Positions 1 to 64,000 of a stretch of DNA of 64,000 bases are shown here, piece after piece. The DNA is from Prochlorococcus sp. AG-363-C20. GTDB lineage: Bacteria > Cyanobacteriota > Cyanobacteriia > PCC-6307 > Cyanobiaceae. A program made the position numbers and the translations under genes. The notes below the pieces were generated by a model that worked only from the letters and a program-made list of their open reading frames with translations, ran no database searches and was not told the DNA's origin. Position 1 is the first letter of the stretch. Every line of letters starts with the position of its first letter. The stretch lies in contig QCFI01000006.1 of assembly GCA_003280295.1 (NCBI GenBank), positions 1 through 64,000 of the forward strand, read 5' to 3'.

Positions 1-715
1 GTTGGATTTTTCCATTTAGACCAAGTTTCCAGTCATTAGGAAGCGGTTTTACCCATTGAAGATTTGCATTCTTCTTCTTGACAGTTTCTTCAAGAATTTC
101 AGTAACATCAGGATGTTGCTTGGCACTAATGACTTTGCATCCTTGTGTTATAACTGCGGCTTTTTCTTTGGCGATATCTTTGATGTTTTTTCCTAGTATT
201 TCACAGTGATCTAGTCCAATACTTGCCATGGCAATTATTGGCCTTAACGGATGTGCTGTAGTTGCATCTAGGCGCCCTCCAAGACCTACTTCTAAAACTA
301 ATAGTTCGACATTATGTTGATCAAAATGCTTAAAAGCTGTTGCCATAACTAACTCAAAAGGAGTTAACCGGTATTTGTCTGTTAATGGTTTTAATGAGAT
401 GAGAAGTTGTCGAAATTCCTCAGGTGAAATCAAATCACCATTTGTTTGAATTCTTTCACACCAACTCAGAAGGTGAGGGGAGGTAGATACACCAGCTTTT
501 ATTCCTGCAGTCTTAAGGCTCTTCTGAATGAAGCATGCAATTGATCCTTTTCCATTGGTTCCAACAATTTGAATAGCAGGGATAGATGCACATGGTTTAC
601 CCATGGCATTCAATGCTATTTGCATTCGCTCTATCCCTAGATCCATTCCCCTTAGATCAAATCTGGGGATTAGATCGCTTAAATCATTGTTTGCTAAATC
701 AACTTTATTTTTCAA
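1..715 (-). CDS. folC: Bifunctional folylpolyglutamate/dihydrofolate synthase, 3' part missing
   Basis: The reverse strand reads as a FolC-type Mur-ligase-like enzyme, which adds glutamate to folates in the cytoplasm. The frame stays open to the window edge, so about 238 N-terminal residues of a roughly 400-residue family are visible and the C-terminus lies outside. Seen directly: the folate-ligase P-loop GTNGKGS at residues 52-58 and the conserved block EVGLGGRLDATT. The frame begins with TTG at 715, immediately after the argD stop in the same frame; the next in-frame ATG is at 646. TTG is preferred because the sequence before the ATG (IPRFDLRGMDLG) looks like family sequence. It follows argD directly, so the two are probably cotranscribed. 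Confidence 0.9.
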   Translation of the reverse strand, partial: MKNKVDLANNDLSDLIPRFDLRGMDLGIERMQIALNAMGKPCASIPAIQIVGTNGKGSIACFIQKSLKTAGIKAGVSTSPHLLSWCERIQTNGDLISPEEFRQLLISLKPLTDKYRLTPFELVMATAFKHFDQHNVELLVLEVGLGGRLDATTAHPLRPIIAMASIGLDHCEILGKNIKDIAKEKAAVITQGCKVISAKQHPDVTEILEETVKKKNANLQWVKPLPNDWKLGLNGKIQ

Positions 716-1897
716 TTAGATATGTTTTCTAAAGGTTGCCTCGATTTTCTTTAGAAGTTGATTGATTTCATTTGCTTTAACTACTAGGGGTGGAACTATA
801 CGAATAACCTTTGAACCAGCACCTACGAGAAGGAGTTGTTCTTGTAGTGCAGCCTTTGCAAAAGCTGGAGCTGTCAAATTCGTATCTTCATGAAGAACTA
901 ATCCTTGAATCAGACCAGTGCCCCTGCTGCACTTGATATGTTTTGGAAAATCATGAACAATTTTTTGCAACCCTTTTTTCAATTCATCTCCACGACGATT
1001 TACTTGTGTTATTAAGTTTCTTCTTTCAATTTCAGTAGCAACGGTGAGTCCTGCTGTACAGGCGAATGGATTGCCTCCAAAAGTACTGGCATGGTCGCCA
1101 GGCTCAAACAAATTTGCATGCTGCTTTACCATTAGAGCCCCAATCGCATGGCCTCCGCCTAAACCTTTAGCAATAGTGAATGCATCAGGTTCTATTCCAA
1201 GTCGTTCATATCCCCACCAATATCCACATCTTCCCATTCCAGTTTGAACTTCATCAAAAATCAACAAGATCTTCTTTTTAAGGCATTTCTCCTTCAATTG
1301 TTGAAAGAAGGTTGTATCGCCAATATTTAAACCTCCTTCGATTTGTATTGGTTCTATTAAGACAGCTGCAACCCTAGGGCCATTGACTTCTATTCGTTTA
1401 ATTAATGTCTCAAATGATTCAAAGTCATTGAATGAAAAATAATCAAAACCTTCAACTAATGGTTCAAACCCTTTATGGTAATTGGATTGTCCTGTAGCAC
1501 TTAATGCTCCAAGAGTTCTGCCATGAAAACTAGCCTTTGCTGAAAGTATTACTGGTTTATTAATGCCCCTTTTGCTATGGGCATATTTTCTTGCCAGTTT
1601 TATTGCCGCTTCATTTGCTTCAGCCCCGCTATTGCAGAAAAATGCTTTGTCTGCGCAGCTGTGATTTACCAACCAACTTGCTAGTGCTTCTTGTTCGGGT
1701 ATGTGATAAAGGTTGGAAACATGTTGAATCTTGTTTAGTTGTTTGTTTAAAGAACGACGAAGTGCGTTGTCACTATGCCCAAGACTGCATGTCGCTATAC
1801 CTGCTACTGCATCGAGATAGCGCTTCCCTTTTTCATCCCAAACCCAACAACCTTTCCCTTTTACGATAGTTAAGGGAAAACGTTGATATGTATCCAT
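716..1897 (-). CDS. argD: Acetylornithine aminotransferase
   Basis: This PLP enzyme converts N-acetylglutamate semialdehyde to N-acetylornithine in arginine synthesis. The 393-residue product is of normal class III aminotransferase length. The FDEVQTGMGR block is at about residues 214-223 and the PLP lysine is K244 in AFTIAKGLGGG. The frame can be opened 84 bases further upstream, but those codons run through the tRNA-Leu gene and encode no family sequence. The ATG at 1897 (MDTYQRFPL) matches the usual start. It lies 8 bases downstream of tRNA-Leu(CAA) and directly abuts folC. Another arginine gene, argF, is at 39 kb, so the pathway is scattered in this genome. Confidence 0.95.
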   Translation of the reverse strand: MDTYQRFPLTIVKGKGCWVWDEKGKRYLDAVAGIATCSLGHSDNALRRSLNKQLNKIQHVSNLYHIPEQEALASWLVNHSCADKAFFCNSGAEANEAAIKLARKYAHSKRGINKPVILSAKASFHGRTLGALSATGQSNYHKGFEPLVEGFDYFSFNDFESFETLIKRIEVNGPRVAAVLIEPIQIEGGLNIGDTTFFQQLKEKCLKKKILLIFDEVQTGMGRCGYWWGYERLGIEPDAFTIAKGLGGGHAIGALMVKQHANLFEPGDHASTFGGNPFACTAGLTVATEIERRNLITQVNRRGDELKKGLQKIVHDFPKHIKCSRGTGLIQGLVLHEDTNLTAPAFAKAALQEQLLLVGAGSKVIRIVPPLVVKANEINQLLKKIEATFRKHI

Positions 1898-1905
1898 TAA
1901 GACAG

Positions 1906-1987
1906 TGGGAGCGGTCGGACTCGAACCGACAAACCCGAAGGTGCCGCATTTTGAGTGCGGTGCGTCTACCAATTCCACCACGCTCCC
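1906..1987 (-). tRNA. tRNA-Leu (CAA anticodon)
   Basis: The reverse strand folds as a class II tRNA of 82 nt. The acceptor stem GGGAGCG pairs with CGCTCCC, followed by discriminator A. The anticodon stem CCGCA/TGCGG encloses loop CTCAAAA, giving anticodon CAA, and the T-arm GGTTCGAGTCC is present. The long variable arm and the A73 discriminator fit leucine. CCA is not encoded. It lies between murA and argD. Confidence 0.96.
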
Positions 1988-2021
1988 ATTTGATGAGTTT
2001 ATGACAGGGAAAGTTTTTGTG

Positions 2022-3314
2022 CTAATGCCTGATGATATGAGCTCCAGCTCGATTTAGTTTGTTTTCTATTTCTGCATAACCTCTGTCGAGATGATTGAGA
2101 CCTTCTATTTTGCTGATTCCTTTAGCTGAAAGGCTTGCAATCACCATTGCTGCTGTTGACCGTAAATCTCCCCCATAAACTGGAGCAGCACTTAATTGTG
2201 GAATCCCTTCAATAACTGCGGTGCTCCCTTGAAGACGAATAGATGCTCCCATGCGCTGCAACTCGGCGACATGTTGCATACGGTTTTCATAGATTTTTTC
2301 AGTGATTACGCTTGTTCCTATGGCAGTTGTCATTAAAGCCATAAAGGGAGCTTGTAAATCTGTGGGGAAACCTGGGAAAGGTTGAGTTGTGATATCAACT
2401 CCTTTGATTTCATCCGCTTTAATTTGAATCTCATCTTCAATTATTTGAAGCTTGCAGCCACAATCCCTCAATTTTTGGAGAACTGCATTTAGATGTTCTG
2501 GAATTATTGGAGAAATACGTAAAGAAGAACGAGTTATAGCTGCTGCGATAAGGAATGTTCCCGCTTCAATTCGATCAGGCATGACTGTGTAATCGCAACC
2601 ATGCAATTGATTTACTCCTTGGATGGTAATTTTTCGACCGCCAGCTCCTGAAACTTTTGCTCCCATGGAATTGAGTAATTTCGCTAAATCTTGAATTTCA
2701 GGTTCTTGGGCTGCATTTTCAATACTGCTTTTACCTTCTGCTAAAACTGCTGCCATCAGGATCGTTTCAGTTGCTCCAACACTCGGACAATCCAAAACGA
2801 TATCAGCTCCTTTTAGACGTCTTTGAGATCCAGGAACTGACGCTGTTACTACACCATGCTCAACATTGATATATGCACCTAAAGCTTTAAGTCCTTTTAT
2901 ATGCTCGACAACTGGCCTGGCGCCAATTTCACAACCTCCTGGAAGTGGGATTTTGGCTTGCCCAAGTCTTGCGAGTAGCGGGCCTATACAGAAAAAACTG
3001 GCTCTTAGTCCATGAACAAGTTCGTAAGGGAGTTCAACATGATGAAGTTCCTCTGATTGAATATGAAGATTGTTGCCGTTGTGTTTTAACTTAACCCCCA
3101 AAGTTAGAAGGATTTCGCCCATTCCTTCAATATCAGTTAAGTGTGGAACATTTTTTAAAAGCAGAGGGTCTTCGGTTAGCAGCGATGCTGCCATCAATAC
3201 TAGGGCTGAGTTTTTAGCTCCATTTATTTTTATTTCTCCTGACAAAGTGCAATTGCCATGAACCTCTAAATGGGGATTGAAAATCCCTTTGGAGATTGTG
3301 GCAGCAATGGGCAT
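2022..3314 (-). CDS. murA: UDP-N-acetylglucosamine 1-carboxyvinyltransferase
   Basis: MurA transfers enolpyruvate from PEP to UDP-GlcNAc, the first committed step of peptidoglycan synthesis, in the cytoplasm. The 430-residue product has the EPSP-synthase-like fold signature: KINGAKNSALVLMAA near residues 29-43 and PGGCEIGARP, in which C128 is the PEP-reactive cysteine (Cys115 in E. coli). The catalytic cysteine is retained rather than replaced by Asp, so fosfomycin sensitivity is expected from family knowledge. The ATG at 3314 gives a short N-terminal extension of about 14 residues before the conserved region. The 34 bases to the downstream tRNA contain no obvious terminator. Confidence 0.96.
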   Translation of the reverse strand: MPIAATISKGIFNPHLEVHGNCTLSGEIKINGAKNSALVLMAASLLTEDPLLLKNVPHLTDIEGMGEILLTLGVKLKHNGNNLHIQSEELHHVELPYELVHGLRASFFCIGPLLARLGQAKIPLPGGCEIGARPVVEHIKGLKALGAYINVEHGVVTASVPGSQRRLKGADIVLDCPSVGATETILMAAVLAEGKSSIENAAQEPEIQDLAKLLNSMGAKVSGAGGRKITIQGVNQLHGCDYTVMPDRIEAGTFLIAAAITRSSLRISPIIPEHLNAVLQKLRDCGCKLQIIEDEIQIKADEIKGVDITTQPFPGFPTDLQAPFMALMTTAIGTSVITEKIYENRMQHVAELQRMGASIRLQGSTAVIEGIPQLSAAPVYGGDLRSTAAMVIASLSAKGISKIEGLNHLDRGYAEIENKLNRAGAHIIRH

Positions 3315-3461
3315 GCCCTATTCATTTCCAAGGTATTGATTATCTTGACAACTGCAACTAGCTCCGTCCAGATGGCCGTTTTAGAAAGTGGATACCTTGC
3401 CCTTTAGTTAAATGGCAATTGATGAACTATGTTTCTACCTTCACTTTAGTGATAAAAGTCA

Positions 3462-3543
3462 GCGCTTGTGGCGGAATTGGTAGACGCGCGTGCTTCAGGT
3501 GCACGTACCTTTGGGTGTGGGAGTTCAAGTCTCCCCAAGCGCA
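3462..3543 (+). tRNA. tRNA-Leu (CAG anticodon)
   Basis: A class II tRNA of 82 nt. The acceptor GCGCTTG pairs with CAAGCGC, followed by discriminator A. The anticodon stem CGTGC/GCACG encloses loop TTCAGGT, giving CAG. It has a long variable arm and a T-arm with GTTCAAGTC. It is the second leucine tRNA in 1.6 kb and lies on the opposite strand from the CAA gene. CCA is not encoded. Confidence 0.96.
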
Positions 3544-3580
3544 TTATGTTGAGATGTCCAAAAATTTCCTTTCATTTATC

Positions 3581-3829
3581 ATGATTTTACTGAAGATTTC
3601 TAATTCTTCTGAGTTGGTTGCATCTAAAATTGGAGGTTTTGTTGAGCGTTTAACTCCTGATTTTGTGGATGATGCAACTGTGGAGGATCTAATAATAAAA
3701 AAAATGATTAAAAATCTTTCTAGTGAAGGTATTAAAGGGGAGATAACTGCATTAAAGGGTGTGGATGTAGATGGAGAGAAGTTATTGCTGAATGAAGGGT
3801 TTAAGGTTCGAAATCAAAGAAAATTCTGA
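3581..3829 (+). CDS. Conserved small protein of unknown function
   Basis: An 82-residue acidic protein beginning MILLKISNSSELVASKIGG. The frame is also open upstream through tRNA-Leu, but the ATG at 3581 excludes the tRNA and starts at what looks like family sequence. I recall a similar short protein before the SpoU methyltransferase in other marine picocyanobacteria; that is memory, not a search. No membrane segment or metal motif is visible. It overlaps the next gene by 38 bases if that gene starts at 3792, so translation may be coupled. Function is unknown. Confidence 0.7.
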   Translation: MILLKISNSSELVASKIGGFVERLTPDFVDDATVEDLIIKKMIKNLSSEGIKGEITALKGVDVDGEKLLLNEGFKVRNQRKF

Positions 3830-4688
3830 GGCATTAACTATTAGCCTTATTCATTTGCCATTAATTTCTAGTCGTCGCAACCCTCTTGTTAGACGATTAA
3901 GAGCTCTTTCCTCTAGAGAAGGACGAGAACAATATTCCTTGTTGTTACTTGAAGGTACGCATTTATTAGAAGAAGCATTGAAGACTTCTTATTTTCCACG
4001 TGAGATTATTGCTACTAGCTCTTGGTTGAAAGATCATTTACATGGCTTGCAATCTATTCAGAAGGAAATTCCTCTACAAGTAGTAACGAGAACTGTTCTT
4101 GAGGCGGCATTGACAACTAAGAACCCTGATGGGGTCGCTGCAGTTTTCCCTTTAGAGGCATTGCCTAAAACTAATAAGAAAGTAGATTTTGTATTGGCAT
4201 TGGATCGATTACAGGACCCAGGGAACCTTGGGACTTTATTTCGAACAGCCTTGGCTGCAGAAGTTGAGGTCGTCTGGCTTGCTTTAGGGGCTGATCCACT
4301 ATGTCAGAAAGTACTAAGAGCTTCTGCTGGTGCCTTGCTCCATCTCCCTTTTGAGCGATTTGGGGGCTCCGAAATTAAAGCTATTGAATCACTTGTAGAG
4401 AAACTTAAACTTGCAATTATTCGAGGGCATCAAGTTGTAGGTGCTCTTGTTGCAGAGACTTCAAGTTCTGATCCGATTTTGCCCTATTGGGAACTGGATT
4501 GGACCAAGCCAACAGTATTGGTTTTAGGGAATGAGGGGTCTGGTTTGCATCCACTTATTAAGCCTTGCTGTACACATGCAATTACCTTGCCTCATAGCTC
4601 ATTAGTTCAGTCCCTAAATGTGGCATCTGCAGCGGTTCCTCTGCTATTGGAGCGTCGAAGAGCCAAAATGACTAATGAAATACATTAG
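3792..4688 (+). CDS. SpoU/TrmH-family RNA 2'-O-methyltransferase
   Basis: A SPOUT-class enzyme expected to methylate a ribose 2'-OH in rRNA or tRNA using S-adenosylmethionine. Seen: an N-terminal substrate-binding-like region (SSRRNPLVRRLRALSSREGR), then the three SpoU motifs: ALDRLQDPGNLGTLFRTA, VLVLGNEGSGLHP and LPHSSLVQSLNVASAAVPLL. The C-terminal knot is complete. ATG 3792 overlaps the upstream gene by 38 bases; TTG at 3855 would remove the overlap and begin just before the conserved region, so the start is uncertain. The stop overlaps the lpd GTG by one base (TAGTG). The precise RNA target cannot be read from sequence. Confidence 0.88.
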   Translation: MKGLRFEIKENSEALTISLIHLPLISSRRNPLVRRLRALSSREGREQYSLLLLEGTHLLEEALKTSYFPREIIATSSWLKDHLHGLQSIQKEIPLQVVTRTVLEAALTTKNPDGVAAVFPLEALPKTNKKVDFVLALDRLQDPGNLGTLFRTALAAEVEVVWLALGADPLCQKVLRASAGALLHLPFERFGGSEIKAIESLVEKLKLAIIRGHQVVGALVAETSSSDPILPYWELDWTKPTVLVLGNEGSGLHPLIKPCCTHAITLPHSSLVQSLNVASAAVPLLLERRRAKMTNEIH

Positions 4689-6133
4689 TGCCTGTGAATC
4701 TGGCTAATTTCGACTTTGATTTAATTGTTATAGGCGCAGGCTATGGCGGTTTTGATGCGGCTAAGCATGCTGCTGAACATGGGCTCAAAGTGGCGATTGT
4801 CGAATCCCATGAAATGGGTGGAACTTGCGTTAATAGAGGGTGTGTTCCTTCTAAAGCCTTATTGGCTGCGAGTGGAAAGGTTAGAGAGTTAGCCAATGCT
4901 GAACATTTATCTGGTTTTGGTATTCATGCAGCTCCTGTACGCTTTGAAAGGCAAAAGATTGCTGAACATGCCAAGAACTTGGTTTCTGCAATTCGTAATA
5001 ATTTAACCAAAACCCTAGAGAGATCAGGGGTAACCATTCTTCGAGGTCGAGGGAGATTGGACGGACCTCAACGAATAGGGCTAAGAGAAATGAGCGGAAT
5101 AGATCGAGTTTTAACTTGCAAGGATGTGATTCTTGCCACTGGCTCTGACCCATTTGTTCCTCCTGGTATTCAGATTGATGGACGAACAGTTTTTACTAGT
5201 GATGAGGCCGTCAATCTTGAATGGTTGCCTCGTTGGATAGCGGTTGTGGGTAGTGGCTATATAGGGCTTGAATTTGCAGATATTTATACAGCTCTTGGTT
5301 GTGAAGTCACCATGATTGAAGCTCTGGATCGGGTAATGCCTACTTTTGATCCAGATATAACGAAGCTGGCCTTACGTCATCTTATTGATGGGCGAGATAT
5401 TGATGCTCGCTCTGGTTTGTTGGCAAGTAAGGTGAAGCCTGGTTGTCCAGTCCTTATTGAATTGTCAGATGCAACTACCCGAGAGGTAGTTGAAGAGTTA
5501 GAAGTTGATGCAGTGCTTGTGGCGACTGGAAGAGTTCCAACTAGTCAAGGATTGAATCTGGATTCAGTTGATGTAGATCTCACAAGGGGCTTTGTTCCTA
5601 TTGACGACAGCATGAGAGTTTTAGTTAAAGGGAAACCAATACCTAATCTTTGGGCGGTTGGAGATATCACTGGTAAGTTGATGCTGGCTCATGCCGCAGC
5701 AGCTCAAGGAACGATAGCTGTGGACAATATTCTTGGAAAGAATCGAACTATCGATTATCGGAGTATTCCGGCAGCCACTTTTACTCACCCTGAAATTAGT
5801 TCGGTGGGTCTTTCTGAACTAGAGGCTAAGGAACTTGCTTCTAAAGAAGGGTTTGAGATCGGAAGTGTGCGCAGTTATTTTAAGGCGAATTCCAAGGCTT
5901 TGGCTGAATTGGATAGTGATGGACTTATGAAGTTACTTTTTCGTAAGGATTCAGGTGAAGTGTTAGGTGCGCATATTTATGGATTGCATGCGGCTGATTT
6001 GATACAGGAAGTGGCTAATGCTATAGCTCGTCGACAGAATGTAGTTGAGTTGTCTCATGAAGTTCATACTCATCCAACACTTAGTGAAGTAGTGGAGGTT
6101 GCTTATAAACAGGCTTCTAAGCAATTAAATTAA
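4688..6133 (+). CDS. lpd: Dihydrolipoamide dehydrogenase (E3)
   Basis: A flavoprotein that reoxidises dihydrolipoamide in the pyruvate dehydrogenase complex and possibly the glycine cleavage system. The 481 residues contain the FAD-binding GAGYGG motif at 16-21 and the redox disulfide GGTCVNRGC (C47, C52). The second dinucleotide-binding motif is VVGSGYIGLEF, and the dimerisation domain ends with the catalytic pair H462 and E467 in HPTLSE. It starts with GTG at 4688, coupled to the methyltransferase stop. The E1 alpha gene pdhA is in the same window at 15 kb, not adjacent, as is common in cyanobacteria. Confidence 0.95.
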   Translation: MPVNLANFDFDLIVIGAGYGGFDAAKHAAEHGLKVAIVESHEMGGTCVNRGCVPSKALLAASGKVRELANAEHLSGFGIHAAPVRFERQKIAEHAKNLVSAIRNNLTKTLERSGVTILRGRGRLDGPQRIGLREMSGIDRVLTCKDVILATGSDPFVPPGIQIDGRTVFTSDEAVNLEWLPRWIAVVGSGYIGLEFADIYTALGCEVTMIEALDRVMPTFDPDITKLALRHLIDGRDIDARSGLLASKVKPGCPVLIELSDATTREVVEELEVDAVLVATGRVPTSQGLNLDSVDVDLTRGFVPIDDSMRVLVKGKPIPNLWAVGDITGKLMLAHAAAAQGTIAVDNILGKNRTIDYRSIPAATFTHPEISSVGLSELEAKELASKEGFEIGSVRSYFKANSKALAELDSDGLMKLLFRKDSGEVLGAHIYGLHAADLIQEVANAIARRQNVVELSHEVHTHPTLSEVVEVAYKQASKQLN

Positions 6134-6179
6134 TTCTGCGGATAATTTCAACTAATGATTTCCTTTCAGTATTAATCCT

Positions 6180-7064
6180 ATGGAGATTCGACGCCGTCCG
6201 CCAAATCCAAGTATTAACGTCGCGAATTTGGAATATGCTATTCCACATTCAGAATCTGAACCACGCAATATTTTAGAGAAAATTGTATGGGCAAAAGATC
6301 GAGAAGTTGAGAAGGCTCGCCAGCGTGTTCCTTTAGAAACTCTCAAATCTCAAATTGCCACTTTGTCTCACACAAGGGATTTTCATAAAGCCTTACTCAA
6401 AGCTCCTGTTAAACCCGCCGTTATTGCGGAAATAAAAAAAGCTAGTCCTAGTAAAGGAATAATTCGAGAAGATTTTGATCCCGTCACTATCGCTGGGGCT
6501 TATCAGGAAGGAGGTGCTAGTTGTTTATCAGTTTTAACTGATAAGACATTCTTTCAAGGCGGGTTTGAAGTACTTGTTGAAGTGAGGAAGACAGTCGACC
6601 TTCCTATTCTATGCAAGGACTTTATCTTGATGCCATATCAGCTTTATCAGGCAAGGGCTGCTGGAGCTGATGCTGTCCTTTTGATTGCAGCAATCCTTTC
6701 TGATCAGGATTTGAATTATTTGGCTAAGATAGCTTCTACTTTGAGCCTAACAGTCCTTATTGAAGTGCATGACTTTTTAGAGCTTGAGAGAGTACTAAAT
6801 ATTGGCTCGTTTCCTTTGATTGGAATTAATAATCGTGATCTGACTACTTTTGAGACAAATCTTTCTACTACTGAAACACTTGCCAAGAAGTACAAGACTC
6901 GATTAAGCGAACAAGGTTCTCTTTTGGTTAGTGAGTCTGGCTTGTGTAATCGCAATGATTTAAATAGGGTTTATGCGGTCGGTGCTCAAGCTGTTTTGGT
7001 TGGAGAAGCTTTAATGCGTAGAGTTGATATAAGTGTTGCTTTAAAGGAGTTGATTGGGATTTGA
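6180..7064 (+). CDS. trpC: Indole-3-glycerol phosphate synthase
   Basis: Catalyses ring closure of carboxyphenylaminodeoxyribulose phosphate in tryptophan synthesis. A monofunctional 294-residue TIM barrel with [13 protein letters not shown] (catalytic lysines), [18 protein letters not shown] and the phosphate-binding end [14 protein letters not shown]. The N-terminal extension of about 30 residues ([11 protein letters not shown]) is typical of cyanobacterial TrpC. It follows lpd by 46 bases on the same strand and probably shares its transcript. Confidence 0.95.
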
Positions 7065-7105
7065 AGAATGTAAGTTTCACTAAAAGGCTTTTCAGACATC
7101 TTGAC

Positions 7106-7123
7106 CTTAAAAGTGGTTTTAAG
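7106..7123. promoter_or_regulatory. Perfect inverted repeat ahead of the nickel-transporter gene
   Basis: CTTAAAA-GTGG-TTTTAAG forms seven-base arms around four bases. It starts at the last base of TTGACC at 7101, which could serve as a -35 box, and ends 41 bases before the transporter ATG. It is not followed by a T-run, so an operator is more likely than a terminator. The binding protein cannot be named from sequence. Confidence 0.3.
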
Positions 7124-7164
7124 CCTTAGAGATTAGGCACATTTAAGTTGGACACTTTTTCGAC

Positions 7165-7833
7165 ATGTTGATCAGCATCATTACAGGCATTGCCGCGGGA
7201 GCTATCCATGTAGTTGGAGGTGTAGATCATTTAATTTCAATGACTCCTTCGGCATTCAGTCATCCTCGAATTGCTTTTCGTAATGGAGTTACTTGGGGAT
7301 TAGGACACTCTGCTGGAGTTCTTTTTCTTTCTATCCTTGCGATTTGGATTAAGGACTTTACTTACATTCAACGCATGTCTGCAGTTGCGGAATTTAGTGT
7401 TGGAATAGTTTTGTTAGTAGTTGGAGTTTTAGCTATTAGGTCTTCTTTAGGTTTGAATATTCATACGCATTCTCATGTCCATGAAAATGGTCATTCTCAT
7501 GATCATCTTCATTTGCATTTTCGGGGCCGACAAAAACATAGTAGACATTCTCATGCGGTTACCAGTTTGGGTTTCTTACATGGATTGGCAGGTGCGAGTC
7601 ATTGGTTAGCTGTTATTCCCGCTTTGGCATTACCACCACTAGGAGCAGCCTTGTATTTAGCTGCTTACTTATTAAGTTCAATTGCAACTATGGCTGCTTT
7701 TTTAATGGCGATCTCTTTTGCGACGAAAAAAGCTGGCCGGAGAGTCTTTCCTTTAATAGTCAGATTTGCTGGCATCCTTTCAGTCTTAACAGGCCTTTTT
7801 TGGATTCAAAAAACTTCGCTTCTGATTATATGA
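7165..7833 (+). CDS. UreH/NicO-like nickel transport protein with His-rich loop
   Basis: A predicted inner-membrane protein of 222 residues, probably moving nickel for the neighbouring Ni-superoxide dismutase. Seen: the metal motif HVVGGVDH at residues 15-22 in the first membrane segment (UreH-type spacing), GLGHSAG in the second, a cytoplasm- or periplasm-facing loop with about 15 histidines near residues 96-130, and three further hydrophobic segments including LGFLHGLAGASHWLAV. Homologues beside sodN have been treated as nickel transporters (sodT, as I recall). It converges on sodX with a 15-base gap. Substrate is inferred from motifs and context; cobalt export (RcnA-like) is the main alternative. 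Confidence 0.8.
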   Translation: MLISIITGIAAGAIHVVGGVDHLISMTPSAFSHPRIAFRNGVTWGLGHSAGVLFLSILAIWIKDFTYIQRMSAVAEFSVGIVLLVVGVLAIRSSLGLNIHTHSHVHENGHSHDHLHLHFRGRQKHSRHSHAVTSLGFLHGLAGASHWLAVIPALALPPLGAALYLAAYLLSSIATMAAFLMAISFATKKAGRRVFPLIVRFAGILSVLTGLFWIQKTSLLII

Positions 7834-7848
7834 GCTAGGGATATTTCT

Positions 7849-8274
7849 TTAATTGTCTCTTGAGATAATTTGCTCAACAACTCCACATAGATCATGCCAG
7901 TTGACAAGCCCATATTGACGACTATCAATACTGTTTACTTCATTATCACCTCGTAATTCTATCCCTAAAGGAGTTATCTTATGCACTCTTTTGATTATTA
8001 AATTTTTTGGATTGAGTGGATCTTTTGCTATGACTATACATCCTTTATTTATTGAGGATTTTCTTGGTTTCATTGGGTGATATATAACGATGTCACCATG
8101 GCGGAGTGATGGCAGCATTGAATCTCCCATGACACGGCAATGGCGTCGGAGGCCTGTTATTAGAAGAAAAAGAAAACGTAAACTTGCTCTGTTACTTAGC
8201 TTGGCTTCAGCTTGCGGTGATCCAGGCGTCAGCACGTCCTTTTGATTTCCAAAACATGTGATGGATTTTCTCAA
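7849..8274 (-). CDS. sodX: Nickel-type superoxide dismutase maturation protease
   Basis: An S26-family serine protease expected to remove the SodN propeptide so that the new N-terminal histidine can bind nickel. The 141-residue product has the serine motif GDSMLPSLRHGD (S52) and the general-base lysine in IIKRV (K95), and no clear membrane anchor beyond a weak hydrophobic stretch (LRFLFLLITGL). ATG 8274 overlaps sodN by 68 bases; GTG 8235 would shorten this to 29. The overlap with sodN makes translational coupling likely. Confidence 0.9.
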   Translation of the reverse strand: MRKSITCFGNQKDVLTPGSPQAEAKLSNRASLRFLFLLITGLRRHCRVMGDSMLPSLRHGDIVIYHPMKPRKSSINKGCIVIAKDPLNPKNLIIKRVHKITPLGIELRGDNEVNSIDSRQYGLVNWHDLCGVVEQIISRDN

Positions 8275-8680
8275 CAGCTTGTATTAGCTCTTCAGCTTTT
8301 GCTTGGTCAATATTCACTTTGCAGGCACTGCAAAGCTTGGCTGCTTTCCAGAAAACATCATGTAAGTCAGGATATGAAGCGAGATGCTCTGGCTTGAAAT
8401 AATCAGTCCAAAGGATTAAAAGTTCTTTTTTTGTCTCTTTGGCTTGATCTTCTTTGATTGCGACGTATCTAGAGAAAGTATTGTTGTAAGTCGCCCAAGA
8501 AGCGGGATCATTGCCTTGAGGAGGCTCCATTGCTAGGAGCTTTTTAGTCATGGACAGCACTGCTTCAGCTGCTACTCGAGCAGATGCAGGGTCATAAACA
8601 CCACATGGGCCATCGCAGTGAGCCTTCACCATTGGAGCTGGAAGGCTGTAGAAAATTGCTGAAAGTGCCGAACGCAACAT
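8207..8680 (-). CDS. sodN: Nickel superoxide dismutase
   Basis: Disproportionates superoxide; in photosynthetic picocyanobacteria it replaces Fe-SOD and imposes a nickel demand. The 157-residue precursor carries the nickel hook HCDGPCGVYDP, with H21, C22 and C26 as ligands. Cleavage after A20 would expose H21, leaving a 137-residue four-helix-bundle subunit. The 20-residue propeptide MLRSALSAIFYSLPAPMVKA has no strong signal sequence, so the enzyme is probably cytoplasmic. sodX overlaps its 3' end. The 82-base upstream gap to the FKBP gene holds a short hairpin (8706-8720) that may limit read-through. Confidence 0.97.
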   Translation of the reverse strand: MLRSALSAIFYSLPAPMVKAHCDGPCGVYDPASARVAAEAVLSMTKKLLAMEPPQGNDPASWATYNNTFSRYVAIKEDQAKETKKELLILWTDYFKPEHLASYPDLHDVFWKAAKLCSACKVNIDQAKAEELIQAVEKIHHMFWKSKGRADAWITAS

Positions 8681-8762
8681 CTGGCAGTAAATAAAAAGCC
8701 TGATTTAGCCTACTTGGCTACTTCAACAACTGCGGAAAATTCAGTACTGATTGATTATTAAT

Positions 8763-9365
8763 TCATTGCACATCTAGAAGCTCAACCTCAAAGATCAATG
8801 TTGCGTTAGGGGGGATAACTCCTCCCCCTGCACCTCTGCTTCCATAGCCAAGATCTGGCGGAATTATTAACTTTCTTTTGCCACCTACTTTCATTCCTTC
8901 TACTCCTTCGTCCCAACCTTTAATTACTCGACCAGCGCCTAGAGGGAAACTGAAAGGACCTCTCCCGTAACTGCTATCAAATTCTTTGCCATTTTCCAGC
9001 ATGCCTTTGTAGTTCACGGAAACTTGGTTGCCTGACTTCGCTTCGGCTCCGCTGCCTATTGCAAGGTCTGTAATACTTAGGCCAGAAGCTTTTACTTGAG
9101 GAGTTGTCGTCTCAAGAGGGCCTCCAAGAGTTGAATTTTCTTTTTTAGATTTGTCTTTTGCCATCGCAAATAAAGTCGGATTAGGATCCTCTGGATCTAG
9201 TTCATAAGTGTTCACTACATTATTGGCCTCTATGCCTCTTATATCTGCTTGGATCGCAGAATCTAAGCTATTTGCATTGACTGCTGATGGTGCAATGACC
9301 TGGCTTGCTATCGCTACCATCACGCAGGAGAGAAAGATAGAAAAACTAATTAGGATTTCTCGCAC
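8763..9365 (-). CDS. FKBP-type peptidyl-prolyl cis-trans isomerase
   Basis: A 200-residue protein with an N-terminal hydrophobic signal-like segment (ILISFSIFLSCVMVAIASQVIA), a low-complexity linker, and one FKBP domain at about residues 95-200. Active-site features seen are VSVNYKGMLENGKEFDSS, GRVIKGWDEGVEGMKVGGKRKL, IPPDLGYGSRGAGG and PNATLIFEVELLDV. It should assist folding of exported or lumenal proteins. The signal may direct it to the periplasm or thylakoid lumen; which one is not decidable here. It lies upstream of sodN on the same strand. Confidence 0.92.
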   Translation of the reverse strand: MREILISFSIFLSCVMVAIASQVIAPSAVNANSLDSAIQADIRGIEANNVVNTYELDPEDPNPTLFAMAKDKSKKENSTLGGPLETTTPQVKASGLSITDLAIGSGAEAKSGNQVSVNYKGMLENGKEFDSSYGRGPFSFPLGAGRVIKGWDEGVEGMKVGGKRKLIIPPDLGYGSRGAGGGVIPPNATLIFEVELLDVQ

Positions 9366-9503
9366 TGATTTTCAATTGCTCAAATCAAAATTATTCTTAC
9401 AGACCATTCCGAATTCTGAAGAAATTGCAGATTCTTCTTATCTGCATCTTTTTGGAATTTTGCAGCCTTCAAAATCTAGAAATTAATTTAAGTGTAAGTT
9501 TTT

Positions 9504-10979
9504 ATGCGCAGTGATAAATACATCCTGACTATTGGGGGAGGCCTAGGAGGACTCCTTGCTGGCTTGGGAATACTGCATGGCTGGGTGATTTTTACTTGGT
9601 TTGGAATTGCTTTGTTGTGGTTGGCAAGTAGGAGTTCCTTTGCAGGCTTCCTTTGGGGTGTTGTTGTTGTATTGGTTAGTCATAGCTGGCTTCTGGCTCT
9701 GCACCCTCTCACCTGGATAGGAGTACCTGATCCATTGAGTTTGCCTTTGGCAATAACAATTTGGATGTTTTGTGGTTTTTTTTCAGGGCTTCTTGTAGGG
9801 ATATGGTCTTGGATTTCTAATTCATCTCTTTTAGTTCGATTTAGAGATGGTGTCTTCTTGGAAAAGGTTCTCTTTGTTCTTTTTTTATCTTCTCTTTGGG
9901 GCTTGGCGGAAGTTGTTTTGGCCCATTACCCCTTGTTTTGGATAGGTCTTGGGGGAAGTGTTTTTCCTGGAGATAGGTCTCTGGGTGGTTTGGCTGCATG
10001 GATTGGGGCAGGAGGCTTGGCAACAGTTCAGTTGTTAATTGGTTTTTGGTTGTGCAATACCTTGCGTTCTTTTAACCGGGGAATTTCCTGGAGAGCATCA
10101 TTCTTTTTTGGTTTTGTTCCTGTCCTTTTGGCCCATATGCTCGGCTCAGGTTTGTTGATTCAAAAAGAGGGAGGTGAATCTATTCCTGTTGCCCTCTGGC
10201 AGCCTGATATCCCAATACGAAAAAAATTCTCTAAAAAAGAACAAAACCGTCTCCCAGAGGTCATCCAAAAATCTCTTGAGAGGGCCAAGGATTTGTCTGC
10301 TTCTTGGCTAGTTGCCCCTGAAGGAACTCTTGGCTTGGATCAGGACCTTCTTTCTCCTGCCCCCGTTTCATTCCTTACGGGGGGATTTCGTTGGGTAAGA
10401 GGAGGCCAGAGAAGTTCCTTACTTGTTTTTGATAGTGGAGAAAGTAGATTTTCTTCTTTTATAGATAAGTATCGATTAGTTCCTATAGGAGAAAAAATTC
10501 CGAGCTTTTCTCGCTTTTCAATACAAGGACTTTCAGCTGTTGGTGGATTGGAGCCTGGTAATCCTTCAAGATTATTGTTTTGGTCTGGCCCCCCATTAGC
10601 TGCTGCAATTTGTTACGAGCTCAGTGATGGTCATGCATTGGCACAAGCAGTTAAAAATGGTGCTGAATGGATACTTGCATTGGCCAATTTAGATCCATAT
10701 CCGATCTCCTTACAAAGGCAGTTTGTTGCTCTTGCACAGTTGAGAAGTGTTGAAAATTCTAGGGATTTAATTAGTGTTGCAAATAGGGGGCCCTCTGCAT
10801 TGGTTTTAACTTCAGGGGAGGTAAAGCTGATTATTCCTCCCTTTACTGAGGACACTCAATTGGCAGACCTTCATTTACATAGGAACCTTACTGGTTACAC
10901 TCGCTGGCAAGAAGCGCCATTAATTGGATTGTTTATTGTTACTTCTTTAGGAACTATTTTTTTACGCCTTAGGAACTAA
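9504..10979 (+). CDS. lnt: Apolipoprotein N-acyltransferase
   Basis: Adds the third acyl chain to the N-terminal cysteine of lipoproteins in the inner membrane. The N-terminal 220 residues hold about six membrane segments, followed by a nitrilase-fold domain with the catalytic triad visible as E273 (APEGTLG), K322 (DKYRLVPIGE) and C370 (AAICYE), and a final C-terminal membrane helix. Length of 491 residues is normal. It converges on mnmA with zero bases between the two stop codons, so no terminator fits between them. Confidence 0.93.
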   Translation: MRSDKYILTIGGGLGGLLAGLGILHGWVIFTWFGIALLWLASRSSFAGFLWGVVVVLVSHSWLLALHPLTWIGVPDPLSLPLAITIWMFCGFFSGLLVGIWSWISNSSLLVRFRDGVFLEKVLFVLFLSSLWGLAEVVLAHYPLFWIGLGGSVFPGDRSLGGLAAWIGAGGLATVQLLIGFWLCNTLRSFNRGISWRASFFFGFVPVLLAHMLGSGLLIQKEGGESIPVALWQPDIPIRKKFSKKEQNRLPEVIQKSLERAKDLSASWLVAPEGTLGLDQDLLSPAPVSFLTGGFRWVRGGQRSSLLVFDSGESRFSSFIDKYRLVPIGEKIPSFSRFSIQGLSAVGGLEPGNPSRLLFWSGPPLAAAICYELSDGHALAQAVKNGAEWILALANLDPYPISLQRQFVALAQLRSVENSRDLISVANRGPSALVLTSGEVKLIIPPFTEDTQLADLHLHRNLTGYTRWQEAPLIGLFIVTSLGTIFLRLRN

Positions 10980-12206
10980 TTAGGAACTTTTAGATTGAAT
11001 TATCCCTCCACCTAAAACAACATTTCCGTTATAGAAAACTGCTGCTTGACCAGGTGCAATTGAGAATTGCTCTTTTTTGAAAGAAAGATGACAACGATAT
11101 GGACGATTCTTTTCTTTGTCTTTTTTTGTTGCTGGAAGAGGTGAGAGTTCAGCTAAAACAGGTTGGCTTCTATAGCGCACTTGAACTTCTACAGTAATTT
11201 TTTCAGATGGCGGACAAATAGAAATCCAATTAATTTCTCCGACAATGCAACTAATTTGACCAGCTTGTGAACGAGGTGCAACTATTACTTGATTAGACTC
11301 CGATACTAGTTTCTCTACATATAATGGTTCTTTCCAAGAGATTCCAAGGCCTTTTCTTTGCCCAATCGTGAAATGCTCTATGCCATCATGTTCCCCAATA
11401 ATAGTTCCATCTTTGAGAACTATTTCTCCTTGCTTTGGTGGAAGATATTTATCTAGAAAAGATCGCATTGAGCCATAGTGTTCTGCTAAGCAAAAATCTT
11501 GACTCTCAGGTTTCTTAGCAGTGCGCAGACCAAGTCTTTTTGCTTCCTTTCGGGTGTCTGCTTTAGATAGTTCTCCCAAAGGGAAAACCACTTTGCTAAG
11601 TACTTCTTGTGGTAAGTCATAGAGGAAATAGCTTTGATCTTTATTTTTATCTTTACCGCGTAAAAGCTGTGTTCTGTTATTAGGATTGACTGATTTAATT
11701 GAAGAGTTTAAAGATTCATTTGGTAAACGAATACGTGCATAATGGCCAGTAGCTAAACGTTTGATTCCTAAACTTTCTTTGGCCCAGCTCAACATAGGGG
11801 CAAACTTTACAGAGCGATTACATCTTGAACAAGGTATTGGTGTAATGCCTTTTTGATATCCCTTTACTACTCCTTCAATAATTTCTTTTTGGAAAGTCGT
11901 CCTGGAATCCAATACATGATGAGGAATGCCTAATTGGTCGCAGATTCCTCCTGCATCTACAAGACTATCTGTGCAGCATGAACCTTTACCACTCATTAAC
12001 CAAAGAGTAAGCCCTTCAACTTGCCATCCTGCTTCTACTAAAAGAGCAGCGGTTAGAGAACTGTCAACACCGCCTGAAAGTCCAACTGCAATTTTATGCT
12101 CTCCTTGCAAATGCTTTAAGCGCAATAGTGCTTCTTCTCCAGCAGTTGTTGCTGGAAGACTTTTTTGAATTGCTTCAGAGCATGAGATGTTAGGCGAAAT
12201 AGCCAT
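10980..12206 (-). CDS. mnmA: tRNA-specific 2-thiouridylase
   Basis: Thiolates U34 of tRNAs for Lys, Glu and Gln using ATP and a sulfur relay. The 408 residues contain the PP-loop SGGVDSS at 44-50, the catalytic cysteine C129 in IPCSRCNRSVKF, and the second cysteine in SQDFCLAE. A C-terminal beta-barrel region follows. The cyanobacterial-type SGKGSCCTD insert after the P-loop domain is also present. ATG 12206 opens directly opposite the NAD(P)HX repair gene. It is 3'-adjacent to lnt on the opposite strand. Confidence 0.95.
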   Translation of the reverse strand: MAISPNISCSEAIQKSLPATTAGEEALLRLKHLQGEHKIAVGLSGGVDSSLTAALLVEAGWQVEGLTLWLMSGKGSCCTDSLVDAGGICDQLGIPHHVLDSRTTFQKEIIEGVVKGYQKGITPIPCSRCNRSVKFAPMLSWAKESLGIKRLATGHYARIRLPNESLNSSIKSVNPNNRTQLLRGKDKNKDQSYFLYDLPQEVLSKVVFPLGELSKADTRKEAKRLGLRTAKKPESQDFCLAEHYGSMRSFLDKYLPPKQGEIVLKDGTIIGEHDGIEHFTIGQRKGLGISWKEPLYVEKLVSESNQVIVAPRSQAGQISCIVGEINWISICPPSEKITVEVQVRYRSQPVLAELSPLPATKKDKEKNRPYRCHLSFKKEQFSIAPGQAAVFYNGNVVLGGGIIQSKSS

Positions 12207-12250
12207 TGTCGCTGTTAGTTCTCCATAGTGATGTCATATGCGAATTTTCC

Positions 12251-13831
12251 GTGCCCTGGCCAAAAGTAGATGCTGAACATGTAATGGTTAATGCTACTCA
12301 GATGGCAAGTTTTGAGAGTGAGATTCTCTCAAATGGCTTTCCTGTAGCAGCTTTGATGGAGAAGGTTGGTCAGTCAATGGCTAATTGGTTTCTTCAACAT
12401 TCTGACTTGATTAAAGATGGTGTGGTTGTCCTAGTAGGACCAGGACACAACGGGGGTGATGGATTGGTAGTAGCCAGAGAGCTTTTTCTTGCGGGCGTAA
12501 GGGTAGAAATTTGGTGTCCGCTGAATTCAAGGAAAACCTTAACTGCCAAACATCTTTCATATGCGAATTGGCTTGGTTTACCACTAATACAAGAAACCCC
12601 AGACCTTGGATCTAAAGCATTGTGGATTGATGCCCTTTTTGGACTGGCACAATCAAAACCACTCCCAGACCATATTGCGAATTTGTTTAAAGAAAGACAG
12701 TCAAAAATGCCAGGAAGGCTTGTGAGCTTGGATATTCCTTCAGGAATTTGTTCTGATTCAGGTAGAGCATTCCCAGGAGGGGCTGCTTTTGCTTCTTTTA
12801 CTTTGACGGTGGGTTTAATAAAGCAAGGCCTTATTCAGGGGAACGCCATACGACATGTTGGGAAATTGATAAGGATTGATATTGGTTTACCACCAAGTGT
12901 TTTTGATAAGGGTTCAAATGTGTTTCCCTTAGGGATTTCACCCTCTGATTTGACCACAGTGAGATGGCCGCAGCTTTCTTTGGATGCAAGTAAATATGAA
13001 CGAGGGAGAGTTTTGGTTGTTGCTGGTAGCGATCAATATCGTGGCGCAGGTTTACTAGCACTCAAGGGAGTGATGGCCAGCGGAGCTGGAAGTGTTCAAG
13101 CGATTCTTCCTGATTCTGTAGCTAATTCTCTATGGCAAGTGGCTCCTGAAGTCGTTTTAGCTGGAGTTATTAGGACCTCTGGAAGTGGGTCAGAAATAGG
13201 AAAGTTGTTAGCTCGCCAAGACCTCAGTCGTGTTGATGCATTGTTAATTGGTCCAGGGTTAGGGAAGATTGAAAAGGATTGGTTGGTTGTTTTAGAGATT
13301 CTTCAAGACTTTGATGGATTATTAGTTTTAGATGCTGATGCCCTTAATCAATTGGCTTTCTCTTTAGAAGGATGGCGATGGATCATTAGGCGAAAAGCAC
13401 CTACTTGGATTACTCCTCACCTCTCTGAATTCCGAAGATTGTTTGCCTCTATTCAGGAACAATCGCTTTTATTTGCTGCAATGGAGGCGGCTAAAATCTC
13501 TAATGCTGGTGTCTTACTAAAGGGATCTCATAGTGTCATTGCTGATCCAAAGGGGATGACCTGGCAGTTAATGAAGACAGCCCCTTGGGTTGCAAGAACA
13601 GGCTTGGGAGATCTTTTGGCTGGTTTTGTTTCAGGCGTTGGAGCTCTTGCTATGGCCTCTGGTAATGGAATTTCTAGTGAGTTTCTTGCAGCAGCTGCAT
13701 TTGTACATGCAGAAGCCGCCCGTAGGTGTAAGAAAGGAAGTTCAGCTACTTCTATTGTTGAAAGACTTCAGGCTATTACTAGAAATATCCAGTCAAGAGC
13801 TTTGGAATTCGACACTCATTCTCCTTTCTAA
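12251..13831 (+). CDS. nnr: Bifunctional NAD(P)H-hydrate epimerase / dehydratase
   Basis: Repairs hydrated NADH and NADPH. The N-terminal YjeF_N epimerase domain spans about residues 10-210 (VLVGPGHNGGDGLVVAREL, LWIDALFGLA, SLDIPSG). The C-terminal ribokinase-like dehydratase domain spans about 240-520 (RGRVLVVAGSDQYRGAGLLA, GPGLG, VLDADALN, TPHLSEFRRL, and the catalytic ARTGLGDLLAGFVSG). The frame opens at TTG 12206, which would overlap the mnmA start codon. GTG 12251 begins nearer the conserved region and is preferred, but it is not proven. The product is about 526 residues, normal for the fused enzyme. Confidence 0.9.
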   Translation: MPWPKVDAEHVMVNATQMASFESEILSNGFPVAALMEKVGQSMANWFLQHSDLIKDGVVVLVGPGHNGGDGLVVARELFLAGVRVEIWCPLNSRKTLTAKHLSYANWLGLPLIQETPDLGSKALWIDALFGLAQSKPLPDHIANLFKERQSKMPGRLVSLDIPSGICSDSGRAFPGGAAFASFTLTVGLIKQGLIQGNAIRHVGKLIRIDIGLPPSVFDKGSNVFPLGISPSDLTTVRWPQLSLDASKYERGRVLVVAGSDQYRGAGLLALKGVMASGAGSVQAILPDSVANSLWQVAPEVVLAGVIRTSGSGSEIGKLLARQDLSRVDALLIGPGLGKIEKDWLVVLEILQDFDGLLVLDADALNQLAFSLEGWRWIIRRKAPTWITPHLSEFRRLFASIQEQSLLFAAMEAAKISNAGVLLKGSHSVIADPKGMTWQLMKTAPWVARTGLGDLLAGFVSGVGALAMASGNGISSEFLAAAAFVHAEAARRCKKGSSATSIVERLQAITRNIQSRALEFDTHSPF

Positions 13832-13955
13832 ATGAAAGATAAATATTTCAAATGTGTAGTTTTAGACACAAGAATCTGAAGGGTTCTTGAAACCCACAGC
13901 ACTTTTGCAATTTCTGTAGGAAAGTCCTCAGCAAAGAGATGGGGATTTAAGAAAA

Positions 13956-14897
13956 ATGGTTTCATCAGTTCAGAAGACTACTGAGTCGCAAAAACGACGC
14001 AGTAGTGATCCAATAAGTTGGTATCTTTCTACTATTGGAAGAATTCCTTTATTAACACCTGCAGAGGAAATTGAGTTAGGCAATCAGGTGCAGGCCATGA
14101 TGCAGCTGACCGAAGACTGTCTTCTTAATAATGAGACCAAGGAATTCACTTCTCGTGAACGTCGTTTGATCCGTATAGGACGACGGGCTAAGGAACGCAT
14201 GATGAAGGCTAATCTTCGTCTTGTAGTTAGTGTTGCAAAGAAATATCAAGGAAAAGGTTTAGAGCTATTAGACCTTGTTCAGGAAGGTTCACTTGGATTG
14301 GAACGCGCTGTTGAGAAGTTTGATCCCACTCGTGGCTACAAATTTTCTACTTATGCATTTTGGTGGATTCGTCAAAGCATGACTCGTGCAATTGCTTGTC
14401 AATCTCGCACTATTCGATTACCAGTTCACCTAAGTGAGCGACTTACAACTATTAGGAAAGTTAGCCTTGATCTTGCACATAAATTAGGAGCAATGCCTAG
14501 TCGTGTAGAGATTGCAGAAGCAATGGAAATACCCCTTGAGGAGCTTGATTCTTTATTAAGACAAGCTTTAACAACTAGTAGTTTAGATGCTCCTGTTAAT
14601 GGGGATGAGGGTCGCAGCTTTTTAGGTGACCTTATTGCTGATTCAAATAATGAAGAACCTTTGGATCAGGTAGAACAACGTATTCATCAGGAACAGTTAG
14701 GACGTTGGTTGAGTCATCTTAGTGAGCAAGAGCAACATGTTCTTCGCCTTCGTTTTGGTTTAGAAGGGAATGAAAGACATACCCTTGCGGAGATTGGAAG
14801 ACTTTTAGAGGTGTCTAGAGAACGAGTTAGACAAGTTGAATTAAAAGCTCTCCGTAAATTAAGGAACCTTACTAGGAAGCTTCCAAGTGGCATCTAG
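13956..14897 (+). CDS. Group 2 RNA polymerase sigma-70 factor
   Basis: A 313-residue sigma factor of the RpoD-related, non-essential group typical of cyanobacteria. Region 1.2 (DPISWYLSTIGRIPLLTPAEEIELG) is followed by region 2 with LVQEGSLGLERAVEKFDPTRGYKFSTYAFWWIRQ (core and -10 binding), region 3, and region 4 with the helix-turn-helix TLAEIGRLLEVSRERVRQVE (-35 binding). The long acidic region 1.1/non-conserved insert of the primary sigma factor is absent, which argues against RpoD1. The 124-base upstream gap should hold its promoter. Which stress or circadian regulon it serves cannot be read from sequence. Confidence 0.93.
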   Translation: MVSSVQKTTESQKRRSSDPISWYLSTIGRIPLLTPAEEIELGNQVQAMMQLTEDCLLNNETKEFTSRERRLIRIGRRAKERMMKANLRLVVSVAKKYQGKGLELLDLVQEGSLGLERAVEKFDPTRGYKFSTYAFWWIRQSMTRAIACQSRTIRLPVHLSERLTTIRKVSLDLAHKLGAMPSRVEIAEAMEIPLEELDSLLRQALTTSSLDAPVNGDEGRSFLGDLIADSNNEEPLDQVEQRIHQEQLGRWLSHLSEQEQHVLRLRFGLEGNERHTLAEIGRLLEVSRERVRQVELKALRKLRNLTRKLPSGI

Positions 14898-14936
14898 ATA
14901 GGGTTTTGATTTTATTAAATTAGATTTAATGAGAAA

Positions 14937-16034
14937 TTAAATATTCTCTTCTGCCCAGATGTATTTTGTTAAGTCTCCAGAATCAGGATCAGATGCACTC
15001 AGGGCAAAATCTACTGAATCAATTACTTCTTTATCGACTTCTTTTTCGATAGAGCGAAGTTCTTCACTATTTGCCATGCCTCTTTCTAGAAGGTCTTTTT
15101 CTAGTTTCTTTAAAGGATCTTTTTGAAGCCAAAACTCTTTTTCTTCTTCAGTACGTAGTTCGTCTGGATCGGCGAGTGAGTGCCCCCGAAAGCGATAAGT
15201 AAGGCATTCTAAAAGAGTCGGCCCTTCTCCTGCACGGGCTCTTTCTAATGCTCTTTGAGTTGCTCCTCTAACAGCAAGTACATCCATTCCATTAATTTCT
15301 TCTCCTTTCATACCAAAAGAATCAGCTTTTCTCCAGATTTCAGGATCACTAGTTGCTCGGTCGTGAGCCATTCCAATAGCCCATTTGTTGTTTTCAACTA
15401 CGAAAATAATTGGTAACTTCCATAATTGAGCCATATTTAGGCATTCATAGAATTGACCGTTGTTACAAGTTCCATCTCCAAAAAAGGCTGCGGTAACTGA
15501 GTCACTATTCTTTTCTTTTAGAGCATCTCGTTTGTAGCGACTGGTGAAGGCTGCCCCAAGTGCTACTGGAATGCCTTCTCCTATGAATGCATAGCCTCCC
15601 AAAAGATGATGTTCTTTTGAAAAAAGGTGCATTGAGCCACCTCTTCCTTTGCTACAGCCAGTTTCTTTCCCAAAGAGTTCACTCATGACTTCTCTAGCAG
15701 GCACTCCTGCACTTAAAGCGTGAACATGATCTCGATAAGTGCTGCAAAACCAGTCATGTTTTTTCTTCATGGCGCCTATTACGCCTGAGCTAACGGCTTC
15801 TTGACCGTTGTAGAGATGAACGAATCCAAACATCTTCCCTCGGTAATACATTTCTGCGCATTTATCTTCAAACCTTCTGCCAAGTGTCATGTCCTTGAAG
15901 AGCTCTAGGCCTGTTTCTCGATCTAAGATTGCGGGCTGTGAATTCACAAGGTTGCTTAGGCGATTTGCATGCACTCCTGCCTCTAATGCACTGTTATCAG
16001 ATTGATCTGAGGCGGTGACATTTATTTGGCTCAT
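14937..16034 (-). CDS. pdhA: Pyruvate dehydrogenase E1 component, alpha subunit
   Basis: Thiamine-diphosphate-dependent decarboxylase subunit feeding acetyl-CoA synthesis; it works with the beta subunit, E2 and the Lpd found at 4.7 kb. The 365 residues include [17 protein letters not shown], the GDG...NN thiamine-diphosphate motif ([17 protein letters not shown] through FVVENN) and the phosphorylation-loop-like [15 protein letters not shown]. The frame is open up to 16160, but ATG 16034 ([11 protein letters not shown]) matches family starts and avoids overlap with the next gene. The 39 bases to the convergent sigma gene contain an AT-only hairpin (14914-14930). Confidence 0.94.
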
Positions 16035-16139
16035 GGCCAATTGCTGATCACTATTTTTAAGACTGTAAGGGCCTGTGGATGAAAAATGGGCAAAACCCCT
16101 TCTCATGTCTAGAGTTTTATGCCAATTGCTTAGCAGTGA

Positions 16140-18113
16140 GTGGAATTGCCAATTGATCATTTCCGCTTATTAGGAGTTAGTCCTTCTGCAAAAGCTGAGG
16201 CTGTGCTTCGAGCTTTTCAGTTGCGATTGGATCGGACTCCTGATCAGGGTTTTACTCAAGAAGTCTTGTTACAAAGGGCTGAGCTTTTACGCCTTTCAGC
16301 TGATCTGCTTACAGATGCTTTACTTCGGGAGGATTACGAGAATGCTTTGTTAGGGGGGGCTTCTGGTCTGGAATTATCTTCAAACAGAGAAGTTGCTGGT
16401 TTAATTTTGCTTTGGGAGGCTGATTCCCCTCTTGAGGCTTTCACTCTCGCTCGTAAGGCTTTGCAGCCCCCTCAGGCGCCCGCACTAGGCAGCAGTAGAG
16501 AGGCAGATCTTGCTTTGGTTGCAGCTTTATCTTGTCAATCTGCTTCACAACACTCTCAAGAACAAAGGCATTACCAATCCGCTGCATTGCTTTTGCAAGA
16601 AGGAATTCAGCTTTTGCAAAGAATGGGAAAACTCCCAAATGAGCGGCAAATGTTGGAACAAGAATTGGAAAACTTACTTCCTTATCGAATTCTTGATTTA
16701 TTGAGTAGAGATATTGGGGATCAGGAGTCCCACCAAGAAGGGTTGCAATTACTCGATGCCTTTGTTCTTCAAAGGGGTGGTCTTGAAGGTGGGGAGGGGC
16801 CTGAGTTGATTGGAGGTGTCGAACAGTCTGACTTTGTCTTGTTTTTCCATCAGATTCGGAAGTTCCTTACAGTTCAGGAGCAGTTAGATCTTTTTAAGAA
16901 TTGGCAAAAGAGAGGTTCTATAGATGCAGGATTCCTTGGTGTAATTGTTTTGGTGGCAGCAGGCTTCTCTCAGAGGAAGCCTGAACGATTGCAACAAGCC
17001 CGAAAATCTTTGAAGAGCCTTGAATTACCAGAGCTTGATAAATATCCATTGCTTGGGTGTATAGCCCTTTTGCTGGCAGATGTAAAACAAGCCGAAGATT
17101 ATTTTAGTAGGAGTTTAGATGAGGGACTTAAAAATTGGTTGGAGAGCTATCAAGGAGAGCCATTAGCTGCTCTTTGTGATTACTGCAGAGGTTGGTTGAG
17201 GAGGGATGTTCTCCCTGGCTATAGGGATATAGATATTGAGCCAGTTGATCTTGAAGCTTGGTTCGCTGATCGAGATGTACAAGCATATGTGGAAAATCTT
17301 GAAAGGAAAGGTGCTTTAGGTCTTGCTAAATCAAGTTTTTCGTTCTTGTCTTCCTTATCAAGTGAAGGTCCTCAACAAGATTTTGATATAGATGAAATGG
17401 AATTTAAAACGAATTTGCCCATGCCTGGTGGCCTACCTGCTGTTGAAAAGGAGACAAATAATTCGTCTTCAAAGAGGACTTATACGTTTATCAATGGTGG
17501 GTTTAAAAATCTTTTCAAGAGCTTCTTTTCAAATAGACAATCTTCTCTAATTAGTTCTTTAGTGGTATTTGCCTTGTTAGCTATAGGTTCATCTTTAGGG
17601 GTACTTAATTTACGAAATAAGTCTTTAATGGAAACTTCTATAAGCAAACAAGAATTGATTGAAGATTCAACTGAATCAAAGTCAATTTTAGATTCATCTT
17701 TTATTGTAAAAGAAGTGGTACCCCTAACTGTAAAAGAACCTAGTGAGGGACAGATTCAGACTCTTCTTCAAAAATGGTTGAATGGAAAAGCTAAAGTCCT
17801 TTCAGGAGGTAAAGATAGGGATTTATATATTGTTGCTAGAGAGGCTCTTGTAAAAAGAGTTGAATTGGAAAGGGCTAAAGATAAGCTCAGAGAAGAAAGT
17901 CAGAATATTAAGGCTAATATTATTTCCTTTAAATTAGTTTCTCAAACACCTAAGCGAATTGAGGTGAAAGTTAAGATTGAATATAATGATCAAAGAATTA
18001 AATCTTCTGGTGAAATCGTTTCTGAGACTTCAATCCCCTCGTTAAAAGTCACATATGTTCTTGGACGTGAGAAGGAACTGTGGCAATTAGTTGATTACAT
18101 AAGTGGTGGTTAG
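16140..18113 (+). CDS. ftn2: Ftn2/ZipN (ARC6-like) cell-division protein
   Basis: The cyanobacterial ancestor of chloroplast ARC6, which tethers FtsZ filaments at the division site. The 657-residue product begins with a J-like domain ([22 protein letters not shown]) that lacks a usable HPD motif. A long helical, TPR-like region runs to about residue 400, followed by a low-complexity linker, one membrane helix near residues 465-485 ([20 protein letters not shown]), and an ARC6-type IMS domain at the end ([31 protein letters not shown]). The start is GTG at 16140. The topology predicts a cytoplasmic FtsZ-binding N-terminus and a periplasmic C-terminus. Confidence 0.85.
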
Positions 18114-18183
18114 AGTTAGAATTTTTAAAAAAGGTCAATTGCTTTTCTACGATTAATTTTACTCACCTTGATTTACCTTCAAA

Positions 18184-19647
18184 ATGTTTGATGAGCTTTC
18201 AGCACGCTTTGAAGATGCAGTTAAAGGCCTTAGAGGTGAAAGTCGAATTGGCGAAAACAATGTAGATGAAGCTCTTAAGCAAGTCCGTCGCGCCTTATTA
18301 GATGCTGATGTTAGTTTGCCTGTAGTTAAAGAGTTTGTTGAAGAAGTCAGGCAGAAAGCCATTGGTTCAGAAGTTGTTAGAGGCATAAATCCTGGACAGA
18401 AATTCATACAAGTTGTTCATGAACAACTTGTTGAAGTGATGGGAGGAGCTAATGCTCCTTTATCCAGTGTTGAGAATGCGCCCATAGTTGTCCTAATGGC
18501 AGGTTTACAGGGAGCTGGAAAAACAACTGCCACAGCAAAACTTGGATTGCACCTAAAGGAACAGGGCCGGAGTGTCTTGATGGTTGCTGCTGATGTTTAT
18601 AGACCAGCAGCAATTGAGCAATTGCATACTCTTGGCTCTCAAATTGAAGTGGAGGTTTTTAGTCTTGGGTCTGACCTCAAACCTGAACAGATTGCTGCTG
18701 CAGGTCTTGCTAAGGCTCAAAAAGAAGGAATAGACGCTGTTTTAGTAGATACCGCTGGCAGGCTTCAGATTGATACTGAAATGATGGATGAGATGGTTCG
18801 AATTCGTTCGGCAGTCGAACCAAATGAGGTGCTTCTTGTTGTTGATTCAATGATTGGTCAAGAAGCGGCTGATCTCACGAGAGCATTTCATGAAAAGGTT
18901 GGTATTACGGGAGCAGTGTTAACCAAGCTTGATGGAGATTCAAGAGGTGGTGCTGCTCTTTCGATCAGAAAAGTTAGTGGAAAGCCCATCAAATTTATAG
19001 GTACTGGAGAGAAGGTTGAAGCATTACAGCCTTTTCATCCAGAGCGAATGGCAAGTCGAATCCTAGGGATGGGAGATGTTTTGACACTTGTTGAGAAAGC
19101 ACAAAAGGAAGTTGAAATTGCTGATGCAGAGTTGATGCAAAGAAAACTTCAAGAGGCGACATTTGATTTTTCTGATTTTTTAAAGCAGATGCGGTTAATT
19201 AAGCGAATGGGTTCTTTAGGTGGGTTGATGAAAATGCTTCCAGGGATGAATAAGTTGGATGATGGAATGCTTAAGAGCGGTGAAGAGCAACTTAAAAAGG
19301 TTGAAGCAATGATTGGCTCAATGACTCCTGTAGAGCGTAAGCAGCCTGAATTATTAGCCGCACAGCCTTCACGACGTCGACGTCTCGCCCTAGGAAGTGG
19401 TCATAGCCCAGCTGAAGTAGACAAGGTATTAGCGGATTTTCAGAAGATGCGTGGCTTGATGAAGCAGATGTCCACTGGAGGTATGCCTGGTATGGGAGGT
19501 ATGCCTGGTATGGGAGGTATGCCTGGTATGGGAGGTATGCCTGGTGGTACTAATCAGCAGCCTCAAGGGCAGAGGGCACGTGCTAATGGAGGGGGTACAC
19601 GCCGTCAGCGACCTCTCAAGAAAAAAAAGGGTTTTGGAGATCTTTGA
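18184..19647 (+). CDS. ffh: Signal recognition particle protein Ffh
   Basis: GTPase that binds signal sequences with the SRP RNA and targets membrane proteins to FtsY. The 487 residues show the N domain, the G domain ([51 protein letters not shown]) and the methionine-rich M domain from about 300. The C-terminus carries a GMPGMG tandem repeat followed by a basic tail ([15 protein letters not shown]). It is followed 80 bases later by rpsP, a common conserved order. Confidence 0.96.
19480..19545 (+). repeat. 18-bp tandem repeat inside ffh
   Basis: Three perfect copies of ggtatgcctggtatggga and a 12-base partial fourth encode Gly-Met-Pro-Gly-Met-Gly units near the Ffh C-terminus. The copies are identical at the nucleotide level, which points to recent slippage or gene-internal homogenisation. 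Confidence 0.95.
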
Positions 19648-19727
19648 CCCTTAGCAGGTTAATGTGGGATTGGGTAAGACTTCATTACTTCCCTAAACAA
19701 ACAACTAACTTAAAAAGTCAAGTCAAG

Positions 19728-20084
19728 ATGATTAAGCTCCGCCTAAAGCGGTTCGGTAAGAAGAGAGAAGCAAGTTTCCGCTTGGTTGTTTGCAATAGCA
19801 CCTCTCGCCGAGACGGACGTCCACTTCAAGAATTAGGTTTTTATAACCCTAGGACTAAAGAAACAAGGTTAGATACTGAGGCCTTAAGGTTGCGACTTAG
19901 TCAAGGGGCACAACCAACAGATGCAGTTCGCTCTCTCCTTGAGAAAGGTGGCCTTTTAGAAAAAAGAGTTCGACAAGCTGAAGTTGTGGGTAAAGCAAAG
20001 CAAGAAGAGGCTAGGAAATTAGCAGCAAAAACAGCAAAGCAAAAAGAAGCTAAATCTTCATCAACTGAACTTACAGAAACCTGA
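19728..20084 (+). CDS. rpsP: 30S ribosomal protein S16
   Basis: A 118-residue S16, with the conserved first 80 residues [20 protein letters not shown] and an alanine/lysine-rich C-terminal tail ([19 protein letters not shown]) as in other cyanobacteria. The frame is open from 19644, but ATG 19728 begins the family sequence exactly. It lies between ffh and phoH in a same-strand run. Confidence 0.97.
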
Positions 20085-20092
20085 AAATACTG

Positions 20093-21067
20093 ATGGCTGA
20101 AGCAACCTCCTCTGGTCGCTTCGTGATTGATCTTCCTGATTCCAATGCAGCTATTGCATTATCTGGATTAGGGCAAAAAACATTGCACCGCTTAGAAGCT
20201 CTAACCGGTGCTTCGTTGGTCATTAGGGGACTTCAACTTGAAATAATTGGTCGTGCGACACAAGTCGAACGAGCAACAGCCTTAGTAGAGCTAATGCGTC
20301 CTTTATGGCAGGAAGGTGAGGCTGTATCTCAAGTGGATTTGCAAGCTGCACTTACTTCTTTGGATACTGGTCGGGGTGCAGCTCATGCTGAGTTGGGTGG
20401 TTTGGTGATTGCGCGAAATCAAAGGGGAAAGCTTTTACGTCCAAGGACGCTTCGTCAAAAGGCTTATGTAGAAGCAATGGAACGACATGACCTGACCTTT
20501 GCTTTAGGACCTGCTGGTACTGGCAAGACTTTTTTGGCCACAGTTCTTGCAGTGCGAATGTTAAGTGAACGAAAGATAGAGAGGCTTGTGCTTACAAGAC
20601 CTGCCATAGAGGCTGGAGAAAGACTTGGTTTCCTGCCTGGAGATTTACAGCAGAAAGTTGATCCCTATTTACGCCCTCTTTACGATGCACTTCATTCGTT
20701 GTTAGGAAATGAGAAAACAACAACCTTGCTTGAAAAGGGTGTTATTGAAGTAGCTCCACTTGCCTATATGCGAGGAAGGACACTCGAAGAAGCATTTGTG
20801 ATACTTGACGAGGCTCAAAACACAACTTCTGCTCAAATGCGAATGGTCTTAACAAGGTTGGGTCAGAGTTCACGAATGGTTGTTACTGGCGACATTACTC
20901 AGGTTGATCTACCACCTGGCCAGCCAAGTGGATTAGTAGAGGCTTCTGAATTGCTGGAAAAGGTAGAAGGAGTTGCAGTCTGCCGCTTGACCTCAGCAGA
21001 TGTTTTGCGGCATCCATTGGTACAACGCGTAGTAGATGCTTATGCGCGTAAAGATAATTATAGATAG
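20093..21067 (+). CDS. phoH: PhoH-family ATPase
   Basis: A 324-residue P-loop ATPase of the PhoH family, of uncertain role, often linked to RNA metabolism or phosphate stress. Seen: an N-terminal KH-like region (residues 1-110), Walker A GPAGTGKTFLATV near 140, VLTRPAIEAGERLGFLPGDL, Walker B FVILDEAQN, and TRLGQSSRMVVTGDITQVDLP. It starts nine bases after rpsP, so it probably shares the ffh-rpsP transcript. Confidence 0.93.
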   Translation: MAEATSSGRFVIDLPDSNAAIALSGLGQKTLHRLEALTGASLVIRGLQLEIIGRATQVERATALVELMRPLWQEGEAVSQVDLQAALTSLDTGRGAAHAELGGLVIARNQRGKLLRPRTLRQKAYVEAMERHDLTFALGPAGTGKTFLATVLAVRMLSERKIERLVLTRPAIEAGERLGFLPGDLQQKVDPYLRPLYDALHSLLGNEKTTTLLEKGVIEVAPLAYMRGRTLEEAFVILDEAQNTTSAQMRMVLTRLGQSSRMVVTGDITQVDLPPGQPSGLVEASELLEKVEGVAVCRLTSADVLRHPLVQRVVDAYARKDNYR

Positions 21068-21144
21068 GGAGATCCGCACTAACAAATTCAACTAATACTT
21101 TGGTTTTACTGTCAAAGTAAATGCATTAAATAATCTGGTTAACT

Positions 21145-21882
21145 ATGCCAGCAAGTAGTAATTTCCAGCAGGCCATTCGGGAGGCACAATCAAGTGCTCT
21201 TATAGGCCCCAATGTAGTAAATAAGGCTCTCCCATATGTTGGGGGAGGAATGCTCCTTACAGCAGGAGGGGTGATTGGAGGTTTGTCACTTCAAATTACC
21301 AATCCTGGCCTTTTCCAACCTCTTTTTATAGCAGCGTTTATTGGTGAACTGATTTTGTTTTTTATGGCCTCTAGTGCGGCCAATAATGCTAACAACAGCA
21401 AAGCATTGCCTTTGCTGACTGCTTTTAGCCTTCTTACTGGATTCACACTTAGTGGCATTGTCGGTATTGCAATTGCAACAGCAGGCATGGGTTCTATAGG
21501 GACTGCTGTTTTTGCAACAGGCATTACTTTTGTAATTGCATCAGTGGTTGGTAGTCGCATGAGCGACAGTGTGGGACAAGCTTTAAGTGGCGTGGTTGGT
21601 TTAGGTCTGATGGGTCTGATCATCGCCATGGTTGTTCAAATTATTGGTGGCCTTTTCGTTCCGGGAATGTTTGGAGGGAGTGGTTTCGAACTAATGATTG
21701 CAGGTTTTGGAACAGTCCTTTTTGTGGGAATGTCCTTTGTTGATTTTTATGTGATGCCTCGAAGGTATAACGACGAACAGTATTTAGCTGGAGCATTGGG
21801 CATGTATTTGACCTATATAAACCTATTTGTTTTTATATTGCGTTTGATTATTGCCCTTCAGGGTGGAGGACGAAGAGATTGA
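21145..21882 (+). CDS. Bax inhibitor-1/YccA-type integral membrane protein
   Basis: A 245-residue protein with seven predicted hydrophobic segments and the family C-terminus (VGMSFVDFYVMPRR, AGALGMYLTYINLFVFILRLI). E. coli YccA modulates FtsH proteolysis and other members are calcium-leak channels; which applies here is unknown. ftsH is in this window (37 kb) but not adjacent. A clear terminator follows at 21922. Confidence 0.85.
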   Translation: MPASSNFQQAIREAQSSALIGPNVVNKALPYVGGGMLLTAGGVIGGLSLQITNPGLFQPLFIAAFIGELILFFMASSAANNANNSKALPLLTAFSLLTGFTLSGIVGIAIATAGMGSIGTAVFATGITFVIASVVGSRMSDSVGQALSGVVGLGLMGLIIAMVVQIIGGLFVPGMFGGSGFELMIAGFGTVLFVGMSFVDFYVMPRRYNDEQYLAGALGMYLTYINLFVFILRLIIALQGGGRRD

Positions 21883-21921
21883 TTATTTATTTGTTAACTG
21901 CTTTTTAAAAAGAGTTTTAGC

Positions 21922-21956
21922 CAAAGGGTCGAGAAATTGGCCCTTTGATTTAATTT
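21922..21956 (+). terminator. Rho-independent terminator, possibly bidirectional
   Basis: CAAAGGGTC pairs with GGCCCTTTG (one G-U) around an eight-base loop, followed by atttaatttt. It lies between the convergent Bax-like gene and the 175-residue hypothetical gene, so it may serve both. Confidence 0.75.
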
Positions 21957-22477
21957 TCGGCTACAGCATGAATACTTGAAATAATTTCTCTTTTTTGTTC
22001 ATCGTCATACCCCCATCGTTCAAGGAAGGCGACATCATCACCCTCGCCTTTAGTTCCAGCAAGAAGTTTTTCCAGCCGCCTTTTCACTTTGTTTGGTTCT
22101 AGTAAGCGTAAAAGATCTAAGCATCTTGCAGTGACGCGTTTAGAACGTGCCTGTTGGTTTATATCTTCTTGACGTTGATGATGAAGCGACATAGCTGTAC
22201 TCATTGCCAAGTTTCTTACAGTTAGGTCAATAACGCTTTCGCCAGCTTCTCTTAGCTTTAGGACAATAGGTTCCGGAAGGCGATCCATTAGTGGACAATC
22301 ACTTGCAAGACTTATTACAAAGAAACCCCTTGCTCCGTTTCTACTGGCTAAAAGTTCAGAAATTCTATCTGCAAGAACTTCATCGCTAAGTTCTGCTTTT
22401 TCCCAAGCCTCACACCAAAGCATTGATGCATTTATTGCTTGTTCAAAAGTTGGTTCTTTTATGTTCATGGCTTTCAT
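21950..22477 (-). CDS. Conserved cyanobacterial protein of unknown function
   Basis: A soluble 175-residue protein starting MKAMNIKEPTFEQAINAS. It is helix-rich and has a region FFVISLASDCPLMDRLPEPI followed by a basic helix (HHQRQEDINQQARSKRVTARCLDLLRLL split by short turns). I recognise it only as a type found across marine picocyanobacteria; no enzyme motif is seen. It is divergent from era (46 bases apart), and its stop overlaps the right flank of the shared terminator. Confidence 0.75.
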   Translation of the reverse strand: MKAMNIKEPTFEQAINASMLWCEAWEKAELSDEVLADRISELLASRNGARGFFVISLASDCPLMDRLPEPIVLKLREAGESVIDLTVRNLAMSTAMSLHHQRQEDINQQARSKRVTARCLDLLRLLEPNKVKRRLEKLLAGTKGEGDDVAFLERWGYDDEQKREIISSIHAVAEN

Positions 22478-22523
22478 GCATTTTTAGCGTCAGGCTATGA
22501 GTAGACAACAATCCTTTTAGGCG

Positions 22524-23468
22524 ATGCCTTTGCTAGAGCCCACACCAAGGGACTATCGGTCAGGATTTGTAGCTTTAATTGGAAGGCCCAATGTTGGGAA
22601 GTCAACATTGATTAATCAACTTGTCGGCGAGAAAGTTGCAATTACTTCACCAGTTGCACAAACAACTCGTAATCGCTTGAGAGCAATTCTGACTACTCCT
22701 AGTGCACAGTTAGTAATGGTTGATACTCCTGGGATTCATAAGCCAAAGCATTTATTAGGGAAAAGACTTGTGCAGAGCGCTAAGTCAACGATAGGGGAAG
22801 TGGATGTTGTGTTGCTTTTGTTAGAAGCTTGTTATTTGCCCGGGAGAGGAGATTCTTTCATCGTCAAATTGCTTAGGCAGCAAAAGATACCTGTTTTGGT
22901 TGTTTTGAATAAATCCGATTTAGTAAGAGAAGAGGATTATTTGCAAAAAGAAAGTGCTTATAGAGAATTAATTTCAGATGATAAGTGGCCTATTTATCGT
23001 TGTAGTGCTGCCAATGGAGAAGGATGTAGTGTATTGATTGAAGACTTAGTAGATTATTTGCCAGTAGGTCCTAAGCTTTTCCCTGCTGATATGGTTTCTG
23101 ATCAGCCTGAAAGAGTTATTCTCGCTGAGTTAATTCGAGAGCAAGTATTGATTCAAACAAGAGAGGAGATTCCACATAGTGTCGCGGTAACAATAGATCG
23201 ATTGGAGGAGATAACTTCAGATTCCAGCAGAAAAGTGAAAAAAAATTGTACAGCTATTTTAGCCACGGTACTTGTTGAGCGAAAAAGTCAAAAAGGAATA
23301 TTGATTGGTAAAGGTGGCTCGATGTTGAGAACCATTGGTCAAGGTGCAAGACTACAGATGCAAAATTTAATTGATGGTCCTATTTATTTAGAATTATTTG
23401 TTAAAGTAGTTCCTGATTGGCGATGTAAACCTGCTCGTTTGTCTGAATTGGGATATGAGGTTTATTAA
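22524..23468 (+). CDS. era: GTPase Era
   Basis: Binds the 3' end of 16S rRNA and assists 30S maturation. Of its 314 residues, the GTPase motifs are GRPNVGKS (about 20-27), VDTPG and NKSD. The KH domain at the C-terminus has GKGG (ILIGKGGSMLRTIGQGAR). Length is normal. The TAA stop is followed immediately by the GTG of trmD, so the genes are translationally coupled. Confidence 0.96.
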   Translation: MPLLEPTPRDYRSGFVALIGRPNVGKSTLINQLVGEKVAITSPVAQTTRNRLRAILTTPSAQLVMVDTPGIHKPKHLLGKRLVQSAKSTIGEVDVVLLLLEACYLPGRGDSFIVKLLRQQKIPVLVVLNKSDLVREEDYLQKESAYRELISDDKWPIYRCSAANGEGCSVLIEDLVDYLPVGPKLFPADMVSDQPERVILAELIREQVLIQTREEIPHSVAVTIDRLEEITSDSSRKVKKNCTAILATVLVERKSQKGILIGKGGSMLRTIGQGARLQMQNLIDGPIYLELFVKVVPDWRCKPARLSELGYEVY

Positions 23469-24692
23469 GTGGCTCCTTACCGCTTTGATGTTATAAGTTT
23501 AGCTCCAAACTCTTTTGATAAGTTAGAGGATTTGGGAGTTATTGGGAGGGCATTTTTATCAAAAATATCTGTGTTGAAAATTCATAATCCCCGTGACTTC
23601 ACAACTGATCGTTATCGAAAAGTTGATGATGAGCCATATGGTGGTGGTGTAGGAATGGTTCTTAAGCCAGAGCCAATATTTGCGGCGTTTGAATCAATTC
23701 CTGTTTGCGGCAGAAGAAGGGTTTTGTTGATGACTCCTCAGGGGAAGCCGCTAGAACAAGATGATCTGCAACGTTGGTCAAAAGAGCAAGATCAGTTGAT
23801 ACTTCTTTGTGGGCATTATGAAGGGTTTGATGAAAGGATTAGAACAATTGCAGATGAAGAAGTCTCTATAGGAGATTTTGTACTTGCTGGAGGGGAGTTG
23901 CCTGCCATGGTTGTTATTAATGGTGTGGTTCGTTTGCTTCCAGGAACAGTTGGAACTGAGGAGTCGTTATTGGAAGAGAGTCATAATGATTTACTCCTTG
24001 AGCATCCTCAATACACAAGGCCAGCAGATTTTCATGGTATGAAAGTACCAACTGTTTTGAGGAGTGGCAATCATGCTGCTATTTCAATTTGGAGAGAGGA
24101 ACAGCGTCAACTCAGAACAAAACAACGTCGGCCAGACCTTTACGCGAGATGGCTTTTTAAGCAACAATCATCACAGTCGAAAATAGATGGACTTTTTGCT
24201 AAATCTATGAATATACGTATTGGCAACGGTTATGACATTCATCGATTAGTCACTGGGAGGGCATTAATTCTTGGAGGTGCAATGATTCCTCATCCAGAGG
24301 GTTTAGGTTTAGAAGGCCATAGCGATGCAGATGTTCTGGCACATGCCATTGCCGACTCGTTGCTTGGAGCGCTTGCGTTAGGAGATATTGGTAAGTATTT
24401 CCCTCCAGAGGATCCTCAATGGAAAGGTTCTGATAGTTTGTTTTTACTTGAAAAAGTTGTAACTCTTGTGAGAGATAATGGGTGGAGAGTTGTTAATGTT
24501 GACGCAGTGATTATTGCAGAACGACCTAAGCTAAAGCCTTATATAGAACAAATGAGAAACAATTTAGCTAAGAGATTAGGAGTGGAATTGCAATCAGTAG
24601 GTGTTAAGGCAACGACTAATGAGAAGATGGGACCTGAAGGTCGTGAAGAAGGTATTAGTAGCTATGCAGTTGCTTTATTAGAAAGATTATGA
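23469..24692 (+). CDS. trmD-ispF: TrmD-IspF fusion: tRNA m1G37 methyltransferase and MECDP synthase
   Basis: One uninterrupted frame of 407 codons encodes two complete enzymes. Residues 1-240 are TrmD, which methylates G37 of tRNA ([55 protein letters not shown]). Residues 247-407 are IspF, 2-C-methyl-D-erythritol 2,4-cyclodiphosphate synthase of the MEP pathway ([39 protein letters not shown]), with its zinc ligands Asp and His present. The linker ([13 protein letters not shown]) is short and has no stop codon. The IspF start methionine is kept at 24207, so separate internal initiation remains possible, but no strong ribosome-binding site precedes it. The start is GTG, abutting era. Confidence 0.9.
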
Positions 24693-25144
24693 AAATGTTT
24701 TTGATTAGAAGTGGTTCAAGATTGGTTGTTAAATTTTTGGTTTTATTACTTGGAGTTTTGATGCTAAATACTATTAATGTGCAAGAGGCTTATTCTACAA
24801 TGACAACTATCTCTAGTGAATCTGACCAAATAGTTATTGAATATTTACGATTACATGTTGATGATCATAATAAACAAGCTTGGTTGGATGCAGAAAGAGG
24901 AAGTTGGGAGCCATGGTTAGCCCAAAAGAGAGGTTTTCTAGGGAGAAAACTCTTTTGGGATCCTCTAAGAGAGGAAGCGACTGTAATGATTACTTGGGCT
25001 AGTTATTCTCAGTGGAAATCTATTCCACAGGGAGAAATAGATGCTGTGCAAGAACGTTTTGAAAAGTTAGCTCTTAAGGCTACTGGTATGGATTCTGGTA
25101 ATCCTTTCCCTCTTATCTTTGAAGGTGAATTGTTACCCCAGTGA
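24689..25144 (+). CDS. TIGR03792-like protein with possible ABM fold
   Basis: A 151-residue protein with an N-terminal hydrophobic signal or anchor ([17 protein letters not shown]), then a domain resembling the uncharacterised cyanobacterial TIGR03792 family, expected to adopt a dimeric ferredoxin-like (antibiotic-monooxygenase) fold: [53 protein letters not shown]. It overlaps trmD-ispF by four bases (ATGA) and larB by four bases. No function is assigned. Confidence 0.72.
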
Positions 25145-25794
25145 ATGATCTTCATGCAAGGTTGGACCTTCAAAGAAGGGAACGACTCGGTATGGTCGAG
25201 GCAGTTTGGGGTGAACATAAAACGACTGAACAAATTGTTGAAGTTTTGAAGAAACTTGAAGTGGCTGGAGAATTGGCATTGGTTACGAGAGTTGCTCCAG
25301 AAAAGGCTGAAGAATTAAAGAGCTCTTTTGAAATGGCTGAATTTCATTCGCAAGCTCGTTGCATAACAGTTGGAAAACCTGCAGAGCTAAAACCTTCTCT
25401 TGGAGAGGTTGTGGTACTTACTGGTGGAATGAGTGATCTGGTTGTAGCTTCCGAAGCTGAACTAGCTTTGCGGTGGCATGGAGTTAAGGTTGAGCTTCTG
25501 CTGGATGTTGGTGTAGCTGGTTTGCATCGCCTTTTGCATAAGTTGGAGAGATTAAAAAGAACTAAGGTTTTGATTGCTTGTGCGGGTATGGAGGGAGCTT
25601 TGCCCACTGTGCTGGCTGGCTTGGTTCCTCAGCCTGTTATTGGAGTACCAGTTTCTGTTGGATATGGAGTCAGTGCACTTGGAAGAACTGCTCTTGAAGG
25701 AATGCTTGCAAGTTGTGCTCCAGGGCTAGTAGTTGTGAATATTGATAACGGTTATGGTGCAGCAATGGCTGCTTTGAGAATCCTTAAAGCTTAA
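25141..25794 (+). CDS. larB: Nickel-pincer cofactor biosynthesis protein LarB
   Basis: LarB carboxylates and hydrolyses nicotinate adenine dinucleotide, the first step to the nickel-pincer nucleotide of lactate racemase-type enzymes. The 217 residues contain the PurE-like core VVVLTGGMSDLVVASEAEL, LLDVGVAGLHRLL, IACAGMEGALPTVLAGL and IGVPVSVGYG, ending NIDNGYGAAMAALRI. The start is GTG 25141 in a four-base overlap with the previous stop. larC, larE and larA are not in the window, so a complete pathway is not shown; a PurE-like carboxylase with another substrate is the alternative. Confidence 0.85.
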   Translation: MNDLHARLDLQRRERLGMVEAVWGEHKTTEQIVEVLKKLEVAGELALVTRVAPEKAEELKSSFEMAEFHSQARCITVGKPAELKPSLGEVVVLTGGMSDLVVASEAELALRWHGVKVELLLDVGVAGLHRLLHKLERLKRTKVLIACAGMEGALPTVLAGLVPQPVIGVPVSVGYGVSALGRTALEGMLASCAPGLVVVNIDNGYGAAMAALRILKA

Positions 25795-25821
25795 AACTTC
25801 TTCTAAAGGATTTATTCATAG

Positions 25822-25989
25822 CTAGGAATGAGGACTGTTAGGAAGAAGCTTTGAATTTTTATGGGCCTCCAAATCAAGAAGCTGTTCTACCCAAAGACTC
25901 ATTGAACGAGGCAATCGTCCTTCTTCATACCTAAGGATTGCTTCAAAAAGTACTGGACTATTTATCCAATGTAGTTTTCTTTCTCTCAT
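25822..25989 (-). CDS. Small protein of unknown function (55 residues)
   Basis: A short reverse-strand gene with an intact ATG-to-TAG frame. The protein begins MRERKLHWINSPVLFEAILR and continues with a motif YEEGRLPRSMSLWVEQLLDLEAHK split over residues 21-44. The composition (amphipathic helices, balanced charge, aromatic residues) looks protein-like rather than random. No Shine-Dalgarno sequence is evident. It is convergent with larB and is followed upstream by a second gene of equal length on the same strand. Function is unknown. Confidence 0.6.
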   Translation of the reverse strand: MRERKLHWINSPVLFEAILRYEEGRLPRSMSLWVEQLLDLEAHKNSKLLPNSPHS

Positions 25990-26055
25990 TCAATTCAGAT
26001 GATTGAACTGAAGGTGAGTTATCTATGCCCTTGATGCAAGAGCTAAACCCAATAT

Positions 26056-26223
26056 TTATTCCTGTTCGTTGCACTTTGAACTAAGTCTTGACAATTCATC
26101 ACTATGATTTGTTGCTTCTACATCAAGCAAACGCCTGACCAATTCTGATAGGTCGCGCTGGGCTAACTCCCCATTGTTTTCCCATTTCATTGCTCGTGGA
26201 CCTTGGCTGGATGAGGCAGACAC
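26056..26223 (-). CDS. Small protein of unknown function (55 residues)
   Basis: A reverse-strand frame from GTG 26223 to TAA 26056; an in-frame ATG lies at 26190. The protein starts VSASSSQGPRAMKWENNGEL, followed by AQRDLSELVRRLLDVEATNH and an acidic tail. It looks like a real helical protein and lies 66 bases upstream of the 25822-25989 gene on the same strand. No family is recognised. The 5' flank to DUF1517 is about 120 bases and includes a G-run. Confidence 0.5.
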   Translation of the reverse strand: MSASSSQGPRAMKWENNGELAQRDLSELVRRLLDVEATNHSDELSRLSSKCNEQE

Positions 26224-26344
26224 TGCTGTATATCAATTAATGCATTCGAATGTAATTGTGTTGAAGCCCTGATTTGGTTCTTATTGCACATTTTTGGCGA
26301 AAGAAATTGTGAAGAATTTCTTTTTTGCCCTAATTGGGGGGGGA

Positions 26345-27346
26345 TTAAATGTGCTTTAAGTTTGGATAAGCTGTTAGGAGGTCCTCAGCGCTAAGTACAT
26401 CTCCTTTTCCTTCTGGTTGCCAAATCACTTCCAGGGCAATTAGTTCCGTTGAAGAAATAGAGCCAAGAATTCTAAGGCTATCTCTTAGTTGTTCGCCTGA
26501 AATTGATTCATTTAGGTTTATTCGGCTTCTTGAGGCGACTAATAACGTTACAGCGATGTATTCATTGGTGGCATCAGCCTCCCCAGGGCTGATGCCAGAG
26601 TTTTTTTCTGATAGGAGCTTTCCTGAAAAGTTGGAGGTCACCTCTGCAGTTAATTTGCTTCGTTCAGTCAATGAAAGTCTATTGAATGTTGATTCTGCTG
26701 AGCTAAAGGGCACTTGGCCTTTTTCTAAATTTGCATAAACCCAGAGATTTGGCTGCCTCAGGAGCGACAAAGTTGTTTCCTGCAAAACTTTTTGTAATCC
26801 ACTTGATGTATCTGTATTCGCAGAAGCTGCTAATTCTCTAAGGTCTGCCTGGAGTCCTTTTGCATTTGCCAAAAGGCCTATTTGAAGTTGGATCATTGTC
26901 ACGGGGCCTGGGAGACGTTCACTAAGCCCCCTTGCGCCTTCTATTGTTTGTGAATTGTTTCCTCTAAAAGAATTAACTATTACACCTGCGATTGACATAA
27001 GGATTAAAAAACCAAATAGTCCCCCTCCTCCAAATCCAAAAATGGGGAGAATAAACGGGAAGCCCATGCCCCCTCCTCTATAACCACTTCTATATCCCCC
27101 TCCATACCCACTTCCTCCATAACCACCTCCTCTGGGAATTGAAGGTGCACGGAAATTGCCTCCTCCTATCCTTCCGCCACTAGCTGCAAAACTTGGTTTT
27201 GGCTGTCCAAGAAATAGCACTGCTATGAAGGCTGTGAGAATCAAGGACACTATCCAGCGCCTAGCAGGGGTATTTGTCTTGTGATACGAGAGTTTGGCCA
27301 ATAGAAGATTGGCGATTGACTTGACTTTAGGAACCCCCTCCAACAA
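26345..27346 (-). CDS. DUF1517-family membrane protein
   Basis: A 333-residue protein found in cyanobacteria and plastids. An N-terminal signal or membrane helix (WIVSLILTAFIAVLFLGQPKPSFAA) is followed by a glycine/tyrosine-rich stretch (GGGYGGSGYGGGYRSGYRGG), a second hydrophobic segment (GGGLFGFLILMSIAGVIVNSF) and a soluble C-terminal domain starting MIQLQIGLLANAKGLQ. It opens with TTG 27346 overlapping the 3' end of thiS; the start could lie further in. Role unknown. Confidence 0.8.
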   Translation of the reverse strand: MLEGVPKVKSIANLLLAKLSYHKTNTPARRWIVSLILTAFIAVLFLGQPKPSFAASGGRIGGGNFRAPSIPRGGGYGGSGYGGGYRSGYRGGGMGFPFILPIFGFGGGGLFGFLILMSIAGVIVNSFRGNNSQTIEGARGLSERLPGPVTMIQLQIGLLANAKGLQADLRELAASANTDTSSGLQKVLQETTLSLLRQPNLWVYANLEKGQVPFSSAESTFNRLSLTERSKLTAEVTSNFSGKLLSEKNSGISPGEADATNEYIAVTLLVASRSRINLNESISGEQLRDSLRILGSISSTELIALEVIWQPEGKGDVLSAEDLLTAYPNLKHI

Positions 27347-27539
27347 TCGTCACAATTTCAAGGGAATCACCATCCTGTACTTTTTGTTTCTCCCAGTCTG
27401 TGGGGGGCATGATTACTCCATTGAATTCAACAACAACTAAGCGCGGATGATGCCCTAATAGTTCAATTAAACTTGCTAAAGTTAGATTTTTTTGTTTTGG
27501 AGAAATAGTTTTTTCTAAGCCGTTTATTGTTAGCTTCAT
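27327..27539 (-). CDS. thiS: Sulfur carrier protein ThiS
   Basis: A 70-residue ubiquitin-like protein that carries sulfur for the thiazole half of thiamine. MKLTINGLEKTISPK, LIELLGHHPRLVVVEFNGVI and DGDSLEIVTIVGGG fit the family. It ends GGGS rather than GG, so the terminal residue is serine. It overlaps thiE by four bases (ATGA) and DUF1517 by 20 bases, forming one reverse-strand cluster. Confidence 0.88.
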   Translation of the reverse strand: MKLTINGLEKTISPKQKNLTLASLIELLGHHPRLVVVEFNGVIMPPTDWEKQKVQDGDSLEIVTIVGGGS

Positions 27540-28582
27540 GGCATTTGTTCTAGTAGTTCAAGGATTGTTTTAGCAGTGTTATTTGTATGCATTATCGCCT
27601 CAGATAGGGCGACCCTTTTTGCTCCAGCAGAGAGTACCTCGCTTAAATTTGAGCAGTTGATACCACCAATGGCAAACCAAGGTAGCTTTGATGCTTTAGA
27701 TGCCTCGTTAACATAGGTAATGCCAGAAGGCTTGTCCTGGGGCTTGGTTCTTGTTGGGTAAACAGGACCAACGCCAAGATAATCACATCCTTCATCTTCA
27801 GCTGCTTGGATTTGTTTTGAACAATGTGTACTTCGTCCAATTAATTTTTCTGTGCCTAGGAGATTTCGAGCTATTCGAGTTGGCATGTCATCTTGTCCAA
27901 GATGGACACCATCAGCGTCTACAGCAAGGGCAAGGTCTATACGATCATTGACAATGAAAAGAGCTTCATGTTTTTTACATAAAGATGCAAGTTCTTGTGC
28001 CTCGATAATTCTTTCGAAATCACTACCATTTTTGCAGCGATATTGCACCATCCGTATTCCAGCCTCAAGAGCTTTTGCGACGGTCTTTGATAGTTCTCTT
28101 TGAGGTGATGTGATTAGGCATAAATTGCAATATTGAAGTTTCTGAAATCGATGACTTTTAATTGTTGAGGTCAGTATTGTTGATTCAAGCTCATAAAGCT
28201 CATATCGAATTTTGGAAGCACAAGCCGCTAATTCAGGATCGATTGATCGAGTGAACTCTTCTAAAACCCTTAAGGCTTCCTGCACTCTGGAGCAGTTAGC
28301 TGCGATGATTTGTTCGGCGGAATGTCGATTCTCCTGAGAAGAGTGATTTAGGCCGATCCCTGGATCTTTTTTTGTGGCCCTTGCTTTCTTATAGATTTCG
28401 TGATGATGGGCGCCAAGTTGGTGCCTCCAATCTTTGAGAGTTACAACAAGGTCTTTTCGGTTAAGTCCGAACCTGCACCAATCCTCAATTACTCGTAGTC
28501 CCTCACGGGCCCTGTCAAGATTGGCATCTATCAGCTGTGCCACACAAGAGTTTGCGTTTAAAACTATTGACATCCATTTCAT
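27536..28582 (-). CDS. thiE: Thiamine-phosphate synthase with N-terminal extension
   Basis: Couples the HMP and thiazole phosphates to thiamine monophosphate. The C-terminal 200 residues are a typical ThiE TIM barrel (MVQYRCKN, FIVNDRIDLALAVDADGVHLGQ, LIGRSTH, YLGVGPVYPTRTK, FAIGGI). The N-terminal 150 residues (LIDANLDRAREGLRVIEDW, VQEALRVLEEF) are the extra helical domain found in cyanobacterial ThiE. The frame is open to 28645, but starts at ATG 28582 (MKWMSIV) or 28573 are preferred and leave room for the divergent small gene. Confidence 0.92.
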   Translation of the reverse strand: MKWMSIVLNANSCVAQLIDANLDRAREGLRVIEDWCRFGLNRKDLVVTLKDWRHQLGAHHHEIYKKARATKKDPGIGLNHSSQENRHSAEQIIAANCSRVQEALRVLEEFTRSIDPELAACASKIRYELYELESTILTSTIKSHRFQKLQYCNLCLITSPQRELSKTVAKALEAGIRMVQYRCKNGSDFERIIEAQELASLCKKHEALFIVNDRIDLALAVDADGVHLGQDDMPTRIARNLLGTEKLIGRSTHCSKQIQAAEDEGCDYLGVGPVYPTRTKPQDKPSGITYVNEASKASKLPWFAIGGINCSNLSEVLSAGAKRVALSEAIMHTNNTAKTILELLEQMP

Positions 28583-28643
28583 GTCAGTCTTGGCAGAATC
28601 GCATGCCCTTCGATTGATGGAGAATAGTGGTTCTGAGAGCAGC

Positions 28644-28736
28644 ATGAATGTGCTGATTTGGGGAGTTGTTCTCTTAGGCAGTATTGGTGTATTTGTTGTT
28701 TGGGGATTGGCTAATGCTTATCCAGGAAATATATGA
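28644..28736 (+). CDS. 30-residue single-span membrane peptide
   Basis: An ATG-to-TGA frame encodes a 30-residue peptide beginning MNVLIWGVVLLGSIGVFVVW and ending with a short polar tail (YPGNI). It has one membrane helix, resembling the size and style of small photosystem or cytochrome b6f subunits, but does not match PetL, PetM, PetN, PsaI, PsaM, PsbI or PsbM as I remember them. The frame is open upstream, with possible starts at ATG 28617 or 28581. It is divergent from thiE and convergent on ribF. Identity is unknown. Confidence 0.55.
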   Translation: MNVLIWGVVLLGSIGVFVVWGLANAYPGNI

Positions 28737-28742
28737 ATCCAA

Positions 28743-29702
28743 TTAATTGTGGCAGAAACGCTGTAATTTTGTTTTAGCTAAATTGGCATCTAGGCCAATT
28801 TGAACACTAAGTGCTTTTAAATTCTCAAATCGTTTTTGATCTCTTAGCTTTTGAACAGGTTCGATAATTAATTCTTTTCCTGTCAAGTCAATTTGCTGGT
28901 CAATGAGGTGGACTTCTACAGCTGAAGGTGAAGTGGGATCAACAGTTGGTTGAGGGCCTAGATTCATAACAGCTGCAGATGGAGATCCATTTATATTTGT
29001 CCAGGCCCAAGCGGCATAGACGCCTTGGCCAGGAAGAAATTTGCGTCCGTCCACCTGTAAGTTTGCAGTTGGCCAACCCAATCCTTTTCCTAGACCTTTC
29101 CCTGGAACAACATTTCCTCGAAAGCGATAGGCTCTCCCCATAAGCTTTTTGGCTATGTTTAGGTGTCCTTCTTTAAGGGCAGAACGTATGCGGCTACTAC
29201 TCATCCGGCCTTCTATATCTTTTAATATTGGGACGACTGAAACTTTTATCCCTGAGCTTGAAGCTATTTTTTGCAGGGTTAATGCATCTCCTTCACGATT
29301 ACATCCGAATCTGAAATTTGCCCCTACAGCAATATGCTTTGCTTGTAATGTTTTGAGAAGTATTTGATTAACAAATTCTTCGGGGCTTAGGGCTGCTAAA
29401 GAATGATCAAAGGGGACTAATACAAGTTGTTTTACGCCAATTGGTTTAAGGAGAGAAGTTTTTTCAGAAGGGAGATCTAGCCTTAATCTTGTTTCCCCAT
29501 AGAGAACTTCGCGTGGATGGGGCCAGAAGCTAAGGACTGTAGGCACTCCAAGTTGATTCTTTGTGATTATTTCAATCACACGGCGATGGCCGGCATGAAG
29601 GCCGTCGAAACTCCCTACTGCTAGAGCTGTAGGAAGTAATGCCTGCTTAGGAGAGCAGAGAGGAATCAAGAGGTGCGTGCAAATTGTGCGTTTTGATGGC
29701 AA
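28743..29702 (-). CDS. ribF: Bifunctional riboflavin kinase / FAD synthetase
   Basis: Makes FMN then FAD. The 319 residues have the adenylyltransferase domain (VGSFDGLHAGHRRVI, SFWPHPREVL, VGANFRFGCNREGD, MSSSRIRSAL) and the kinase domain (GKGLGKGLGWPTANL, PGQGVYAAWAW, NLGPQPTV, VEVHLID). Both active-site sets are complete. It ends seven bases after the 30-residue membrane gene in convergent orientation. Confidence 0.95.
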   Translation of the reverse strand: MPSKRTICTHLLIPLCSPKQALLPTALAVGSFDGLHAGHRRVIEIITKNQLGVPTVLSFWPHPREVLYGETRLRLDLPSEKTSLLKPIGVKQLVLVPFDHSLAALSPEEFVNQILLKTLQAKHIAVGANFRFGCNREGDALTLQKIASSSGIKVSVVPILKDIEGRMSSSRIRSALKEGHLNIAKKLMGRAYRFRGNVVPGKGLGKGLGWPTANLQVDGRKFLPGQGVYAAWAWTNINGSPSAAVMNLGPQPTVDPTSPSAVEVHLIDQQIDLTGKELIIEPVQKLRDQKRFENLKALSVQIGLDANLAKTKLQRFCHN

Positions 29703-29729
29703 GTTTGAACGAGCGCAGCACGTATAGGC

Positions 29730-30293
29730 ATGGCTGACAAACTTGACTTCCAGCTTCTTTCTTTAGGTATGCGTCGCATCGGCTGGATTCGTTTTTGGGT
29801 TCAGACAGTTCTTGGAATAGTAGTTGTAGGAGTTTTGCTCTTTAATAATGTTGGGAGCAGTCTTGCACGTAACTCAGAGCGAGCTTTGGGATTAGGCCCA
29901 GGTTTGTCTCTAACAACTTTGGCGTTTTTTTTCTTGCTATATGGGCTTTGGCAGGGTTGGTTGATAGTACGCACTGGCAGAGCTCTTGATAGTGCTGCAA
30001 GGCCAAGTCGGGGCGAAACAAGTCGTTTGTTGAAAAGAGGTCTAATCGCAGATCTTTTGGGATTGGTTTTTGCATCCGTTGGTTATCAAACATTAGCTGG
30101 AGCATTGTTTGTTCAGGCCTCGATGCAAGCCCCTGGGATTTCAATAGGGGCTGGGATGAGGGCCATGGAAAACTATCCAATTACTTCTTTGGAAATGCTT
30201 TCTGTGTTAAGCAATACGCAAGTTTTATTTGCACATGTCATTGGAGTGATTTTTTCTCTTTGGTTGCTGCAGCGAATTTATAGAACTAATTGA
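29730..30293 (+). CDS. DUF3611-family membrane protein
   Basis: A 187-residue protein with four hydrophobic segments ([78 protein letters not shown]) and a basic cytosolic loop between helices two and three. It matches the DUF3611 family of cyanobacteria and plastids, of unknown role. It overlaps the 3' end of surE by 16 bases in convergent orientation. Confidence 0.82.
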
Positions 30294-31087
30294 TTCTGAA
30301 GTTCTATTTTAGGCAAGTCTGAAAGCTTCCCTCGCCAAAAAAGATCAGGCTGAATTGGAGTCAGAGAAGGCGAAGAGTCGCTTATTTGTGCAACGTCGCT
30401 AGGCCATTCAGATGGTCCATCACCGGCTGTTTTGAGATCTTTTACTGCTTTTCCTGCTAACCAATAGTAGGTGTCCCCTCGAGGATCTTTTCTGCGAGTG
30501 AATTGTTCTTCGTAATGACGAATAGAAAGTCTGGTCCAACGAAGAGGCCCCATTTCTTTAAACTGACATGGAGGAATATTCAAGTTGAGTAGAAGGCTTT
30601 CAGGCCATTCATTCTCAAGAATGTTTTCTACAATATCCATTGTCAGTTCTCCTGCTAATTTGAACTTTCGCCATTGAAAGCAGGCAATGCTAATTGCCAT
30701 AGCGGGTATCCCTTCAAGGGTCCCTTCTAGGGCGGCTGCGATAGTCCCAGAGCAGAAGATGTCCGTTCCTAGATTTGGACCATGATTAATACCAGATAGA
30801 ACTAGATCTGGCTTTTCTTGGAGAAGCTCACAGAGAGCTAATTTGACGCAATCTGCAGGAGTGCCATTACAGCCCCAAGCGGTTACATTTTCTGCGAATA
30901 ATTCGTCTGCTCTTTCTACACGAATTGGTGATTGGAGAGTGAGACCATGTCCAGTCGCTGACCTTTCTTGATCTGGGCAAACTACTGTGACTTTGTGCCC
31001 TCTTCTTGTTGCTGCATGAGCAAGAGTTCTTATACCTTCTGCAAAAACACCATCGTCATTGCTAATTAGAATTCTTAGAGGATGCAT
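30278..31087 (-). CDS. surE: 5'-nucleotidase SurE
   Basis: Metal-dependent phosphatase acting on nucleoside monophosphates. The 269-residue protein has the metal site [25 protein letters not shown] and [25 protein letters not shown], with LNLNIPP near the C-terminal part. It is divergent from pheS by 37 bases. Confidence 0.94.
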
Positions 31088-31124
31088 TGCGAAGGTTGCA
31101 CTATTTAGAACTTAATCGTCATGG

Positions 31125-32165
31125 GTGCCTAAAGTCTTTAGTCCATATCCTTCTGACGTGGGAACTTCAATCTCCTTTAATCAACTCAAAGTAGAGCTTG
31201 AGCTTCTGGAGGTAGAAGCTGAAAAAGAAATTGAGAACGCGATTGATGCAGACTCCCTTGAAAAATTGAGGGTAAACCTGCTCGGTAAGAAAGGTCGTCT
31301 TTCTTCCGTGCTTGGTGCTATGGGGAATCTCCCAGGCCCTGAGCGCCCATTAGTTGGGCAAAGGGCCAATGTGCTTAAAAAACAATTGCAAGGTTTGATT
31401 GCAGAGCGTTCACAGCTTCTAAAAACGAAATTATTAGCTGATTTAGTTGATAAAGAGACCATAGATGTAACGGCCCCTCCAATTGGCACTCCTTTAGGTA
31501 AACGTCACCCATTAATTAGGACTACTGAGGAGATTGTTGATCTGTTTTGTGGCTTGGGTTACACAGTTGCTGAAGGACCTGAGGTGGAAAATGATCATTA
31601 CAATTTCTCTGCATTAAATATTCCTGAGAACCATCCTGCAAGGGATATGCAGGATACTTTTTATCTTGGTGAAAACCTTCTTTTAAGGACTCATACTTCT
31701 CCTGTTCAGATACGTTACTTAGAGCAAAATCCCCCTCCTGTCAGAATCGTTTCTCCTGGAAGGGTTTATCGACGAGATTCAGTCGATTCGACTCATTCAC
31801 CCGTTTTTCATCAGGTTGAAGTACTTGCTATAGATGAAAATCTCGATTTCAGCCATCTTCGGGGCACTGTAATGGCTTTTCTCAAGGCTTTCTTTGGAGA
31901 CCTACCTGTGCGTTTTCGTGCAAGTTATTTCCCTTTCACAGAACCCTCAGCAGAAGTTGATGTTCAATGGCGTGGACGTTGGCTTGAAGTAATGGGATGC
32001 GGCATGGTTGATCCTGCTGTCCTGCAGGGTCTAGGCCTTGATCCTGATCGATGGAGTGGTTTTGCTGCAGGTCTTGGAGTGGAACGTTTTTGTATGGTTC
32101 GTCATGGAATTGATGACATTAGGAGGCTTTACACAAGTGATCTACGCTTTTTGGAGCAATTTTGA
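31125..32165 (+). CDS. pheS: Phenylalanyl-tRNA synthetase alpha subunit
   Basis: Class II synthetase catalytic subunit. Of 346 residues, the N-terminal 100 are the tRNA-binding coiled coil, then motif 1, [34 protein letters not shown] (motif 2) and [18 protein letters not shown] (motif 3). It starts with GTG at 31125, with no ATG in frame before the conserved helix. Length is normal. pheT is not in the window, so the two subunits are encoded apart. Confidence 0.95.
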
Positions 32166-32263
32166 TTAAGCCTTGAAGTCATATGAATTGATGACAGTGA
32201 CGCTTAGTTCAAAAAAGTAAACCTTTCATTTAAACTTAAAGTGTTGTTCGTCTAATTCGATCG

Positions 32264-33172
32264 GTGCCCCGAGTCGGACTGATCGTGAATGATGGCAAGG
32301 ATCTTGCTGTTGAGACTGCCTTAATAATTCAGCAGAGACTGGAGAAGGAAGGTCACCAGGTTGTTCGAGTAAGTAGCTCTGGAGGGATGGTGGGCTTTGC
32401 TAATCCCGACCAACAGATGCGGATGTTGGGTTACAACGCATGCGTGCCAGAGGGTTTTGATGCCTCTATGCCTTTTGCAATTGTTCTTGGTGGGGATGGC
32501 ACGGTCCTTTCAGCGGCCCGTCAGACTGCGCCTGTAAATGTACCTATTCTTACTATTAATACTGGTCACATGGGCTTTTTGGCAGAAGCTTATTTGACTG
32601 ATTTAGATAGAGCGCTTGAGCAGCTTTTATCAATGCAATGGATGCTTGAAGAACGCAATAGTCTTGTGGTTAGTGTTATGCGTGGCGATCAACGTCGTTG
32701 GGAGGCTCTTTGTCTAAATGAGATGGCATTGCATCGTGAGCCTCTTACAAGTATGTGTCACTTTGAAGTTTCTATAGGTCGTCATGCACCTGTTGATATT
32801 TCTGCGGATGGTGTAATCCTTTCTACACCTACTGGTTCTACAGCTTATTCCTTGAGTGCAGGTGGTCCAGTAATTAGTCCAGATTGCCCTGTATTGCAGT
32901 TGACACCTATTGCTCCCCATTCACTTGCTTCAAGAGCTCTTGTTTTTAGTGATCGGGAACCTGTGACTGTTTTTCCTGCTACACCTGAAAGATTGATGAT
33001 GGTTGTTGATGGGAGCGCAGGATGTTATGTATGGCCAGAAGATAGGGTTTTGATACGTCGTAGTGACCATCCTGTGAAATTTGTGCGATTGAGAGATCAT
33101 GAGTTTTTCCAGGTATTGCGAAATAAGTTGGGTTGGGGTTTACCTCATGTAGCCAAGCCTGACCGGCAATAA
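32264..33172 (+). CDS. nadK: NAD kinase
   Basis: Phosphorylates NAD to NADP, needed for photosynthetic reductant. The 302-residue protein has [11 protein letters not shown] (GGDG nucleotide motif), [10 protein letters not shown] and [21 protein letters not shown]. The start is GTG 32264. It is separated by 98 bases from pheS and by three bases from the DUF192 gene. Confidence 0.94.
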
Positions 33173-33175
33173 AAT

Positions 33176-33685
33176 TTGCTGTTAAATCTTTTTAAGACTA
33201 AATATACTTTTCTCGTTTTTTTCGGCATCGGATTAGTGATCTTTAATAGACTTTTTGGCGGAGTAGTTAATTCATCGGAATTTATTTCGCCTCAATTTTT
33301 ACCTTTAGAAGCGGAATGGTGTTTCTCTAATGGATATTGCCTATTGCTAGAAGTTGCAGATAGAAACCATGAAAAGAAAATAGGATTAATGCATAGATTA
33401 TCTCTTATTGATGGGACAGGAATGTGGTTTCATTTCTCTACCTCACAACGAGTAAACTTTTGGATGTATAAAACATTAATTCCTCTAGATATGGTTTTTA
33501 TTCTAGAAGGCTATATAGTATCTATAAATGCTAATGTGCAGCCTTGTCCTTTACTTCCATGCCCTAGCTATGGGCCTAGTCAAAGTATTGATAGTGTCAT
33601 CGAACTGCCGGCAGGAACAGTAGATAAATTGAAAATTAAAGTTGGTGATTTTGTACAAATCAATAAAGAAATATCATCAAAATAA
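33176..33685 (+). CDS. DUF192-family exported protein
   Basis: A 169-residue protein with an N-terminal hydrophobic signal or anchor (YTFLVFFGIGLVIFNRLFGG) and a DUF192 domain at about residues 50-165, recognised by IGLMHRLSL, GTGMWFHFSTSQRVNFWMYKTLIPLDMVFI (split here by function) and a C-terminal ELPAGTVDKLKIKVGDFV. It starts with TTG 33176, three bases after nadK. The family role is not established. Confidence 0.8.
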   Translation: MLLNLFKTKYTFLVFFGIGLVIFNRLFGGVVNSSEFISPQFLPLEAEWCFSNGYCLLLEVADRNHEKKIGLMHRLSLIDGTGMWFHFSTSQRVNFWMYKTLIPLDMVFILEGYIVSINANVQPCPLLPCPSYGPSQSIDSVIELPAGTVDKLKIKVGDFVQINKEISSK

Positions 33686-33711
33686 GAATTTTCATAGTCA
33701 AATAAAAGGTA

Positions 33712-35019
33712 CTATAAGACCTTTCCTTTAATAATAAAGACGGGATTAATAGGTGCCAATCTGGTGCCATTAGCAAGAGGGACTCCTCTCCATGGTTGAT
33801 GTTGACTAATGTTTAATTTACAATGTGATTTTTTCAAGATTACGATTAATTCTGAAGCGGCTTCCAATGTCACAACAGGGATAACTACAATCCCGCCAGG
33901 CTTCAATCTTTTGACAATTATTTCCAAGAGTTTTTTTCGATATTTTCCACCACCTCCAAGTATTGCTCTATCTGGTTTAGAAAGATTTTTGGAGAAATTG
34001 TGATCACTTAATACTTCAAGAGCTTCGGCTTCGATGATTGCAGAGGGATTGACGAATAACCGTTTTGCATTAGCTGAAATCAAGGCACATGCACCTATAC
34101 GTTTTTCTATTGCTAATAGTCTTAGTTTTGGTCTTAATCGAAGTGCTTCAAGACCTACGCTTCCAACACCTGCTCCAATATCCCAAAGTACTCCTTGTGC
34201 TGGTAATTCAAGATCAGCAATTAATTGAACTCTAATTTCACGCTTAGTCATTAGACCAGGCTGATCATCATGTTGCAAATAGAAACCATCATCTATTCCA
34301 AATAAGGGAAGGACTTCAGTCGAAGATGTAGATGCTTTTTCCGCAAGAAGTACAACAAGATGAAGAGGGTGAAGCTCAATTGGTAATTCCTCTACAGGCA
34401 TTATCTTTTGTACTCGTTCTTGTGGATGCCCTAATTGCTCGCAAACCCAGAATGCATAACTTTTTTCTAATCCAGATGCACGAAGGTATGTCCTAACTTC
34501 TTCAGCACCCCCTCTAGAAGGGTCAGTAAGTATTGCTAGGGCTTTTGGCCTTTTTTGTAAAACCTTAGCTAAATGAGAAGAATCTCGACCATGAAGGCTG
34601 ATCCAACTTGCATCTTGCCATGTTCGTCCTAAACGAGCGAATGCTAGTTGAAGAGAAGTTGTACAAGGGTGGAACCTCAGCCTACTTGGTGGTAAAGATT
34701 CAATTAGGCATCTTCCGATGCCAAACCAAAGAGGATCTCCACTGGCTAGCACGATAGTTTTTGTGTTTTGACTTTTGAGCCAAATAATTAGTTCTTGTGG
34801 CTTGTCACTGGCGAACATTTCAGGAAGTGCTTTCCTGCTTTTTGTATCGGCCCACCATTGAGGAATAGTCGATAAAATCCTCTCAGGGGCAGCTATTTTT
34901 TGCGATGAAAGAATTAGCTCCTGAAGAAACAATGGAAGCGTTATCAAACCGGCAGCATCTGTGCCAATGACGTGTATCGGATTTTCAATTTTATTTTGTG
35001 GACTCTTTTTTGATTGCAT
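33712..35019 (-). CDS. cobL: Precorrin-6Y C5,15-methyltransferase (CbiE-CbiT fusion)
   Basis: Methylates C5 and C15 and decarboxylates in cobalamin synthesis. The 435 residues form two parts: an N-terminal CbiE-type tetrapyrrole methylase (IHVIGTDAAGLITLP, TIVLASGDPLWFGIGR, WISLHGRDSSHL) and a C-terminal CbiT Rossmann methyltransferase from about 235 (LMTKREIRVQ, LWDIGAGVGSVGLEALR, AILGGGGKYRKKLLE). It ends 26 bases from the convergent DUF192 gene. Confidence 0.92.
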   Translation of the reverse strand: MQSKKSPQNKIENPIHVIGTDAAGLITLPLFLQELILSSQKIAAPERILSTIPQWWADTKSRKALPEMFASDKPQELIIWLKSQNTKTIVLASGDPLWFGIGRCLIESLPPSRLRFHPCTTSLQLAFARLGRTWQDASWISLHGRDSSHLAKVLQKRPKALAILTDPSRGGAEEVRTYLRASGLEKSYAFWVCEQLGHPQERVQKIMPVEELPIELHPLHLVVLLAEKASTSSTEVLPLFGIDDGFYLQHDDQPGLMTKREIRVQLIADLELPAQGVLWDIGAGVGSVGLEALRLRPKLRLLAIEKRIGACALISANAKRLFVNPSAIIEAEALEVLSDHNFSKNLSKPDRAILGGGGKYRKKLLEIIVKRLKPGGIVVIPVVTLEAASELIVILKKSHCKLNISQHQPWRGVPLANGTRLAPINPVFIIKGKVL

Positions 35020-35094
35020 TTAAAAATCTTTTCGAGAACATTTAATGGATCTTTACTGGAATAGTCATAATCTTTTCTTTGATCGCAACGATTA

Positions 35095-35385
35095 GTGGAA
35101 AAGACAAACTATTTGAGAACTCAAAGTTCTGAAAGACGAAGACGATTGCACGAACTGGTGATTGCGTTAATAGGTCAGCAACAAGAGTTGGAACTTGTGG
35201 ATGCTGAAGCCCCAAGCTTCGATGGGAGAAGCAGCTGTTTTAAAACCACTGAGGACCCCGCACTTTGGTTGGAACGTAACAGGCGTATTCTTCAGAACTA
35301 TCAGTCTTTGGTACGGTCTGCAATAACTTTGGATGATTTAATTGATTCCGAACAATTTGAAACTGGAAGAAATACTGAACATTAA
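35095..35385 (+). CDS. Conserved small picocyanobacterial protein
   Basis: A 96-residue, charged, helix-rich protein starting with GTG (MEKTNYLRTQSSERRRRLHE) with a conserved-looking block DPALWLERNRRILQNYQSLV. No membrane segment or catalytic motif is seen. It overlaps the next gene and is divergent from cobL by 75 bases. Function unknown. Confidence 0.68.
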   Translation: MEKTNYLRTQSSERRRRLHELVIALIGQQQELELVDAEAPSFDGRSSCFKTTEDPALWLERNRRILQNYQSLVRSAITLDDLIDSEQFETGRNTEH

Positions 35386-35884
35386 ACATATAAAGAGGAC
35401 CTTGGCTTGCTTTTTTTTAGTGTTGGTCTTTTTGTTTTTAAGTCCAGCAAAAGCTAAGGCAAAGCTCAAGTTTAGTGAAGATGGAACTTCCTTCTCGCGA
35501 AGTTTGGAGACTCTTCGGGATCTCGATTATCAAAGCTGGCAAATAGTTGTATATCCCTTGGATCAAGCAGAAGAGAATTTAGTTTTGCGGATAGTTGGCT
35601 ATCCAGGTACTTTGCGCATAGATCATCCAATATCACTAAAGGTGCACGCGGGGCTAAAGGATTGGGTACTAGAAGATATAACCTTGCTCAATCCAAAATT
35701 GGCCAATGATCCTCGGGAAGCAGCTGCAGAGTTTGAATTATCTCCTTTGATTAATGATTTAACCAATAACCGTCCTTTGCGTTTCGAATTGCCTGGCGTT
35801 TTTACTGATTTACCTATTCCCCCTTATGTAGTGGCCGAGTGGCGTTCTTTTCTTAAAGAGAAATTGGTGGATGAACAAAACTGA
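35342..35884 (+). CDS. DUF3122-family exported protein
   Basis: A secreted or periplasmic protein of up to 180 residues. The signal peptide is visible (RTLACFFLVLVFLFLSPAKAKA), followed by a DUF3122 domain (SLETLRDLDYQSWQIVVYP, LRIVGYPGTLRIDHP, FTDLPIPPYVVAEWRSFL). The frame opens at TTG 35342 inside the previous gene; the real start may be a later TTG or ATA-region codon, as no ATG is present before the signal. It overlaps ribD by 14 bases. Confidence 0.75.
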   Translation: MIPNNLKLEEILNIKHIKRTLACFFLVLVFLFLSPAKAKAKLKFSEDGTSFSRSLETLRDLDYQSWQIVVYPLDQAEENLVLRIVGYPGTLRIDHPISLKVHAGLKDWVLEDITLLNPKLANDPREAAAEFELSPLINDLTNNRPLRFELPGVFTDLPIPPYVVAEWRSFLKEKLVDEQN

Positions 35885-36980
35885 ACCCGATCTTTCCTTT
35901 TGGGCACATTGGATGCACCGTGCTCTTCAGCTTGCTTATCTCGCGGATGGTTCTACCAGCCCTAACCCTTTAGTAGGTGCGGTTGCTCTTGATGTCGCGG
36001 GAAAATTAGTTGGAGAGGGATTCCATGCTCGTGCAGGGTTTCCTCATGCAGAGGTGGAGGCCTTGGACCAAGCAGGTGTTAAAGCTAAAGGCGGAACTCT
36101 AGTTGTAACTCTTGAACCTTGTTGCCATCAGGGACGGACTGCCCCATGTACAGAAAAAATTTTGAGATCTGGGGTCTCGAGGGTTGTTGTTGCGATGCAA
36201 GATCCAGATCCTCGTGTTTCTGGTTTAGGGATTTCTAGGCTACGTGAGGCTGGAGTTGAAGTCTTGACTGGATTATTGGAGAAAGAAGCGGCTTTTCAGA
36301 ATAGAGCTTATATTTTTAGAGTCCGTACGGGACGCCCGTGGGGGATCCTTAAGTGGGCAATGAGCTTGGATGGAAGAACAGGGCTCCCAAGTGGAGAAAG
36401 TAAGTGGATCAGTGGCTCTAGAGCACGTAGTTGGGTCCATAAATTGCGTGCTACTTGTGATGCTGTGATAGTTGGAAGTGGAACTATTCGTGCAGATAAC
36501 CCCTTGCTAACAAGTAGAGGCATTTCTGAACCAGAACCTTTACGAGTAGCTCTAACAAGAAGTCTCAATTTGCCTTTTGATGCTCAACTTTGGGATGTAA
36601 AAGTAGCAAAAACCCTAATTGCATATGGTCCGGATGCATTGAAAGACCTTCTTGCAAAATTCCCTCCAGGTCCTGAGCATCTGGCCCTGGATTCAACAGA
36701 CCCTCTTGAATTGCTTAATGCCCTGGCCAAAAAAAATTGTAATCGTGTTCTTTGGGAATGTGGGCCTGCACTAGCAGCTTCTGCTATTGAAATGGGTTGT
36801 GTCCAGGAGCTAGCAATATTTATGGCTCCAAAGTTATTAGGCGGAGTTCCTGCTATGACACCATTAGCGAACTTAGGCTATACCGCTATGAATCAAGTGT
36901 TATTTGTTAGCGATTGTTCTGTAAAGACAATTGGCCAAGATTGGCTTTTTAAGATGCTTTTGCCTCAGTTGGAAGTTTGA
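35871..36980 (+). CDS. ribD: Riboflavin biosynthesis deaminase/reductase RibD
   Basis: Carries out the two steps after GTP cyclohydrolase II in riboflavin synthesis. The N-terminal zinc deaminase (HAEVEAL, PCCHQGRTAPC) spans about residues 1-150 and the NADPH reductase follows (GRPWGILKWAMSLDGRTGL, VGSGTIRADNPLL, WECGPALAASAIE). Length of 369 residues is usual. ribF is at 28.7 kb. It overlaps the DUF3122 gene. Confidence 0.94.
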   Translation: MNKTEPDLSFWAHWMHRALQLAYLADGSTSPNPLVGAVALDVAGKLVGEGFHARAGFPHAEVEALDQAGVKAKGGTLVVTLEPCCHQGRTAPCTEKILRSGVSRVVVAMQDPDPRVSGLGISRLREAGVEVLTGLLEKEAAFQNRAYIFRVRTGRPWGILKWAMSLDGRTGLPSGESKWISGSRARSWVHKLRATCDAVIVGSGTIRADNPLLTSRGISEPEPLRVALTRSLNLPFDAQLWDVKVAKTLIAYGPDALKDLLAKFPPGPEHLALDSTDPLELLNALAKKNCNRVLWECGPALAASAIEMGCVQELAIFMAPKLLGGVPAMTPLANLGYTAMNQVLFVSDCSVKTIGQDWLFKMLLPQLEV

Positions 36981-37074
36981 GAATCTTTCACTACGTTCGG
37001 TTCTTTCGCCAGATGAAGCAAACGCTTTATACCCGTCATGCTTAATTTAGTACCTAATTAATTTCTTTATTGCC

Positions 37075-38961
37075 ATGGCGATTCGTCAGGATGAAAATCA
37101 ACCGAATCGCCGTTTCGGGATTGTCAACTTTTTGTTAATTGGATTTGGATCCCTTTTGCTTATAAGCAGTTTCTTTCCGAATCCGAATATGCAGGTACCT
37201 CGTGTTCCTTATTCCTTATTTATTGATCAGGTGAATGATGGCGATGTTAAGAGGGCTTATATCACTCAGGATCAAATTAGATATGAGCTTTCAGCGGCTG
37301 AAGAAGGTGCTCCAACAGTATTGGCTACTACGCCAATTTTCGATATGGATTTACCTCAGAGATTGGAATCAAAAGGGGTTGAGTTTGCAGCAGCTCCTCC
37401 AAAGAAACCAAATATTTTTACAACCATTCTTAGCTGGGTTGTTCCCCCACTGATTTTTATACTTGTCCTTCAATTTTTTGCCCGAAGAAGTATGGGTGGA
37501 GGGGGAGCACAAGGAGCTCTAAGCTTTACCAAAAGCAAGGCAAAGGTCTATGTACCAGATGAAGAGTCTCGTGTGACCTTTCAAGATGTTGCAGGAGTTG
37601 ATGAAGCAAAGGATGAATTAACTGAAATTGTTGATTTTTTGAAAATCCCTGAGCGATATACAGATATTGGTGCTCGAATTCCAAAGGGTGTGCTTTTAGT
37701 AGGTCCACCAGGAACAGGAAAGACTTTATTGTCTAAAGCTGTTGCAGGAGAGGCAAGTGTCCCTTTTTTCATAATATCCGGATCGGAATTTGTCGAGTTA
37801 TTTGTTGGAGCAGGGGCGGCGCGTGTTAGAGATCTTTTTGAGCAGGCGAAAAAGAAGGCTCCTTGCATAATTTTTATTGATGAACTTGATGCCATTGGCA
37901 AAAGTAGATCAGGTTCTATGGGGGTTGTAGGAGGTAACGATGAAAGAGAACAAACACTCAATCAACTCTTAACTGAAATGGATGGTTTCTCTTCTACAGA
38001 TAAGCCAGTAATTGTTTTAGCTGCAACTAACCAACCAGAGGTTCTTGATGCTGCTCTTTTGCGACCAGGCCGATTTGATCGTCAGGTTTTGGTAGATAGA
38101 CCAGATCTTTCTGGAAGGAAAACCATTCTTGATATTTACGTAAACAAGGTCAAATTGGCTAAAGGTGTGGATTTGGAGAAAATAGCTCAAGCTACTAGTG
38201 GATTTGCAGGTGCTGATTTAGCAAATATGGTTAACGAGGCTGCTTTGCTTGCCGCTAGAAATAAACGTACTGAAGTTGAGCAAAGGGATCTGAATGAAGC
38301 GATTGAGAGAGTTGTGGCTGGCCTAGAAAAGAAGAGCAGAGTTCTTCAAGATGATGAGAAGAAAGTGGTTGCATATCACGAAGTTGGTCACGCTATCGTT
38401 GGTCACTTAATGCCTGGAGGAAGCAAGGTTGCCAAAATTTCTATAGTGCCAAGAGGGATGAGTGCTCTTGGATATACTTTGCAACTTCCTACAGAAGAGA
38501 GATTCTTAAATTCAAAGGAGGATTTACAAGGGCAGATAGCAACATTGTTGGGTGGCCGATCTGCTGAAGAAATAGTCTTTGGCAAAATCACTACTGGAGC
38601 TTCCAACGATTTGCAGCGAGCTACTGACTTGGCTGAGCAAATGGTTGGTACTTATGGAATGAGCGATATTTTAGGTCCACTTGCTTATGACAAACAAGGA
38701 GGGGGAACATTCTTAGGAGGCAACAACAATCCCCGAAGAGTTGTAAGTGATGCCACAGCGCAGGCAATTGATAAGGAAGTAAGAAGCCTTGTAGACAAGG
38801 GCCATGAAAATGCATTGATGATTCTTAGACAAAACCTGCCTTTGCTTGAAAAGATATCTCAACAAATTCTTGAAAAAGAAGTAATCGAAGGAGATGTTTT
38901 AAAGGAGATGCTTGATCAAAGCTTTATGCCTAAAGAACTCACATCTTTAAAAAACACTTGA
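37075..38961 (+). CDS. ftsH: Membrane ATP-dependent zinc protease FtsH
   Basis: Degrades damaged membrane proteins; in cyanobacteria FtsH heteromers remove photodamaged D1 of photosystem II. The 628 residues have two membrane helices (17-33 and about 115-135), the AAA module (GPPGTGKT at 210-217, [11 protein letters not shown], second-region-of-homology [20 protein letters not shown]) and the protease zinc site HEVGH at 435-439. The homologue cannot be placed among the several cyanobacterial FtsH types from sequence alone. Confidence 0.96.
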
Positions 38962-39006
38962 CTAAACAACCTTTTTCTCCGATAACAACTTTTTAAGGCT
39001 TCCTCC

Positions 39007-39963
39007 ATGGTTTTTAATGCCCATGGTGTCGCTGCCATTCTTTCTACTATTAAAGGCGGGGACTTCCTATCATCATCCGACTTAACCTCTGAGCAAATTT
39101 CTGCTTTGTTTGAGTTAGCAAGTCAACTTAAAAAAGGAGAACGTCGGATAGATCTTGGAAATCGTACTTTAGGTTTGATTTTTACAAAATCCTCCACACG
39201 AACACGTGTAAGTTTTCAAGTCGCTATGGCTAGGCTTGGAGGGCAGATAGTAGATTTAAATCCTCAAAATACTCAGCTGGGTAGAGGAGAAGTATTGCAA
39301 GACACAGCAAGAGTTTTAAGTCGTTTTTGTGATGCTTTAGCTGTTCGTACCTATGAACAGAATGAGATTTTAGATTATGCAAATTGGGCTTCTATACCAG
39401 TAATTAATGCTTTGACTGATTTAGAACATCCTTGCCAGGCACTTGCTGACTTCTTTACCATGAAGGAGGCTTTTGGGAGAATTAAGGGACATACTCTTGC
39501 TTATGTAGGTGATGGAAATAATGTGGCAAATTCTTTAATGATTTGTGGTGGGCTTTTAGGAGTTAATGTACGAGTTGCCTCACCAAAAGGGTTTGAGCCT
39601 CTTCCTGAAGTTGTAGAAAAAGCCCGTAAATTATCTGTAGATGGAGCTAAAATTGTATTAACAAATGACCCTATAGAGTCAGTTAAAGGGGCAGATGCAG
39701 TTTATACCGATGTATGGGCTTCTATGGGGCAGGAAAAAGAGAAGGAACTTAGAGAGAAAGCTTTTAAAAAGTTTTGCCTTGATAAAAAATTGTTTTCAGA
39801 AGCAAGTCCTAATGCAATTGTTCTTCATTGCCTCCCTGCTCATCGAGGAGAAGAAATTAGCAATGAAGTAATGGAAAGTGAATCTAGTCGCATCTTTGAC
39901 CAGGCTGAGAATCGACTTCATGTTCAACAAGCACTTTTGGCAGCTCTTCTTGGCGGGCTTTAA
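39007..39963 (+). CDS. argF: Ornithine carbamoyltransferase
   Basis: Forms citrulline from ornithine and carbamoyl phosphate. The 318 residues contain the carbamoyl-phosphate motif STRTR at 63-67, HPCQALADF, and the ornithine-binding HCLPAHRGEE near the C-terminus. A short hairpin (39966-39972 with 39983-39989) follows the stop but lacks a T-run and runs into the lexA promoter region. Confidence 0.96.
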   Translation: MVFNAHGVAAILSTIKGGDFLSSSDLTSEQISALFELASQLKKGERRIDLGNRTLGLIFTKSSTRTRVSFQVAMARLGGQIVDLNPQNTQLGRGEVLQDTARVLSRFCDALAVRTYEQNEILDYANWASIPVINALTDLEHPCQALADFFTMKEAFGRIKGHTLAYVGDGNNVANSLMICGGLLGVNVRVASPKGFEPLPEVVEKARKLSVDGAKIVLTNDPIESVKGADAVYTDVWASMGQEKEKELREKAFKKFCLDKKLFSEASPNAIVLHCLPAHRGEEISNEVMESESSRIFDQAENRLHVQQALLAALLGGL

Positions 39964-39986
39964 GACTTGCCACTAACCTCTTTGGC

Positions 39987-40002
39987 AGGTACAAATGTAT
40001 TG
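39987..40002 (+). promoter_or_regulatory. Possible LexA box
   Basis: An imperfect palindrome containing GGTACAAATGTATT sits about 9 bases before the lexA reading frame. It resembles the AGTAC-N3/4-TGTTC-like boxes of cyanobacterial LexA, so autoregulation is plausible. One half-site deviates, and no other SOS gene in the window shows the same motif. Confidence 0.35.
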
Positions 40003-40010
40003 ATAGGTCA

Positions 40011-40637
40011 ATGCACTTCGTAGCTATGTCACCTAATAGTTCACTCACCTCTGCCCAGCAAGAATTATATGACTGGTTAGCTGATTACATAGGTACTCAT
40101 CATCACAGCCCTTCTATTAGGCAGATGATGAAGGCTATGAGCCTACGTTCCCCTGCGCCTATCCAAAGTAGGTTAAGACACTTGCAAGAAAAAGGATGGA
40201 TAACATGGCAAGAAGGGCAGGCGAGAACTTTACAGCTTTTAGGTGGCTTAGTTTCTGGAATTCCCGTCCTTGGAGCAGTTGCAGCAGGAGGTTTAGTAGA
40301 GACTTTTGATGACGTCCATGAAAGATTGGATTTGAATTCAGTACTTGAGAGGCAAGGTTTATTTGCTTTGACTGTGAATGGTGATTCAATGGTTGATGCA
40401 CACATAGCAGATGGGGATGTAGTCCTCATGGAACCAGTTCTTGAGCCATTTAGATTGAGGAATGGGACTGTTGTTAGTGCCATGGTTCCAGGTAGCGGAA
40501 CTACTCTTAAGCATTTTCATCGAAATGGTGAATTGATTAGATTGGAAGCAGCAAATCCTTTGTATGAACCTATTGAATTGAATGCAGAGCAGGTGCAAAT
40601 ACAGGGAAAGTTGCTAGCTGTTTGGCGCCAGGTATGA
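40011..40637 (+). CDS. lexA: SOS repressor LexA
   Basis: A DNA-binding repressor that self-cleaves after RecA activation. The 208-residue frame has an N-terminal winged helix (SAQQELYDWLADYIGTHHHSPS, SIRQMMKAMSL), the scissile A92-G93 in AVAAGGLVE, catalytic S126 (GDSM) and K167 (TTLKHF). All cleavage residues are present, unlike some cyanobacterial LexA proteins that have lost them. ATG 40011 or 40026 (MSPNSSL) are both possible; the second is closer to the family start. Confidence 0.93.
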   Translation: MHFVAMSPNSSLTSAQQELYDWLADYIGTHHHSPSIRQMMKAMSLRSPAPIQSRLRHLQEKGWITWQEGQARTLQLLGGLVSGIPVLGAVAAGGLVETFDDVHERLDLNSVLERQGLFALTVNGDSMVDAHIADGDVVLMEPVLEPFRLRNGTVVSAMVPGSGTTLKHFHRNGELIRLEAANPLYEPIELNAEQVQIQGKLLAVWRQV

Positions 40638-40709
40638 GGAATTTGAAGTGTAAACTGTATTAGTAATTCTTGGTTGACCCTTTAGGAGGAGGTCTATAGC
40701 TAGTTTTAT

Positions 40710-40782
40710 GGGGCCATAGCTCAGCTGGTAGAGCACCTGCATGGCATGCAGGGGGTCAGGAGTTCGAGTCTCCTTGGCTCCA
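40710..40782 (+). tRNA. tRNA-Ala (GGC anticodon)
   Basis: 73 nt: acceptor GGGGCCA with TGGCTCC (one G-U pair) plus A, D-arm with AGCTCAGCTGGTAGAGC, anticodon stem CCTGC/GCAGG with loop ATGGCAT giving GGC, and T-arm GGAGTTCGAGTCTCC. It marks the left edge of the surface-polysaccharide island. Confidence 0.97.
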
Positions 40783-40997
40783 TTGATTAAACCCTTTTTA
40801 CTAATAAGTTCAATTAGTATTGAATCCATCCCCTTTGCTTTTTTCTCACACGAATTGCCTAGTATCCCTATATTGACTATTGGTTGACCTAATTATTGGG
40901 AGCTGTAACCGTATATAGTCCCTAAAAACATATAATTCATACGAGGAATTGACCCTCGAAAAGCTCTATCTACCCTTGAGAGGAATTCACTGAATGA

Positions 40998-41023
40998 TTG
41001 ACGAAAATCTTTTTTGATACAAT
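40998..41023 (+). promoter_or_regulatory. Candidate promoter of the ABC flippase gene
   Basis: An extended -10 (TGATACAAT, hexamer 41018-41023) lies 36 bases before the ATG at 41060. TTGACG at 40998-41003 could be a -35, but the 14-base spacing is short, so the extended -10 is the stronger clue. The 277-base gap between tRNA-Ala and the gene otherwise holds nothing recognised. Confidence 0.35.
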
Positions 41024-41059
41024 AGTGGTTCAAGATCTATTGATATCTAGATATTAGTA

Positions 41060-42853
41060 ATGTGGAAACTTGGAGCTCTCAACTTAAATAATTTATTGAA
41101 AAATAATTATTTGTATAAAATAATTATCATAATGACACCACGGAGAAGACTTCAATTAATAGGATTGATAATTTTAATGGTAATCAATGGAATAGCAGAA
41201 GCTATTTCTTTAGCCTCTTTTATCCCTTTTATATCGATATTGACCAATCATGAATCATTTTATAATTTAGAACTAGTTTATAAAATCTCAACTTTATTAG
41301 GTATAACTAATAGTAGTCAATTGCTATTACCTATAACAATAATTTTTTGCACTTTAGTCATAATATCTTCATCAATCAGGCTGCTTAATATATGGTGTAT
41401 TGGCCAACTTACCGCAAGGCTGGAAATTGATTTAAGTTATCTTGTATACAAGAGAAACCTTTATCAAACATATAGCGAGTATACAAAAAAGAACTCCTCA
41501 GATATTCTTGCAACAGTTATGAGTTATTCAGCAGCAGCAGTTAGTGCAATAGATGCTTTGTTGAGAATAACATCGGCAACACTTTTGGCGCTGTCAATTT
41601 TAATTTCATTGATTTTATTTAATTGGAAGATGGCATTTACATGTATAGGCATATTTTCATTTTTCTATTTAACAATAAGTAAAACAGTAAGAAGAAAACT
41701 TGAATTTAATGGAAAACTAGAGGCTTCTTTAGACCGTGAGAAGATTAGATCCTTGCAGGAAGGTCTTGGAGGCTTTCGTGATTTACTTATAAATGGGACA
41801 CAAGATGTTTATTTATCATCTTTTGAGAAGTATCAAAGAAAATTAAAAATTAAACTTGCTGAATCTTCATACCTTTCTTCTTTTCCAAGATATGCCATTG
41901 AAGCACTTTGTTTAATATCAATAGCTATTTTCGCACTGCTTTTGTCTAATTCGAATAATAAAGTTATCTCTTTTATACCTTTATTAGGAACGTACGCGCT
42001 AGCTTCTCAAAAGCTATTGCCTACTTTTCAACAATTATATTCAGGATGGGCAGCTTATAAATGGAAATACGCAGGCGTGAAACTTTTACTAAAAGAGTTG
42101 GAAAAACCTTTTTCAATAGAAGTCGACAGAAGCAAAATACCTCCATTACCTTTGAATAAGGAAATACATTTTAATGATTTGAACTTTTCTTATTCTTCTG
42201 GAAATGACTATGCTGTTTTGAAAAATATAAATCTAAAGATAAAGAAAGGCGATAGGTTAGGAATTATAGGGGAGACAGGAAGTGGAAAAAGTACTCTCCT
42301 TGATATATTAATGGGATTACTTAAGCCTACTGGTGGACAATTTTTGATTGATGGGGCTGATTTATATTGTGATAATAATCCACTTAATGTTTACCGTTGG
42401 AGATACTCTATCTCACATGTACCGCAACATATTTTTTTAACAGAAGGGACTATTGCTCAAAACATTGCTTTTGGTAAATCACATGTTGAAATAGATTTTG
42501 ATGAAATTATAGAAGCCGCAAGGAAAGCAAAATTACTTGATTTTATAAATAAAACAAAGTATGGGTTTGATACATATGTTGGTGAACGTGGAATTAGATT
42601 GAGTGGAGGTCAGAGACAAAGAATAGGTATAGCAAGAGCACTTTTCAACAAAACAAATATACTTATTCTGGACGAAGCAACAAGTGCCCTTGATATTAAT
42701 ACCGAGGCGTCGATATTGGAATCAATTAATCAACTAAATGAAGAACTAACTATCATAACTGTCACACATAGAGTAAATACATTAAGAAGTTGCAATCGCT
42801 TAATAAGGGTAAAAGAAGGATCCTTATTTGAGGAGATTGATACGTCAATTTAG
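41060..42853 (+). CDS. ABC transporter, PglK/MsbA-like lipid-linked glycan flippase
   Basis: A half-transporter of 597 residues, expected to flip a lipid-linked sugar or export a surface glycan across the inner membrane. The N-terminal 340 residues hold six hydrophobic segments. The nucleotide-binding domain has Walker A GETGSGKST near 411, a Q-loop (ISHVPQHIFL), signature LSGGQRQRIGIARAL, Walker B ILILDEATSALD and H-loop VTHRVNTL. The resemblance to Campylobacter PglK and the neighbouring PglE- and PglF-like genes suggest glycan assembly rather than drug export; substrate is inferred. Confidence 0.85.
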   Translation: MWKLGALNLNNLLKNNYLYKIIIIMTPRRRLQLIGLIILMVINGIAEAISLASFIPFISILTNHESFYNLELVYKISTLLGITNSSQLLLPITIIFCTLVIISSSIRLLNIWCIGQLTARLEIDLSYLVYKRNLYQTYSEYTKKNSSDILATVMSYSAAAVSAIDALLRITSATLLALSILISLILFNWKMAFTCIGIFSFFYLTISKTVRRKLEFNGKLEASLDREKIRSLQEGLGGFRDLLINGTQDVYLSSFEKYQRKLKIKLAESSYLSSFPRYAIEALCLISIAIFALLLSNSNNKVISFIPLLGTYALASQKLLPTFQQLYSGWAAYKWKYAGVKLLLKELEKPFSIEVDRSKIPPLPLNKEIHFNDLNFSYSSGNDYAVLKNINLKIKKGDRLGIIGETGSGKSTLLDILMGLLKPTGGQFLIDGADLYCDNNPLNVYRWRYSISHVPQHIFLTEGTIAQNIAFGKSHVEIDFDEIIEAARKAKLLDFINKTKYGFDTYVGERGIRLSGGQRQRIGIARALFNKTNILILDEATSALDINTEASILESINQLNEELTIITVTHRVNTLRSCNRLIRVKEGSLFEEIDTSI

Positions 42854-42936
42854 GTGCTTGCCTTCTAAAATTGATTTTTAATAGAAACAATTTTCCTCAG
42901 GGCTTAGTAAGGAGAACCTAAATTTAATTTATTTAA

Positions 42937-44112
42937 TTAGTTTATATAATCTAAAATAGTTGTTATTACATACTCCTGCTCTTCAAAAGTAAGACTAAAT
43001 GATGAAGGTAAAATGATAATTCTCTCCCATAAATTATTTGTTACTTTGAGGTTACCCCTTAATGCATCTTTGTAGGGCTGTTGTATATGTATGGGTCTCC
43101 AGAATTCTTTTGCACGTATAAATTTTTTATTAAGATGATTAATAAGTTGCTTTGGCTTTATTAGAGAGCTTTCATTTATGACAAATCCTGAAAGCCAACA
43201 TGAGCTTGTAGCCCAATCCATTTCTGGTAATGGGTCTAAGACTTTTTCAATTTTTAGTCTTAATGAATATTTTTTTGCGATTTCTCTTTTCTTATAGATT
43301 ATTTCTGTTAGCCTTTCAATTTGTGCTAATCCAATGGCAGCTTGGGTATTAATCATACGATAATTATATCCAATTTGATCATGTACATAGTTTGGTCCTG
43401 TTTTGGCAGTAGAACCTAAATGCTTTGCTTTATTTACTAAATCCTTATTAGGAGAGCAAATCGCACCTCCACCTCCGCAAGTAATTGATTTATTTCCATT
43501 AAATGAAAAGCAGGTCAGATCTGAGAAGGGACCAATGTCTAAATTTTTATACTTTGATCCAATGGCAGCAGCTGCATCTGTTATTAAAGGGATTTTAAAT
43601 TCTTTTGCGATTTCACCTAGTTTGTCCATATTAGCTGGATGTCCAAAAGAAAAAACAGGAACTAATGCTGCTACGCGTTGCCCTGTTTCTTTATGAATAC
43701 AATGATTAGCGTTAACGACTACATTTTTAGCTAGTTCATCATAAAGAATTATAGGATCTATAGTAAGTGATTTAGAATCAATATCTAAAAGCCATGGGAA
43801 AGCACCTGCATGGGAGATAGCATTCGCAGTAGCTATAAATGTATATGATGGAATTATTACTAAATCTCCTTTATTCACTCCTGCAACTAACATAGATAAA
43901 TGTAATGCAGATGTTCCCGAGGAAGTAGTAGTTGTAGAACCATTAGCTAAGCCAACTGAAGAAGATATCTCATCTTCGAATTTTTCAATAAGTGGACCTA
44001 TTGAAGAAAGATAGTTTGTCTTAATACATTGATCTAAATAGTACTTCTCCTTGCCCGACAAATCAGGAATCGAAATTTCTATCCATTTTTTTAAAGAAGA
44101 ATCTTGGCTCAT
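42937..44112 (-). CDS. DegT/DnrJ/StrS (LegC-like) sugar aminotransferase
   Basis: A 391-residue PLP enzyme that would aminate a 4-keto sugar nucleotide. Seen: SSGTSALHLSMLVAGV, PSYTFIATANAI, DAAAAIGSKYKN and the PLP lysine K208 in FSFNGNKSITCGGGG. The FNGNK motif recalls LegC- and PglE-type enzymes, so a UDP-4-amino-4,6-dideoxy sugar is the likely product with the adjacent dehydratase. It ends 83 bases after the convergent ABC gene. Confidence 0.88.
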   Translation of the reverse strand: MSQDSSLKKWIEISIPDLSGKEKYYLDQCIKTNYLSSIGPLIEKFEDEISSSVGLANGSTTTTSSGTSALHLSMLVAGVNKGDLVIIPSYTFIATANAISHAGAFPWLLDIDSKSLTIDPIILYDELAKNVVVNANHCIHKETGQRVAALVPVFSFGHPANMDKLGEIAKEFKIPLITDAAAAIGSKYKNLDIGPFSDLTCFSFNGNKSITCGGGGAICSPNKDLVNKAKHLGSTAKTGPNYVHDQIGYNYRMINTQAAIGLAQIERLTEIIYKKREIAKKYSLRLKIEKVLDPLPEMDWATSSCWLSGFVINESSLIKPKQLINHLNKKFIRAKEFWRPIHIQQPYKDALRGNLKVTNNLWERIIILPSSFSLTFEEQEYVITTILDYIN

Positions 44113-44141
44113 AAAATCTTAAAAGAGTAATCTTTTGGGAT

Positions 44142-46010
44142 TTAGGAATGATTAGTCCATTCTGGCACTATCATTGCCAATTCTTCTAATGCTTTTCTTG
44201 TATTATTATCTTTGATATGTTTTTCAATGATATTAATACTTTCCTTAAGTTTATCTAGAGCAATAAATTTTTCTTTAGCTCTAAAAATCAATGGATGCAA
44301 GGTAGGTTCAGCTTCAGTATCTACTAGCAACTCTTCATATAGCTTTTCACCTGATCGTAATCCAGTAACTATTATTTGAATATCTCCTGCAGGATTTTCT
44401 TCAGTCTTTTCTGTTAATCCAGTAAGGTGGATCATTTGTTTTGCAAGATCCATAATTTTTACAGGTTCTCCCATGTCAAGCAGGAATACTTCACCTCCCT
44501 CTGCGATTACAGAAGCTTGTATTAACAATTGGGCTGCTTCCGGAATAGTCATAAAGTATCTAATTATGTTTTGATGAGTAATAGTAATAGGTCCACCAGA
44601 GGTGATTTGTTCTTTAAAAAGAGGAACTACTGATCCAGAAGAATTTAAGACATTACCAAAACGAACCATTGAGAAGCAGGTGGATTTTTCTTCAGGTTCA
44701 CCTTGTTTAGAACGATTTAAATCAGCGAATCCTTGAACAATCATTTCTGCAAAACGCTTTGATGCGCCCATTACATTGCTCGGACGCACTGCTTTGTCAG
44801 TAGAAATCAGTAGCAATTTTTTCACCATTGCTCTATTGGCAGCATTACAAATAGCAAATGTAGAGAAGATATTATTTCGTAATCCTTGTAAAGGATTTGC
44901 CTGAACTAAAGGTACATGTTTATAAGCAGCAGCATGAAAAACTAATTCGACTTGATTCTTACAAAATAAATTTGTCAATAAAATTTCATCACAAGAATCT
45001 CCTAAGACTGCTACTATTTCTATATTAGTAAGATCTAATATCTTCAATTCTTTGAGTATTGTATATAAATTTGATTCACACCAATCAAATAAGATTAGTT
45101 TTTGTGGACTTAGCTTAATAATTTGGCGACAAAGTTCTGATCCAATTGAACCTCCAGCCCCCGTAACACAAATGATACTATTTTTTATGCTAGGACCTAG
45201 CAAAGTTTGTAATGGAGGAACACTTTCTCGACCTAGTAGATCTTCTATTAGTATTGGTCTTAGTGCATTTACATTGGCTCTACCAGATGTGAGATCACTC
45301 AGTGATGGCATCTGCAAAATCTTTAATTCTTGTTTTTGGATAAAGTTGACTATTTCTTTTCTTCTTTTTCTATCTAGGCTAGGGATTGCCAATAAGACTT
45401 GATCAATTTGATCTTTTACTTTAATAAGCTTACTTGGCGGATTGATAGGAATTCCATCTAAAGTCCTACTCCAAAGTGCAGAAGAGTCATCTATGAATGT
45501 TTTGATTATATAATTTTTGTCCATTTTAAGAGAAGCTGCAAGTTGAGCACCAGCTTCACCTGAACCATAAATTGCTACTTTAAGAATAGGTTTTTGGGAT
45601 ATACCCCCTATGGATAGAAGTAAGTCCCTTAGAATAAACCTTACAAAGCAAATTATCAGAGTTAATATGATCCAGAAAAGAATTGATTCTTTTAGACTAA
45701 ATATATGTTTAGAGTTTATAGATGAATAAATCAAAAGTATGAATACAACTGTTAAGTTTCTGCCTCCAATAAGGTATATATCTTTACTAGATAGGTATTT
45801 AGTCAGACTTTTGTATTGACCAGTAATTATATAAGATAATAAGACAGCGCAAACTATGCTAACTATTTCACCATTTTTAGAGTCGCTACCACTTAGCCAA
45901 AGAGTGAACTTTGATGCATTAATTACTATTAATGTGTCTAATAAAATTAATATAGCTCTTCTATAGGCGGATCTTAATGTTATTACTCTAGAAAGATAGT
46001 TGAATGACAT
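44142..46010 (-). CDS. Membrane-bound NDP-sugar 4,6-dehydratase, PglF/FlaA1/CapD family
   Basis: A 622-residue protein with four N-terminal membrane helices (about residues 15-135), a nucleotide-binding intermediate domain (KVAIYGSGEAGAQLAASL) and a SDR catalytic domain starting at VTGAGGSIGSELCRQII near residue 280. The SDR SxMK-type region reads ISTDKAVRPSNVMGASKR, where classic YxxxK is altered as in this dehydratase family. It should act on UDP-GlcNAc and feed the aminotransferase downstream on the same strand. Confidence 0.9.
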   Translation of the reverse strand: MSFNYLSRVITLRSAYRRAILILLDTLIVINASKFTLWLSGSDSKNGEIVSIVCAVLLSYIITGQYKSLTKYLSSKDIYLIGGRNLTVVFILLIYSSINSKHIFSLKESILFWIILTLIICFVRFILRDLLLSIGGISQKPILKVAIYGSGEAGAQLAASLKMDKNYIIKTFIDDSSALWSRTLDGIPINPPSKLIKVKDQIDQVLLAIPSLDRKRRKEIVNFIQKQELKILQMPSLSDLTSGRANVNALRPILIEDLLGRESVPPLQTLLGPSIKNSIICVTGAGGSIGSELCRQIIKLSPQKLILFDWCESNLYTILKELKILDLTNIEIVAVLGDSCDEILLTNLFCKNQVELVFHAAAYKHVPLVQANPLQGLRNNIFSTFAICNAANRAMVKKLLLISTDKAVRPSNVMGASKRFAEMIVQGFADLNRSKQGEPEEKSTCFSMVRFGNVLNSSGSVVPLFKEQITSGGPITITHQNIIRYFMTIPEAAQLLIQASVIAEGGEVFLLDMGEPVKIMDLAKQMIHLTGLTEKTEENPAGDIQIIVTGLRSGEKLYEELLVDTEAEPTLHPLIFRAKEKFIALDKLKESINIIEKHIKDNNTRKALEELAMIVPEWTNHS

Positions 46011-46457
46011 GATTATTCTTATCTAAAATAATTAATAGGCTTAGCTTTAATCGATAAAAAAACAAAAGGGTTATTGAAATTATAAGTTATTAGTAATCTA
46101 TTTAACAGGGAAGAAGGCTTAAAGCCGATTAATAAAACAATAAAAACTAATTTATTATTATTGCAGTGTTGAGATTTTGCAAGTTGTTGTAAATCTGGGC
46201 ATATTATGGTTTTGACTGGCATAGCAAATATATAGCCATGAGTTAGTATTGAGCTCACCTTAGCCTTCTCCTAAGCCATGATAAATATTTACTATGCGAC
46301 ACTGAAATGTTAAATTAGTATATATAAACTATAGCACAAACGGATAATTCGAACAAATTTCAAACAAAGCCTCCAAATTTTTACTCTTACTCAATTTGCT
46401 TTTATTAGAGCGTATATTAACTCATCACTTCATGGTGCCAGAGCAAAATAACTCTAT
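46011..46457. other. Gene-poor gap in the island
   Basis: 447 AT-rich bases between the dehydratase and the Wzy-like gene. The longest frame (reverse strand, 46019-46258, 79 codons) resembles nothing I know and has no family motif, so I do not call it a gene. It may be decayed sequence or hold the dehydratase promoter. Confidence 0.5.
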
Positions 46458-47858
46458 TTATGGGTCTACCCTGCTTTGAGTTCTATTTGGTATCAAATAT
46501 AAATAAGTAAGTCCAATAAATAAAAAATACTCTTGCCGTCTATGAACCAAGAATGCACATAGGAGCAACAATGAAAGAGTATAATAGAGAGATCTATCAA
46601 ATAAATTAGATTTTTTATCAAAAACAACATTTGAAGTGATCCACCAGTAAATATATAGAAATGAACCTAAACCAATAACCCCATTTTCATATATTAATCT
46701 AGTCAGCGAGGAAAAAGAGTTATATAGTGCACCATAATCTCCTTTAAATGAAGATATTAGAAAACTAACACTACCATGACCATGACCAATAATTAGATTA
46801 ATAAAGTCACTCAAATCATTTGGAGTAAGAGCAATATATAGTGGATACCATACTGATAATTGAGCATTAAGTACATGTGCACCAAGAATAACTTCAGTAA
46901 TGTCTATTGCTTTTTCATTGAATATATCTAGAAGTTCAGTAATAGACAATACATAAATATTTAGTCTAGCCGCACCAATTAATTCAAGTATATCTGGTTG
47001 CAAAAGGATATATATTAACCCGTAAATAATAAAAGCAATAACGGAAAATATAAATATAGTAGATTTTTTAATTTTAAATGAAATCAATGAATTAAATAAG
47101 GTTAAAATGACTGATGATATTTTGATTGATATATATAGTATTATCGTTAATATTGAGGTGGCTGATTTTGTCAAGATTATTGAGAATAATCCAATCGGTA
47201 AAATAATTTTAGTAAAAAGTTTCTTGTACTTTTTAAAATTTTCAGAAACTAATGGAGATATAGAAAATATTGATAAACAAATTAAGTAATATAAACCTGC
47301 CACAACATAATCCCTAGGCTCATTGGTTATGGAGTGGAATCTTGTTCCTATATATATGCGATCAAAAATTGATCTGCCTAGGAAAGTTTTCCCTAAGGAG
47401 GAGAAAATTATATCAATGAAACCAATAATTAAAATCCAATTAAATACAGTTAGTATAATCCTAGGTAATTTTCGCAATGTAGATTCATCTAAAACTAACT
47501 TTGGAAGGATTATAAAAACAATTATATAGGTTATATAAATTAAGGGTTCTACAATACCAAATCTAATCTTTTCTACCAAACTTGAATAGTAAAATATTGG
47601 ATAGACTCCACAGATAATATTATAGAGAAGGAAAGGTGCAAAAGGATATTTAGATAAGCTAATATTCAGTGACTTAATCAGTATCCCAGATTTGCCTAGA
47701 AATATTAGACGAAGAATAAACAAAATTGTTATAACTCTTCCCAAATAAAGACTTGGCAAGAAGCCAATTCTTGTGATTATAAAATATTGTATTGGCTCTA
47801 TAGCAAATTGATAACTACATAATTTTGCAGCGCTTAATTTAATACTATTTATTATCAA
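46458..47858 (-). CDS. Wzy/O-antigen-ligase-like polytopic membrane protein
   Basis: A 466-residue protein with about ten to twelve hydrophobic segments and a large loop (residues about 300-390; NLIIGHGHGSVSFLI is the kind of motif seen in polysaccharide polymerases). It is isoleucine-rich and of very low GC coding. By context it is likely the polymerase or ligase that links repeat units of the surface glycan. Sequence similarity of this family is low, so polymerase and ligase cannot be separated. Confidence 0.65.
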   Translation of the reverse strand: MIINSIKLSAAKLCSYQFAIEPIQYFIITRIGFLPSLYLGRVITILFILRLIFLGKSGILIKSLNISLSKYPFAPFLLYNIICGVYPIFYYSSLVEKIRFGIVEPLIYITYIIVFIILPKLVLDESTLRKLPRIILTVFNWILIIGFIDIIFSSLGKTFLGRSIFDRIYIGTRFHSITNEPRDYVVAGLYYLICLSIFSISPLVSENFKKYKKLFTKIILPIGLFSIILTKSATSILTIILYISIKISSVILTLFNSLISFKIKKSTIFIFSVIAFIIYGLIYILLQPDILELIGAARLNIYVLSITELLDIFNEKAIDITEVILGAHVLNAQLSVWYPLYIALTPNDLSDFINLIIGHGHGSVSFLISSFKGDYGALYNSFSSLTRLIYENGVIGLGSFLYIYWWITSNVVFDKKSNLFDRSLYYTLSLLLLCAFLVHRRQEYFLFIGLTYLYLIPNRTQSRVDP

Positions 47859-47950
47859 CTTTAAAATGCATTTCTTATATTATAAAACCATCCTATTCAT
47901 TTAGCAAGAATTTATCTAAACTAAAATAGGGTTCCGAAAGAATATTATAA

Positions 47951-48868
47951 TCAAAACCATTTATTAGAAAAAATAATTCTTTTAAAATTAATCAATATAG
48001 CTGGTAAGATTGGCATATAACTAAAAATCACGTAGGCGAGATTACGTAAACTACTATATTTAAAAAGAAGTTCCTTCTTCTTAGGAATCTCTGTATACGA
48101 AAGGCATAGCATTCTTTTTTGTGCTAGCAGTAAAATTTCCAACTCCTTGATATATTTTCTATAATTAACCATGTATTCATTTTTAAGGTGATATTCACAC
48201 CATCGACGCTTCTCAGCGATAAACTTTGAACTATTTTTAAACGTTTCACTAGACCTATGAACTCTCCAGCCGGATAAGACCTCATTTATATATGCAACCT
48301 TGCTAATTGTTGAGAGTCTAACGATTATATCGAAATCTGATGTATGACTATAATTGGGATCAAATGCATACGGTAATTGCAAAAGTTTTTTTTTATCTAT
48401 TACTATAGAAACTAATGTTAGACTATAATTAGTGATCAGTGAATTTGTAGTAGGAATTTTTTGTAATCCTTTTGAATATAAAATCTCCTTTCTCTTCTGA
48501 TTAAAAAATATTGTATTAGAGAAACATATTCCTATTTCTTCGTTTTCAAAAACTTTTATTTGTTTTTCAAGTTTCTGTGGCATCCATATATCATCTACAT
48601 CAAGAAATGCTATATAGTCTCCAGTAACTTTTTGAAATGCCCTTGCTCTTGCTGTACCTAAATCAGAATGATTGTCTGCCAGATAATATTTAATTCTTTC
48701 ATCAGCATATGACAAGGCAATCGATTTAGAGTCATCAACAGATTGATTATCCCATAAGATAATTTCCCAGTTTTTGTATGTTTGAGCTAATACACTTTCA
48801 ATTGATTCAGATAAATAATTACCTGCATTGTAGCAATTCATTAATATACTTACTTTCTTATAAATCAT
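47951..48868 (-). CDS. Family 2 glycosyltransferase
   Basis: A 305-residue GT-A enzyme. VSILMNCYNAGNYLSESIES opens the nucleotide-sugar fold, and IAFLDVDDIWMPQKLEKQI contains the DxD metal motif. A basic C-terminal tail with a hydrophobic patch (VIFSYMPILPAILINF) may attach it to the membrane. It overlaps the epimerase gene by 11 bases, so it probably transfers the sugar made by that operon. Confidence 0.87.
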   Translation of the reverse strand: MIYKKVSILMNCYNAGNYLSESIESVLAQTYKNWEIILWDNQSVDDSKSIALSYADERIKYYLADNHSDLGTARARAFQKVTGDYIAFLDVDDIWMPQKLEKQIKVFENEEIGICFSNTIFFNQKRKEILYSKGLQKIPTTNSLITNYSLTLVSIVIDKKKLLQLPYAFDPNYSHTSDFDIIVRLSTISKVAYINEVLSGWRVHRSSETFKNSSKFIAEKRRWCEYHLKNEYMVNYRKYIKELEILLLAQKRMLCLSYTEIPKKKELLFKYSSLRNLAYVIFSYMPILPAILINFKRIIFSNKWF

Positions 48869-49784
48869 AATTTTCTACATACCATGATATAGTATTTTTT
48901 AGAGAATCTATAAGCTCAGAATCTGGAGTCCAATTAAGAATTTCCCTTGCAAGTTTTATATCTGCAAAGAGCTCCATGCTTTCATCAACCCTATAAGGTA
49001 TCGCTCCAAAGATTGGTTGCCCTTTCCCTATAATATCTTTTACAAGCTCTGTAACTTTTAGCACAGAGATAGGATTTCCAGAGGCAAGATTAATTATTTT
49101 CCCAAATGAGTAGGGGTTGTCAAAACAACTTATTATACCTTCAGAAAAATCTCTTATATAACAAAAGTCTCTAAGTTGTTTTCCTTCAGATACAGGAAAA
49201 CTATTGTTATTCAAACAATTTCTAATTACATGTGGTAAAAACCTGTTTGTACTCTGGCCCTCTCCAAAAACCAAGAAAGGCCTAATCACTACTGAAGGGA
49301 ATTGGTTTTGCCTGTAAAGAAGTTGCATTAGCTGTGTTGAGCACAACTTACCCAAAGAGTATGGCGATATTGGAGCCTCTCTACATGACTCTTTAATAGG
49401 AGACGTCTGATTTCCATATTCATCACTGCTTCCAATATTTATAAAAGTCTTTATTCCAATTTCAGAAGCATATTCTACTAAGTTTTTGGTAGAGATAAAA
49501 TGTTGATTAAATATTTCTAATCCGCCATTGTAGAATTGCTTGTGATCTATATAGCCAGAGCAATTGATTATATAATCTGTACTCCCAAGACTCTCTAAAA
49601 CCTTACTAGGTATAGGATTAATTAAATTATGTTGTATGTACTTCACTAAATCTACTTTCCTATAAGTCTTTGGCGGATTTATTGAAATAGAAATCACTTC
49701 AAAACCTTTATCTATACACAATCTTGCAATATTAGAACCTATAAAACCAGTTCCACCGGCTATTAAAACCTTTCCTTTTACCAT
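48858..49784 (-). CDS. NAD-dependent nucleotide-sugar epimerase/reductase
   Basis: A 308-residue extended SDR with the Rossmann motif GGTGFIGSN near residue 10, NIGSSDEYG, the catalytic YSLGK, and VIRPFLVFGEGQ. It lies last-but-one in the CDP-glucose operon, so reduction or epimerisation of a CDP-4-keto-6-deoxysugar is the likely role. It overlaps rfbF by seven bases. Confidence 0.82.
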   Translation of the reverse strand: MVKGKVLIAGGTGFIGSNIARLCIDKGFEVISISINPPKTYRKVDLVKYIQHNLINPIPSKVLESLGSTDYIINCSGYIDHKQFYNGGLEIFNQHFISTKNLVEYASEIGIKTFINIGSSDEYGNQTSPIKESCREAPISPYSLGKLCSTQLMQLLYRQNQFPSVVIRPFLVFGEGQSTNRFLPHVIRNCLNNNSFPVSEGKQLRDFCYIRDFSEGIISCFDNPYSFGKIINLASGNPISVLKVTELVKDIIGKGQPIFGAIPYRVDESMELFADIKLAREILNWTPDSELIDSLKNTISWYVENYDL

Positions 49785-50539
49785 AATTCTCCTTTTAACT
49801 TTATGAGATTATCCATATTGTCTTTATCTCTTTTGGTGTCAACACATTGCCAAAAGCCATCAAACTTATATGCCATTAATTGATTATCATAACTCATTTT
49901 TTCTAATGGTTCTCTTTCTAATATTGAACTATCATTAATGATATAGTCAAATATACCCGGTTCTGCAACAAAAAAACCACCATTTATCCATCCCTCTTGT
50001 AATTGAGGCTTTTCTTTGAAGCTGGTAATAGAATTCTCATCAGATATTTTCATTTCTCCAAACCTAGCTGAAGGCCTTACGGCTGTAACGGTTAATAGTT
50101 TTCCATGAGACTTGTGAAATTCAATCACTTTATTAATATCTAGAGAGGTTACAGCATCTCCATAAGTTAGTAGGAATGTTCCATCTGAAAGATAATCCTT
50201 TAATCTTAATAACCTACCTCCAGTCATAGAATCATTACCAGTGTCAATAAGACTAACTGTCCAATTAGGAGCTTTAGTTTCATAGAACTTGATAGAGCCT
50301 GTTGATAGATTTATACAGAAGTCTGAATTAAGTATTTGATATTTATAAAAATAATCTTTTATCACTTCTGCTTTATAACCCAAAGCTAAGTAGAAATCAT
50401 TATGGCCATATTTTGCATAAATATTCATTATGTGTTCAATAATTGGCTTGTTGCCAATTGTTATCATTGGCTTTGGAACTATGGATGTAAATTCTGATAG
50501 TCTTGTGCCGAAACCGCCTGCTAGGATAACAACCTTCAT
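49778..50539 (-). CDS. rfbF: Glucose-1-phosphate cytidylyltransferase
   Basis: Makes CDP-glucose from glucose 1-phosphate and CTP. The 253 residues begin MKVVILAGGFGTRLSEFTSI and contain VPKPMITIGNKPIIEHI, LLTYGDAVTSLDI and WINGGFFVAEPGIFDYI. This is the family length. It sits six bases after the cupin gene in the operon, with rfbG upstream of both. Confidence 0.92.
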   Translation of the reverse strand: MKVVILAGGFGTRLSEFTSIVPKPMITIGNKPIIEHIMNIYAKYGHNDFYLALGYKAEVIKDYFYKYQILNSDFCINLSTGSIKFYETKAPNWTVSLIDTGNDSMTGGRLLRLKDYLSDGTFLLTYGDAVTSLDINKVIEFHKSHGKLLTVTAVRPSARFGEMKISDENSITSFKEKPQLQEGWINGGFFVAEPGIFDYIINDSSILEREPLEKMSYDNQLMAYKFDGFWQCVDTKRDKDNMDNLIKLKGELW

Positions 50540-50545
50540 TTGAAA

Positions 50546-50968
50546 TTAAACTAATGGGAGGTAGCTCACTGGCTTCCTCTCAACCTCGCTAGGGTCGTGA
50601 AGAATATCAGCAATATTAAGTATATAACTATCATGCTTTGATAAGCCAACAAATCCGAACCAAATCCCTGGAGGAACAGATACTTTTCTATAGTTTTTCT
50701 CTCCAATTTCAATCTTCATGATTAATTCTTTACTTTCATCATAAAAAATAAACTTTACTGATCCAATTGGAACAATTAGATTCATGGTCATCTTTAGGTG
50801 TCTTTTCCAAGCCTTTACATAACCAGGCTGAACAATAGAAAAATATGCCTCACCAAAACCGTTAAACATATGATCGGTATTTCTTATAACATGTAATACA
50901 TCACCTCCCTCAACATTAATTCTTCTAAGAGGGGAGATATGAATAGTTTTGTTCTTATTTAAATCCAT
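50546..50968 (-). CDS. dTDP-4-dehydrorhamnose 3,5-epimerase-like cupin
   Basis: A 140-residue single cupin domain (ISPLRRINVEGGDVLHVIRN, FGEAYFSIVQPGYVKAWKRH, VPPGIWFGFVG) related to RfbC but shorter than the usual 180. The histidine of the AWKRH segment matches the catalytic position of the family. In this operon it would act on CDP-4-keto-6-deoxyglucose rather than a dTDP sugar; that is inference. It overlaps rfbG by ten bases. Confidence 0.8.
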   Translation of the reverse strand: MDLNKNKTIHISPLRRINVEGGDVLHVIRNTDHMFNGFGEAYFSIVQPGYVKAWKRHLKMTMNLIVPIGSVKFIFYDESKELIMKIEIGEKNYRKVSVPPGIWFGFVGLSKHDSYILNIADILHDPSEVERKPVSYLPLV

Positions 50969-52050
50969 GTGTTACCTCTTATTCGGGAGGCTATTGTGTA
51001 TTCTTTAATTTGTTCTTTGCAAAGATCATAGGTATCAAATCTCTTTGAATAATAAAACTTAGAATACCATTTCTTAGTAAATTGCATTGTTTCCTGGAAA
51101 TTTAATACAGCTTTCCAATTCAATAGGGACAATGCTTTGTCACAATTTAATTTTAGCAATCTAGATTCTTTCATTTTTTTATTATTAACTTCCTCAATTT
51201 TCCATGATGCATTTTCCCATTCTGTGGAAAGTTCCTTTACAATATCAAGAACATTATGTGTATTATCTGAATTAGGCCCGAAATTAAAAGAATGGCCATT
51301 TAGATTATTATTTAGATTTTGAGCTAAACATAAATATCCACTTAAAGGCTCGAGAACATGTTGCCATGGCCTAGTTGAACTTTGAGAACGTATCAAAACT
51401 GTTTCTTGATTTGTCCATGCACGAATGCAATCTGGCACAATTCTGTCCTTTGCCCAATCCCCTCCACCTATAACATTTCCTGCTCTTGCTGAGGCAATCA
51501 TTATGTTGCTTTCATCTTTATAGAAATATGAGCGGTAAAAGGAGCTGATTGCAATTTCGGCTGAGCCCTTAGAAGCACTATAAGGATCTGCTCCACCTAG
51601 TTTGTCATTTTCTCGATAACCCCAATGCCATTCAAGATTGTCATAACACTTATCGCTTGTAATAAAAACAGCTTTACATTGCTGCTTATTAACTCTAATA
51701 GCATCAAGAATATTAATTGTTCCAATAACATTCGTATTCCATGTTTCAATTGGATCTATATAGGATTGCTTGACAATTGGTTGAGCAGCAAGATGAAAGA
51801 TAAAGTCTGGCTTTATTTCCTTAATCAGTTTTCTGACTTCTAAATGATTCTGGACATTTACTCTAATATCAATAATTTTATTTGCTAGAATTGATTCCTC
51901 AAATATTGAGGGTTTGGTGGGTGGATCTAATGCTAATCCATAAACTTTTGCCCCAAGTGTTAAAAGCCATATTGTCAGCCAGGAACCTTTAAAACCAGTG
52001 TGTCCAGTAATTAGGACTTTTTTGTTTTCAAATGTCTTTTTGAGACCCAT
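50959..52050 (-). CDS. rfbG: CDP-glucose 4,6-dehydratase
   Basis: A 363-residue extended SDR that makes CDP-4-keto-6-deoxyglucose. Seen: VLITGHTGFKGSWLTIWLL (Rossmann), HLAAQPIVKQSYIDP, FITSDKCYDN and YSASKGSAEI (YxxxK), SARAGNVIGGGDWAKDRIVPD. It heads the reverse-strand operon rfbG, cupin, rfbF, epimerase, glycosyltransferase, whose members overlap or nearly touch. Confidence 0.93.
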   Translation of the reverse strand: MGLKKTFENKKVLITGHTGFKGSWLTIWLLTLGAKVYGLALDPPTKPSIFEESILANKIIDIRVNVQNHLEVRKLIKEIKPDFIFHLAAQPIVKQSYIDPIETWNTNVIGTINILDAIRVNKQQCKAVFITSDKCYDNLEWHWGYRENDKLGGADPYSASKGSAEIAISSFYRSYFYKDESNIMIASARAGNVIGGGDWAKDRIVPDCIRAWTNQETVLIRSQSSTRPWQHVLEPLSGYLCLAQNLNNNLNGHSFNFGPNSDNTHNVLDIVKELSTEWENASWKIEEVNNKKMKESRLLKLNCDKALSLLNWKAVLNFQETMQFTKKWYSKFYYSKRFDTYDLCKEQIKEYTIASRIRGNTWI

Positions 52051-52442
52051 ATTTTTGGGCGCCTTTCATTCTTTCTGAAACATTATATCATTAAAGTGAT
52101 TAACAAAAAGAAGCATGTGATTTATTAAAAATGAAAAACTTGTTTACTATTTATTGACATTGCAAATGTTCAACATCAGATTTAATTAAAGAGTTATGTT
52201 ACGCCTTCGCAACTTTACATCCTGATAGATATACAAGAAGCCTCATCATAATTAATCTCAAAGAAAAGTAATAACAGGTTCTTTGTTGTTAACTTCTTAT
52301 TCTAATGAGCAATAGGTTGGAGATAGAGAATTAAATCATACATAAAGTTGATATTTGCAGAGTTAATTAGCCCTATACTTTGCTCATAAACTCGTAAAAG
52401 AAACAATCTTATCAAGCAAAGATCTAAATAGTTTATGACAAG
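52051..52442. other. Gap ahead of the CDP-glucose operon
   Basis: 392 AT-rich bases without a convincing reading frame. It should hold the rfbG promoter. TTGACATTGC at about 52156 is the best -35-like element I see, but it is on the forward strand and leads to no gene. Confidence 0.4.
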
Positions 52443-53519
52443 TTAATTCTTTTTAGGCTTGGGTGAAATCCATTCTTTATGTGCTTTATGTAAAGACTCT
52501 GGCTTCCCTATGTCTATCCAGTATTCATGTATTGGAAAGGCGAAAATATTTTTATACTTTTCTTTGACTCTTATTATTAATGAAGGCATATCTAGAAAAG
52601 TATTTTCTTTTATGTATTCTTTTAGTAGGCTTGGTTTGACTAAATAAATTCCTGCATTGACAAGAAATGAATAGGTTGGCTTTTCTATTATGTTTTCGAT
52701 ATATATACCCTTTAGATTGATAACCCCATAGGGGATGTCTTTTCTTTCTTGTCTTGTACAAACGGTTATTTGAGCATTATTCTTATAGTGAAACTTAAAT
52801 AAATTATCGAAATCTAAATGTGTAAGGATGTCTCCATTTATGACAAGAATTGATTCTTGTATGCTTTCAGGTAGAAGCTGAAGTGAACCTGCAGTTCCTA
52901 AAGGCTTTAGTTCATGTAAATATTGGATACTAACGCCCCATTCGGAACCATCACCAAAATAATCTATGATTTGATTTTTCAAATAGTTTACTGATATGTA
53001 GAAATCTTTTAATCCATAATTAATACAGTTCTCTAAGATTATATGCAGTATAGGTTTACCACCTATAGGAAGCATTGGTTTTGGACAATCTTTTGTATAT
53101 GAACCTAATCTAGATCCTTTACCTCCAGCCATAATGACTACAGGATTGTTTTTTGTAGGATTTACTATTGATAATGGTTTATTTTGTATTGCAATATCTA
53201 TTACTGCTCCAGACTTGTCAAGTATAGGTATAATATTTACGCCACTTTTTTTGAACTCTTCTCTTATTTTTGAATCGGATAATTCATGGTAATAAATGCT
53301 TGTAAAATTTGAATTCATAAATTCTTTGACATTAGACTCAAGTGACTTTCCACTTAATAGACCTCTTCTAATATCTCCATCAGTTACTGTTCCTACAAGC
53401 TTATTTGATTCATCGATTATTAATGCAATATATGCTCTTGAACTACTATTGTTTATTATTGCTATAGCTTCGATTGTTTTAGCATTGCTGCATAAGAGAA
53501 GATCAGAAAAGATTGACAT
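52443..53519 (-). CDS. CBS-domain sugar-phosphate nucleotidyltransferase
   Basis: A 358-residue two-part protein. Residues 1-120 are a CBS pair (AYIALIIDESNKLVGTVTDGD, RGLLSGKSLESNVKEFM). The rest is a nucleotidyltransferase with MAGGKGSRLGSYTKDCPKPM and VINGDILTHLDF. The arrangement is that of PtmE/LegF-like guanylyltransferases of legionaminic-acid pathways, where the CBS pair is thought to regulate. Here no Leg partners sit beside it, so the substrate is open. It is flanked by gene-poor stretches on both sides. Confidence 0.85.
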   Translation of the reverse strand: MSIFSDLLLCSNAKTIEAIAIINNSSSRAYIALIIDESNKLVGTVTDGDIRRGLLSGKSLESNVKEFMNSNFTSIYYHELSDSKIREEFKKSGVNIIPILDKSGAVIDIAIQNKPLSIVNPTKNNPVVIMAGGKGSRLGSYTKDCPKPMLPIGGKPILHIILENCINYGLKDFYISVNYLKNQIIDYFGDGSEWGVSIQYLHELKPLGTAGSLQLLPESIQESILVINGDILTHLDFDNLFKFHYKNNAQITVCTRQERKDIPYGVINLKGIYIENIIEKPTYSFLVNAGIYLVKPSLLKEYIKENTFLDMPSLIIRVKEKYKNIFAFPIHEYWIDIGKPESLHKAHKEWISPKPKKN

Positions 53520-54101
53520 GGTTATTTATCAAGAATGGTTTCTGAATTAGATTACTTTTCTTGAACAAAAGGCCTCTCATTATAAATGATAATAAATTAG
53601 TTCCTAATATAGCATTTATAGGTTTATAGGAGTGCAAACTTTTTCGTAAGCTCTTATCTAATGATATATTAATTAAAATCTAATTTATTGAGATAAAGGA
53701 AATGAGATTGTCTCTAAATATTGATACAGTAATTATGAGTAAAATCCTATAGTATTTAGTTGCTTATATAGTGAGTGTCTTTTAAGAGCGAAGAATAATG
53801 TGTCTGATTAAGTCGACTTAGTTTGATAAGAACTAAATTTAAATGAGATTAGATGATGGAATGAAGAATAATACTATCTTATAGCCTTTATGCAATCTAA
53901 GACAAATCGCATCAAGTTTTCTGTAGTGAGACTCTTTTCCATTAAGATAAAATCAAAGGATCAGTTCAAATCCAGTATGAGGAATGAAACACCTAAAAAA
54001 AAGATAGTATACTATGTACACCATATCAATTTTTCAGCAATTTAAAAAATATAGATCTAAAATCCTTCTAACAAATTTTTTATTCCTAAATTAATTTTTC
54101 A
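53520..54101. other. Gene-poor divergent gap
   Basis: 582 AT-rich bases between the divergent CBS nucleotidyltransferase and UDP-glucuronate decarboxylase. No convincing frame, RNA gene or repeat was recognised. It probably holds both promoters and may be remnant sequence. Confidence 0.45.
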
Positions 54102-55061
54102 ATGCCAACAGCACTTCGCAATTTAGTTACTGGTGGCGCAGGTTTTTTAGGTTCACACCTTGTTGATCGCTTAATGGAGGCAGGAGAAGAGGTTATTTCT
54201 CTAGATAATTACTATACTGGTAGGAAGAAAAATCTAATTAAGTGGATAACAAACCCTCGATTTGAATTGATTAGACATGATGTTACTGAGCCAATTCAGC
54301 TTGAGGTAGATAGAATTTGGCACTTAGCATGTCCTGCTTCCCCAGTTAGCTATCAATACAACCCTATCAAAACCTCTAAGACAAGTTTTTTAGGTACTTA
54401 CAATATGCTTGGTTTGGCAAGAAGAGTAAAAGCCCGGTTTTTATTGGCCTCAACTAGTGAAGTTTATGGTAACCCAGAAGTGCATCCACAGCCAGAATCT
54501 TATCGAGGATGTGTAAGTACAACTGGTGTACGTAGTTGTTATGACGAGGGTAAGAGAATTGCCGAATCTTTATGTTTTGATTATTACCGTATGCACGGAT
54601 TGGATATACGTGTTGCTAGGATTTTTAATACTTATGGGCCTCGTATGGTTCCAGATGATGGAAGAGTTATTAGTAATTTTGTGGTTCAAGCACTGAATAA
54701 TAGTTCAATAACTCTTTACGGCGAAGGCAAACAAATACGATCTTTTTGTTATGTTGATGATTTAGTAGAAGGTCTTATTAGATTAATGAATTCTTCACAA
54801 CCAGGGCCGATAAATCTCGGTAATCCGAGGCAATCTTCTATTCGTCAGCTTGCTGAATTAGTACGGTCAAAGATAAATCCAAAACTAGACTTTGTCTCAA
54901 AGTCATTACCTCAAGATGACCCACTTCAACGTCAACCTGTCATAGATTTAGCAATAAAAGAGTTAAATTGGGAACCCAAAATTTCACTCGAAGAAGGATT
55001 AGATAAGACAATTGAGTTTTTCCAGGACGAATTATTTAACTCTAAGGCTGATGTTTTTTAA
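54102..55061 (+). CDS. UDP-glucuronate decarboxylase (UDP-xylose synthase)
   Basis: A 319-residue extended SDR converting UDP-glucuronate to UDP-xylose. Seen: [16 protein letters not shown] near residue 10, [45 protein letters not shown] (YxxxK with the family glutamate) and [10 protein letters not shown], plus [12 protein letters not shown]. The HPQPE and YDEGKR blocks are diagnostic of the xylose synthase type. It lies 70 bases before the next epimerase gene. Confidence 0.92.
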
Positions 55062-55131
55062 TCAACTTTGCTTAGTACAATCAAATACTCACTTGTGTCA
55101 TGAATATCTTACTTTGGATGTGAGGCATTAA

Positions 55132-56169
55132 ATGGATAGAAAGAAGAGAACTATTCTTGTCACTGGCGTTGCTGGTTTTATAGGTGCTGCTTTGGTTCCA
55201 AGATTTTTGAAACAAGGAGAGAGAGTTGTTGGTATTGATAATTTAAATTCATATTATGATCAAAGCCTCAAAAGAGCGCGCCTTGAACAGATCAAAAGAA
55301 TAACAGGCTCCTCTTTAGAAAATTGGATTTTTCATGAAATTTCAATTGAGGATAGTAGTTCTATTAAAAAACTTTTTAAAGAGGAATCTCCTGAAATTGT
55401 TGTAAATTTAGCTGCTCAAGCAGGTGTTAGATATTCCTTAGAGAACCCTTCAGCTTATGTACAAAGTAATTTAGTTGGCTTTGGAAATATTCTTGAAGAG
55501 TGTAAAAATCATAATATCGAACATCTTGTCTATGCTTCAAGCAGCTCTGTATATGGAGGAAACATTAATTTGCCTTTTAGTGAGAATCAGTCTGTAAACC
55601 ATCCAGTAAGTCTATATGCAGCAACAAAAAAGGCGAATGAATTAATGGCACATACATATAGTCATATTTATAAACTTCCAGCCACTGCATTACGCTTCTT
55701 TACTGTGTATGGTCCATGGGGAAGACCTGATATGGCACCAATGATTTTTACCAAATCCATTCTTTCGGGTACGCCTATTCAGGTTAATAATTATGGTCAT
55801 ATGCAAAGGGACTTTACGTATATAGATGATATTGTAGAAGGTCTTTTTCGTTGTTGTTATAAACCCGCCACTAAAAATGATGCTTTTGATTCATTACATC
55901 CAGACCCAGCAACTTCTTCTGCACCACACCGAATATTTAATATTGGCAATAGTCAGCCAATAGATTTATTGCAATTTATCGAAGTTATTGAAAACACTTT
56001 AGGAATAAAGGCCTTAAAAAGTTTTCAACCATTGCCTCCTGGTGATGTTATAGCTACAGCTGCTGAGACAAAAGCGTTGGAATCCTGGGTTGGGTTTCGA
56101 CCTGAGACATCAATTGAAGATGGAATCCGGAAATTTATAAAATGGTATCGTGATTATTATAAAGTATAA
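55132..56169 (+). CDS. UDP-glucuronate 4-epimerase-type SDR
   Basis: A 345-residue extended SDR (TGVAGFIGAALVPRFLKQGE, NLNSYYDQSLKRARL, NLAAQAGVRYSLENP, SSSSVYGG, YAATKKANELMAH, RFFTVYGPWGRPDMAP). The NSYYD and RYSLENP blocks fit the UDP-glucuronate 4-epimerase (GalA-forming) group. With the decarboxylase it would compete for UDP-glucuronate, giving xylose and galacturonate for the glycan. No UDP-glucose dehydrogenase is in the window. Confidence 0.88.
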   Translation: MDRKKRTILVTGVAGFIGAALVPRFLKQGERVVGIDNLNSYYDQSLKRARLEQIKRITGSSLENWIFHEISIEDSSSIKKLFKEESPEIVVNLAAQAGVRYSLENPSAYVQSNLVGFGNILEECKNHNIEHLVYASSSSVYGGNINLPFSENQSVNHPVSLYAATKKANELMAHTYSHIYKLPATALRFFTVYGPWGRPDMAPMIFTKSILSGTPIQVNNYGHMQRDFTYIDDIVEGLFRCCYKPATKNDAFDSLHPDPATSSAPHRIFNIGNSQPIDLLQFIEVIENTLGIKALKSFQPLPPGDVIATAAETKALESWVGFRPETSIEDGIRKFIKWYRDYYKV

Positions 56170-56664
56170 TTTTGTGCATTATATAAAATCTATTTTTTAA
56201 AATTCTTTCAATATACTCTTCTATTATTAGTAAATGACATGCCAAAAAATTGAGATTAATTATCATTGAAAAAGTATGGCAAGGGAAAATAATCATCTCT
56301 TAGCATGAATAGAGTAATAGCTTCTATAAAGCAAATATAATCTATGACAGCCTGTTTAAAACTAAATAATCTAGATTAGCTATACTGGTGGATCGCTCCC
56401 TTGCTTCGTGCACAGTGCGTATAAATTGAATTTGTACAAATTCTTGCCTTTATCGAAATTGTTATTCATTGGGTTGGAGGAAGAATGACTTTCCCTGAGT
56501 CCTTTTAGGTAATTGCTACTTTGCATGGCTTCCTTTGACTCAATTTTATTTTGAAGATGACAATAATAAAACCTGGTGATTAGGTATTTCTTCTTAAACT
56601 ATAAAGTTTAGAGTCTGTCAAAATCTCCTTTCTCAGAAGCTCAATTTCAAAGAGCTTAAAGGCT
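56170..56664. other. Gene-poor gap with a perfect palindrome
   Basis: 495 bases before the DUF2862 gene. The notable parts are a more GC-rich patch near 56390-56420, a perfect palindrome at 56428-56443, and GGAGG four bases before the ATG of a seven-codon frame (56485-56508). None of them proves a gene. Confidence 0.45.
56428..56443. promoter_or_regulatory. 16-bp perfect palindrome
   Basis: GAATTTGTACAAATTC reads identically on both strands. It lies in an otherwise asymmetric gap 222 bases before the DUF2862 start, next to TATAAATT. A dimeric regulator site is possible. The spacing does not fit NtcA (GTA-N8-TAC). Confidence 0.35.
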
Positions 56665-57096
56665 ATGTCTCAAGCTCTTTCTATTTTTGATATAGGTTCA
56701 AAGGCCACCGTGGATCTTTATAAGGTTAGAGATCGAATCCCTAAAAGATTGTCTGATTTGTTAATTATTGATCCAGTCGGTACTATTGTTGATTACAAAA
56801 TGACTGATGGGAAAGGAATAGGAGTCGTTTTGATCTTAAGTGATGGTTCCACTAGTTGGTTTTTTGAAGATGAGTTGAAGAATGGTGAATTACTAAAAGC
56901 AGCTCTTTCATTTCAGAATAATGAAACAAATCAGGATAAACTTGACGATAAATTGATTCTTTTATCGAATAATAAAAATAATATACAGAATGAAACTTTT
57001 GATAGATCAAATCTTATTGGTAAAGGAATTTTAGACTTAATGAATCCAGTGAATTTCTTTAGGTGGATCCTTTTCTCTTTGAAAGATGTTTATTAG
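56665..57096 (+). CDS. DUF2862-family protein
   Basis: A 143-residue protein whose first 70 residues match the small cyanobacterial DUF2862 family (FDIGSKATVDLYKVRDRIP, GTIVDYKMTDGKGIGVVLIL, SWFFEDEL). It then has an asparagine-rich low-complexity stretch and a C-terminal hydrophobic segment (FFRWILFSLKDVY). The tail is longer than the usual domain. Role unknown. Confidence 0.78.
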   Translation: MSQALSIFDIGSKATVDLYKVRDRIPKRLSDLLIIDPVGTIVDYKMTDGKGIGVVLILSDGSTSWFFEDELKNGELLKAALSFQNNETNQDKLDDKLILLSNNKNNIQNETFDRSNLIGKGILDLMNPVNFFRWILFSLKDVY

Positions 57097-57278
57097 TGAA
57101 TTTTATTTTTTGGCTTTAAATAAGATAAGGGTCAAGAAAATTATAAAGTATTTATAGACACGAAAATAATAATTTTAAAAAATACTATTTCTTTTCTTAG
57201 ATAAGAAATAAAAAATATTTACCAATTTACCATTTTAACCAATTTAATTTTAATTAATAAATCAGAAAATAAACCCTA

Positions 57279-57494
57279 TCATTTTAGCATCTGACGTATT
57301 CTAGCTCCTAATGATTTATCTTCTTTAGATACTTTAGCTTCTCCATAGATTAATCTTTTTATATACCTTGTTCTTTGTTCACTATCATAAGGGCTTGCCA
57401 ATGCTTGGATAAGAGACTCCTCTAAAACTCTACTTTTTCTTTTGTACAACTGCATTTGAACAGTTTGCGAACTCTCTTTCCCTCTTTTTAGCAC
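57279..57494 (-). CDS. Small basic hypothetical protein
   Basis: A 71-residue lysine/arginine-rich helical protein (SRVLEESLIQALASPYDSEQ, YIKRLIYGEAKVSKEDKSLG). The start at 57494 could instead be the internal ATG at about 57455 (MQLYKRKSR). It reads as a plausible protein, but I know no family. Confidence 0.5.
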   Translation of the reverse strand: MLKRGKESSQTVQMQLYKRKSRVLEESLIQALASPYDSEQRTRYIKRLIYGEAKVSKEDKSLGARIRQMLK

Positions 57495-57654
57495 CTTTTG
57501 CCTTTTGAATAGCCTTTATGGTTACTTCGGTAAGGAAAAATAATGTATACCTTTTCTCAGTACGTAGAAATTTCAAGAAGACCTAATCAATATATTTAGA
57601 GAGTTTAAGTATTTAAAAACGTTTGAGTTCGAATATTATTTGATTCTTAGATTA

Positions 57655-58023
57655 TCAATCTCTGAAGATTTTGAGATCAGATTGACTAAAAAGATCGTTT
57701 AGAAATGTTTCCCTGATACCTCTATCCTTTGCTCCATTTCGAAATAGAAAGTTAGCCAATGCAGAGTTAAATAAGCTGTATTGGTCCCAATTGGGATTTG
57801 ATCCGATAAAGCCCATCATTTCTTTATAAAGCTCTTCTGGCAACTCCGTCTCTAAACGTATAGAAGTGCTTGAACAAGTATGAACAATTTCATCAGCAGT
57901 ATTCCAAAAGGGTGTGGTTTCTTGTTTTAAAAGCGATTGTTCTAATGACTCTAGATCTTGAGCTTTCATTACTTCTTTCTCAAAACTAACTCTACTTTCC
58001 AAGAATTTGTTGGCATTCGTCAA
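57655..58023 (-). CDS. DUF2811-like protein
   Basis: A 122-residue protein. Residues 55-100 (IRLETELPEELYKEMMGFIG, NPNWDQYSLFNSALANFLF) resemble the cyanobacterial DUF2811 domain, thought to be a small ribbon-helix-helix-like or regulatory fold; function is not established. The N-terminal 50 residues are acidic and helical. The DnaA-box cluster lies 143-206 bases upstream of its start. Confidence 0.7.
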   Translation of the reverse strand: MTNANKFLESRVSFEKEVMKAQDLESLEQSLLKQETTPFWNTADEIVHTCSSTSIRLETELPEELYKEMMGFIGSNPNWDQYSLFNSALANFLFRNGAKDRGIRETFLNDLFSQSDLKIFRD

Positions 58024-58165
58024 GGAGGACTGACTCTTTTTGTCTTAGCCTTTCTTACACTAAGACTCGCTTTAGATATGAGCTTTCAGTCGAATTAAGC
58101 TTGTCAGTTTGGAAAAATTTGCGATGAGGCTACTTATGTCAAGTAAAAATGTGCAGGATTTAGGC

Positions 58166-58229
58166 TTTTCCACATGGTTCTGTTGCTCAAATAAAATAAA
58201 TGTAAAGTCTGTGGAAAAGATGTGGATAA
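58166..58229. promoter_or_regulatory. Cluster of DnaA boxes
   Basis: Three perfect 9-mers: TTTTCCACA at 58166-58174 (forward), its complement TGTGGAAAA at 58210-58218, and TGTGGATAA at 58221-58229 (complement of TTATCCACA). The latter two are separated by two bases and face the first across an AT-rich 35-base spacer. A fourth copy, TGTGGAAAA, is at 58654-58662. TTTTCCACA is the DnaA box described for cyanobacterial origins. A DnaA-binding locus is likely; whether it acts as origin, titration site or regulatory site is not shown. Confidence 0.55.
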
Positions 58230-58560
58230 CCTTTAGCGATTTGGCTAAACGCGTCAAAACTATCCATTGATAAGACTATTTAATTACCGCCAGGAATCTC
58301 ATCTTGTCCTATGGTTCTTGCTTAGCAAATTTTAAAATGAGGTTGTTTGAACATCTCCCTATCGCTGCCCTTATATGATTTGGTGTCCCCCTTAGAGATG
58401 ATTCAATGCAGCTCCTGATGGGGCTTGAAGTGATGTAATTTGTTGCAAAGACTAGAATTTGTCTTGTTGAGTGTTCGTTTGATGCCCAGATTTCCCATGA
58501 CATACGTTGAATGTAAAAATCTCTTCTTAGCACTCCGAGAATCAATTGCATCCCAATTTA

Positions 58561-58650
58561 ATGAGAGATAGATTATCTAGAGGAGCAGGACCAGACGGCA
58601 ATAATAATCATGGCAAATACGTAAGTACTAAATCCTTCTGGATTCGTTAA
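58561..58650 (+). CDS. Possible 29-residue small protein
   Basis: An ATG-to-TAA frame giving MRDRLSRGAGPDGNNNHGKY followed by VSTKSFWIR. It looks less random than typical intergenic translation but has no ribosome-binding site or known family. It lies in the 1-kb gap 58024-59036, which otherwise holds the DnaA boxes, the 47-residue frame at 58776 and a hairpin. Confidence 0.2.
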   Translation: MRDRLSRGAGPDGNNNHGKYVSTKSFWIR

Positions 58651-58775
58651 TGCTGTGGAAAAGATGTTTTTATTTGGGTGTGTGGGTGCTTAGAAGCTGA
58701 ACAACTTTTTACTTTTATGCGAATGATGATGGTCGGCTCTTCTAATTAATCCATTTTTGAATTTGAGAATTCATA

Positions 58776-58919
58776 ATGGGAAATTTAGATCAGGCAAGAA
58801 ATCGTAATCAGAAAAGGAAAATCATCAGTGCGCCCTTTAAAAAAAACCATTTTTTAAGACTTTCTTTATTCAGGAGAAGCTATTCAACCCTAAAAAGAAA
58901 GTCAGGAAAGTTCCTTTAA
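58776..58919 (+). CDS. Possible 47-residue strongly basic protein
   Basis: An ATG-to-TAA frame starting MGNLDQARNRNQKRKIISAP, with about 17 Lys or Arg residues in 47. It is followed 43 bases later by a hairpin that could terminate it. AT-rich DNA with A-runs tends to give lysine-rich frames, so coding is doubtful. Confidence 0.3.
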   Translation: MGNLDQARNRNQKRKIISAPFKKNHFLRLSLFRRSYSTLKRKSGKFL

Positions 58920-58961
58920 AGATCTTGCTTTGCTGGATCCTTAAAGCCTAAAAATATCTAT

Positions 58962-58986
58962 AAACGCCAAATGCAACTAGGCGTTT
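58962..58986 (+). terminator. Hairpin downstream of the basic frame
   Basis: AAACGCC pairs perfectly with GGCGTTT around an 11-base loop. The T-run is short (gtttcctt), so termination is possible but weak. It precedes tRNA-Arg, which is on the other strand. Confidence 0.4.
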
Positions 58987-59036
58987 CCTTGCGTTTCTCT
59001 CGGAGACTGGATTTATAGAACCTTTTGTTTTGGAAA

Positions 59037-59110
59037 CGCTCCCTGCTGGATTCGAACCAGCGACAAGCTGCTTAGAAGGCAGCTGCTCTATCCAGCTGAG
59101 CTAAGGGAGC
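59037..59110 (-). tRNA. tRNA-Arg (UCU anticodon)
   Basis: 74 nt on the reverse strand: acceptor GCTCCCT with AGGGAGC, discriminator G, anticodon stem GCTGC/GCAGC with loop CTTCTAA giving TCT, and T-arm CTGGTTCGAATCCAG. CCA is not encoded. It marks the right edge of the accessory region. Confidence 0.96.
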
Positions 59111-59180
59111 ACATTTGTATTTTGTCAGTCAAAGTGTAACTTCAACGTTTATGGTTGGATGCTGTGAAATTGCATCCATT

Positions 59181-60017
59181 GTGGCAAGGAGGCTCACTGA
59201 AAGCCAAAAGCAACATCTTGTGGAAGGATACCGTTTAGGGGATTCGACCACTAGTCTGGCTGCGAAGTATGGGTGTAGTCAAAACACAGTTATTAGAACT
59301 GTAAAAACCTCTTTGTCTTCAGATGAATACAATGCCCTTAAAAATGCAAGGTTTAAAGGAGGGAGTGTATTAACAAATTCAAGTTTTGAAGAAAAAACAA
59401 GTTCCTTTAATCAAAAACAAACAAAGCCAAAAGAAGGTTTTGTTCAGAAGGGTCAAGATGATGCAAGAGATTCTAATCAAATTAGAAAGGATTCTAATCA
59501 AACAGTTGAAGAATATGATCTCTTTGTAGGAGAACAAGTATCAGGCATTTTGGCATTAGATGATTCTGATGACTTTGATGAAGATCTACAGGAAGAGGCT
59601 AAAGGGTTAGAAGTTTCGAAATTAAATGTTGAAGAATCTTCATCGATAGATCTATTTCAGGAAGTTACTCCACTTGTATCAGACTTTCAAGAAATTCAGA
59701 GTAAGGAAGTTGATTGTACAAGACTAGGGCCTGGAATTTTGCCTAGTGTTGTTTATATGTTGGTCGATAGATCGGTAGAATTAGATGCTCGACCTCTTAA
59801 AGAATTTACTGAACTTGGATTGATCCCTAAAATTGATCAAGATCGTCAAGCACTTTATTTGTTTTCCAATCAAAGATCTGCAAAACGTAATTGTGGTCGT
59901 AGTCAACGAGTTATTAAGGTTCCTAATACAGATGTGTTTGGAATCTCTACACCCTATTTGTTAGCAAGAGGCATAACAAGATTGGTTCTGGAAGGATCAT
60001 TAATAGCTCTAGATTAA
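59181..60017 (+). CDS. Helix-turn-helix protein, cyanobacterial, unknown role
   Basis: About 278 residues from GTG 59181 (VARRLTESQKQHLVEGYRLG). The first 50 residues form a resolvase/transposase-like helix-turn-helix (TTSLAAKYGCSQNTVIRTVK), followed by a long acidic low-complexity linker and a conserved C-terminal domain (LGPGILPSVVYMLVDRSVEL, FGISTPYLLARGITRLVLEG). No recombinase catalytic residues are seen, so it is not a transposase. The frame is open to TTG 59115, and ATG 59151 is an alternative; GTG begins the family-like sequence. A DNA-binding role is inferred. Confidence 0.75.
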   Translation: MARRLTESQKQHLVEGYRLGDSTTSLAAKYGCSQNTVIRTVKTSLSSDEYNALKNARFKGGSVLTNSSFEEKTSSFNQKQTKPKEGFVQKGQDDARDSNQIRKDSNQTVEEYDLFVGEQVSGILALDDSDDFDEDLQEEAKGLEVSKLNVEESSSIDLFQEVTPLVSDFQEIQSKEVDCTRLGPGILPSVVYMLVDRSVELDARPLKEFTELGLIPKIDQDRQALYLFSNQRSAKRNCGRSQRVIKVPNTDVFGISTPYLLARGITRLVLEGSLIALD

Positions 60018-60049
60018 GGACTTACAAATAGTTAAATATGATTTTGATT

Positions 60050-60277
60050 TCAAGAGCGGGGTGGAGGGATTATTAAAGCTGCCGTGCTTCCTCCACTTAT
60101 AACGCCAAGAACGATTGATACTCCTATAAGAAAGCCTGAAGGTAAAGGAGCAATTGTTGAAGTGCCAATTTTTAGCGCATGTCGATTATTTAGATTTTGT
60201 GCTCCAAGACAAAGCATTAGTAATAGGGCTAATGCACTGGAAAGACTGATTGCTAGATAGCGGATTCTTAAAAACAT
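60050..60277 (-). CDS. Small LapA-like membrane protein
   Basis: A 75-residue protein with two membrane helices (YLAISLSSALALLLMLCLGA and SGFLIGVSIVLGVISGGSTAAL) and a short loop between them containing QNLNNRHALKIG. The layout matches the DUF1049/LapA domain family. It ends 32 bases from the convergent helix-turn-helix gene. Confidence 0.65.
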   Translation of the reverse strand: MFLRIRYLAISLSSALALLLMLCLGAQNLNNRHALKIGTSTIAPLPSGFLIGVSIVLGVISGGSTAALIIPPPRS

Positions 60278-60316
60278 TGAATGTTGCTAATAAACTCCTT
60301 ATTCATTTGTCTTGAT

Positions 60317-61195
60317 CTAAAAATTAATTTTCATCTTTGACTTCTTCTCTTCGTGTAGAAGATTATACAGGAATCTTTTGGGTTGGCCAGTTTTAGTAGC
60401 TAACGCTCTAGCTGCTTCACTAGCACTGGCTCCATTTTTTATTAAGGCTTCCATTTCTATTAATAGCTCTGACCGCGTTAATTGAATATTTGTCTGTATA
60501 CGCGCACCCCCTAATACAAGAGTGCATTCTCCAAGTGGTTTGTTTACTAAGAAATATTCAAGTGCAGCGCCTATTGTTGGACCTATTTGTTGTTCATGAA
60601 TCTTGGTGAGTTCACGGGCAACCTGTAAAGGGCGATCTGCTCCACATAAATGGCAAAGTTCTTGTAGTAGACGCACTAATTTATGTGGTGCTTCATAAAT
60701 AACAGTAGTTCGAGTTTCTTCCGCAATAATTGAAAGTATTTTTTTTCTTGTTTTGTTTTTTTGGGGGAGGAATCCTTCAAAACAAAATCTATCGGATGGC
60801 AAGCCACTGCTTACTAATGCTGTTGTAGCTGCGCATGGGCCTGGAATGCAGATCACATCATGACCTGCATTCCTAGCTAGTGAAACCAGCTCTTCTCCTG
60901 GATCGCTTATCCCAGGGAGGCCTGCATCACTTATTAGAGCAAGACTTTGTCCATTTTTTAACAGTTTTAATAGTTGAGGTAGTCGGGTTTTTGTGTTGTG
61001 CTCGTAAAAACTGAAAAGAGTTGCTTTGGCTCCAACATTTTTAAGCATTTGTCCACTATGGCGGGTATCCTCACATGCGATTGCGGAAACTTTTTTGAGC
61101 AATGATTTTGCCCTTGGAGAGAGATCTTCAAGATTCCCTATTGGTGTTCCTACTACGTAGAGCACTCCTGGTGATGGTTCAAGACGTTGTCTCAA
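60317..61195 (-). CDS. rsmI: 16S rRNA (cytidine1402-2'-O)-methyltransferase
   Basis: A tetrapyrrole-methylase-fold enzyme that methylates C1402 of 16S rRNA. The 292 residues show GVLYVVGTPIGNLEDLSPRA, AIACEDTRHSG, LALISDAGLPGISDPGEELV, PGPCAATTALVSSGLPSDRF and FEGFLP. A C-terminal helical domain follows. It is divergent from cysQ. Confidence 0.95.
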   Translation of the reverse strand: MRQRLEPSPGVLYVVGTPIGNLEDLSPRAKSLLKKVSAIACEDTRHSGQMLKNVGAKATLFSFYEHNTKTRLPQLLKLLKNGQSLALISDAGLPGISDPGEELVSLARNAGHDVICIPGPCAATTALVSSGLPSDRFCFEGFLPQKNKTRKKILSIIAEETRTTVIYEAPHKLVRLLQELCHLCGADRPLQVARELTKIHEQQIGPTIGAALEYFLVNKPLGECTLVLGGARIQTNIQLTRSELLIEMEALIKNGASASEAARALATKTGQPKRFLYNLLHEEKKSKMKINF

Positions 61196-61219
61196 AATGA
61201 CCTTTTCTACAAAATTGTG

Positions 61220-62134
61220 ATGCCAAAAACACCCAAACTTCCTAAAGGTGTTGATTTGGATAACCTTTTAGGTCTACTTAGGGGACTTAGTTGGGGCGCT
61301 GCAGACATCTTGATGGCTTATGCGAGAGGTTTGCAACCCCCACATGGATTTCCAAATGAGTTGAATGTAGAAGATTCTGGGGATGGGCCTGTATCTGCTG
61401 CCGATCTTTCCGTAAATCGTTGGTTGCTGGATGGATTGGAGGCTGGATTCCCTTTAGCAGGTTGGAAATTGCTCAGTGAAGAGACTGCAAAGGATCAATT
61501 TATCGAAGACTCAACTTTAGATTCTGAATGGCTTTGGATTCTTGACCCTCTTGACGGAACTAAGGATTTCCTTGCTGGTACTGGTGAATATGCTGTTCAT
61601 CTAGCCTTAGTTCATAACCAAAGACCTGTTTTGGGTGTAGTTGTTATTCCTGAGCTTGATGAACTTTGGTTCGGTGTTTTAGGGATAGATGCTTGGTGCG
61701 AGGATCGAAATAGCAAGAAAAAATCTTTTTTCTTTAGTACTAGAAGTGATTTAAATGATTTAATTCTTGTAGCCAGTAGGAATCATCGTGATAAAAGACT
61801 TGAGCAGTTGATTGATCAACTGTGTATTAGAGATTCAAAAACAGTTGGAAGTGTTGGATGTAAGGTCGCTTCGATATTGCGTGGAGAAACTGATTTTTAT
61901 ATTTCTCTCTCGGGGAAAACGGCACCTAAAGATTGGGATATGGCTGCTCCAGAAGTGCTAATTAGGGCTGCAGGAGGAGAATTTACCCACGCCAATGGGA
62001 GGCCTATGCTCTATAACACTGGTGATCTTCGCCAAGAAGGATGTTTGATAGCAAGCCATGGTCTAAACCATGACTTGCTTTGTCGTAAGACATCTCAGAC
62101 TATGAAATTGATTGACCCTGGATTTTTGGTTTAA
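61220..62134 (+). CDS. cysQ: 3'(2'),5'-bisphosphate nucleotidase, CysQ/SuhB-like
   Basis: An inositol-monophosphatase-fold enzyme expected to hydrolyse PAP from sulfate assimilation. Starting at ATG 61220 it has 304 residues with the metal motifs GPVSAADLSVNRWL, LLSEETAKD, WILDPLDGTKDFLAGTGEYA and KDWDMAAPEVLIRAAGGEF. An ATG at 61187 would overlap the rsmI start and is less likely. Among the IMPase family, inositol or fructose bisphosphate substrates cannot be excluded from motifs alone. Confidence 0.87.
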   Translation: MPKTPKLPKGVDLDNLLGLLRGLSWGAADILMAYARGLQPPHGFPNELNVEDSGDGPVSAADLSVNRWLLDGLEAGFPLAGWKLLSEETAKDQFIEDSTLDSEWLWILDPLDGTKDFLAGTGEYAVHLALVHNQRPVLGVVVIPELDELWFGVLGIDAWCEDRNSKKKSFFFSTRSDLNDLILVASRNHRDKRLEQLIDQLCIRDSKTVGSVGCKVASILRGETDFYISLSGKTAPKDWDMAAPEVLIRAAGGEFTHANGRPMLYNTGDLRQEGCLIASHGLNHDLLCRKTSQTMKLIDPGFLV

Positions 62135-62152
62135 GAGTCTATTATTTGATGT

Positions 62153-64000
62153 TTAGGTCAATGGGGCTACTGGTGTAGGGGTTGGTTCCGGATGGGCTTG
62201 GTCGCCACTTTGAGGTACGCCTCTCAAAGTGAGATTGATTCGACCACGGTTGTCAATTTCTCTTACACGAACAGTTACTACGTCTCCAACCTTTACTACA
62301 TCATCAACTTTTTCTACGCGTGCTTCTGAAAGTTGGGAAATGTGGATCATCCCTTCTTTCCCTGGGAGGATTTCAACGAATGCACCTATAGGAATGATTC
62401 TAGTTATGGCACCTGTAAAGACTTCACCCTCATGAACTTTCCTAGTTAGACCTTCGATGATCCGTTGAGCTTCTTCTGCTGCGGTTCCGTCATGTGATGC
62501 AATCGTGACAATGCCTCCATCTTCTATATCTATCTTGGTGTTGGTTCTTTCAGTAATGCCTTTGATTGTTCTTCCACCAGGTCCGATTACTGTTCCTATT
62601 AGCTCTGGATCTATTCGGAAACTTAGTAGGCGAGGAGCATGAGGTGAAAGAGTTTCTCTAGGTTGAGCAATTGCCTCCATCATCTTTTCTAGAATGTGAA
62701 GCCTAGCTGGCCGTGCTTGGTTCACTGCTTCAGCAATTGTGGCAACTGATAGGCCAGTTATTTTCATATCCATTTGAAGAGCAGTTATACCCTTTTCAGA
62801 ACCAGCAACCTTGAAGTCCATGTCCCCAAGAAAATCTTCTATCCCTTGAATATCAGTTAAAATTCTTACTTCTTTCCCTTCTTTGATAAGCCCCATGGCT
62901 GCACCACTAACTGGTGCTTTTAAGGGGACACCTGCATCCATTAGTGCCAGTGTGCTTCCACAAACAGAACCCATTGATGTTGAGCCATTAGAACTAAGTA
63001 CTTCACTAACAACTCTTAGTACATAAGGGAAAGTGTCTTTTGCAGGCAATACAGGAATCAATGCTCTTTCGGCCAGTGCTCCATGACCTACTTCACGGCG
63101 ACCGGGAGTTCGCATAGGTCGAGTCTCTCCAACAGAATATGGAGGGAAGTTGTAGTGGTGAATATATGTTTTTTCAGTACTTGGGTTTAAATCATCCATC
63201 TCTTGAGCATCACTAGGGGTACCTAATGTTGCTGTTGAAAGGATCTGAGTAAGCCCTCTCTGGAAAAGCCCTGAGCCATGAACTCGTTTTGGTAAGACTC
63301 CTGCTGCAGAATCGATCTTTCTTACTTCGTCAAGACCTCTTCCATCTACTCGCTTCCCTTGTTTAATTATTTGCTCACGCATTAATTTCTTAGTTAATGC
63401 TTTGAAACTGGTTCCAAGTAATTTGCTATTTGAAGAAATTGCTTTTTTTACTGCATTATCGTCTTTTAGCCCGTCAATTGCCTCTGCTGTATCTGCTTTA
63501 ATTTCGTCAAGTTTTTTGTCTCGCTCATCTTTAGTTTGATCAAAATGTTTAAGGACTTCACCAATGGACTTGCTGCAATTCTTTTCTAAATAGGTAGGTA
63601 GTGTGCTATCAGATGCAGGCTCTTCTGGTTTTACTTGTTTAATTCCTTCTTCTTTTAGAATTGATTCTTGAGCCTTTATCAGTTCGCAGACAGCTTCATA
63701 CCCAAAATCGATAGCTTCTATAACGTCTTGTTCTGTTAGCTGATTAGCACCAGCTTCTACCATTACTACTCCATCTGGGGTCCCTGCTACAACTAGATCA
63801 AGGTCACCTCGTTCCATTTCTCGGAAGCTAGGATTTAAAACAAAATCATCTCCCAGAAGACCTACTCGAACTGCTGCCATTGGGCCATTGAAGGGGATTC
63901 CAGCAATTAAAGTTGCCATGGAAGCACCTGTAACTGCAAGGACATCTGCAGGCACTCTTTCATCTAAAGAGAGGCAACTAGCAACTATTTGAATGTCATC
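62153..64000 (-). CDS. pnp: Polyribonucleotide nucleotidyltransferase, N-terminus outside window
   Basis: The 3'-to-5' phosphorolytic exoribonuclease PNPase. The open frame runs past the right edge, so about 616 of about 720 residues are visible. Seen from N to C: the end of the first RNase PH domain, the helical linker, the second RNase PH domain ([55 protein letters not shown]), a KH domain ([19 protein letters not shown]) and the S1 domain ([31 protein letters not shown]). A proline-rich tail ends the protein. Confidence 0.95.

Follow-up and report, generated by a model that had tools for sequence, protein, structure and literature searches.

The window analysed here, a stretch of 64,000 nucleotides from Prochlorococcus sp. 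AG-363-C20, contains the four perfect DnaA 9-mers that a sequence-only reading had reported between 58166 and 58662 (497 b). On the minus strand lie the main box of the array, TTTTCCACA (58210..58218), assigned by sequence match and alignment, and an outer tandem member, TTATCCACA (58221..58229), recognised by the conserved CACA of this tandem partner in 67 aligned loci. The convergent partner, TTTTCCACA on the plus strand (58166..58174), was assigned by sequence match and by its conserved step of 44 b from the main box. The distal box, TTTTCCACA on the minus strand (58654..58662), aligns with boxes at nearly the same position in two relatives that carry this extra locus as well. The reading had described two oppositely oriented boxes; the box at 58166 does face the pair, and the description could be refined, in that 58210 and 58221 form a tandem with an 11-b step and the facing step is 44 b. 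Downstream of the array, the minus strand carries a DUF2811 gene (57655..57969, ATG at 57969), which encodes a type B paralogue of 104 aa with the domain at residues 39-94 (PF10929, E = 6e-21). Two -35-like elements on the same strand lie between the array and the gene. TTGACA (58137..58142) is 23 b past the convergent box, where CTTGAC is present in most loci of the same family. TTGACG (58018..58023), identified by comparison with other loci, is 195 b past the main box, and is the probable counterpart of the class-wide DUF2811 promoter described below; its -10 is degenerate in the window copy. From the DUF2811 start (57969) to the tRNA-Arg gene (59036-59111), the sequence gave no Pfam or Rfam match.

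The cluster is located away from dnaA and dnaN, as had been claimed, since dnaN is on contig C11 and dnaA on contig C1. In the whole assembly (1.75 Mb, 65 contigs), TTWTCCACA occurs 46 times and the reversed control motif 56 times, and therefore the motif is not enriched genome-wide. The cluster itself proved exceptional rather than commonplace: the probability over the genome that any box has three others within 500 b by chance is ~2e-5. The notion of a chance cluster, for which the shortness of the motif speaks and nothing further, is practically negligible in view of this value and of the class-wide conservation described below. The sole other box pair within 100 b in this genome (C11:33634/33672) lies ~280 b upstream of dnaN and is the presumed oriC. 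No box with up to one mismatch was found within 1.5 kb of dnaA.

The layout of the array in the window recurs in two relatives (G004:C4 and G006:C17), where CTTGAC follows a convergent box placed 44-45 b from the tandem boxes, and the window locus is therefore an extra, duplicated copy. Two tandem DUF2811 genes, type A and then type B, follow the array in these relatives, and the window keeps type B alone; the distal box is 434 b upstream in the relatives versus 444 b in the window. The ~420 b that separate the distal box from the array (58231-58653, minus strand) contain patches conserved in G004 and G006, such as TTTAAGATTTGCTAAGC, and gave no Pfam or NCBIfam match. The two other DUF2811 copies of this genome (type A on C8 and type B on C4) have weaker versions of the array, and only imperfect boxes are found at some type B copies within the genus. 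Paralogues A and B and the extra copy in the window each have their own array plus CTTGAC elements, and DUF2811 genes at non-syntenic places within the genus likewise have boxes directly upstream.

A check on close relatives showed the array to be conserved and not peculiar to this site. At least one perfect box was present at -450..-180 of the DUF2811 domain in 74 of 80 named Prochlorococcus/Synechococcus loci, while the rest of these loci contained 13 boxes in 855,515 b; the GC content of the 80 loci spans 33-64%. In the core aligned from 67 loci, TTTTCCCC lies 33 b upstream of the main TTTTCCACA, a weak tandem box with 99% conserved CACA lies 11 b upstream, and the convergent TGTGGAAAA follows 44/45 b after the main box, so that the 11-b tandem and 44-b convergent steps of the window are both conserved at other loci. 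Past the convergent box, 41 of the 67 aligned loci have a TTGAC, mostly at 20-24 b, and a second CTTGACG is found mostly 192-199 b after the main box. CTTGACG followed 16-18 b on by a match to TGTGGAGAACT was detected in 45/80 loci versus 0/80 in the control region. This motif contains TGTGGAGAA, a DnaA box with one mismatch on the opposite strand.

The array is present upstream of DUF2811 throughout Cyanobacteriia, in nearly every family sampled. In the other families, 76 of 79 DUF2811 loci (28/29 and 48/50 in two sets) had perfect boxes at -650..-170, and the background away from the array was 0.015-0.065 boxes per kb over the loci of both groups (~0.06 per kb in other families). The geometry is strict. 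Non-redundant tandem steps are confined to 11, 12, 21, 22, 31, 33 and 44 b, convergent steps are 44 b (53 loci), 45 b (19 loci) and 46 b (2 loci), no divergent box pair was seen in the DUF2811 arrays, and the orientation of the array relative to the gene is fixed. Arrays of the other families are mostly tandem at 21/22 b. These families also share a promoter-like ATTGACA...GC(G)CACAATGAT, most commonly 170-198 b beyond the final tandem box; no clear helical phase relative to the array could be established, the support for strict phasing being weak. An RNA-leader hairpin formed by the inverted boxes was considered and rejected, because most arrays of the other families are purely tandem, the boxes precede the class-wide promoter, and no Rfam match was found. 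In family f16, TTATCCACA replaces TTTTCCACA at every array position, and this uniformity is as expected of one shared binder. Two dnaA-positive genomes (G165 and G213) have no recognisable boxes at DUF2811, and neither do two f1 loci (L147 and L165). Upstream of DUF2811 in G213 (f31, L298), TCCCC-containing repeats resembling TTTTCCCCA are found instead of TTTTCCACA, and they possibly reflect a changed DnaA specificity.

A blind exact scan for the convergent pair, TTTTCCACA-N35/36-TGTGGAAAA (44/45 b), was performed on 242 genomes with the reversed motif as the control. The pair was found in 36 genomes, at one site each, and the reversed control gave none. DUF2811 was present within ~550 b downstream of the pair in 31 of the 36 genomes, 26 by profile search and five more from further fetched sequence. 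The exceptions were G224, G339, G197, G240 and G179, the last being at a contig edge. The arrays away from DUF2811 in G224 (L225 2567-2664) and G339 (L226 2527-2623) have convergent steps of 44/45 b and tandem steps of 21/22 b, and that of G224 is flanked by the 3' ends of two convergent genes, guaA and an unknown one. Similar arrays in G197 and G240 (family f15; L227 2501-2890 and L228 1404-1739) are upstream of a hemJ-like gene. The DUF2811 genes of these four genomes are located elsewhere, likewise with boxes. As a separate observation, perfect box pairs 281-286 b apart in three genomes of the genus (L379 2284/2565, L380 2317/2603 and L381 2268/2551) adjoin a recG-like and/or a dipeptidase-like gene.

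These exceptions bear on the main rival reading, in which the array serves to titrate or reactivate DnaA and DUF2811 is a mere neighbour. Clusters of DnaA boxes outside oriC that sequester or re-activate DnaA are known in B. subtilis, and in E. coli as datA, DARS1 and DARS2 (PMC7198777, and general knowledge). The DUF2811 array resembles them in being such a non-oriC cluster; its boxes are of the high-affinity type and a long way from oriC (in closed genomes, 0.28-0.9 Mb separate them from dnaN), and the arrays of the same geometry in G224 and G339, the former where no promoter is expected, are candidate titration sites. On the other hand, the DUF2811 array differs from those clusters in its convergent 44-b pair and in being linked and oriented to one gene family. 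A datA/DARS-type site would act independently of its neighbouring gene; 31 of the 36 exact pairs are at DUF2811, and two are at other places, in one case between convergent genes. A pure titration site need not adjoin one gene class-wide in one orientation, repeated at every paralogue and new copy, and in a dnaA-less genome described below the DUF2811 promoter outlives the array. A cis-regulatory array fits better than passive titration because of the fixed orientation, the spacing, the persistence of the promoter and the separate array of each paralogue and extra copy. Titration with no part for DUF2811 is thus an unlikely explanation, and the arrays away from DUF2811 keep alive the view that titration may be an additional role.

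The distribution of dnaA supports the identity of the binder. The array boxes, TTTTCCACA and its variants, match those that these genomes carry upstream of dnaN. dnaA is absent from three genomes that are 99% complete (G282, G288 and G294), two of which (G282 and G294) also have no DUF2811; the co-absence gave a one-sided Fisher p = 0.0007 among genomes at least 90% complete. The third, G288, keeps DUF2811 and the promoter ATTGACA, with no box in the 1.48 kb of upstream sequence available, and 48 of the remaining 49 loci of its set have boxes. As far as the few dnaA-less genomes tell, the array sites depend on the presence of dnaA. A monophyletic dnaA-less clade has been described (PMC7198777). 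These genomes possibly derive from few loss events or one, and therefore the evidence is strong but not independent.

The same observations were weighed against autoregulation, in which TTTTCCACA would be an operator for DUF2811 itself, acting as a possible ribbon-helix-helix protein, and not a DnaA site. In DUF2811, helices come after an extended stretch, an arrangement that might belong to a DNA-binding fold, and 11-b tandem repeats suit some dimeric repressors too. However, the 9-mer and its variants also make up the oriC boxes that the same genomes have upstream of dnaN, G288 retains DUF2811 without boxes once dnaA is gone, and no fold match supports DNA binding. Two AlphaFold models had low confidence (pLDDT 63 and 69) and gave no informative match to PDB or VIA; the DUF2811 sequence had no match among solved structures, and Pfam showed nothing besides DUF2811 near the cut-off for the window protein. 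A ribbon-helix-helix fold is therefore only an idea, and autoregulation appears very improbable. DUF2811 is present in 238 of the 242 sampled Cyanobacteriia genomes, and all six sampled genomes of genus g9 (G015, G069, G096, G118, G136 and G151) lack it. A phage origin of DUF2811 was rejected, as no relative was found in IMG/VR. We found no publication naming DUF2811 in a search of open-licence literature, and an earlier description elsewhere is possible.

The suggestion of a second or reserve replication origin was not upheld. The density of boxes is origin-like, and the relatives G119, G030 and G078 have no perfect box upstream of dnaN. Nevertheless, in G005 and G119, two closed relatives, the sampled GC skew turns from negative to positive only near dnaN, with the DUF2811 sites within an arm, and the window has no skew switch at 58 kb. 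The DUF2811 arrays share the 9-mers TTTTCCACA and TTATCCACA with the cyanobacterial oriC upstream of dnaN, and the 11/21-b tandem steps with some oriC arrays, but oriC arrays are mostly divergent, and those at DUF2811 are either convergent or tandem throughout. An origin at this site is accordingly regarded as most improbable, even less credible than autoregulation.

The remaining proposal, a DnaA-controlled promoter of DUF2811, is strongly supported by the class-wide conservation, the fixed geometry and orientation, the array at each paralogue and the loss of the boxes in a dnaA-less genome. The boxes lie at or upstream of the promoter and are conserved with the gene. The cluster is thus probably an array to which DnaA binds and through which it regulates the minus-strand DUF2811 gene starting at 57969. 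In this model, DnaA would occupy the tandem boxes (11-b step) together with the convergent box at a 44-b step, all on about one helix face, and the bound DnaA would alter transcription from the promoter or promoters between the array and DUF2811. As for the sign of regulation, the position of the array, upstream of the -35 elements, slightly favours activation, and repression by looping is possible because a box-like sequence covers the -10 in many picocyanobacteria. DUF2811 may then report DnaA activity, and hence the replication state, by analogy with sda in Bacillus subtilis. We infer both the DnaA occupancy and the replication-linked role of DUF2811 from these comparisons.

The B. subtilis sda gene is a DnaA-controlled gene for a small checkpoint protein, and is the nearest analogue of the system described here. 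Direct binding of DnaA at the sda promoter was reported (PMC8203912). In both cases, DnaA sites, predicted ones at DUF2811, are located by the promoter region of a gene for a small protein, away from oriC. However, DUF2811 shares no recognised family with Sda, and its array is ~150-200 b upstream of the -35 with the strict 11/21/44-b geometry. Unlike the sda case, the DUF2811 array is class-wide and repeated at paralogues, and DnaA control is a prediction from sequence.

The disruption of dnaA in three cyanobacteria did not affect growth under optimal conditions, which counts against the proposal, and the role of DnaA in cyanobacteria that keep dnaA yet replicate without it is an open question (PMC7198777). 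The literature that we found on cyanobacterial DnaA deals with oriC. The conserved arrangement points to an old, previously undescribed control circuit that would tie DUF2811 to DNA replication. More tentatively, and with the odds somewhat against it, the path from DnaA to DUF2811 could be an ancestral replication-state circuit, in which DUF2811 is a dedicated effector coupling DnaA to initiation, cell cycle or transcription, and could be one reason why dnaA persists where it is unneeded for replication. The array offers a specific candidate DnaA target for tests in strains that survive deletion of dnaA (Synechocystis 6803, Nostoc 7120 and Synechococcus 7002), and thereby bears on the question above. 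If the proposal is true, it would provide the first functional lead for the near-universal cyanobacterial DUF2811.

Two further features were observed around the locus. On the other side of the tRNA-Arg gene, the plus strand encodes a 300-aa protein (59115-60017) that is present in 136 of the family's 151 genomes; it had no Pfam or NCBIfam match, and its start seems helix-turn-helix-like. On the DUF2811 side, the GC content of 42000-57000 is 0.30-0.33, compared with ~0.42 before it, and this stretch resembles a genomic island; two genes for sugar-nucleotide epimerase-like proteins (54102-56169) lie at its end near the DUF2811 locus.
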